Origin: Candidatus Aminicenantota bacterium
GTDB lineage: Bacteria; Acidobacteriota; Aminicenantia; Aminicenantales; Aminicenantaceae
Assembly: GCA_030614685.1 (NCBI GenBank)
Contig: JAUWTO010000008.1
Location: 1-37,669, forward strand
Length of the DNA stretch: 37,669 nucleotides
Reading direction: 5' to 3'
The number at the start of each line of letters is the position of its first letter. The stretch's first letter is position 1. Position numbers and translations under genes: made by a program. Of the stretch, positions 1 to 37,669 are shown piece by piece. The notes beneath the pieces are model-generated. The model did not search any database, had not been told where the DNA came from, and saw nothing but the letters and a program-made list of their open reading frames with translations.

Positions 1-1374
1 ATATACTGGCTGCATGAACGGACCGAGGAAGGCTGGCTCCTGGACTTGGCTGTAAAACTCCATGCTCAGGGATTCAACTGGATCGATTTCTATCGCCGCT
101 GGCCTTTGACCCAACCTACGCCCCAGGGAAAATGGACCTATATGGGGCATGTCGTCAACAATGCCATGGCGGTCAAGGCCCCAGCTTTATGGTGGCGCCT
201 GAGTGCTGAGGACAGGGACTTGGTCATGGTCCAGGAGATGATGCGACTCCAGGATCGCTATCATGGTCAGGTGACCGGGATGTTCACCGGTGACGAGTGT
301 TTTGCAGGGCGGAATCCCTCTCAGGGGACCGAGCTCTGTGCCGTCATGGAGTACATGTATTCCCTCGAGCTTCTGCTGTCTGTGACCGGAGAGTCGGAGT
401 ACGGGGACCGGCTGGAAAAGATTGCCTTCAATGCCCTTCCCGCCACCTTTACTCCGGATATGTGGGCCCACCAGTAGGACCAGCAGGTCAACCAGGTCGA
501 ATGCAGCATCAAGGAAAACCGACTCTGGACAACCAACGGCCCGGATTCCAATATCTACGGCCTGGAACCGAACTTCGGATGCTGCACCGCCAACCTCAGC
601 CAGGGTTGGCCCAAGTTTGCGGCGCACCTGTGGATGCGGAGCGGCGAAGGCAGAGGGCTGGCCGCCGCAGCTTACGCGCCCTGTGTCGTCCAGACGGTCA
701 TAGACGGAATTCCTGTAGAGATCGAGGTCGATACACAATATCCCTTCCGGGAAGACATCATGATCCGCGTGCGGGTGGAAGAGCCGGTGAGCTTCCCGCT
801 GCACCTGCGCATTCCGGGCTGGGCGGAGGAGGCGTCTCTTGCCGTCGGTGATGAGCTCCATGGGGACCTGGAGGCCGGGACGTTTCATCGGCTGGAACGG
901 AGGTGGGAAGGGGACGACCGCATACTGCTCCGTCTACCCATGCGTGCGAGGGCTTCCCGGCGTTACAACAACGCCATTGCGGTGGAAAGGGGCCCCCTGG
1001 TCTATGCTCTCAAGTTGGGGGAGGAGTGGAAACGGGTCAACACGGATCAGCCGCATCGGGAAATGCCGCATGGAGACTGGGAAGTCTACCCCACAACCTC
1101 CTGGAATTATGCCCTTGATCTGAGCGAGAAAACATTGGAACAGGATATCGAATTTAGCGAACATGCCATGGGCAAGATGCCTTTTTCGCCGGAAGGGGCT
1201 CCTGTTTCAGCAAGGGTCAAAGGCATGCTGCTGGCTCTATGGAAAATGGAGAACGGCTCAGCCGGCGAACTGCCTCGCTCCCCTGTGCAGGCAGAGGGGC
1301 CGCTCAAAGAGCTCACGCTGATTCCCTACGGCTGCACCAACATCCGGATTGCGGAGTTTCCCACTCTGCGATGA
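1..1374 (+). pseudogene. GH127/DUF1680 beta-L-arabinofuranosidase-like protein, 5'-truncated by window edge and interrupted by in-frame TAG at 475-477
   Basis: Frame 1 is open from nt 1 to 474 and again from 478 to 1374. Motifs DRYHGQVTGMFTGDE, MWAHQ*DQQVNQVECS and NFGCCTANLSQGWPKFAAHLWM are typical of the DUF1680 family. Both halves are in the same frame. Confidence 0.85.
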
Positions 1375-1506
1375 AAGTATTTCAAGAAAGAGGGGGGGGC
1401 TGGCTGTTGGGGTTAGCGGGGCTTTGCTTTAAGGGAGGATCCTGCTCAGCCAGCAGAAACAGGACACTCATTTAGTCGCATAGTGGCAGTAAAAGTGAAT
1501 AAATAA

Positions 1507-2730
1507 ATGCCTAACGTCATTTCAGGTGCCGAGGTGTTCCTTGAGGACCATCTGGATCTGGTCGCCGGGCTAAGAGTGGGGCTCATCACCAATCCCAGCG
1601 GTGTCGACCGCCTCCGACGATCCATGATCGACCGCTTTGCCGGCCATCCCCGGATCTCCCTGGTCGCGCTGTTCAGCCCGGAGCACGGGATCAGGGGGGA
1701 TGCCGAGGCAGGGGAATACGTGCCCTTCGAGGTCGATGGAAAAACAGGCCTTCCGGTTTTCAGCCTCTATGGACAGCACCGATCGATCGAGCAGGACCAA
1801 CAGGACCGCCTGGACGAGATCATGCGCACATTCGATACCAGGGAGGAGGGGAAGGTCCCTGAGGAGGACATGATCGAGGGCCTGGATGTGCTGATTTTCG
1901 ATATCCAAGACGTGGGCACGCGCATCTACACCTATGCCGCTACCATGGCTTACTGCATGCGCGTGTGTGCACGGAGGGGCATTCGCTTTCTGGTGCTCGA
2001 CCGCCCCAATCCGATCAATGGCGTGACCATGGAGGGCCCGGTGCTGGAGTATCCTTCTTACAGCTCGTTCGTCGGCCTCTACCCGATCCCTCTCCGTCAT
2101 GGAATGACAGTGGGGGAGCTGGCGCTTCTTTTCAATGACCGCTTCTTAGAGCAGGAGGCCGACCTTACAGTCATTCCCCTGCGGGGCTGGGAGCGGGAGA
2201 TGTGGTTTGACGAGACCGGCCTCCCCTGGGTCCGGCCCTCTCCCAACCTGCCCACGCTGGCAGCGGCCACGGTCTATCCCGGTCAGGTGTTGTGGGAGGG
2301 GACCAACGCCTCGGAGGGCCGGGGCACGGCACGACCGTTCGAGCAGTGTGGATCCCCCTGGATCGAGGGGCAGTCACTGGCGGATCAACTCAATCGGCTG
2401 GCCCTGCCCGGAGTTCTTTTTCATGGGATTTGCTTCCGGCCAGGGTTCTCGAAGTTCGCGGGGGCGGAATGTTCCGGCATACGGCTGGAGATCACAAAGC
2501 GTGACCTATATCGGCCGCTGGACAGCACCCTTCATACCCTGGAAGCGGTGATGGAGCTCTACCCGGGACAGATGATGTTCCACGAGGATTACTTTGATAA
2601 GATCATGGGGACAGACAGGGTTCGACTGGCCCTGCAGGAAGGCATCCCCGTTGCGGAGATTGCATGTGAATTCGATGTCCCTCTGGCAGAGTTTGCGGAA
2701 CTCCGGAGGCCGCATCTGCTCTATTCCTGA
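1507..2730 (+). CDS. DUF1343 / NamZ-like exo-beta-N-acetylmuramidase family protein
   Basis: 407 aa; motifs GLITNPSGV, FSPEHGIRG, FDIQDVGTRIYTY, LDRPNPI, WEGTNASEGRGTARPFEQ are characteristic of the family. Confidence 0.9.
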   Translation: MPNVISGAEVFLEDHLDLVAGLRVGLITNPSGVDRLRRSMIDRFAGHPRISLVALFSPEHGIRGDAEAGEYVPFEVDGKTGLPVFSLYGQHRSIEQDQQDRLDEIMRTFDTREEGKVPEEDMIEGLDVLIFDIQDVGTRIYTYAATMAYCMRVCARRGIRFLVLDRPNPINGVTMEGPVLEYPSYSSFVGLYPIPLRHGMTVGELALLFNDRFLEQEADLTVIPLRGWEREMWFDETGLPWVRPSPNLPTLAAATVYPGQVLWEGTNASEGRGTARPFEQCGSPWIEGQSLADQLNRLALPGVLFHGICFRPGFSKFAGAECSGIRLEITKRDLYRPLDSTLHTLEAVMELYPGQMMFHEDYFDKIMGTDRVRLALQEGIPVAEIACEFDVPLAEFAELRRPHLLYS

Positions 2731-2941
2731 TCAGCGCGATCAGTTCCTGAGGATCGTTCCCCAAAGCATAATCTTCATTGGGAGTTCCATACAGCAACCA
2801 CCACGATTATGAATCCAAGAGAATGCACGGATCGAGATTTCGGTGAGAGATTGATTTTTTCGAGGGGCAGGATTATCATTCCTTATGAATGGACCGCAGA
2901 GAGGCCAAACGGCATCAAATCTTGTTAGGGAAAAAGGGACA

Positions 2942-3151
2942 ATGAGTCGTTTGATCACAGTCGTGGATGACGAGCCCGACATTCTGGAACTGGTCCGGCT
3001 CCACCTCAAGAGAGCGGGGCACCTGGAGCGGATCGCCGATCATGCCACCAATATCTCCGAAGATGTGATCTATCTCGTCAAGGGAAAGAGCATCAAACAC
3101 CACTGCGAGACCCGCGACTTCAGCCAAACGGGCACTCGGGAAATCGAGTAG
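2942..3151 (+). pseudogene. Fusion scar: receiver-domain N-terminus (PhoB-like) joined in frame to PhoU C-terminus
   Basis: MSRLITVVDDEPDILELVRLHLKRAGH (response-regulator beta1/alpha1) is followed directly by LERIADHATNISEDVIYLVKGKSIKHH (PhoU C-terminal signature). Confidence 0.8.
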
Positions 3152-3219
3152 TCCCCAAAAAACGCTCCCTCCTCATGTTGGCTCAATAGGTAATCCAGCT
3201 GGGATGCATCCTGATGACG

Positions 3220-3249
3220 TTGTATCCTCGCTGACAGGTATGCTATAAT
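3220..3249 (+). promoter_or_regulatory. Candidate sigma70-type promoter for dsrC-like gene
   Basis: TTGTAT (3220-3225), 18-nt spacer, TATAAT (3244-3249), 29 nt upstream of the dsrC ATG. Confidence 0.5.
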
Positions 3250-3278
3250 CCCGGACTAATTTTGCGAAGGAGCCGATC

Positions 3279-3599
3279 ATGCCTGAGATAGAAGCTAAAG
3301 GACAAACAATCCAGCTCAATGAAGAGGGTTTCATGCAGAATCCGGAGGAATGGAGCGAGGAGGCTGCCCTTGCCCTGGCCAAAGCTGAAGAGGATTTGGA
3401 CTCTCTGACCGCCGAACATTGGTCTGTGATCCATTACATCCGGGAATACTATGAAGAGAAGAAACTTGCACCCATGGTGCGCAAAGTGTGTAAGGGCTCG
3501 GGGCTCTCTTTGACCAGGATATTCGAGCTCTTTCCCTCCGGCCCGGCCAAAGGTGCGTGCAAGCTGGCAGGCCTGCCCAAACCCGACGGCTGCGTCTAA
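3279..3599 (+). CDS. dsrC: DsrC/TusE-family sulfur-relay protein with both C-terminal cysteines
   Basis: 106 aa; N-terminal EEGFMQNPEEWSEE and C-terminal FPSGPAKGACKLAGLPKPDGCV match the DsrC signature, including GACK and the penultimate Cys. Confidence 0.9.
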   Translation: MPEIEAKGQTIQLNEEGFMQNPEEWSEEAALALAKAEEDLDSLTAEHWSVIHYIREYYEEKKLAPMVRKVCKGSGLSLTRIFELFPSGPAKGACKLAGLPKPDGCV

Positions 3600-3610
3600 C
3601 AGACTGCAAG

Positions 3611-4249
3611 ATGGAAACCGCTCTGGTCGTGGGAGTCATCGGTGCCGCCCTTTTATGCGGTTCTGCGCTGGTTTTACTGGTTTTAAACACCCTGTCATTC
3701 GGAAAAGGAGACACCTTCGCGGTTTCCCGAGGCGATACAGGTAAAGGGATTCTTTATGCCTTCGGACAGGGCATGATGCCGTGGGAGAAGGAGAGTGCCC
3801 GCCGACATCTCATAACCTACACGGCCGGATTCCTGTACCATTTTGGGATCTTTGCGGCATTATTCTGGCTTATTCTCCAGATCGCATCCCTGAATGCAGG
3901 AGGGTTCGTGATAAGCGCTCTCCAAGTGTTGACGGGTGTCGGGCTGCTTGCGGGATCGGGGCTGTTCCTGAAGCGCTGCTTTCGGCCCATGATGCGGAGC
4001 ATAAGCTGTCCTGATGACTACATCGCCAATCTGCTGGTCGATATTTTTATGGGAGCGGCGCTCGTCAGTATGTTTTTTCACGGGCTCAAAGCGCCTTTGT
4101 ACGCTGTGGCCATGCTGCTTTTCCTCTATATCCCTCTAGGCAAGATCCGGCATTGCATTTTCTTTTTTTACAGCCGGATTCTTTTCGGACGTTTTTTTGG
4201 CAAGCGTGGTGTTTTCCCGCGCTCGAATGATCCCTATCGCCAGGCGTGA
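3611..4249 (+). CDS. DsrM/TmcC/NarI-like membrane cytochrome b subunit
   Basis: Multiple hydrophobic helices with spaced His residues (RRHLITY, YHFGIF, FFHGLKAP, IRHCIFFF); motif GQGMMPWEKESARRH typical of DsrM/TmcC-like proteins; adjacent DsrK-like gene. Confidence 0.8.
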   Translation: METALVVGVIGAALLCGSALVLLVLNTLSFGKGDTFAVSRGDTGKGILYAFGQGMMPWEKESARRHLITYTAGFLYHFGIFAALFWLILQIASLNAGGFVISALQVLTGVGLLAGSGLFLKRCFRPMMRSISCPDDYIANLLVDIFMGAALVSMFFHGLKAPLYAVAMLLFLYIPLGKIRHCIFFFYSRILFGRFFGKRGVFPRSNDPYRQA

Positions 4250-4251
4250 CC

Positions 4252-5592
4252 ATGCCGCAATCTGAAAAACCAGAGATGACCTTAGAAGACAAGGTGAAGT
4301 CCCTTACCTCAAGGGACCGGGAGCGCATCCTGGAGGTTTTCAAGGCCAGCCTCACACATGAATATGCGGCCTTTCTTCAGACCTGCGCCCACTGCGGGTT
4401 GTGTGCCGATTCCTGTCATTACTACCTTACCCAAAAGGACCCCAAGTCGATCCCCGCCTTTAAACTCCATCAGATCACGAAGGTATACAAAAAGAACTTT
4501 GACCTCATAGGCCGCAAGCTGCCTACCCTGGTGGGTGCTGAGGAACTCAGCAATGAGCTGATCGAGGAATGGGTGGACACTCTGTTCGGCCGCTGCAGCC
4601 TATGCGGCCGCTGCGGGATCAACTGCACCATGGGGATCAACATCCCTTACCTTATCCGGACGGCTCGAGGAGCCTTGGCGGCGGTAGGGCTCGTTCCTCC
4701 TGGGCTTCAGTCCACGGTCGACACAGCGGTGGAAAAGGGAAACAACATGGGGATTTCCCAGGAGGACTGGTTGGAAACGGTCGAGTGGCTGGAGGAGGAA
4801 CTGCAGAAGGATGTGGGCGATCCGGAAGCCAAGCTGCCCCTGGATAAATCCGGTGCACGCTGTATGTATACGATCAATCCGCGGGAAGCGATGTTCTTCC
4901 CCTTGTCTATAACAGCGGCTGGGAAGATCTTTTACGCCGCAGGTGAAGACTGGACCTTTTCCTCAAAGAATTACGATGTAACCAACTACGGCCTATACAA
5001 CGGGGATGACGAGGCGGCCGGGATCATGTCCGGCCGGTTGGTACAGGCACTGGAGGAGTTGAACTGCCGGGAATTGATTCTGGCCGAATGCGGGCATGGA
5101 TTCAATTCAAATCGTTGGGAAGCCCCGGAATGGTTGAGCCGGCGCTACGGATTCCCCGTAAACAGTATCCTCCAGCTAATAGCGGATTATATCCGGACAG
5201 GCCGGATCAAGCTTGATCCGGCGCGCAATCAAAAGACCGTAACCCTCCATGATCCATGCAACCTGGTGCGACTGGGAGGAATCGTAGAAGAGCAGCGATT
5301 CATTCTCCGTCACAGTGTCAAAAACCTGGTCGAAATGTATCCCAATCGTGAAAAAAACTACTGTTGTGGAGGAGGCGGAGGACAGCTGGCCATGACGCGC
5401 TTCGCAGAAAGGCGCCTTGAAGTGGGCCGGATCAAAGCCGATCAGATCAAGGCCACCGGGGCCGAGGTGGTGGTCACACCCTGCCACAACTGCATTGACC
5501 AACTAATGGAGCTTAACAAACACTACAAGCTGAATGTCGAGATCAAGACAGTGAGCGAGATCGTAGCCAACGCTCTTGTCATTCAGGATTGA
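4252..5592 (+). CDS. DsrK/HdrD/TmcB-like iron-sulfur protein with CCG domains
   Basis: Two CX2CX2CX3C clusters (CAHCGLCADSC, CSLCGRCGINC) and CCG motifs (HDPCNLVR, NYCCGGGGG, TPCHNC). Confidence 0.87.
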   Translation: MPQSEKPEMTLEDKVKSLTSRDRERILEVFKASLTHEYAAFLQTCAHCGLCADSCHYYLTQKDPKSIPAFKLHQITKVYKKNFDLIGRKLPTLVGAEELSNELIEEWVDTLFGRCSLCGRCGINCTMGINIPYLIRTARGALAAVGLVPPGLQSTVDTAVEKGNNMGISQEDWLETVEWLEEELQKDVGDPEAKLPLDKSGARCMYTINPREAMFFPLSITAAGKIFYAAGEDWTFSSKNYDVTNYGLYNGDDEAAGIMSGRLVQALEELNCRELILAECGHGFNSNRWEAPEWLSRRYGFPVNSILQLIADYIRTGRIKLDPARNQKTVTLHDPCNLVRLGGIVEEQRFILRHSVKNLVEMYPNREKNYCCGGGGGQLAMTRFAERRLEVGRIKADQIKATGAEVVVTPCHNCIDQLMELNKHYKLNVEIKTVSEIVANALVIQD

Positions 5593-5709
5593 CTTTCTCG
5601 AATCTTTTATCAAATCCCTCGGCTGAATCAATTAATCCGATGAAAACCATCGGTACTCTGGTAATTTACAGACGATTGTGCTACATTCCCCGAAAAAGCA
5701 GGAGACAAC

Positions 5710-6768
5710 ATGGCAAAGGTCTATGAGAACATCCTGGAACTGATCGGCCACACGCCCATGGTTAAGCTCAGCCGGATCAAGGGAGACTTGAAGGCGAACA
5801 TCCTGGCGAAACTCGAATTCTATAATCCCACCGGGAGCGTCAAGGATAGGATCGCCCTAAGCATGATCGAGGAAGCGGAAAAGCAGGGGATCCTAAAGAA
5901 AGGAGACTGCATCGTGGAACCCACGAGTGGGAACACGGGTACCAGCTTGGCCCTGGTCTGCGCACTGAAGGGATACCGCATGATCGCGGTCATGCCAGGC
6001 GAGATGAGCCAGGAGCGCAAGGACATGATGACCGCCTTCGGGGCAGAACTGGAACTGGTCCCCAGCCAGGGCGAGGCCGAACCCGGGACCTTTGCTCTCG
6101 AGGATCTGGAGGCGACCCTGGCCCGGGCCGTGGAGCTTGCGGCCCAACCAGGCCACTACATGCCCAATCAGTTTGCCAATCCCAGCAATACCCTCGCGCA
6201 TGAGACCACCACGGCCGAGGAAATCTGGTCTCAGACCGGAGGACGGATTGATGCCTTTGTGGCAGGCGTCGGTACCTCCGGGACGGCCATGGGTGTCAGC
6301 CGGGGGCTGAAGCGGAGGCATCCAAAAATTAAGATCTATGTCATCGAGCCGAAAAATTCGGCGGTAATCTCTGGTGATGAACCTGGTCACCACCGGATCC
6401 AGGGGATAGGGGAGGGCTTCATCCCGGAGCTCTATGACCATTCTTTTAGTGATGGGGTGGTCAAGGTGTCGGATATCGAGGCCAAGGCGACCGCCTGCCG
6501 CCTTGCCCGGGTGGAGGGGATCTTCTGCGGGTATTCATCCGGCGCCAATGTGTTCGCCAGCCTTCAGGTTGCTGAAGAACTTGGCGCAGGTAAGACCATC
6601 GTCACGGTCATTCCGGATACAGGGATGAAATATCTAAGCACGGAACTCTTCCGGCGCAGCCCGGAAATCTGCTCCATCCACTGCTGCACATTAAAGAGCG
6701 ATGAAGCACGGGAGGAGTGTCTGCGTGCGCAGGGAGCTGCACGCTGCTGCGTACTGGAACCGTGCTGA
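5710..6768 (+). CDS. cysK: Cysteine synthase (O-acetylserine sulfhydrylase) with Cys-rich C-terminal tail
   Basis: 352 aa; PLP-Lys motif NPTGSVKDRIA, PTSGNTGTSLA, GVGTSGTAMGVSR, PDTGMKYLSTELF. Confidence 0.95.
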   Translation: MAKVYENILELIGHTPMVKLSRIKGDLKANILAKLEFYNPTGSVKDRIALSMIEEAEKQGILKKGDCIVEPTSGNTGTSLALVCALKGYRMIAVMPGEMSQERKDMMTAFGAELELVPSQGEAEPGTFALEDLEATLARAVELAAQPGHYMPNQFANPSNTLAHETTTAEEIWSQTGGRIDAFVAGVGTSGTAMGVSRGLKRRHPKIKIYVIEPKNSAVISGDEPGHHRIQGIGEGFIPELYDHSFSDGVVKVSDIEAKATACRLARVEGIFCGYSSGANVFASLQVAEELGAGKTIVTVIPDTGMKYLSTELFRRSPEICSIHCCTLKSDEAREECLRAQGAARCCVLEPC

Positions 6769-6769
6769 T

Positions 6770-7939
6770 CTACTGCCTCTTTCTCTGCATCTCAGCGATC
6801 TCGGCCACAGCTTTGATCGCTGTCTGGATGTGGGCTTCGGTGTTGAAGGGGCCGATGCCGAAGCGCACCCCCCCATGGATCTCCGATGTACCCAGTCGCT
6901 CGTGCACCAGGGGCGCGCAGTGCAGCCCCGTGCGGCATGCGATGTTGTAATCCACGTCCAGCAGAGTGCCTGTATTCAGGGCTTCCATCCCGTCCACATT
7001 GAAGAGCAGCACGGCGATGTGATCGGTCAGGTCTTCCTGGCAGTACAGAGTGATTCCTTCGATCGCGGCCAGGCCGTCGCGCAGCATGCGGTTGAGCCTC
7101 GTCTCAAGGCCATGGATGTTATCCAATCCCTTCTGTTCCACCCATTCCAGCCCTGCTTTCAGACCTGCGATCCCCAGGGTGTTGGGAGTGCCGTACTCCA
7201 GACGATAGGGGTATTCATACAGGTGCGTCTTAACCGCGGATCGGACGCCAGTCCCACCTGCGCGGGTGTGCCGGATCTCTATGCCTTCGCGCACATAAAG
7301 GCCGCCGATCCCGGTCGGCCCCAGCAGAGACTTGTGCCCGGTGAAGGCAACGACATCCATGTTCAGGTCTTCCATGTCCACCGGGATTTTTCCTACGGTC
7401 TGGGAGGCATCGACGGCCATGGGAATCCCGTTTTCCCGGCACAACCGCCCGATCTCTTTAACAGGCTGGATGGTCCCGATCACATTGGAGGCGTGGTTCA
7501 CCATGACGAGCCTGGTGTTGGGCTTGAATTTTTTCTTAAAATCGTCAGGGTCCACAAAACCCTTATCATCGAAGGGGATGTGGTCGAGCTCCACCCCGTT
7601 GAATTTCCAGAGATGATACAGAGGCCGGAGTACGGAGTTATGCTCGATGGTGGTGGTGATGGCATGATCCCCCTTTTCCAGCATTCCGAAGGCGATGAGG
7701 TTTAGGGCATCGGTCGAGTTGTAGGAAAAACACAGCCGATCAGGGTCTGTGCCATTGAAAAATTTGGTCAAGGCCTTACGGGTATCCTCGACTACCTCGC
7801 CCGCTTCCATACATATGTCGTAGCCCGATCGGCCCGGGTTGACTCCGAGCTTCCGGTAGAATTCGTCCATATACGTATAGACCTCTTCCGGTTTGGGGTA
7901 GGATGTCGCTCCGCTGTCCAGGTAGATAAATTCGCTCAT
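6770..7939 (-). CDS. Class-V aminotransferase fold cysteine desulfurase family protein
   Basis: MSEFIYLDSGATSYPKPEEVY start; TTTIEHNSVLRPL, VDASQTVGKIPVD, FTGHKSLLGPTGIGGLYV (PLP Lys), RTGLHCAPL. Confidence 0.92.
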   Translation of the reverse strand: MSEFIYLDSGATSYPKPEEVYTYMDEFYRKLGVNPGRSGYDICMEAGEVVEDTRKALTKFFNGTDPDRLCFSYNSTDALNLIAFGMLEKGDHAITTTIEHNSVLRPLYHLWKFNGVELDHIPFDDKGFVDPDDFKKKFKPNTRLVMVNHASNVIGTIQPVKEIGRLCRENGIPMAVDASQTVGKIPVDMEDLNMDVVAFTGHKSLLGPTGIGGLYVREGIEIRHTRAGGTGVRSAVKTHLYEYPYRLEYGTPNTLGIAGLKAGLEWVEQKGLDNIHGLETRLNRMLRDGLAAIEGITLYCQEDLTDHIAVLLFNVDGMEALNTGTLLDVDYNIACRTGLHCAPLVHERLGTSEIHGGVRFGIGPFNTEAHIQTAIKAVAEIAEMQRKRQ

Positions 7940-8041
7940 ATCAGCCTCCGTATGAATAAAAAACCTATATCCAAGGGAATAAATGCCAAGTTTCACATGT
8001 TAAAAAAAAACCGTCTTAAAATCAAACGTTTTCCCTAAAAT

Positions 8042-8071
8042 TTGACAGGACTTTCCTACTTGGCATAGAAT
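8042..8071 (+). promoter_or_regulatory. Candidate sigma70-type promoter upstream of D-aminoacylase
   Basis: TTGACA (8042-8047), 18-nt spacer, TAGAAT (8066-8071). Confidence 0.55.
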
Positions 8072-8102
8072 TTATATCTTTAGAAGACATAAGGAGAGCG
8101 CT

Positions 8103-9737
8103 ATGGCTCGGAGAATGGGGCTGTGGCCGGCACTGCTGCTGGTCGCCGTGGCCTTTTTAGCAGGTACTCACTGCGGCAAGACATAGCAGGGGTATGACCT
8201 GATCATAAGAGGCGGCACGCTGATCGACGGATCCGGCACGGCCGGTTTTGTGGGAGACATCGGAATCAGGGGCGATCGCATCATCAAGATCGGCCGGCTC
8301 AACAGCAGCCCAGCACAAAACGTGATCGATGCCAAGGGCCTGGTCGTCACACCCGGTTTTATCGATGTCCACACTCACTGTGACCGGGCCATAGCAGAGG
8401 TCCCGACCGTGGACAACTACGTCCTGCAGGGCGTGACCACGGTCATCGGAGGAAACTGTGGCGGCCATCCCTATCCGGTATCCCAGCTTTTCACGCGGAT
8501 AACGGAGCAGGGGATTGCGCTCAACTTCGGCACCCTTATCGGACACAACACCATCCGCAGAGAGGTCATGGCCATGGCCATGGAGGCACCCACGCCGCAG
8601 CAGATGGAACGGATGAAGGTACTGCTGCGCCAGGAAATGCAGGCGGGTGGACTGGGGCTATCCACGGGGCTGGCGTATCTCCCTGGTACATTTTCTGACA
8701 CGGAAGAACTGGTAGAACTGGCCTCGGTGATTGCGCCCTTCGGTGGGATCTACGCCACACACCTGAGAGATCAAGCGGAGGGCATCACGGATTCCATCGA
8801 GGAAGCGCTGCGGATCGGAGAGGAGAATGAGCTGCCGGTCCAGATATCACACATCAAGCTGTCGGACGATAAGGTTTGGGGGGAGATCGAGCGGATCACG
8901 CGCCCGGTCGAAGAGGCCAGAGCCCGGGGATTGGAGGTGTATCTGGACCAGTATCCCTACGTCGCAACCAGCTCGGGTTTCACTTCCAGCTTCCCTTCCT
9001 GGGCGTTTGACGGCGGTCGGGAGCGCTTCCTGGCCAGGCTTGAGGATGCGGCGGACTTCACCAGGATCAAGAACACCATCATCCAGAAAAGGCTGGTCTC
9101 CTCGCGAGGGATCGACAGACTCTCAACGATCTACATCGCCTCTTACCAGCACGAGCCCGGTTATCAGGGGAAAAACCTCAGGGAGCTCCTGATGGAACTG
9201 GGTAAGGAACCAACCCCTGACAATGCCGCACTGTTGATCATAGAGATTCAGAAAAACGGGGGAGCGCAGGGGGTCTTCTTCCAGATGGACGAGGCAGACG
9301 TTGAATCCCTGATGAAGCTGGAATACAATATGCATGCCTCGGACGGCGGGATCCAGATTCCCGGCCAGGGCGTCCCACATCCCCGCAACTATGGGACCTT
9401 TCCCCGGGTCATTGCTCATTACGTCAAGAATAGGGGTGTTCTCAAGCTCGATGAAGCCATTCGTAAGATGACCTCCCTGCCGGCCAAAGCGTTCCGTATC
9501 CAGAAGAGGGGCCGGCTCGAGGAAGGCTACTTTGCTGATATCACGATCATTGACTTTCAGCGCTTCAGCGATCAGGCGACATTCTCACAACCGCACCAGT
9601 ACAGCCAGGGATTGGAGTATGTGATTGTGAACGGCAAGATTGTGGTCGAACATGAGCATCTCACCGGCAGGCTGCCCGGAAGGGTGATCTATGGCCCTGG
9701 TAACACGCTCAGGAGAACTGAAAGTGATATTAATTAA
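8103..9737 (+). pseudogene. N-acyl-D-amino-acid deacylase (D-aminoacylase family) with in-frame TAG at 8184-8186 between signal-like peptide and catalytic domain
   Basis: MARRMGLWPALLLVAVAFLAGTHCGKT*QGYDLIIRGGTLIDGSG...; amidohydrolase motifs GFIDVHTHCD, GGNCGGHPYP, TGLAYLPGTF. An open track ORF restarts at GTG 8250 after the first beta-strands, so a shortened product is possible. Confidence 0.85.
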
Positions 9738-10071
9738 GCAGGATGTTGACGTTCAAACAGTACCTATGGAGATGGAGGGCGTGAAAGGCGTCTTCAAAAG
9801 GGTTCTGATCGGTCCTGAGGATGGTTCGGATACCATTGTCATGCGGCATTTTCGTGTAGACCCAGGGGGACACACCCCCTTTCATTCCCACGAATTCGAG
9901 CATGTGGTAAAGATCATGAGCGGCCGGGGGAGCGTATATGGAGGACCCGGAAAGGAGACGAAAGTCAAATCGGGCCAAAGCCTGTTCGTCCCTGGAGGGA
10001 CCATGCATCAATTCCGTAACCCCTTCGAAGAGCCGTTCGATTTTTTATGCATTATTAAGAATCAGGATTGA
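9724..10071 (+). CDS. Cupin-domain protein
   Basis: GGHTPFHSHEFEHVVKIMSGRGSVYGG...GQSLFVPGGTMHQFRNPFEEPFDFLCII has the two cupin motifs; overlaps the D-aminoacylase 3' end by 14 nt. Confidence 0.85.
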   Translation: MILIKQDVDVQTVPMEMEGVKGVFKRVLIGPEDGSDTIVMRHFRVDPGGHTPFHSHEFEHVVKIMSGRGSVYGGPGKETKVKSGQSLFVPGGTMHQFRNPFEEPFDFLCIIKNQD

Positions 10072-10084
10072 GTCAGAAGCAGAT

Positions 10085-11068
10085 ATGAAAGCCAACACCA
10101 ACAAGGCCATCGAATTTTTACTTGCAAGGGGAAACCTCCCGATTCTGTACTGGCTGAAAAAGGACATCTTGGAAGTGCCTATAGAGCGGGAGTACAAGAA
10201 CCTGCAGAAGTTCGCCTCCCGGATCCGTATCCTGGAAAGTCAGAGGAAAAACGGAGGATGGTGCCGGAAAGAATACGAGGACAATCCTCGTTGGGAAAAG
10301 ACGTATTACATCGTTGAGACCCTGCACAACGCCTTCAGGCTCCATGACTATGCCTGCGACATGAATCTTGAAGAGATCCAGAGGCTGGTCGAATTCCTTT
10401 TTACTACCCAGACCAATGAAGGGGACTTTCGCGGAGCATACTTCAACGAGTACGCGCCGACTTATCATGCCCTGACCCTGGAAGTGCTCTGCCTGTTCGG
10501 CCTGGATGGGGATAAAAGGGTTCAGAAAGGATTCCGTTGGCTCAGTCGGAACCGGCAGTCAGATGGTGGCTGGGTCATCCCTTACCGCACGATTGACAAA
10601 GCCGAGCTGAAAGAACGTTACAACCTGGTTGCTCAGAAAAATATAAAACCGCTCAAACCCGATCCTTCCAGGCCTTCCTCCCATCTGGTCACTGGCATGG
10701 TCCTGCGGGCCATGGCCGCCTCTCCTACCTGGCGTAGGAACAAAGACGCCCGTAAGGCCGGCGAGTTGATGACAGAGCGCTTTTTTAAGCCAGATGTCTA
10801 TGAAGATCGCCAGCAGGCGCGTTACTGGGAAGAGATCACCTACCCGTTTTGGGCGACCGATATACTGAGCAGCCTGGACTCACTGGCCAAGATCGGCTTT
10901 ACTGTGGAACATCCAGGGACAAATACGGCGTTCGAATGGCTTTTAAAGCACCAGGACAGCCATGGATACTGGACGGCGGGGTCAAAGAAGACCGCTCTGG
11001 AAGACCAACTCTGGATAACCCTCTCGGCGTTGCGGGTGATCAAAAACCTGGGTCTGCTCAGTCTCTGA
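10085..11068 (+). CDS. Prenyltransferase/squalene-cyclase-like alpha-toroid repeat protein
   Basis: Repeats with QxxxGGW-like motifs: ESQRKNGGW, NRQSDGGW, KHQDSHGYW; helical toroid pattern. Confidence 0.7.
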   Translation: MKANTNKAIEFLLARGNLPILYWLKKDILEVPIEREYKNLQKFASRIRILESQRKNGGWCRKEYEDNPRWEKTYYIVETLHNAFRLHDYACDMNLEEIQRLVEFLFTTQTNEGDFRGAYFNEYAPTYHALTLEVLCLFGLDGDKRVQKGFRWLSRNRQSDGGWVIPYRTIDKAELKERYNLVAQKNIKPLKPDPSRPSSHLVTGMVLRAMAASPTWRRNKDARKAGELMTERFFKPDVYEDRQQARYWEEITYPFWATDILSSLDSLAKIGFTVEHPGTNTAFEWLLKHQDSHGYWTAGSKKTALEDQLWITLSALRVIKNLGLLSL

Positions 11069-11074
11069 CGGCCG

Positions 11075-11425
11075 TCAGTGGACAAATACAACGAAACGGG
11101 TTTGGAGGTCTGTGAGCAGAAGGTACAGCCGTGCCTGCAGATGGTGGAAGTGCTTGTTCCGTGTCAGGCTTTCTTCTGAATTCCCGGGAAACAAGATCAT
11201 CCGACGGAAGGAATCCCCTTCGAGATAACAGCAGAGAATGTTGTGCACCAGTCGTTTGAATTCCTCGATTTGCACCTGGTCCTTGAGGTGAATGCGTTCG
11301 GTCTCGCTGAGAAAATGCGTGAAGACGTTGGCCCACTCCCGGTTCTCTCCCTGATGCAGGGTTGCAACGATGTCGCTCAGGACCAGCGCAAGCTCCTCGA
11401 TCCTCCATTTTTCGATCTTGAGCAT
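11075..11425 (-). CDS. Hypothetical protein (116 aa)
   Basis: Open ORF with no recognised family, in the gap between convergent and divergent neighbours. Confidence 0.5.
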   Translation of the reverse strand: MLKIEKWRIEELALVLSDIVATLHQGENREWANVFTHFLSETERIHLKDQVQIEEFKRLVHNILCCYLEGDSFRRMILFPGNSEESLTRNKHFHHLQARLYLLLTDLQTRFVVFVH

Positions 11426-11474
11426 GGTTTAGTAATACTGCCAGAACTTTCCCTAAAAATCCACCCCTGCCAAC

Positions 11475-11634
11475 CCTCCCCCTTTTGTCTCCCACCCTCC
11501 GTACGCAAGTTCGATACTCGAAGATGTCTCCCCCTTTTGTCTCTCACACCCTACCGTGCGCTAAAACGACGATTTGAAGTTCACCCCCTCACGTCTCCCA
11601 GCCTTGCGTCTGCAAATACGAAGCTAAACTATTC
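11475..11634. repeat. Three degenerate ~52-54-nt tandem units (CCCCCTTTTGTCTCyCAsCCT-containing)
   Basis: Units start at 11475, 11527 and 11581. The first two share CTCCCCCTTTTGTCTC, followed by CACCCT and CCGT(A/G)CGC; the third is more diverged (CACCCCCTCACGTCTCCCAGCCT). Confidence 0.65.
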
Positions 11635-11693
11635 TCTTCCCACGCGTAGAGGATATTTTTGAATCTGTGTGTGCAAGCTGATATCATGAACAC

Positions 11694-12173
11694 ATGCGGT
11701 ACTATCTGGGGCTGGGAGGCAACCTGGGCAATAGAGAGGCTTGTCTCCGGAGATGCAGAAAACGGATCGAGCGTTCTGAGATCCGGATCCGGCGGGAGTC
11801 TTCTCTGTATGAAACGGAACCGGTTGGCATTCGAGGCCAGCCCTGGTTTATCAATCAGGCCATAGAGGTTGAGACGGATCTGGATCCCATCGAGCTCCTG
11901 GAGGTGGTGAAGTCCATTGAAACCGACATGGGGAGAATCCCCGGGATTGTGGGCGGCTCCCGCATGATCGACATCGATATCCTTCTGGCCGGCGATCTGG
12001 TCGTAAACACAGGCCGGCTGCAGCTTCCGCATCCCCGCATGGCGTCCCGCAATTTTGTGCTTGTGCCTCTTTGTGAGATCGCTGCAGGAGCTGTCCATCC
12101 TGTCCTCGGGAAGACCATCGGGGAGCTTCAGGCGGAATGTGGAGACACGTCCGCCTATTCTCTTTATCGATAA
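11694..12173 (+). CDS. folK: 2-amino-4-hydroxy-6-hydroxymethyldihydropteridine pyrophosphokinase
   Basis: YYLGLGGNLGNRE, SSLYETEPVG, PWFINQAIEVET, GGSRMIDIDILL, LPHPRMASRNFVLVPLCEIA. Confidence 0.95.
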   Translation: MRYYLGLGGNLGNREACLRRCRKRIERSEIRIRRESSLYETEPVGIRGQPWFINQAIEVETDLDPIELLEVVKSIETDMGRIPGIVGGSRMIDIDILLAGDLVVNTGRLQLPHPRMASRNFVLVPLCEIAAGAVHPVLGKTIGELQAECGDTSAYSLYR

Positions 12174-12269
12174 ATTCTCGAGGCAGGTTTCCTTTTGCCC
12201 TGGTCTGGTTTACACTGTTAAAAAGTCGGCTCTGGAGCCGGCCGGGATATAGTAAAAAGGAACACAGAC

Positions 12270-14186
12270 ATGCCAAACTCGCCGAACGAAAAAAACCGCA
12301 GGCCTCAACCCATCCACACCAAGATTATCGATGATGTCTTTACCGATGCCGTCGAGATGGTCAAACCCCGCTTTGAGGTGAACTATGACGCCTATCTCGA
12401 GCGGTTGTGGCAGGCCAATCCGGAGATCCACAGAAGGATCAAGAGATCCCGCTCACTGGAGGAAGCACGGAGATCGCTCTTTATTTATCTCGAAAAAGCA
12501 GAGAGGCGGCTGTTCGACCTGGACAATGACCTCCACATCCTGGAAAAGGCCACGGTGCGGGAATGCATCCGTGCATTCAAGAGCATCATCGGGCCCATCA
12601 ACGAATATAGGACCGGGACCTCTGCGCTGGACAACCTTTGGAAGATGGGCCGAGGCCGGACTGAGGAACTGGCTCATCCGGTAGGTGTCGGGTTTCTCAT
12701 GGAGTTCATCAACCTTTTTCGGGGCGTGGCCGGAAAATCCAACATCTATTTTGAATCGCGCGAGGCAAAGAAGGGAATCCCGGATTTCCTTCGCCTTGAG
12801 GGACGGGAAGCGGCTACAGCACGCTCAGAAGCCCTGGATGAACTTGGCTCCACCATCCACAAATACTTCAAAAAGTATCCTTCGGGGCTGGAACCCGATG
12901 TGATCACCTGGCGAAAGGAGAACCGGGATCGTATCCTTCACTTCTTCAAAGCATCACAGGAGGACTGGAACGATTACAGATGGCAGCTTCGTCACGTCAT
13001 ACGCACTGCGGAACCCCTGAAAAGCTTGATCGAGCTTACCACGGAGCAGCAGGAGGCCATTGACAAGGCGATACAGAACCGGATTCCCTTCGGGATCACA
13101 CCCTATTACCTCCATCTCATGGACCGGGAGATCGCCCTGGATTATGACCATGCTGTACGGGCCCAGGTCATCCCACCTCCGGATTACGTCGACATCATGG
13201 CCGATCACAGGCGGGACCGGGGACTGGTGTTTGATTTTATGGGTGAACATGATACCTCACCCGTCGACCTGATCACACGCCGCTATCCTGGGATCGCGAT
13301 CATCAAACCCTTCAACACCTGCTCCCAGATATGCGTCTACTGTCAGCGCAACTGGGAGATCGATGAAGTGCTGGATCCCGGGGCCATGTCCCCTCAGAAT
13401 ATCCTACAGGAGGCGGTGGACTGGCTGAGTGCACATCCGGCCATCGGTGACATCCTGGTCACGGGAGGCGATCCCTTGATTATGAAAGATGAGCAGATCT
13501 CCTGGCTGATGCAGGCCCTGTGCGAAATTCCGCACATATATAGGATCCGTATAGGATCGCGCACGCCGGTGGTTCTGCCGATGCGCTGGACAGACCAGCT
13601 GCTTGAGATCCTGAGCGATGCCCACAAGCCCGGGAGGAGGGAGGTCGCCGTTGTGACCCATTTCGAGCACTGCTATGAGATCACTCCGGAGGCCCGGGAC
13701 GCCGTACAAAAGATCCGGCGCGCCGGGATGGGCGTATACAACCAGGAGGTGTTCACTATGGAAAACTCGAGGAGGTTCGAGACAGCCAAAATGCGCAAAG
13801 ACCTGCGCCTGATCGGTGTGGACCCGTATTACACCTTCAACATGAAAGGCAAAGAAGAAACCCGTCGGTATATGGTCCCTATCGCCCGCATATTGCAGGA
13901 ACGAAAGGAGGAGGCCAGGCTGCTTCCCGGTCTGGGCCGTACGGATGAGCCGGTGTTCAACGTCCCCAAGCTGGGGAAGAACCACCTCCGGTCCTGGCAG
14001 GACCACCGGTTGGTCATGGTGCTCCCGGACGGTTCTCGGGTATATGAGTTCCATCCCTGGGAAAAGAACATCGAGCCGGTCCCTCCCTATAATTATATCG
14101 ATGTGCCCATCTATGACTACCTGGAGGAACTGGCCGCACGTGGTGAGAACATCCGCGATTATCGGACCATCTGGTTCTATTATTGA
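12270..14186 (+). CDS. KamA-family radical SAM protein (lysine 2,3-aminomutase-like) with long N-terminal region
   Basis: 638 aa; radical SAM CSQICVYC (CX3CX2C), GGDPLIMKDEQISWLMQAL, IRIGSRTPVVLPMRW. Confidence 0.88.
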   Translation: MPNSPNEKNRRPQPIHTKIIDDVFTDAVEMVKPRFEVNYDAYLERLWQANPEIHRRIKRSRSLEEARRSLFIYLEKAERRLFDLDNDLHILEKATVRECIRAFKSIIGPINEYRTGTSALDNLWKMGRGRTEELAHPVGVGFLMEFINLFRGVAGKSNIYFESREAKKGIPDFLRLEGREAATARSEALDELGSTIHKYFKKYPSGLEPDVITWRKENRDRILHFFKASQEDWNDYRWQLRHVIRTAEPLKSLIELTTEQQEAIDKAIQNRIPFGITPYYLHLMDREIALDYDHAVRAQVIPPPDYVDIMADHRRDRGLVFDFMGEHDTSPVDLITRRYPGIAIIKPFNTCSQICVYCQRNWEIDEVLDPGAMSPQNILQEAVDWLSAHPAIGDILVTGGDPLIMKDEQISWLMQALCEIPHIYRIRIGSRTPVVLPMRWTDQLLEILSDAHKPGRREVAVVTHFEHCYEITPEARDAVQKIRRAGMGVYNQEVFTMENSRRFETAKMRKDLRLIGVDPYYTFNMKGKEETRRYMVPIARILQERKEEARLLPGLGRTDEPVFNVPKLGKNHLRSWQDHRLVMVLPDGSRVYEFHPWEKNIEPVPPYNYIDVPIYDYLEELAARGENIRDYRTIWFYY

Positions 14187-14204
14187 TCTTTCGAGAGAGC
14201 GGCC

Positions 14205-16388
14205 ATGAGACGATCCCTTGGCATAGCTGTTGCACTATTCCTGCTTGTTACGGGGCCGCTCCATGCCCTGGAAAGACCCCGGATCGGATTGGTCCTCGGG
14301 GCGGGCGGTGCTAAGGGGCTGGCTCACATCCCCATCCTGAAGCTGCTTGACGAGCTGGATATCCCCGTAGACTGCATCGTCGGGACCAGCATCGGGGGGA
14401 TCATTGGTGCGCTCTACGCCATGGGCCATACCGGTTCTGAGATCGAAAAAATCACGGAGGGACTGGAGTGGGATATGCTGTTCCGGGACCGCCCCCCTCG
14501 TGCCCAAAGGCCTTACTTCACTAAGAAGGATGATGGGAAATATCAGCTGGACTTGATCTGGGACGACTGGGTTCCATCGCCTCCCCAGGGGCTCATATTC
14601 GGGCAGAACATCTTTCAGATGCTGTCGGTCCTCACGTTTCCCTATGCCACGGTGCGTGATTTTGACCTCCTGCCCGTTCCCTTTCGCTGCGTAGCAGTGG
14701 ACCTGGTGACAGGCACTCAGGTTGTCCTGGAAGAGGGATCCTTGGCCCTGGCCCTTCGTGCCACTATGGCCATCCCGACTGTCTTCAGTCCTGTTACATG
14801 GGGCGGTCAGCTACTGGTTGACGGAGGGCTCCTCAACAGCCTGCCGGTCGATGTGGCCCGGGAGATGGGGGCGGATATCGTCATTGCGGTCGACCTGGCC
14901 ACACCCCTGGGCGGCCCGGAGAGCTTGGATTCGGCGGCCCGCATCCTCTCTCAGAGTATACGCCTGGTCGAGCACGAACACAGGCGGGAAAACGCAGTGG
15001 CTGCAGACATACTGATCCAGCCGGACATGATGGACCTGGGGGCCATGGATTTTTTTTCCCAGCAGAAACGGGAGAAAATATATGAGCAGGGCGAGGCAGC
15101 AGCCCAAGCGGCAAGGGAAGAGCTGTTGAGAATCAAGGAGCGGTATAGCCTGTCCCGGGAGGAGCGATCCAGTCGAGAAGCGAGAAAAGACTTGCTGACC
15201 ATCGGCGAAATAAGCGTGACGGGCAACGAACGGCTTTCTCAGGAATTCATATTGTCCCAGTTAGATATCCTTCCGGGTGAGCAGGTCGATGTCGAAAAAA
15301 TCAACCGCAAAGTCCAGGGCATTTATGCCCTGGGATATTTTGAACATATTCACTATGAGACAAACCAACTGTTCGGGGAAGAGATAGCTCTCGTGCTGAT
15401 TGTAAGGGAGCTGCCGCGCGGCAAGCTCCGTCTCGGAATCCGCTATGACAACCTGCACAAACTGGTGGGGATCGCAGGTTTGGATTTCGCCAACGTATTG
15501 ATTTCAGGACTGCGTATCGAGAATGAACTCCAGGTCTTCGGCCTGACACACATCCGGTCCCGCCTCTACTTCCCATCGCGAACGCTGAATCTGCCCGTCT
15601 ATCCACTGCTGGAGGTTCGGTACCGCAACATCCCTTCCCGGATCTTCGATGGGGAGGGGGAGCGCATCGCCTCTTACAACGACCGGGCTTGGAACCTGGA
15701 CCTGGGGATCGGATTGCTGCCCGCAAAGTGGTTAAACGCTGAGATCACCTTCCGGATGGAGGAGATAAACCTCAGGCCCACCTCTGCGCTCCCGGATCCA
15801 GACCTTTTGCCCAATCTAAAGGACAGCCTGCGTCTGATCGCGGCCGGATTCACTCTCGACACGCTTGACGATGTCCAGCTTCCGAACCAAGGTGTAAAAC
15901 TCGAACTATTCTATGAAGGGAGCTTCAAGGAGCTCTCTTCCGACCTGGCGTATGACAAGCTGGAGGCCTCCTTGGACAGTTATCTTACTTTCGCAGAACG
16001 GCACACGGGCCGCCTTTTCTTGTTTTTAGGCCGGACCTGGGGAGAGATTCCTTTTTATAAATATTTCAACTTGGGACGACCGCAGACTTTTGTTGGCATG
16101 CGCTATGACCAGCTGTTCGGAAGCCAGATGGAGGTCCTCAGGGCGGAATACCGATTTCGATACAACAGCTTTCTCAACTTCAACCTGATGGGCAACGTGG
16201 CCTTCGACTTCGGCCAGGAAGCCAGGCCTGAGCTCGGCAATCCGGTGCTGTGGGGCTGCGGAGCAGCGGCTGTGGTCGATTCTCCGATAGGGACGGTGGA
16301 GATCATCTACAGCCTTGGAAGCCGGAGCCTGTCCCAACCGGGCCAGACACAGAACGTGCTCTATGTGGCCCTGGGAACCCGGTTCTAA
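14205..16388 (+). CDS. Patatin-like phospholipase fused to POTRA and outer-membrane barrel (PlpD / type Vd-like)
   Basis: Signal peptide, GLVLGAGGAKG oxyanion motif, GTSIG nucleophile elbow, DGG motif, then a POTRA-like region and a beta-rich C-terminus ending in F. Confidence 0.88.
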   Translation: MRRSLGIAVALFLLVTGPLHALERPRIGLVLGAGGAKGLAHIPILKLLDELDIPVDCIVGTSIGGIIGALYAMGHTGSEIEKITEGLEWDMLFRDRPPRAQRPYFTKKDDGKYQLDLIWDDWVPSPPQGLIFGQNIFQMLSVLTFPYATVRDFDLLPVPFRCVAVDLVTGTQVVLEEGSLALALRATMAIPTVFSPVTWGGQLLVDGGLLNSLPVDVAREMGADIVIAVDLATPLGGPESLDSAARILSQSIRLVEHEHRRENAVAADILIQPDMMDLGAMDFFSQQKREKIYEQGEAAAQAAREELLRIKERYSLSREERSSREARKDLLTIGEISVTGNERLSQEFILSQLDILPGEQVDVEKINRKVQGIYALGYFEHIHYETNQLFGEEIALVLIVRELPRGKLRLGIRYDNLHKLVGIAGLDFANVLISGLRIENELQVFGLTHIRSRLYFPSRTLNLPVYPLLEVRYRNIPSRIFDGEGERIASYNDRAWNLDLGIGLLPAKWLNAEITFRMEEINLRPTSALPDPDLLPNLKDSLRLIAAGFTLDTLDDVQLPNQGVKLELFYEGSFKELSSDLAYDKLEASLDSYLTFAERHTGRLFLFLGRTWGEIPFYKYFNLGRPQTFVGMRYDQLFGSQMEVLRAEYRFRYNSFLNFNLMGNVAFDFGQEARPELGNPVLWGCGAAAVVDSPIGTVEIIYSLGSRSLSQPGQTQNVLYVALGTRF

Positions 16389-16396
16389 AGAACACC

Positions 16397-16867
16397 TCAT
16401 TCGAAGGCATCACGGTAGTGCCGAATCCGGTATTCCCCTGATCCGGGATCGAACAGGATAGCCAGGACATCAAAACGACATTTGACATCTTCCAGGCGTC
16501 GGTGGAAGAGATAGGCCTCAGCGATGCGGCGGATCTGCCGCTGTTTTACGGGAGTGACCGCTTCCTCAGGAGAAGATGTGGCCGAGCTTCCGCGGGTCTT
16601 GACCTCCACAAATACCAGCACATCCTTTTCATAGGCGATGATGTCGATTTCACCACGACCGAACCGGTAGCTCAGTTCGACCAGTCTGAAATTCTGACGC
16701 CGCAGGTATTCCTGGGCGATGCGTTCTCCCCGAATCCCCAGATCATGGGGTGAGCATGGATAAAAAGGTGGCATGCGCTTTCCTCGCTCCTCCGGGCGGA
16801 AGGAGAGGTGATCGGGTGAGATCAGGGTGATCTCTTCTTCGAAGGAGAGGACGGTATCGTCTTCCAC
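16397..16867 (-). CDS. yraN: YraN/UPF0102 family nuclease-fold protein
   Basis: GIRGERIAQEYLRRQNFRLVELSYRFGRGEIDIIAYEKDVLVFVEVKTR is the family signature; start codon uncertain (may begin at 16774). Confidence 0.88.
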   Translation of the reverse strand: MEDDTVLSFEEEITLISPDHLSFRPEERGKRMPPFYPCSPHDLGIRGERIAQEYLRRQNFRLVELSYRFGRGEIDIIAYEKDVLVFVEVKTRGSSATSSPEEAVTPVKQRQIRRIAEAYLFHRRLEDVKCRFDVLAILFDPGSGEYRIRHYRDAFE

Positions 16868-18255
16868 CGCACACCCTCCTTGGTGTCCTCCAAGACGATA
16901 CCCTGAGCCAGCAGTTCGTCGCGGATGCGGTCGGCCAGCGCAAAATCTTTGGAGACGCGGGCCTGTTCGCGCTGATCGATCCTTTGCTGGAGATCAGCCG
17001 GGAGGGTCTGCTGTCCCCGGTCCGACAGGACTCCAAGTACACTGTCCCAGGACTGGATGGCCGATCTCAGGCGCATGGCTCCTTTGTGCGAGACCTCCCC
17101 TAGGGATAGGAGGATGTTGGCCTTTTTGATCATTCCAAACACGGCTGACAGAGCCGTGGATATGTTCAGGTCATCGCTCAGCCCTGAAACGAACCCTGAC
17201 TCGGCTTCTCGAATCAAAGTTTCCACGCCACTCAGCCCTCCCTCAGGAAAGGATTGTGTTTCCAATTCATAGAGAAAATCACGGATCCTCTGGAGCGACG
17301 ATTCGGCCTGATGCAGAGCATCAGACGTGAAGTTGAGCATCTTCCGGTAATGGGTTGAGAGCAGGAGCATCCGAAGGGCCATGGGATCGACTCCCTGTTG
17401 AGTCGTGAGATCCTGGACGGAAATGGTATTGCCCTTGGATTTCGACATCTTTTTGCCGTCCCGCACGAGATGTTGGCAGTGGAGCCAGTACTTGACGAAT
17501 TGCTTGCCGGAATAGGCCTCGGACTGGGCGATCTCATTCTCATGATGGGGGAAGATGTTGTCCACGCCTCCACAGTGGATGTCGAAGGTCTCCCCGAGAT
17601 ACTTGGAGCTCATCACCGAGCATTCGAGGTGCCATCCAGGTCGTCCCGGCCCCAGCTCCGTGTCCCAGAAAAATTCGCCCGGTTTCTTTGCCTTCCAAAG
17701 TGCAAAATCATGCACGCTTTCTTTCTCATACTCGTCGGAATCGATGCGGACACCGGCCTTGCGTGCACCCATGTCGATCTTGGACAGACGGCCGTAATCC
17801 GGAAAACGGGAAAGATCGAAGTAATAATTACCGTCCTTCTGGTAGGCATATCCCTTTTCCATCAGGGCCCGGACCATCTTGACCATCTCGGGAATGTGCT
17901 CGGTGGCCCGCGGATAGACATCCGCAGGCAGGATGTTGAGACGTTCCAAGTCCTGGAAAAAAGCCTCTGTATATACTTTTGTGTACTGCTGCAGGCTGAT
18001 CCCCATTTCGGTGGCAGCCCGGATGATTTTGTCTTCAACATCTGTGATGTTCATGACGTGTTTGACGTTATATCCCATGAAAAGCAGGAACCTCTTCAGA
18101 AGATCCTCGAACATGTACGCGCGGAAGTTCCCGATGTGAGCGTAATCATAGACCGTAGGACCACAGGTGTAGAATTTGACCATTCCCTTTTCAAGAGGAC
18201 GAAAGTGTTCGAGCCTGCCGCTCAGCGTGTTAAAGAATTGGATCATGTTTTTCAT
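16822..18255 (-). CDS. cysS: Cysteinyl-tRNA synthetase
   Basis: FYTCGPTVYDYAHIGNFRAYMFEDLLKR, VMNITDVEDKI, WHLECSVMSSKYLG, HHENEIAQSEA, KMSKSKGN. Confidence 0.96.
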   Translation of the reverse strand: MKNMIQFFNTLSGRLEHFRPLEKGMVKFYTCGPTVYDYAHIGNFRAYMFEDLLKRFLLFMGYNVKHVMNITDVEDKIIRAATEMGISLQQYTKVYTEAFFQDLERLNILPADVYPRATEHIPEMVKMVRALMEKGYAYQKDGNYYFDLSRFPDYGRLSKIDMGARKAGVRIDSDEYEKESVHDFALWKAKKPGEFFWDTELGPGRPGWHLECSVMSSKYLGETFDIHCGGVDNIFPHHENEIAQSEAYSGKQFVKYWLHCQHLVRDGKKMSKSKGNTISVQDLTTQQGVDPMALRMLLLSTHYRKMLNFTSDALHQAESSLQRIRDFLYELETQSFPEGGLSGVETLIREAESGFVSGLSDDLNISTALSAVFGMIKKANILLSLGEVSHKGAMRLRSAIQSWDSVLGVLSDRGQQTLPADLQQRIDQREQARVSKDFALADRIRDELLAQGIVLEDTKEGVRWKTIPSSPSKKRSP

Positions 18256-18375
18256 TATCGACAATATCCCCGGCCAGGTCAACCTGTCGGGACTGAGGAG
18301 GATTTCCTTCCAATTTTGGGCAAAATATGCAATAATTTTTCCCTTTGTTCCAGATTCAAAAAAGGAATATAAGCT

Positions 18376-19692
18376 ATGACGCCTCACGGTATAGGTCTTC
18401 GGAGAGAAGACAAAAATCCATGGGAGAGGCGAGCACCGCTGGTCCCGACCCATGTCCGCGAGCTCATCCGCCGACACGACTTGTCCGTGTTTGTCCAGCC
18501 CTCGGAAATCCGCGTTTTTTCGGACAGGGAATATACCCGGGAAGGCGCTGAACTCTCAGAAAACCTCTCGAACTGTAAGGTCATTCTGGCGATAAAAGAG
18601 GTCCCTATATCGTTGATCGCACCGGATAAGGTCTATGTCTTTTTTTCGCATACCATCAAGGGACAGAAGGATAACCGTCCCATGCTCAAACGGCTCAAGG
18701 AGGAGGGATGCACCCTGATCGATTATGAACGAATCTGTGATGGGGAAGGTCGGCGTCTCCTGTTCTTCGGGACACAGGCCGGCCAAGCCGGCATGGTCGA
18801 AACCCTGGCAGCTCTGGGAAAAAGGCTGGCTTATCACAAGATCGTTTCCCCCTTCGCCGAGATCGAACAGCCCTACCACTACGGCAGCCTGGTCGAGATC
18901 AGGGAAGTCATCCGCAAGACGGGCTGGAGCATCCACGAGCAGGGCCTGGATCGACGGATAGTCCCGTTCGTGTGTGGATTTTTGGGTTATGGAAAAACAT
19001 CTCAGGGGGCCCAGGAGATATTTGATCTACTCCCGATGGAGGAGATTCCAGCAGAAGATCTAACTCGGTTTATCGAGAATGGGGATTTTTCCGCCCACCG
19101 GGTCTACAAGGTCGTGTTTCGGGAAAAACACATGGTGAAACCGACGTCACCTGGTACAGATTTTGTTCTGCAGGACTACTATGACAATCCCCAACTCTAC
19201 CGATCGGTCTTTGCCGATACGCTTCCTTACCTGAATATACTGGTCAACTGCATATACTGGGAGGACCGTTTTCCCAGGTTCGTTACTTCCTCCTCTGTCC
19301 GAGACCTCTTCTCACGCGAAAGAATTCCCCGTCTCCAGGTGATTGGAGATATTTCCTGCGATGTAGGGGGGGCTATCGAGTTCATGTGCAAAGTCACGAC
19401 CCCGGAAAACCCGGTGTTTGTGTATGATCCTCTAAAAGATGAGATCCGGGACGGACATGAGGGAAGGGGAGTGGTGGTCATGTCCATCGACAACCTGCCT
19501 GCTGAGATCCCTCTGGAATCCTCAGTCAGTTTTTCCGAGGCCCTGAAAGGCTTCGTTCCTTCCCTGGCTCACGCGGATTATGATTCCGACTTTGCAAGCT
19601 GCGGGCTGCCTCCCGAGATCCGGCAGGCGGTCATCCTCTATCGAGGGGCATTTACGCCCGATTACGAATACATGCAGGAGTTCATCACCTGA
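18376..19692 (+). CDS. Lysine-ketoglutarate reductase-type protein (AASS LKR half; AlaDH/PNT fold)
   Basis: IGLRREDKNPWERRAPLVPTHVRELI resembles the N-terminus of AASS/LKR; followed by a separate saccharopine dehydrogenase gene. Confidence 0.85.
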   Translation: MTPHGIGLRREDKNPWERRAPLVPTHVRELIRRHDLSVFVQPSEIRVFSDREYTREGAELSENLSNCKVILAIKEVPISLIAPDKVYVFFSHTIKGQKDNRPMLKRLKEEGCTLIDYERICDGEGRRLLFFGTQAGQAGMVETLAALGKRLAYHKIVSPFAEIEQPYHYGSLVEIREVIRKTGWSIHEQGLDRRIVPFVCGFLGYGKTSQGAQEIFDLLPMEEIPAEDLTRFIENGDFSAHRVYKVVFREKHMVKPTSPGTDFVLQDYYDNPQLYRSVFADTLPYLNILVNCIYWEDRFPRFVTSSSVRDLFSRERIPRLQVIGDISCDVGGAIEFMCKVTTPENPVFVYDPLKDEIRDGHEGRGVVVMSIDNLPAEIPLESSVSFSEALKGFVPSLAHADYDSDFASCGLPPEIRQAVILYRGAFTPDYEYMQEFIT

Positions 19693-19718
19693 TTTTAGGG
19701 AACTGAGGAGCCGTGACC

Positions 19719-21041
19719 ATGGAGAAAAAAGTTCTAGTCCTGGGCGCCGGAATGGTCGCCCCCCCTCTGGTACACTTCCTTCTGGAACTGCCCGACATCC
19801 GGGTTACGGTCGCCGATATGGAGAGGAACAAGGCAGAGGCTCTGGTGGCCCGGTCGCCCCAGGGGATTGGGTTGGCCCTGGATTTTGAGAATACAAAACG
19901 AGTGAAACAGGAGATCGAAGAGGCAGAGCTTGTCATCAGCCTGCTGCCTTTCCCATATCATCCGGGAGTCGCCGAGCTGTGCATCCAGACCCAGACCGAC
20001 CTGATCACAGCATCTTATACCTCCCAGGAGATGCAGGGTATGAGTGAGGAGATCAAGAGAGCCGGGATCCTGGTCCTGAACGAGATCGGCCTGGACCCGG
20101 GGATCGATCACATGGAGGCCATGCGGGTCATCCATGCGGTGGAAGCCAGGGGAGGCCGCATCCGCTCTTTCGTTTCGTTCTGCGGAGGCCTCCCGGCCCC
20201 AGAGGCCAACACCAACCCGCTCGGATACAAGTTCTCCTGGAGCCCCCAAGGTGTGTTGGCGGCCAGCACAAGCCCGGCGAGGTATCTGGAGGATGGGGAA
20301 GAGGTCCCTGTCTCACCCGGCGACTTGTTCAAGGATCCCCGCCCGTGTTCCCTCGCCGGGATCGGGGGGCTTGAGGGATACCCCAACCGGGATTCAATCC
20401 CGTATGTCGCTCTCTACGGCATTCCCTCCACACGGACCATGCTCCGCGGGACGTTCCGCTATCCGGGGTGGTGCGCATTCATGCGGGCCGCCGGGATTTT
20501 AGGCCTGCTCAATGATCGGGTCCCGGTTAAAGAGGGAGAGACCTACAGCAGCCTGATGAAGCGGATGTCGGGAATGCCTTCCACCGGAGATGCGCTGGAG
20601 GCTCTTCGTGACCGGCTCGACTCAGAGCATTTTGTGCAGGCGGTCGAGGGGCTCCGCTGGATCGGACTTCTGGAAGACGATCCTGTCCCACCCGGGGCCG
20701 AATCGGCCCTGCAGGCGCTGGGCGCCCGGATGCAGTCCCGGCTTCAGTATGGGCCGGATGAGCGGGACATGATCGTGCTTCAGCATCGCTTCGAGGCGGA
20801 ATATCCTGACAGCCGAGAAGAGATTATCTCTACTTTGGTGGATTACGGCATCCCCGGCGGCGGCTCGGCTATGGCACGAACTGTCGGACTTCCCATGGCT
20901 GTGGCTGCGAAATTGATCCTGCAAAAAAATATCCGGCTGAAGGGGCTTCATATCCCTGTCCGGACTGAGATCTATCTCCCCATCCTGGAAGAACTGAAAT
21001 CCCACAACATCTCTTTTCAAGAGGTCCGTAAAAGACTATAA
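19719..21041 (+). CDS. Saccharopine dehydrogenase (AASS SDH half)
   Basis: KKVLVLGAGMVAPPLVHFLL Rossmann motif, SYTSQEM, NEIGLDPGIDHMEAMR, FCGGLPAPEANTNPLGYKFSWSPQGVL. Confidence 0.92.
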   Translation: MEKKVLVLGAGMVAPPLVHFLLELPDIRVTVADMERNKAEALVARSPQGIGLALDFENTKRVKQEIEEAELVISLLPFPYHPGVAELCIQTQTDLITASYTSQEMQGMSEEIKRAGILVLNEIGLDPGIDHMEAMRVIHAVEARGGRIRSFVSFCGGLPAPEANTNPLGYKFSWSPQGVLAASTSPARYLEDGEEVPVSPGDLFKDPRPCSLAGIGGLEGYPNRDSIPYVALYGIPSTRTMLRGTFRYPGWCAFMRAAGILGLLNDRVPVKEGETYSSLMKRMSGMPSTGDALEALRDRLDSEHFVQAVEGLRWIGLLEDDPVPPGAESALQALGARMQSRLQYGPDERDMIVLQHRFEAEYPDSREEIISTLVDYGIPGGGSAMARTVGLPMAVAAKLILQKNIRLKGLHIPVRTEIYLPILEELKSHNISFQEVRKRL

Positions 21042-21064
21042 TAGAGACGTTGAGGAGGGGAGCC

Positions 21065-21871
21065 ATGCTCAGAGAACCCTATGTAGCAGGATATTTTTAT
21101 CCGAGCCAAAAAGAACCCCTTATCAGAGAGCTGTCCCAGAAGGTAGATAAAGCGGGATCCAAAGCTCGGGCCATTGCCGTGATCGCGCCGCATGCCGGCT
21201 ATATGTATTCCGGGGAGGTGGCGGGTGCCGTGTACTCTTCGGTGAAAATCCCGGACAGGGTAGTCCTTCTGGGACCGAGCCACCGTCCCATGGCCCAGAA
21301 ATTCGCGCTTATGCGGGAAGGAGCCTGGGGAACCCCCCTGGGCGAGGTCGCTATCGATCCGGAGCTGGCGGATAGGATCCTGGAGGCCTGCAAACTGATC
21401 AGTGATGACAGCGACTCTCATCAGGGCGAACATTCCCTGGAAGTCCAGCTTCCTTTCCTGCGTTACATCAATCCAAAGGTCAAGATCGTCCCTATCAACA
21501 TCACGTATTTTGCCGGTCTGCCTGAGCTTGAAGAGATGGGACATGCCATAGCCTCCGCCATACGCGGCACGCCGGGAGATGTTTTGATCGTGGCCTCCAC
21601 GGACATGAGCCATCAGGTGAAGGAAGAGACAGCACGGGAGAAGGACAATCTGGCCTTCGACCGGATAAAAGCTCTTGACGCGAGGGGATTATTCGAGACC
21701 GTTCAGAGGGAGCAGATCAGCATGTGTGGGTTCCAGGCCACCACCGCTGCGCTGGTTGCAGCCCTTGATCTGGGGGCGGAAATGGCAGACGTCATTGCCT
21801 ACCGGACCTCTGGGGATGTGACCGGAGATTTTGACTCTGTGGTGGGCTATGCCGGCATCCGTGTCGGCTGA
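21065..21871 (+). CDS. AmmeMemoRadiSam system protein B / Memo homologue
   Basis: REPYVAGYFYPSQ, IAPHAGYMYSGEVAG, LGPSHRPM, EHSLEVQLPFLRY, STDMSHQ. Confidence 0.92.
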   Translation: MLREPYVAGYFYPSQKEPLIRELSQKVDKAGSKARAIAVIAPHAGYMYSGEVAGAVYSSVKIPDRVVLLGPSHRPMAQKFALMREGAWGTPLGEVAIDPELADRILEACKLISDDSDSHQGEHSLEVQLPFLRYINPKVKIVPINITYFAGLPELEEMGHAIASAIRGTPGDVLIVASTDMSHQVKEETAREKDNLAFDRIKALDARGLFETVQREQISMCGFQATTAALVAALDLGAEMADVIAYRTSGDVTGDFDSVVGYAGIRVG

Positions 21872-21963
21872 GTACTGGGCATCGACGATTCCTCTGGGCA
21901 GATGATCCCTCAATTCTGCCGTTTTTCCAGGGGAGAATACGACTAAACCAAGACCGGGTCGAG

Positions 21964-21995
21964 TTGAATATTTCAAGATTTAGTGCTATAAATCT
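21964..21995 (+). promoter_or_regulatory. Candidate promoter with overlapping operator-like dyad upstream of hrcA
   Basis: TTGAAT (21964-21969), 17-nt spacer, TATAAA (21987-21992); perfect inverted repeat AGATTTA-N6-TAAATCT at 21976-21995 overlaps the -10. Confidence 0.5.
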
Positions 21996-22010
21996 GGTGG
22001 AGTTGAACAG

Positions 22011-23051
22011 GTGAAAAAATCTGCCCGGCGTGACAAGAATCAGCATATTCTTTATGTGATCGTCGAAAACTACCTCAAAGTCGGTAAACCCATTAGCTCC
22101 GGCATGGTGGTTCGCAGAAGCGGGATGGACATCTCTTCGGCCACAGTCCGCAACATCATGGCCAATCTGGAAAAAAACGCGTACCTTCGCCAGCCCCACA
22201 CCTCGGCGGGGCGGGTGCCCACGGACAGAGGCCTGCGGTTTTATGTCAACTACCTCTTCGAAGAGGCCCTCCTGGGAGAACACACACTGAACCTCCCGGC
22301 TGAAAACCTGGCGGCCGGTTCCGGAGATATTGAGACCCTGCTGAGCAAAACCTCACAGCTTCTCTCGGAATATTCAGACAACATTGGCTTTGTGATCTCA
22401 CCCCAGGTCTCCAGGCTTGCCTTCCGGCATCTCCGTTTTATAAAAATCTCGGAGGAGAAGGTGCTTCTCCTGCTGGTCACAACCTCCGACATGGTCCTGA
22501 ATGAGGTTCTGGAGACACGCCACTACTTCACACAGGTTGAGCTGGACCGCGCTTCGCGTTATCTCAATGAGAACTTTCGCGGGAAGAGCCTGGAAGTGGT
22601 GAGGGATTATGTGCTTAAGGAGATCCCGGAACACCGCCTGCGGGTGGAAGACACCATGCACAAACTGACGAGACTGCTGCACGCTTATTTTTCGCTGGAG
22701 CAGAATGAAAATCAGATCTTTTTACAGGGTACGTCGAAATTGTTAGGCAAGGCCGAGCTGTTTGACATGAACCGGCTCAAATCCCTGTTTCGGAGTTTTG
22801 AACAGAAGGCCATGTTGGCGAAGCTGCTCTCTGATTTCATCAGTTTGGATCGCGTCAAAGTGGTCATCGGATCGGAGATGGAAATCCCGGACACCGCCGA
22901 TTGCAGTCTCATCCTGTCGCATTACGGGTATGATAATCAGGTCCTGGGCTCTCTCGGGATCATCGGGCCCAAGCAGCTCCCGTATAAGAAAATAATCCCC
23001 CTGGTGGACTGTATCGCAAAACAGCTGAGCCATACGATAAGTTACAGGTAG
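22011..23051 (+). CDS. hrcA: Heat-inducible transcription repressor HrcA
   Basis: SSATVRNIMANLEKNAYLRQPHTSAGRVPTDRGLRFYV signature; followed by grpE-dnaK-dnaJ. Confidence 0.95.
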   Translation: MKKSARRDKNQHILYVIVENYLKVGKPISSGMVVRRSGMDISSATVRNIMANLEKNAYLRQPHTSAGRVPTDRGLRFYVNYLFEEALLGEHTLNLPAENLAAGSGDIETLLSKTSQLLSEYSDNIGFVISPQVSRLAFRHLRFIKISEEKVLLLLVTTSDMVLNEVLETRHYFTQVELDRASRYLNENFRGKSLEVVRDYVLKEIPEHRLRVEDTMHKLTRLLHAYFSLEQNENQIFLQGTSKLLGKAELFDMNRLKSLFRSFEQKAMLAKLLSDFISLDRVKVVIGSEMEIPDTADCSLILSHYGYDNQVLGSLGIIGPKQLPYKKIIPLVDCIAKQLSHTISYR

Positions 23052-23059
23052 GAGAGTCA

Positions 23060-23707
23060 ATGACAAAAAAGATCGAGACGGAAAAGGACATCCAGGAGGG
23101 GCAGGAGCGGGATATCGAGATCGAGTTCCTTTCGGACCCTGGCAAAGCTTCGAGGAAAAACCCCACAGCCACGGCGGCAAAAAAAGCCACGGCGGACAAA
23201 GCCCTCAAAGCCAAGCTGAAAAAGAAGAATGAGGAGATCAAGGAACTGCAAAAGACACAGGAGGAACTAAAGGACGAGTACCTCCGCCTCGCTGCCGAGA
23301 AGGACAACCTTCGTAAAAGGCTGGAGCGAGAAAAAAACGATTATTTCCAGTTCGCTTTAAACGACCTGCTCAAGGAGTTCCTGACCATTCTGGACAACTT
23401 CGAAAGGGCGCTGGAGAGTGAGAAAAATGAGGATTGTGACGACAGCCTGCGCATGGGCATTGAGCTGATATACAAGCAGTATCTGGACCTGTTAAAGAAG
23501 CAGGGAGTCCAACCCATAATCAGCGAGAACGACGCATTTGATCCGCGCATACAGCAGGCTTTCATGACCGAGGACTCGGATGATGTTGATGAACCTACGG
23601 TGGGAGAAGAGTTCCAGAAGGGGTACATGCTTCACGAACGACTGCTGAGACCCGCACTGGTCAAAGTCCTGCTCCCGAAAAAGAGTAAAGGACAAGAAAA
23701 AGAATGA
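23060..23707 (+). CDS. grpE: Nucleotide exchange factor GrpE
   Basis: Coiled-coil N-terminus, YLRLAAEKDNLRKR, FLTILDNFERAL, FDPRIQQAFMTEDSDD, GYMLHERLLRPALVKV. Confidence 0.95.
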   Translation: MTKKIETEKDIQEGQERDIEIEFLSDPGKASRKNPTATAAKKATADKALKAKLKKKNEEIKELQKTQEELKDEYLRLAAEKDNLRKRLEREKNDYFQFALNDLLKEFLTILDNFERALESEKNEDCDDSLRMGIELIYKQYLDLLKKQGVQPIISENDAFDPRIQQAFMTEDSDDVDEPTVGEEFQKGYMLHERLLRPALVKVLLPKKSKGQEKE

Positions 23708-25290
23708 GCCATGTAATCGGAATTGACCTGGGAACCACATACTCCTGTGTCGCGTACCTGGAAGGGGGGGAGCCGAGGGTTATCCCCAATCTGGAAGGGC
23801 TCCCCACTACACCGTCCGTGGTAAGCTTCACCCAGAGCGGGGAAGAGCTCGTTGGGAACCTGGCCCTGCGCCAGGCCATTACAAACCCATCCAACACGGT
23901 ATCGGCCATCAAGCGTCTCCTGGGCAAGAAATTCGACTCTCCTGAAGTCCAGGGAGTCATGAAGAAGATCCCATACACCTTGACTGCGGCAAAAAACGGA
24001 GATGTGATGGTCTTGGTGGAGGATCGGGCCATCACTCCGCAGGAGATCTCGGCAAAGATCCTCGCCTATCTCAAAAAATGTGCGGAGGCCTATTTCGGAG
24101 AAACCATTTCTCAGGCCGTAGTCACCGTCCCGGCCCACTTCGACGACCACCAGCGCCAGGCCACCAAAGACGCGGCCAGAATTGCGGGACTCAATGTCAT
24201 GCGGGTGATCAACGAACCCACTTCGGCCAGCCTGGCGTACGGATTGGACAAGAAGATCAACCAGACCATCGCCGTCTATGATATCGGAGGAGGCACCTTC
24301 GACATCACGTTGATGGAGATCAATGACGGCATCTTCCATGCTCTCGCGACCAATGGAAACACTTTCCTGGGGGGAGAGGACTTCGACAACCGGATCGTGG
24401 AATGGGTGACCGAGGACTTTAGCAAGGAACACTCAGTAGACCTGGCAGAGGACAAGCTGGCCCTTCAGAGGATCAAGGAAGCTGCAGAAAAAGCCAAGCG
24501 GGAGCTTTCATTTACCATTGAAAGTGAGATCAACCTTCCCTTTATCTGTACCGATGAATCTGCCTCGAAGCACATCCAGAAGATGTTGACGCGGAAAAAG
24601 CTGGAGGAACTGACAGGCGACCTGATCGAAAAAACTTTTCCGTTCATCGAACAGGCTCTGACTGACGCCGGGAGCAGCCCGGACAAGATAGATGAGATCA
24701 TTCTGGTGGGCGGGCAGTCCCGCATGCCGTTGATCAAGAAAAAAATCGCAGAGTTCTTTCAAAAAGAGCCAGTAGAGCATCTCAATCCAGATGAAATCGT
24801 GGCCATGGGGGCCTGCATCCAGTCCTCCATCCTACAGGGAAATATGACCGATCTTGTTGTTCTGCTGGACGTCACACCTCTCTCGCTGGGCATCGAAACG
24901 GAAAACGGACGATTCACCAAGATCATCGAAAAAAATTCCACTATCCCAACCAAGAAGACCATGGCGTTCACCACGGTGGAGGCGAACCAGCGGCGAGTCC
25001 GAGTACACGTGCTCCAAGGTGAGGACGATTTCGCAGAACACAACATCTCGCTCGCAGTCTTCGATCTGGTGGGGATCGCACTGGCTCCAGCCGGAGTACC
25101 CCGGATTGATGTCAGTTTCGAGATCGATGCTGACGGGCTGGTCCGGGTCTCAGCCAGCGATGTTTCCACCGGGCGGAGCCAGAATATCGAGGTCAAGTCC
25201 TCATCCGGTTTGACCCCGGAAGAAGTCAACAAAATCATAAAAAGATCAGCTGACGCAGACGAGGAGGCCGATATCGATGAGCATGCGTGA
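23704..25290 (+). CDS. dnaK: Hsp70 chaperone DnaK, 528 aa, lacking the C-terminal alpha-helical lid
   Basis: IGIDLGTTYSCVA, INEPTSASLAYG, VYDIGGGTFDITL, LVGGQSRMP, LLDVTPLSLGIET; ends at SGLTPEEVNKIIKRSADADEEADIDEHA and overlaps dnaJ by 14 nt. Confidence 0.95.
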   Translation: MSHVIGIDLGTTYSCVAYLEGGEPRVIPNLEGLPTTPSVVSFTQSGEELVGNLALRQAITNPSNTVSAIKRLLGKKFDSPEVQGVMKKIPYTLTAAKNGDVMVLVEDRAITPQEISAKILAYLKKCAEAYFGETISQAVVTVPAHFDDHQRQATKDAARIAGLNVMRVINEPTSASLAYGLDKKINQTIAVYDIGGGTFDITLMEINDGIFHALATNGNTFLGGEDFDNRIVEWVTEDFSKEHSVDLAEDKLALQRIKEAAEKAKRELSFTIESEINLPFICTDESASKHIQKMLTRKKLEELTGDLIEKTFPFIEQALTDAGSSPDKIDEIILVGGQSRMPLIKKKIAEFFQKEPVEHLNPDEIVAMGACIQSSILQGNMTDLVVLLDVTPLSLGIETENGRFTKIIEKNSTIPTKKTMAFTTVEANQRRVRVHVLQGEDDFAEHNISLAVFDLVGIALAPAGVPRIDVSFEIDADGLVRVSASDVSTGRSQNIEVKSSSGLTPEEVNKIIKRSADADEEADIDEHA

Positions 25291-26410
25291 CGCCTATGAG
25301 GTCCTGGGCATCTCGCGTGATGCCTCTCCTGATGAAATAAAGAAGGCTTACCGACAAAAGGCCATGCAGTTCCACCCGGACCGGAATCCCGGAGACCCGG
25401 AGTCCGAGGAAAACTTCAAGGAAGCGGCAGAGGCCTACAGCGTCCTGGCGGATCCAGAAAAGCGATCCACCTATGATCGCTTCGGATATGGCGGCCTGAG
25501 GGGGGAGGGTTCCAGCGGTTTTTCGGGTTTCAACTCCACCATCTTTGCGGATTTTGAGGATATCCTGGGGGATTTCTTCGGATTCGGCCTTGGCGACCTC
25601 TTCGGGGGGAGGACACGCCAGAAGCCGGGGCAGCCGTCTCAGGGGCGGAGCCTGCTCCTGGAACTGGAGGCCACACTGGACGAGGCCGCGTTCGGAGTGA
25701 TAAAAGAAGTCAAGCTCAACCGGACAAAACACTGTCCCGACTGCCGGGGAACCGGGCTGAAACCGGGAGCCCAGCGGTCCACCTGCCCTCAATGTCAAGG
25801 AAGGGGCCAAGTCCGTTATCAGCAGGGCTTTTTCGCCATTGCCAGGCCCTGCTCGCAGTGCGGCGGTTCCGGGCAGATCATCACTTCGCCCTGTGAAAAC
25901 TGCCAGGGCAGCGGCAAAATGAAGGAGAAAAAGACCATCAAAATCACGGTCCCGGCCGGCGTGGATACGGGGATGAAACTGCGTGTTGAAGGAGAAGGCG
26001 ATGCGGGCGAAAACGGAGGACGCTCAGGCGATCTTTATGTGGCCATACGCGTAAGGCCTCACAAGTATTTTGAACGGGAACACGACAACCTGCTCTGCCA
26101 GGCCTCCATATCGTTTCCCAGGGCGGCCATAGGGACACGTATCGAGATTTCCATATTCGAGAACAAAGAGATCCTGAACGTGCCATCTGGAACCCAATCC
26201 GGTGAGGTGCTGAAACTCAAAGGAAAGGGCCTCCGAAACGTCAACAACCACCGCAAGGGAGACCTGTTTGTCCGGATCAATGTGGAGACACCACGGAACA
26301 TGTCCAAAAAGGAAAAACAGATGCTCCAATCATTCGCCGAGTCCCGGGGCGAGGATCTTCAAGCAGTCCGAAAGGGCAGCATCAGCAAGATCAAGAACCT
26401 GTTTCATTGA
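25277..26410 (+). CDS. dnaJ: Type I chaperone DnaJ
   Basis: J-domain with HPD, G/F region, four zinc motifs CPDCRGTG, CPQCQGRG, CSQCGGSG, CENCQGSG. Confidence 0.96.
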   Translation: MSMRDAYEVLGISRDASPDEIKKAYRQKAMQFHPDRNPGDPESEENFKEAAEAYSVLADPEKRSTYDRFGYGGLRGEGSSGFSGFNSTIFADFEDILGDFFGFGLGDLFGGRTRQKPGQPSQGRSLLLELEATLDEAAFGVIKEVKLNRTKHCPDCRGTGLKPGAQRSTCPQCQGRGQVRYQQGFFAIARPCSQCGGSGQIITSPCENCQGSGKMKEKKTIKITVPAGVDTGMKLRVEGEGDAGENGGRSGDLYVAIRVRPHKYFEREHDNLLCQASISFPRAAIGTRIEISIFENKEILNVPSGTQSGEVLKLKGKGLRNVNNHRKGDLFVRINVETPRNMSKKEKQMLQSFAESRGEDLQAVRKGSISKIKNLFH

Positions 26411-26419
26411 CCACAGAGT

Positions 26420-26683
26420 AGTGACATCCAAACGCTTTTTTGTATGCAAGGACCAGATTCGATCCTCTGACGTTTCCCTGGAATGCGATGAGCTACATAT
26501 CCGGAGACGGGGCAGAAAACCGAAATTGAAATCTTGATACTGGTGGGGCCCGAAGGAGACTGGACAAACACAGAGGCAAAAGATATATTGGAGCGTGGCT
26601 TTGAGGCGGTTTCTCAGGGAGAAACCAACCTGAGGGCCGAGACGGCTGCGATCAGCAGCCTGGTAATCTTGACTCAATTCTAG
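26420..26683 (+). pseudogene. rsmE: Collapsed rsmE (16S rRNA m3U1498 methyltransferase) remnant: N-terminal ~30 codons plus C-terminal ~50 codons in a different frame
   Basis: SKRFFVCKDQIRSSDVSLECDELHIRR resembles the RsmE N-terminus; LVGPEGDWTNTEAKDILERGFEAVSQGETNLRAETAAISSLVILTQF is the RsmE C-terminal SPOUT knot. The middle is missing. Confidence 0.82.
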
Positions 26684-26693
26684 GAATGAACGA

Positions 26694-27644
26694 ATGTTTC
26701 TGGCCGGCCAAAAAGTAGGAAAGTACCAGATCCTCCGCTCTCTGGGCAGCGGAGGTTTTGGGGCTGTATTCCTGGCAAAAGACACTTGGCTTAACATCCT
26801 GGTCGCCATCAAGGTCCCTCACAAACAGACAATCGAGCTCTTCAAGCTGCTCAAGGAGTCCCGGTTGCAGGCTGCCCTCGATCATCCCAACATCGTCCGC
26901 ATGATAGCGGCCGAAAAAGAGAACAAGATCTTTTTCATGGTCATGGAATACATCAAGGGCCGATCCCTGGAAAAAGTCTTGGATGAAAAAAAAATCCTGT
27001 CCTGTCCCCAGGCGACAGAATATGTTCTGCAGATGGTCTCGGCCGTGAGCCACGCCCATGCCAGCAAGATCGTGCACAGAGATATCAGGCCCTCCAACAT
27101 CATGATCGCGGACCAGGACGGCAAGGTCAAGATCACCGATTTCGGTACATCAGTCTGGCTGCACAATGTGCCTTACGCGTCCACGCGCATCGGTTCGCCT
27201 CCATACATGGCGCCGGAACAGTTCCAGGGAAAGGCGACATTCCGCTCAGATATTTACTCTATCGGATGCGTGTACTATGAAATGCTGATCGGGCGGCCGC
27301 CCATCTTTGATCCAGATCCTTTTAAGATCCTGGAAAAGGCCAAGCAGGGCAAGATCACACCCCCTCGACTTCGGAACACGAACATTCCCAAGGAGATCGA
27401 CCAAATCATCATGCGATGCCTTTCGGCTAAGGTCGAGGACAGATACCAGACTCCGGAGGAGATCGTCAAAGAGATATCCCGCTTCAAGGGCACGGACTCC
27501 AAAAAATCTGAGATAGAAGATATCCGGCGCCGGATCCAGGCGCGGGAGAGCCGCATGAACCACCGGTGTTGGAACTGTCGCAAGCCTCTCCCTTACAAGG
27601 CCAATCAGTGTCCGTATTGTGGGGAAAAGATTGAAATCCACTAA
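26694..27644 (+). CDS. Serine/threonine protein kinase with C-terminal zinc ribbon
   Basis: LGSGGFGAVFLAK, VAIKVP, VHRDIRPSNIMI, ITDFGTSVW, GSPPYMAPEQF, then CWNCRKPLPYKANQCPYCGEKI. Confidence 0.92.
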   Translation: MFLAGQKVGKYQILRSLGSGGFGAVFLAKDTWLNILVAIKVPHKQTIELFKLLKESRLQAALDHPNIVRMIAAEKENKIFFMVMEYIKGRSLEKVLDEKKILSCPQATEYVLQMVSAVSHAHASKIVHRDIRPSNIMIADQDGKVKITDFGTSVWLHNVPYASTRIGSPPYMAPEQFQGKATFRSDIYSIGCVYYEMLIGRPPIFDPDPFKILEKAKQGKITPPRLRNTNIPKEIDQIIMRCLSAKVEDRYQTPEEIVKEISRFKGTDSKKSEIEDIRRRIQARESRMNHRCWNCRKPLPYKANQCPYCGEKIEIH

Positions 27645-27660
27645 ACCGGAAGGAGAGTGT

Positions 27661-28626
27661 ATGAGCCCCTTTAACGAGAGTCTCAAGGTCTGGAAAAACG
27701 GTAAGGTTATCCCTTGGAATGAGGCCCAGGTGCACCTTGCCTCGCACGTCATCCATTACGGGAGTTCCATATTCGAGGGCTTTCGGGCCTATAGAAATCC
27801 CCGGGGCACGGCCGTATTCCGCATGCAGGACCACACGCGCCGCCTGTACAACTCGGCCAAGATATACAGGATGGAAATCCCTTACAGCCAGGATGAGCTG
27901 AACCAGGCCATTATCCAGATTATCCAGGCAAATGGTTTTCAAGAATGCTATGTGCGTCCGATAGTGTACCGTGGCTACGGCTCTCTGGGAGTGGATCCTT
28001 TCCCCAATCCGGTGGAATGTGCTGTTCTGGTGTGGGAGTGGGGGAAATATCTTGGAAAAGACTCCCAGGAAAAAGGAGTGGATGTCAAGGTCTCCACCTG
28101 GCACCGCATGGCTCCTAACACCCTTCCGGCCATGGCCAAAGCCGGTGCCAATTACATGAACTCTCAGCTGATCAAAATGGAGGCCAAACTCGAGGGGTAC
28201 GCGGAAGGAATCGCCATGAATGCCCGCGGCGAGATCAGCGAAGGCAGCGGCGAAAACCTGTTTCTAGTACAGGATGGATGTCTATGGACGCCGCCGCTTT
28301 CCACCTCGATCCTGCCAGGGATCACACGGGATTCAGTGCTCAGACTGGCTCGGGAACTTGGAATCACGGTAAGGGAGGAGGTCATCCCCCGGGAGATGCT
28401 CTACATTGTGGATGAGGTGTTTTTTACCGGGTCTGCGGTCGAGGTCACGCCTGTTCGCACTATCGACAAGATCGTAATAGGAAACGGAGATCGTGGTCCG
28501 GTCACCCGGCGGCTGCAGAGCGCGTTTTTCAAATACATCAGGGGAGAAAGAGCGGACGATTATGGCTGGTTGACCTATATCGAACATCAGTCCGCGTCCC
28601 AACCATCGGAATCCAGGAACGACTAA
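27661..28626 (+). CDS. ilvE: Branched-chain amino acid aminotransferase (class IV)
   Basis: VWKNGKVIPWNEAQVHLASHVIHYGSSIFEGFRAY, KAGANYMNSQLIKMEA, EGSGENLFLV, TSILPGITRDSVL. Confidence 0.93.
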   Translation: MSPFNESLKVWKNGKVIPWNEAQVHLASHVIHYGSSIFEGFRAYRNPRGTAVFRMQDHTRRLYNSAKIYRMEIPYSQDELNQAIIQIIQANGFQECYVRPIVYRGYGSLGVDPFPNPVECAVLVWEWGKYLGKDSQEKGVDVKVSTWHRMAPNTLPAMAKAGANYMNSQLIKMEAKLEGYAEGIAMNARGEISEGSGENLFLVQDGCLWTPPLSTSILPGITRDSVLRLARELGITVREEVIPREMLYIVDEVFFTGSAVEVTPVRTIDKIVIGNGDRGPVTRRLQSAFFKYIRGERADDYGWLTYIEHQSASQPSESRND

Positions 28627-28787
28627 ATCTTCTCCCCGAGAGGTTTACCTCAACGCTGGGGAGAAAAAGGAACTGACAAAAGCGGCTAAACAGTCTAAAC
28701 TTATCAAAGAGTGAATAATTTGGTTTTTGCGAATTGTGTTTTGAAAAGCAATAAAAAAAACGAACGTTTTCCCAAACGGAGGGAACC

Positions 28788-29951
28788 ATGGATATTGATG
28801 AACTTTTGAAAATCGCCATTGAGAGCGATGCTTCGGACCTCCATATCAAAGCCGGGAACTATCCTCTCATCCGGGTTCACGGAAAGCTCCAAGCTCTTTC
28901 CAATTTCCCACGCCTGAGCAATGAGAATACCAGGGAACTGGTGGATCAGATCACCAACGATTTCCAGAAGGAATCCTTGAAAAAGGAGATGGACCTTGAC
29001 CTGGCGTACAGCCTGGCCGGATTTGGGCGCTTCCGGGGGAGCATCTACCAACAGAGGGGGTCGATGGCCCTTGTGCTCCGAATCATACCGCTCGAAGTCA
29101 TGTCGATCAAGGAGCTGTTGCTGCCGGAGACTCTGGAATCGATTGCCATGGAGCAGCGCGGACTGGTGCTGGTCACCGGGACCACGGGCTCAGGAAAGAG
29201 CACGACCCTGGCTGCCATGATCAATCATATCAATGAGAGCCGCACAGAGAACATCATTACCATCGAGGACCCGATCGAATACCTACACCGCGACAAACAA
29301 AGCAACATCAGTCAGCGCGAGGTAGGGATGGATGTCATTTCGTTTTCCAGGGGCCTCCGGGCTTCACTTCGTGAAGATCCCGACATCATCCTGGTCGGAG
29401 AGATGCGGGACCTCGACACCATTGAGACAGCCCTGCTGGCTGCAGAGACGGGTCACCTGGTGCTGAGCACACTTCACACAATAGACGCGGCTGAGACCAT
29501 CAACCGCATTATCTCGGTCTTCGCACCCCACCACCAGCGTCAGGTGCGCCTCCAGCTGTCGAGCATCCTGAAAGCCGTAGTATCCATGCGCCTGATCCCG
29601 CGGAAAGAAGGAGGCGGACGAGTCCCCGCGGTCGAGGTCATGATCAACACGCCTTATGTAGCCGAGTGCATCCATGATCGGGACAAGACCGTATTGATCC
29701 GGGATGCCATCGCCTCGGGTGTCTCCCAATATGGGATGCAGACATTCGATCAATCCATCTATCAGCTCTACAAAGACGGCTACGTCTCTTATGAGCAGGG
29801 CCTGCGCTACTCCTCGAGCCCAGATAATTTCAAGCTCAGGGTGATGGGGATCCGGTCGACTCTCGATGTCGCGCTTGCGGACATGGAAAAGGAAATGAGC
29901 AAGATCGATCGGGAAGAAAAAACCGATAAAAAGTTCGACGACGATAGATGA
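28788..29951 (+). CDS. pilT: Type IV pilus retraction-type ATPase (PilT/PilU family)
   Basis: SDASDLHIKAG, Walker A GTTGSGKSTT, Walker B DPDIILVGEMRDLDTIETAL, ETGHLVLSTLHT. Confidence 0.92.
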   Translation: MDIDELLKIAIESDASDLHIKAGNYPLIRVHGKLQALSNFPRLSNENTRELVDQITNDFQKESLKKEMDLDLAYSLAGFGRFRGSIYQQRGSMALVLRIIPLEVMSIKELLLPETLESIAMEQRGLVLVTGTTGSGKSTTLAAMINHINESRTENIITIEDPIEYLHRDKQSNISQREVGMDVISFSRGLRASLREDPDIILVGEMRDLDTIETALLAAETGHLVLSTLHTIDAAETINRIISVFAPHHQRQVRLQLSSILKAVVSMRLIPRKEGGGRVPAVEVMINTPYVAECIHDRDKTVLIRDAIASGVSQYGMQTFDQSIYQLYKDGYVSYEQGLRYSSSPDNFKLRVMGIRSTLDVALADMEKEMSKIDREEKTDKKFDDDR

Positions 29952-32593
29952 AAACACAGGATATCCGGGAAGCGTTTCTGGATTATTTTGCACAGAAGGG
30001 CCACAAGGTCGTGGAGAGCTCAGCCCTCCTTCCCCAGGATGATCCCACGCTTCTGTTCACCAACGCGGGGATGAATCAGTTTAAGAATGTCTTTCTGGGA
30101 CTCGAGAAAAGAAGCTATGCACGCGCCGCATCGGTCCAGAAATGCATGCGTGTCAGCGGCAAGCACAACGACCTGGATACCGTAGGTAAAACCGGCAAGC
30201 ATCACACGTTCTTCGAGATGCTGGGCAACTTTTCCTTCGGTGACTATTTCAAGCAAGACGCCATCGCCTTTGCCTGGGAGCTCATGACCGAGGTGTTCCG
30301 CCTTCCTGAAAAGAGCCTCTATGCCACCGTTTATGTAGAAGATGAAGAGGCCTTCGCCATCTGGCAAGGGGAAATCGGCCTCCCGGAGAGCAAGATCTTC
30401 CGGATGGGGAAGGAAGACAACTACTGGAGCATGGGGGAGACAGGCCCCTGCGGTCCGTGTTCCGAGCTCCATTATGACCTGGGGGCTGAGTTTGAGGATG
30501 GGAGCCCTGAGGACCTGATCCGCTCCGGCAGTGATCGTTTCGTCGAACTCTGGAACCTGGTGTTCATGCAGTTCAACCAGGAGAGCGACGGCCGGATCGA
30601 GCCCCTCCCATCTCCCTCGGTGGATACGGGGATGGGCCTGGAGCGCATGGCCGCCGTGCTGCAGGGGAAAACCAACAATTTCGAGACCGATGTCTTCGTG
30701 CCTATTATCGATGCCGTGGGTGAGATGATCGGCCGGGAGCTCCCAGCACACGATGAGTCGGATGTTGCTGTGCGCGTCATAGCCGATCACATACGCGCCG
30801 TGTCTTTCCTGATCGGTGACGGCATCATGCCGGCCAACGACGGACGCGGCTATGTGCTGCGACGTTTGCTGCGCCGCGCCTTTCGTGCCGGCAATTCTCT
30901 GGGATTGGATGAGCCGTTTCTTTACAACCTGGTGAGTGTGGTCTGCGATATCATGAAGGATGCCTACCCGGAGCTGCTGAACTCCGCTTCCTATATCTCC
31001 AATGTCTGTCAAGCCGAGGAACAGCGCTTTGCCTCTACACTGACCTCCGGTCTCAAGGTATTTCAACAGTATGTGGCGGCGGTACGCGGAGAGGGCCGGT
31101 CCGCTGTCCCCGGTGACAAAGTTTTTAAGCTGTACGATACCTTCGGCTTCCCCCTCGACCTGACCCGTGAGCTGGCGGAAGAAGAAGGCATGACCGTGGA
31201 CGAAGACGGATTCCAGAACGAGCTGGAGGACCAGCGAAAACGCGCACGGTCGGCCTGGAAAGGTGAAGAGCGGCAGAAAGCGCTGAAGGCCTATGAGCCG
31301 TTAAAAGACCACAGTACACGTTTTGTGGGATACGATCTGAACAGGCTGGCCGACGCTGGAGTGGTCGCGCTGATGAAGGACGGGCTCCAAGCCTCCGAAC
31401 TCCGGGAAGGGGATGAGGGGGAAATCTTCCTACAGGAAACGCCGTTCTATGCAGAGGCTGGGGGACAGGTAGGCGATATCGGCGTCCTTAAGAATCCCCA
31501 CTTCTCTGCGCTGGTCGAGAACACCGTTGCCCCCCTCCCGGAACTGATTTCCCACAGGGTCCGTATCCTGTCCGGGAGCGTTCGAGTGAGCGACAGGGTG
31601 GAAGCGGCGGTGGACGCGGTCAGGAGACAGGCAATACGCAAGAACCACACGGCCACCCACCTCCTGCATGCCTCTCTACGGCAGATCCTGGGGGACCATG
31701 TGAAACAGGCCGGTTCTCTGGTCGCCCACGACAGGTTTCGGTTCGATTTCACACATTTTTCTTCCTTGAGCTCCAGCGAGAGGCATGGGATTGAAGCTCT
31801 GGTTAACAGCAAGGTGCAGGAAGCCATACCGGTCCTCACTGAGGTGACCTCGCTGGAAGAGGGCATCGCGTCCGGAGCCATGGCGATATTCGAGGAAAAG
31901 TACCGGGAACAGGTGCGCGTGGTCGTGATCGATGGATTCAGCCGTGAGTTGTGCGGTGGTGTGCATGCCCACAACACCGGAGAGATCGGGTTATTCAAGA
32001 TCGTCTCCGAGAGCAGCATTGCCTCAGGGATGCGGAGGATCGAGGCGGTCACCGGAGAGTCAGGCTTGCAGTATGTTCAGGAGAACGAAGACCTGCTGGA
32101 GGACGTGCAGGCCTCGCTGAGCTCAGGCCGCGCAGACCTTTTACCGCAGCTGGAACGGCTCAAAAAAATGCTTAAGGAACACGAGAAGGAGATCAAATCC
32201 CTTCGGCAAAAGATCGCAAACCAGGATTTCCAGGAGGAGAAAGAAGAGATCCGAGACATCGATGGGATCTCCGTTCTCACGAAGCAGGTCCAAGGGTTGG
32301 ACATGTCAGAACTGCGTGAACTGGCCGATGTCCTCAGGCAGCGGTTGGGCTCGGGCGTTGTGGTCCTGGGGGCCGAGAGCCAGGGAAAGGCGATGCTGGT
32401 CGCGGCCGTGACCAAGGACCTGATATCCCGGATCAAGGCCGATGATCTCATCCGTAAAATCTCTCCCCTGGTCAAGGGCGGGGGTGGGGGGCGGCCGGAT
32501 TTTGCTCAGGCAGGGGGATCGGATCCTGCAGGACTAGGCCGGGCCCTTCAGGAAACCTATGCGGTACTCAAAATCACCCCAAAGGGGGATTGA
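29948..32593 (+). CDS. alaS: Alanyl-tRNA synthetase
   Basis: 881 aa; REAFLDYFAQKGHKVVESSALLP, NHTATHLLHASLRQ editing HXXXH, CGGVH, GGGGGRPDFAQAGG. Confidence 0.97.
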   Translation: MKTQDIREAFLDYFAQKGHKVVESSALLPQDDPTLLFTNAGMNQFKNVFLGLEKRSYARAASVQKCMRVSGKHNDLDTVGKTGKHHTFFEMLGNFSFGDYFKQDAIAFAWELMTEVFRLPEKSLYATVYVEDEEAFAIWQGEIGLPESKIFRMGKEDNYWSMGETGPCGPCSELHYDLGAEFEDGSPEDLIRSGSDRFVELWNLVFMQFNQESDGRIEPLPSPSVDTGMGLERMAAVLQGKTNNFETDVFVPIIDAVGEMIGRELPAHDESDVAVRVIADHIRAVSFLIGDGIMPANDGRGYVLRRLLRRAFRAGNSLGLDEPFLYNLVSVVCDIMKDAYPELLNSASYISNVCQAEEQRFASTLTSGLKVFQQYVAAVRGEGRSAVPGDKVFKLYDTFGFPLDLTRELAEEEGMTVDEDGFQNELEDQRKRARSAWKGEERQKALKAYEPLKDHSTRFVGYDLNRLADAGVVALMKDGLQASELREGDEGEIFLQETPFYAEAGGQVGDIGVLKNPHFSALVENTVAPLPELISHRVRILSGSVRVSDRVEAAVDAVRRQAIRKNHTATHLLHASLRQILGDHVKQAGSLVAHDRFRFDFTHFSSLSSSERHGIEALVNSKVQEAIPVLTEVTSLEEGIASGAMAIFEEKYREQVRVVVIDGFSRELCGGVHAHNTGEIGLFKIVSESSIASGMRRIEAVTGESGLQYVQENEDLLEDVQASLSSGRADLLPQLERLKKMLKEHEKEIKSLRQKIANQDFQEEKEEIRDIDGISVLTKQVQGLDMSELRELADVLRQRLGSGVVVLGAESQGKAMLVAAVTKDLISRIKADDLIRKISPLVKGGGGGRPDFAQAGGSDPAGLGRALQETYAVLKITPKGD

Positions 32594-32632
32594 TTTGTCC
32601 CTGCGCATCTGCCAGAATTTTAGTCAGGAACC

Positions 32633-33217
32633 ATGAAAAAGCGATCCGTTCAGATTCTGGGCCTGGGATGGACCTGTCTTTTATTATACGTCTTAACTCC
32701 TCTGCTGGGCCTGCAGGGTTCCAGAGCCGAATACGATGGGATCGTCAAGGTCATGGCCCGTGAATACAGGGTTCCGGCCCAACTCATCCACTCGATAATC
32801 AAGGTGGAATCCAACTACAACTCGAGGGCCGTCTCACACAAAGGGGCCATGGGCCTGATGCAGCTCATGCCCGCTACGGCTAAACAGTATGGTGTGAAGG
32901 ACATTTTCGATCCCATGGAAAATATCGAGGGAGGCGTCAAGTATATCAGGGACCTGATGAAGCTCTACGACAAAAACACCAACCTCGTGCTGGCGGCTTA
33001 CAATGCCGGTCAGTCGGCGGTAGCAAAATATGGAGGCATACCTCCCTATCGAGAAACCATCAACTACATTGATAAGATCAAGCGAAGTGGATTCCGGAAC
33101 AGCGTCATCCGCAGTGGCAGCGAGATCTACCGCTACGTGGATGAGAAGGGCCATACCGTGCTCACGAATGATTACCTGGCCTATAAGCAGCACCTAGCCA
33201 AACGTAAAAAAAAATAA
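32633..33217 (+). CDS. Lytic transglycosylase (SLT domain)
   Basis: IIKVESNYNSRAVSHKGAMGLMQLMPATAKQYGV, NLVLAAYNAGQSAVAKYGGIPPYRET. Confidence 0.93.
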   Translation: MKKRSVQILGLGWTCLLLYVLTPLLGLQGSRAEYDGIVKVMAREYRVPAQLIHSIIKVESNYNSRAVSHKGAMGLMQLMPATAKQYGVKDIFDPMENIEGGVKYIRDLMKLYDKNTNLVLAAYNAGQSAVAKYGGIPPYRETINYIDKIKRSGFRNSVIRSGSEIYRYVDEKGHTVLTNDYLAYKQHLAKRKKK

Positions 33218-33280
33218 CCGGCTGGACTTGGTCTTGAATGATCCAGGCCTTGGGCAATCAAGGTGAGATGAAGGCACGTA

Positions 33281-34237
33281 TCATAAATGGGCTTTAATGG
33301 GAAAACACCCCGGCAGGATCTCGAAGCGAACCGGAACCTGGCCGACCTGTTCACCGTCCACTTCGATGAAGACATCCTGAGCCTCTTCGGTCGCAGACGT
33401 GACCTCCACGGTCTGGCAGCGTATCAGGTCGATCTTGGGGTGGGGGAGATGCGTGCCGGAGTACAGGCGCCGTATTGTGCGGAGGAACTCCACCAGTCTC
33501 ATGCCCTTGACCAGGAGTACATCGAACAGGCCATCGTCCAGCTTCGCATTCGGTGCTGCTAGCATACCCTTGCCAAAGACCTTGCCGTTGGCGATGGCCC
33601 CCATCATGTAGTCGTCCTCCGGGAGGTCCTTCCCATCGATCCGGATCCGGAGCCTTTTGTTCTTGTAGTGAATAAAAGTGGAGAGGGCACTCCGAAAATA
33701 GGAGGATTTTTTCTTTTCCATTTTTTTCAGGTTCATGTGCCGGACGACTTCGCCCCCGATACCGAAGTCGGAGATATTCAAAAAGAATCGTTCGCAAGCG
33801 GTACCGCTGTGATCCGTGAATAGGACCTTTCCTGCATCGATTGCATGGGAGGGGGCTTTGGTGATCAGTTCCAGGGCATTCCTATAGCTCGACGGGATAT
33901 GCAGGCTGCGGCTGAAGTCGGACCCGGTCCCCGAGGGGACTACGCCCAATGCCGTCTCAGGATTTAAAATTTGGTCGTTTTCAAAAAATCCGTTAGCGAT
34001 CTCGTTCATGGTCCCGTCGCCGCCTATGCCAACGATGAGCTCTACACCGTCCTTGATGGCCGACCGGGAAATCTCCGTTGCATGGCAGGGCTTCTCTGTA
34101 AATTCGAAGCGATATTCATTGAAGATGGAACGCACAGCCTCCTTTATCTGCTTCCATCGTTTCCCTGTCCGACCTTTATCGGATTCAGGATTGATGATTA
34201 TCTGAGGTCTCAGTATCGACTTGGTCTTTAGGAACAT
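33281..34237 (-). CDS. Diacylglycerol kinase / YegS-like lipid kinase
   Basis: LIVGIGGDGTMNEIANGF, GTGSDFSRSL, DDGLFDVLLV. Confidence 0.9.
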   Translation of the reverse strand: MFLKTKSILRPQIIINPESDKGRTGKRWKQIKEAVRSIFNEYRFEFTEKPCHATEISRSAIKDGVELIVGIGGDGTMNEIANGFFENDQILNPETALGVVPSGTGSDFSRSLHIPSSYRNALELITKAPSHAIDAGKVLFTDHSGTACERFFLNISDFGIGGEVVRHMNLKKMEKKKSSYFRSALSTFIHYKNKRLRIRIDGKDLPEDDYMMGAIANGKVFGKGMLAAPNAKLDDGLFDVLLVKGMRLVEFLRTIRRLYSGTHLPHPKIDLIRCQTVEVTSATEEAQDVFIEVDGEQVGQVPVRFEILPGCFPIKAHL

Positions 34238-34724
34238 CGATCACTCCCTGTGCGGATCGGGCTGTCTTTTTCTTGAACAGCGAGATACCTATGATCCCCC
34301 CCAAGGCCCCCAGGGCAGAGAAGACCACGATATTGATGAAGAGCTCCAACATCATGAAGGGAACAGAAGACTCCAGGCCCTCGCCCCGCATCATTGATTC
34401 CCAGAATTCGGGCATCTGATCCGCATACTCGGAAGCCCAATCCATCATACTGCGGGCAATGGCATTGTCCAACGGAGCCAGGGGGATGCTGATCAAGAAA
34501 GCGATGACCGCTGCCACCATACCAGAAAAAATGCCAACAATGGCCCCGTCCCCGGATCTCAAATCCACGGGCGAGTCTTTTCGCAAGAAGTATGCGGCGA
34601 CCGCGCCCCCCCCCACTAGCCAGAGGCAGCAGAAACAATTGACGAGAGGGATCCCCGTAAGGATGCCTGCGAGCGCCCCGCCGATTAGAGCGGGCACGAA
34701 CATTCCCGGTCTTTGATTGTTCAT
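34185..34724 (-). CDS. Predicted multi-pass membrane protein of unknown function
   Basis: 179 aa with Gly/Ala-rich hydrophobic helices (ALIGGALAGILTGIPLVNCFCCLWLVGGG); overlaps the lipid kinase 5' end by 53 nt. Confidence 0.7.
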   Translation of the reverse strand: MNNQRPGMFVPALIGGALAGILTGIPLVNCFCCLWLVGGGAVAAYFLRKDSPVDLRSGDGAIVGIFSGMVAAVIAFLISIPLAPLDNAIARSMMDWASEYADQMPEFWESMMRGEGLESSVPFMMLELFINIVVFSALGALGGIIGISLFKKKTARSAQGVIDVPKDQVDTETSDNHQS

Positions 34725-34771
34725 AAAGCGTGCTCCAGCAGGATTTGTTCTATTCTATTGTTTCATCAGGG

Positions 34772-35308
34772 TCATTTCAAGGAAAATATTTTGGGAGGCC
34801 TCTGCAGGAGATCCGTCAGGCCCGGGACTAGGTAGAAGGGGAGGATGAGGCCCCAGGAGATCCCCAGGGCCAATCGGACTGGGGAGGGAGTAGGCCACAC
34901 CCGGAACATGTTGCCAAAAGTGTCCAGAGCTATGGGCAGGGTGAAGAATACAAAGGTCCGCGGCCGAGGCAGCCTCAGGGGCCAGGTCGCGAGCCAGGGG
35001 AAAAGGCAGCTTCCCACAAAAAATCCCAGGTATATGCCCAGACAGCGGGCGCATACGGCCATGGGGTGGCCGAATATATGCAGGCAGCGGGAATCGATCT
35101 GATGGCACGTGGGGGCGAAGGCGGCGTACACCAGAGAATCCCACGGAGATTGGATCGACCTGAGATAGGGAGCCAGGACCAAAAGGGCGATCCACACCGA
35201 TATGCTGGTCAGCATCCCCGCGAGCACGAATCTGACGGCCCGCTGTGAGGCGGCCCTGTGATGCCCTCTTGACTGAGGAAGATCCATGCCGTCCTCTGAA
35301 TTATGCAC
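34772..35308 (-). CDS. DUF2085 family membrane protein
   Basis: CHQIDSRCLHIFGHPMAVCARCLGIYLGFFVG matches the DUF2085 signature. Confidence 0.85.
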   Translation of the reverse strand: MHNSEDGMDLPQSRGHHRAASQRAVRFVLAGMLTSISVWIALLVLAPYLRSIQSPWDSLVYAAFAPTCHQIDSRCLHIFGHPMAVCARCLGIYLGFFVGSCLFPWLATWPLRLPRPRTFVFFTLPIALDTFGNMFRVWPTPSPVRLALGISWGLILPFYLVPGLTDLLQRPPKIFSLK

Positions 35309-35354
35309 GGCCCTAGGCTAGGCCATGCCTCCTTGCTTGTCAAGGCGTCCTGTC

Positions 35355-35490
35355 CCGCCCCCTCCTGTGTTGCCACCCTGCCGTGAGCTTGAAGTCGTTA
35401 ACAATACGCTTATCCCCCCCTGTGTACTCACCCTATCATAGGCAAAATGTAATGAGTAACCTGCCACCCTCTCCACGCTATTGTTTATCC
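35355..35490. repeat. Degenerate copies of the CCCCC...TGTxTxxCACCCT repeat family
   Basis: CGCCCCCTCCTGTGTTGCCACCCTGCCGTGAGC (35356-35388) and CCCCCCCTGTGTACTCACCCTATCATAGGC (35414-35443); CTGTGT cores spaced 55 nt; a partial third CTGCCACCCTCTCCACGC at 35461-35478. Confidence 0.5.
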
Positions 35491-35547
35491 AGCGGTTTAT
35501 CCGCTACTTGATCCTGGGCGACAGATGATTGTCTCGGGGAAAATTAT

Positions 35548-35577
35548 TTGACAGGGAATGAAAGGAAAGTGTAAATT
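35548..35577 (+). promoter_or_regulatory. Candidate sigma70-type promoter upstream of TPR protein
   Basis: TTGACA (35548-35553), 18-nt spacer, TAAATT (35572-35577). Confidence 0.5.
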
Positions 35578-35617
35578 GGACTTGTCGTTATACATACACT
35601 CATAGTCGGAGGTGAAG

Positions 35618-37453
35618 ATGCGAAACATACGATGGGCAATGGCCCTGTTGGGGATCTTGGTTATATGTGTATCCACTGCACCGCTCTATTCGCAGTCTGA
35701 AGGAGGCGGCGCGATCTTCGAAAAAAACAAGGCCAGCGTGATCTTTGTAATGGTTCAGGACGAAGATAAGATGGAGATCACTCGGGGCACGGGATTCGTG
35801 ATCGGACAAAACCTCATGCTCACGAATTACCACCTGATCAGTGAAGCCAAGAACGCAGAGGGACTTGATATATACGGCAAAAAAGTCAAGATCGAGGGCA
35901 TCATCTCGTTTGATAAGGCCAGCGACCTTGCCATCGTCGCGATCAAGAGCAAAGCACCGACGCTCACGCCTGCAGGATTCGAGACCGTTAAATTCGGCAG
36001 CCAACTGTATGCCATCGGATGCAACGAGGCTGGGCAGATCCAGGCGTATACGGGGAAGATCATCAACCTGGCGGAATACGGCACCGGCAAACAGGTGGCG
36101 GACACCAGCATCACAGCTCCTGAAACGGCTACTGGAGCACCGGTCTTCGATGAAAACGGCGTGGTCGTGGGCATCCTGACGTTCGTCGAATCATCATCCA
36201 AATTCGTGCTTCCCGGCAGCCTCAGCAGCACCCTGAGTGCTACGGGCAAGGCCGTCAAATTCAAACGCCAGGACCCAGTGGATTACTTCAAGACCGAGGA
36301 AGGAATCTTCCTGGCCTCCCGCTTGTTTGGAGCCGTAGCGAGCACGAGCAAGGCCGCCAAGTATCTCAAGGAGTACTTGAAGTTCAAACCGGATGACCTG
36401 CCGACCTACAAGCTGTTGGCCCAGATCGAGAGCAAGCAGCGGAACTTTACCGCCGCCGTCGCGTCCTATAAAAAAATCCAGGAGCTCGACCCCAGTGATG
36501 CCAGCGCCTATTTTGGCTTAGGCCAGGTGTATATCAACATGATGAAATGGACCGACGCGGTGGCGCCATTGGAACGCGCCGTGCAGATGGATCCGCAGAA
36601 TATGGAGGCGTTCCATCTGATCGGACGGGCCTACTGGGAACAGAGGATTTTTGACAAGGCAGCGGCCGCCTATGAAAAATTCCTGGCGACCGAACCCCAA
36701 ACCCCCGGAGAAAGCCATTTCGAGCTGGCTGAATGCTACATGGAACTGGAGCGCTATCCGGATGCGGTGCGCTTGTTCCAGAGGGCAGCAGAAATTGATC
36801 CGCAGAGCGTTCACAAAAACTCCAAGCTGGCCCAGGCACTGGAAAAGGCCGCCATGTATGATGAGGCTTCTGCAAAGTACGAAGAGCTTGCTCAAATGAG
36901 CCCGAACGACGCGAAGATCTACCTCAACATCATCGTTCGCATGTATGACGAGGCCAAGATGCCCGAGAAAGCCCTGGAAGCGGCACAGAAGATGGTCGAT
37001 CAGGACCCCAATAATGCGGAGGCCTATTACAACCTGGGGATCATGTTCTCCAACCAGAAAAAATACCAGGAAGCCATCGGTGCGTTGAACAAGGCCATAG
37101 AGCTGAATCCGGGGTTAGACTTCGCCTATCTCAACCTGGGCAACATCTATTACCAGATGAAAAACTACAAGGAGGCAATACCGGTCTTTCAAAAGCTGGT
37201 CGAAATAGTTCCGGATAATTCTCAGGGATGGCTCTTCCTGGGCATCTGCAATATGCAGCTGAAAAGATGGTCACCCGCTGTGGAGCCTCTGCTCAAGGTC
37301 ATCGAACTCGAACCGCAGAACGGGAATGCTCATTACAACCTCGCCATCGCGTACCTGAATCTCAAAGATTATGCCAGCGCGCGGGAAGTCTACAACAATC
37401 TCAAGAATCTTGATCCCACTCTGGCCGAGCGGCTGAGCAAACACATCAGGTAA
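35618..37453 (+). CDS. Secreted trypsin-like (HtrA-type fold) domain plus TPR-repeat protein; catalytic Ser apparently replaced
   Basis: Signal peptide; GTGFVIGQNLMLTNYHLI (His), FDKASDLAIVAI (Asp), PETATGAPVFDENGVVVGI where GNSGGPV is expected; then ~9 TPRs. Confidence 0.88.
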   Translation: MRNIRWAMALLGILVICVSTAPLYSQSEGGGAIFEKNKASVIFVMVQDEDKMEITRGTGFVIGQNLMLTNYHLISEAKNAEGLDIYGKKVKIEGIISFDKASDLAIVAIKSKAPTLTPAGFETVKFGSQLYAIGCNEAGQIQAYTGKIINLAEYGTGKQVADTSITAPETATGAPVFDENGVVVGILTFVESSSKFVLPGSLSSTLSATGKAVKFKRQDPVDYFKTEEGIFLASRLFGAVASTSKAAKYLKEYLKFKPDDLPTYKLLAQIESKQRNFTAAVASYKKIQELDPSDASAYFGLGQVYINMMKWTDAVAPLERAVQMDPQNMEAFHLIGRAYWEQRIFDKAAAAYEKFLATEPQTPGESHFELAECYMELERYPDAVRLFQRAAEIDPQSVHKNSKLAQALEKAAMYDEASAKYEELAQMSPNDAKIYLNIIVRMYDEAKMPEKALEAAQKMVDQDPNNAEAYYNLGIMFSNQKKYQEAIGALNKAIELNPGLDFAYLNLGNIYYQMKNYKEAIPVFQKLVEIVPDNSQGWLFLGICNMQLKRWSPAVEPLLKVIELEPQNGNAHYNLAIAYLNLKDYASAREVYNNLKNLDPTLAERLSKHIR

Positions 37454-37624
37454 CAGGCCACGACTGAGATCCGGGTAACCCGTACCCAACGGTTGATCAT
37501 CATGCCTTGAGGTCCTGTCCTCCGTATTGCTTAGTACGCTGCCGCAAAAAAACGCGACATCAGGGGCCATACGGGAGGCGCTGAACCACTTACGCCATCC
37601 GAAAGCCGCATACAGGGAATCGTA

Positions 37625-37669
37625 ATGGACAAAGGGAGACTGTTTCAGAAGCTCAGGCAGGAGTATGTA
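37625..37669 (+). CDS. Start of a CDS truncated by window edge (MDKGRLFQKLRQEYV...)
   Basis: ATG followed by 15 open codons to the window end; product not identifiable. Confidence 0.35.
   Translation, partial: MDKGRLFQKLRQEYV

Follow-up and report, generated by a model that had tools for sequence, protein, structure and literature searches.

We describe here a compact redox module in which a dsrC gene is followed by the genes of a membrane subunit (M) and of a CCG-domain iron–sulfur subunit (K), and whose constant partner is a cysteine desulfurase and not the cysteine synthase gene cysK. Tentatively, and with slightly less than even confidence, we read it as a membrane-linked redox module for sulfane sulfur (persulfide or trisulfide), running from the desulfurase to DsrC and on to the K/M pair. 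As such, the module points to an undescribed way in which sulfur derived from cysteine is put to membrane-linked use.

The three genes and their surroundings

In the window (the whole stretch of 37,669 nucleotides analysed here), dsrC (3279..3599, 106 aa), the membrane subunit gene (3611..4249, 212 aa) and the CCG subunit gene (4246..5592, 448 aa) all lie on the + strand; the last may start at GTG 4246, with a 4-nt overlap with the membrane gene, or at ATG 4252, leaving a 2-nt gap. A preliminary description of this DNA had already recognized three packed same-strand genes at these places, and our ORFs agree with it; the packing after dsrC is indeed tight, but 11 nt, not 12, separate the stop codon from the following ATG. 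Downstream come the two genes it had named, both with profile matches above cut-off, that is, cysK (5710..6768, +; TIGR01139, 369.9 bits, cut-off 351), coding for a cysteine synthase whose C-terminal tail is rich in Cys, and the cysteine desulfurase gene (6770..7996, −; TIGR01977, 416.5 bits, cut-off 377), whose start is probably close to 7939, the point from which the family members align. Further on lies an amidohydrolase gene (PF07969; 8250..9737, +), for which we propose no role. The cassette is far beyond chance, as the same genes and spacing recur in dozens of genomes.

The promoter proposed for dsrC fared less well: the letters TTGTAT-N18-TATAAT exist upstream of the gene (3220..3249, +), with TG preceding the −10 box, but the −35 box agrees at three of six letters, the site falls below the criteria of our scan, and that scan of the region returned 3 promoter-like sites against a shuffle mean of 3.2, hence no excess; the promoter therefore carries no weight as evidence. 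Between positions 2885 and 3151, a short ORF runs from the beginning of a response-regulator receiver domain straight into the end of a PhoU domain (PF01895). At locus L117 and others, dsrC is preceded by a longer same-strand gene array whose last gene (218 aa) is related to this ORF and, given these longer arrays in relatives, the ORF may be what a deletion has left of a pst-phoU region. Elsewhere in the window, apparent glycoside hydrolase pieces stand in different frames (46-477 and 634-1374, together 46-1374) in a frameshift-like manner, and the gene at 14205-16388 fuses a patatin domain to POTRA and Omp85 barrel domains.

The DsrC protein passes both family profiles (PF04358, 120.1 bits, cut-off 24.9; TIGR03342, 105.5 bits, cut-off 53.5) and its C-terminal arm, GACKLAGLPKPDGCV, which is invariant in 18 family copies, holds the two redox cysteines, Cys94 and Cys105, as had been read from the letters. 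The membrane subunit is less easily named: it has no Pfam match, it matches HmcE (28.8 bits, cut-off 275) and TmcC (24.0 bits, cut-off 240) weakly, no DsrM model is among its profile matches, and a sequence search of the PDB found nothing. Its AlphaFold model (pLDDT 94) matches NarI only in Foldseek (probability 1.00, TM about 0.5), with E-values slightly above 0.001. His77 and His181 are invariant in 67 membrane-subunit sequences and His66 is present in 93% of them, which makes one haem b likely, and a second possible, in what is probably a cytochrome b. The earlier label “DsrM/TmcC-like” is corrected in these respects.

The CCG subunit carries PF02754 (CCG) and Fer4_8 dicluster domains, with 14 conserved cysteines invariant across 55 K sequences (C47, C50, C53, C57; C117, C120, C123, C127; C282; C338, C373, C374, C413 and C416); its model (pLDDT 94) best matches EtfD, followed by the HdrB chains of heterodisulfide reductase. 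As it scores under the curated cut-offs of HmcF (321 bits, cut-off 750), TmcB (297 bits, cut-off 735) and DsrK (NF045796, 245.5 bits, cut-off 400) alike, the pair is placed by these profiles in the HmcEF/TmcCB/DsrMK superfamily, outside every named equivalog and nearest to HmcEF/TmcCB, not to DsrMK proper. What had been called a DsrMK-like pair is, then, a membrane subunit with a CCG iron–sulfur partner, for which the name DsrMK is not the closest. Candidates for second DsrK genes on other CCG-bearing contigs of the genome proved to be HdrB-, FAD-oxidase- and EtfD-like.

Distribution and host genomes

A profile scan with one genome per species returned at least 80 loci. Those listed span Acidobacteriota (including the cultured Geothrix limicola), Aminicenantes, Zixibacteria, Eisenbacteria, Fermentibacteria, Bacteroidota, Planctomycetota, KSB1 and others, and dsrC lies immediately 5' of the pair in 72 of the 80. 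The host is a Candidatus Aminicenantes MAG (Acidobacteriota), and the nearest named locus, likewise from Candidatus Aminicenantes, has a K protein 93% identical; of 396 genomes sampled evenly from the window's phylum, 50 match K with E ≤ 1e-100. Three loci (L110, L146 and L158) are on contigs labelled Clostridiales, Deltaproteobacteria and Bacillota, with K proteins that nest inside Acidobacteriota clades; these are probably mislabelled or mixed MAGs, or else cases of transfer.

A DsrC next to a CCG/NarI-like pair makes up a minimal DsrC-MK set, and the module could accordingly be taken for an ordinary DsrMK, in an organism that reduces sulfite or sulfate and has its dsrAB at another place in the genome. 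The absence of dsrAB from the neighbourhood had been pointed out before; we extended the search to the whole host genome (2.94 Mb, 83% complete), where the sulfite reductase domain PF01077 was not found, and to its family, where it was found in 0 of 38 genomes (21 genera; 13 genomes at least 90% complete), 30 of which have DsrC. The same search was positive in 11 of 14 control genomes. We also looked for DsrAB in 50 genomes of the listed loci; none of the 44 in which dsrC adjoins the pair, from many phyla, has it, and the only sulfite-reductase-type enzyme of Geothrix is of the assimilatory CysI type. True DsrAB turned up in only three of the 50, all Chloroflexota, where the genes clustered with the K homologue include NrfD and ferredoxin-like subunits but not dsrC; these pairs were first accepted as members of the module and then excluded as an Hmc-like cluster without dsrC. 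With PF01077 missing from the family genomes and the DsrK cut-off missed, the canonical DsrMK reading was dropped: within the limits of MAG completeness it is refuted, and we leave it next to no probability. Neither of the two outcomes that the preliminary description had named as speaking against it, dsrAB elsewhere or an ordinary DsrMK, was encountered, and its view of DsrC with a membrane CCG pair outside sulfite reduction is supported at the genome level.

The desulfurase and the possible roles of the module

Among the loci listed, the desulfurase adjoins the module in 60 of 80 (by tblastn, across many phyla), lying downstream on the opposite strand in 37, downstream on the same strand in 20 and upstream on the same strand in 3; in the other 20, the contig is too short (10 loci) or the gene is not there (10 loci). 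Its active-site motif R-x-G-x-[HQ]-C (RTGLHC in the host) is kept in all copies with a complete C-terminus. The idea of a link to cysteine or persulfide metabolism thus gains from the comparison, but through the desulfurase: cysK is an optional, occasional neighbour, found beside the module in 5 of the 80 listed loci, and was rejected as key partner. All six complete CysK copies (that of the window and those of L062, L063, L067, L081 and L095) bear the Cys-rich tail PE[IV]C[ST]IHCC...EC...CCVLEPC, a possible metal, cluster or sulfur site. At L062, L063, L064 and L069/L077, the membrane pair has given way to a distant one (identities of about 42% and 26%), while dsrC is kept, as are cysK and the desulfurase as far as the contig reaches.

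One has to ask whether the desulfurase is simply a neighbour by ancestry, without a working link to dsrC and the pair. Unrelated neighbours, namely the amidohydrolase and NamZ, are likewise conserved within Aminicenantes; the amidohydrolase gene, beside the module in 12 of the 80 listed loci, is conserved in the window's family only. We nevertheless find this explanation very improbable, as the desulfurase alone among the neighbours clustered at the listed loci is retained across phyla, on either side and either strand, with arrangement states (absence included) that change at least 15 times on the K tree. Over the 38 family genomes, DsrC and desulfurase are both present in 28, one is present without the other in 2 + 2 and neither in 6; the corresponding Fisher test (p = 2.5e-4) is inflated, since linked genes drop out together in incomplete MAGs. 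Distances between K proteins and between desulfurases correlate as well (Spearman 0.78, 58 loci), which shared species history alone could explain. The host genome also encodes separate NifS/IscS-type desulfurases, which by their type would serve housekeeping.

DsrC and TusE form one family, in which TusE relays sulfur, and TIGR01977, to which the desulfurase belongs, is a family of unsettled role; both points lend something to a biosynthetic relay in which desulfurase sulfur would go through DsrC to tRNA thiolation, clusters or a cofactor, the pair resetting or tapping the redox state. We judge this unlikely: the module DsrC falls short of the TusE equivalog (PRK11508, 69.7 bits, cut-off 191), TusE has one conserved cysteine against two in most module DsrC, and no tRNA or cofactor gene is kept near the module across phyla at the listed loci.

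The chief rival is that DsrC acts as a plain dithiol/disulfide electron carrier between soluble Hdr-type enzymes, which would reduce its disulfide, and the membrane pair, which would reoxidize it (or the reverse), the desulfurase serving cluster assembly or maturation. There is a precedent in Desulfovibrio vulgaris, where, as cited in PMC10553843, DsrC interacts with FlxABCD-HdrABC when growth is fermentative; the model there makes Flx-Hdr the reductant of DsrC. In the host, HdrB- and HdrC-like genes adjoin one for a 2-oxoacid oxidoreductase subunit, and both arm cysteines (GACK...PDGCV) are retained in 67 of 72 DsrC copies across phyla, among the loci listed. What a dithiol carrier leaves unexplained is that five related DsrC copies (L104, L105, L112, L115 and L120), with Ala at the inner-Cys position (KGAAKIAGLPKPDGCV), still adjoin the membrane/CCG pair; with the terminal Cys only, a persulfide is possible on them and an internal disulfide impossible, and they offer a natural variant for probing the mechanism. 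Nor does it explain a desulfurase following dsrC even where the membrane pair is missing: dsrC and desulfurase stay adjacent at L062 and L063, where the pair is a distant replacement, and at L065, L066 and L067, where there is no pair beside them, an adjacency that speaks for a sulfur relay. We therefore regard the dithiol carrier as somewhat doubtful.

In the sulfane-sulfur module that we infer, the desulfurase would strip sulfur from cysteine as a persulfide and hand it to DsrC, whose loaded arm would dock at the CCG cluster in K; the K/M pair would then move electrons between the DsrC-bound sulfur and a membrane carrier, most likely in the direction that reduces the sulfur to sulfide and thiols, alternatively with the DsrC couple working in reverse. 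Cysteine sulfur would thereby become an internal electron acceptor. The reading builds on what the genomes show: the gene set, the redox residues kept in DsrC and K, the linkage of dsrC-M-K to the desulfurase, and the absence of sulfite reductase. Carried further, this could amount to a widespread respiration of internal cysteine sulfur in many phyla without dissimilatory sulfite reductase, with a two-subunit membrane reductase whose acceptor would be the DsrC-loaded sulfane sulfur of cysteine, with release of sulfide and alanine, and with CysK, where present, recycling the sulfide; we consider this broader proposal doubtful.

As for the carrier, a NarI-like subunit naturally brings quinone to mind, and a connection to the quinone pool had been put forward at the outset. 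Our searches do not support it: MqnA/MqnD of the futalosine pathway (PF02621) were found in 0 of 38 family genomes, and all MenD-like matches in these genomes are below cut-off, that of the host being rejected as MenD in favour of a pyruvate-oxidase/acetolactate-synthase-like thiamine enzyme, though there is a MenA-like prenyltransferase, itself below cut-off, as well as an EtfD-like protein. With neither menaquinone pathway detected in the family, quinone is no more than a candidate partner; it could be scavenged, or produced by an unrecognized route, or the carrier could be something else. Menaquinol is in any case a weak reductant for persulfide, so the reduction may need coupling.

Comparison with known systems

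dsrC is often taken as a marker of dissimilatory sulfur metabolism. DsrC with both its cysteines commonly occurs together with a membrane partner in organisms that have no DsrAB, so finding dsrC with dsrMK-like genes should not by itself imply sulfite reduction. Through the conserved desulfurase, a connection of cysteine sulfur with electron flow at the membrane becomes concrete and testable, both in cultured Geothrix and in anaerobes not yet cultured. The module is also relevant to the functions that DsrC and CCG membrane pairs had earlier than DsrAB or independently of it. In the open-access literature searched (most subscription papers fall outside it), we came across no account of the dsrC-M-K-desulfurase module. 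DsrMK without DsrAB in a few assemblies (PMC10504309) and the use of DsrC outside sulfite reduction are already known.

By profile, the module is nearest to TmcBC/HmcEF, whose NarI-like and CCG/4Fe-4S subunits are thought to exchange electrons with DsrC; it differs from them in scoring under the curated cut-offs, in its adjoining desulfurase, in a host without sulfite reductase and in having no TmcA/TmcD, HmcA/cytochrome c or NrfD-type subunit adjacent, in the window or at the family loci. With DsrMK(JOP) it shares the superfamily, the gene order C-M-K and a CCG subunit handling DsrC, and in the accepted model for sulfate reducers a CCG membrane complex reduces the DsrC trisulfide (Santos 2015 as cited in PMC10229431; PMC10504309); here, however, K is under the DsrK cut-off, none of JOP is adjacent and DsrAB is absent. 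Also similar are the minimal DsrMK of Neukirchen et al. 2023 (PMC10504309), the consulted sections of which report DsrMK without DsrAB in 7 of 74 basal-clade assemblies, and some Chloroflexi DsrM; those sections describe neither linkage to a desulfurase nor such a function, and the K of our module misses the DsrK cut-off. The IscS-TusABCDE relay resembles the module in that desulfurase sulfur ends on a DsrC-family protein, which in our case is outside the TusE equivalog, has two cysteines and comes with a membrane redox pair and no tus genes nearby. Finally, with FlxABCD-HdrABC too, DsrC serves in thiol redox exchange independently of sulfite reduction, but the partner is a soluble bifurcating complex, where the module has a membrane pair and a desulfurase.
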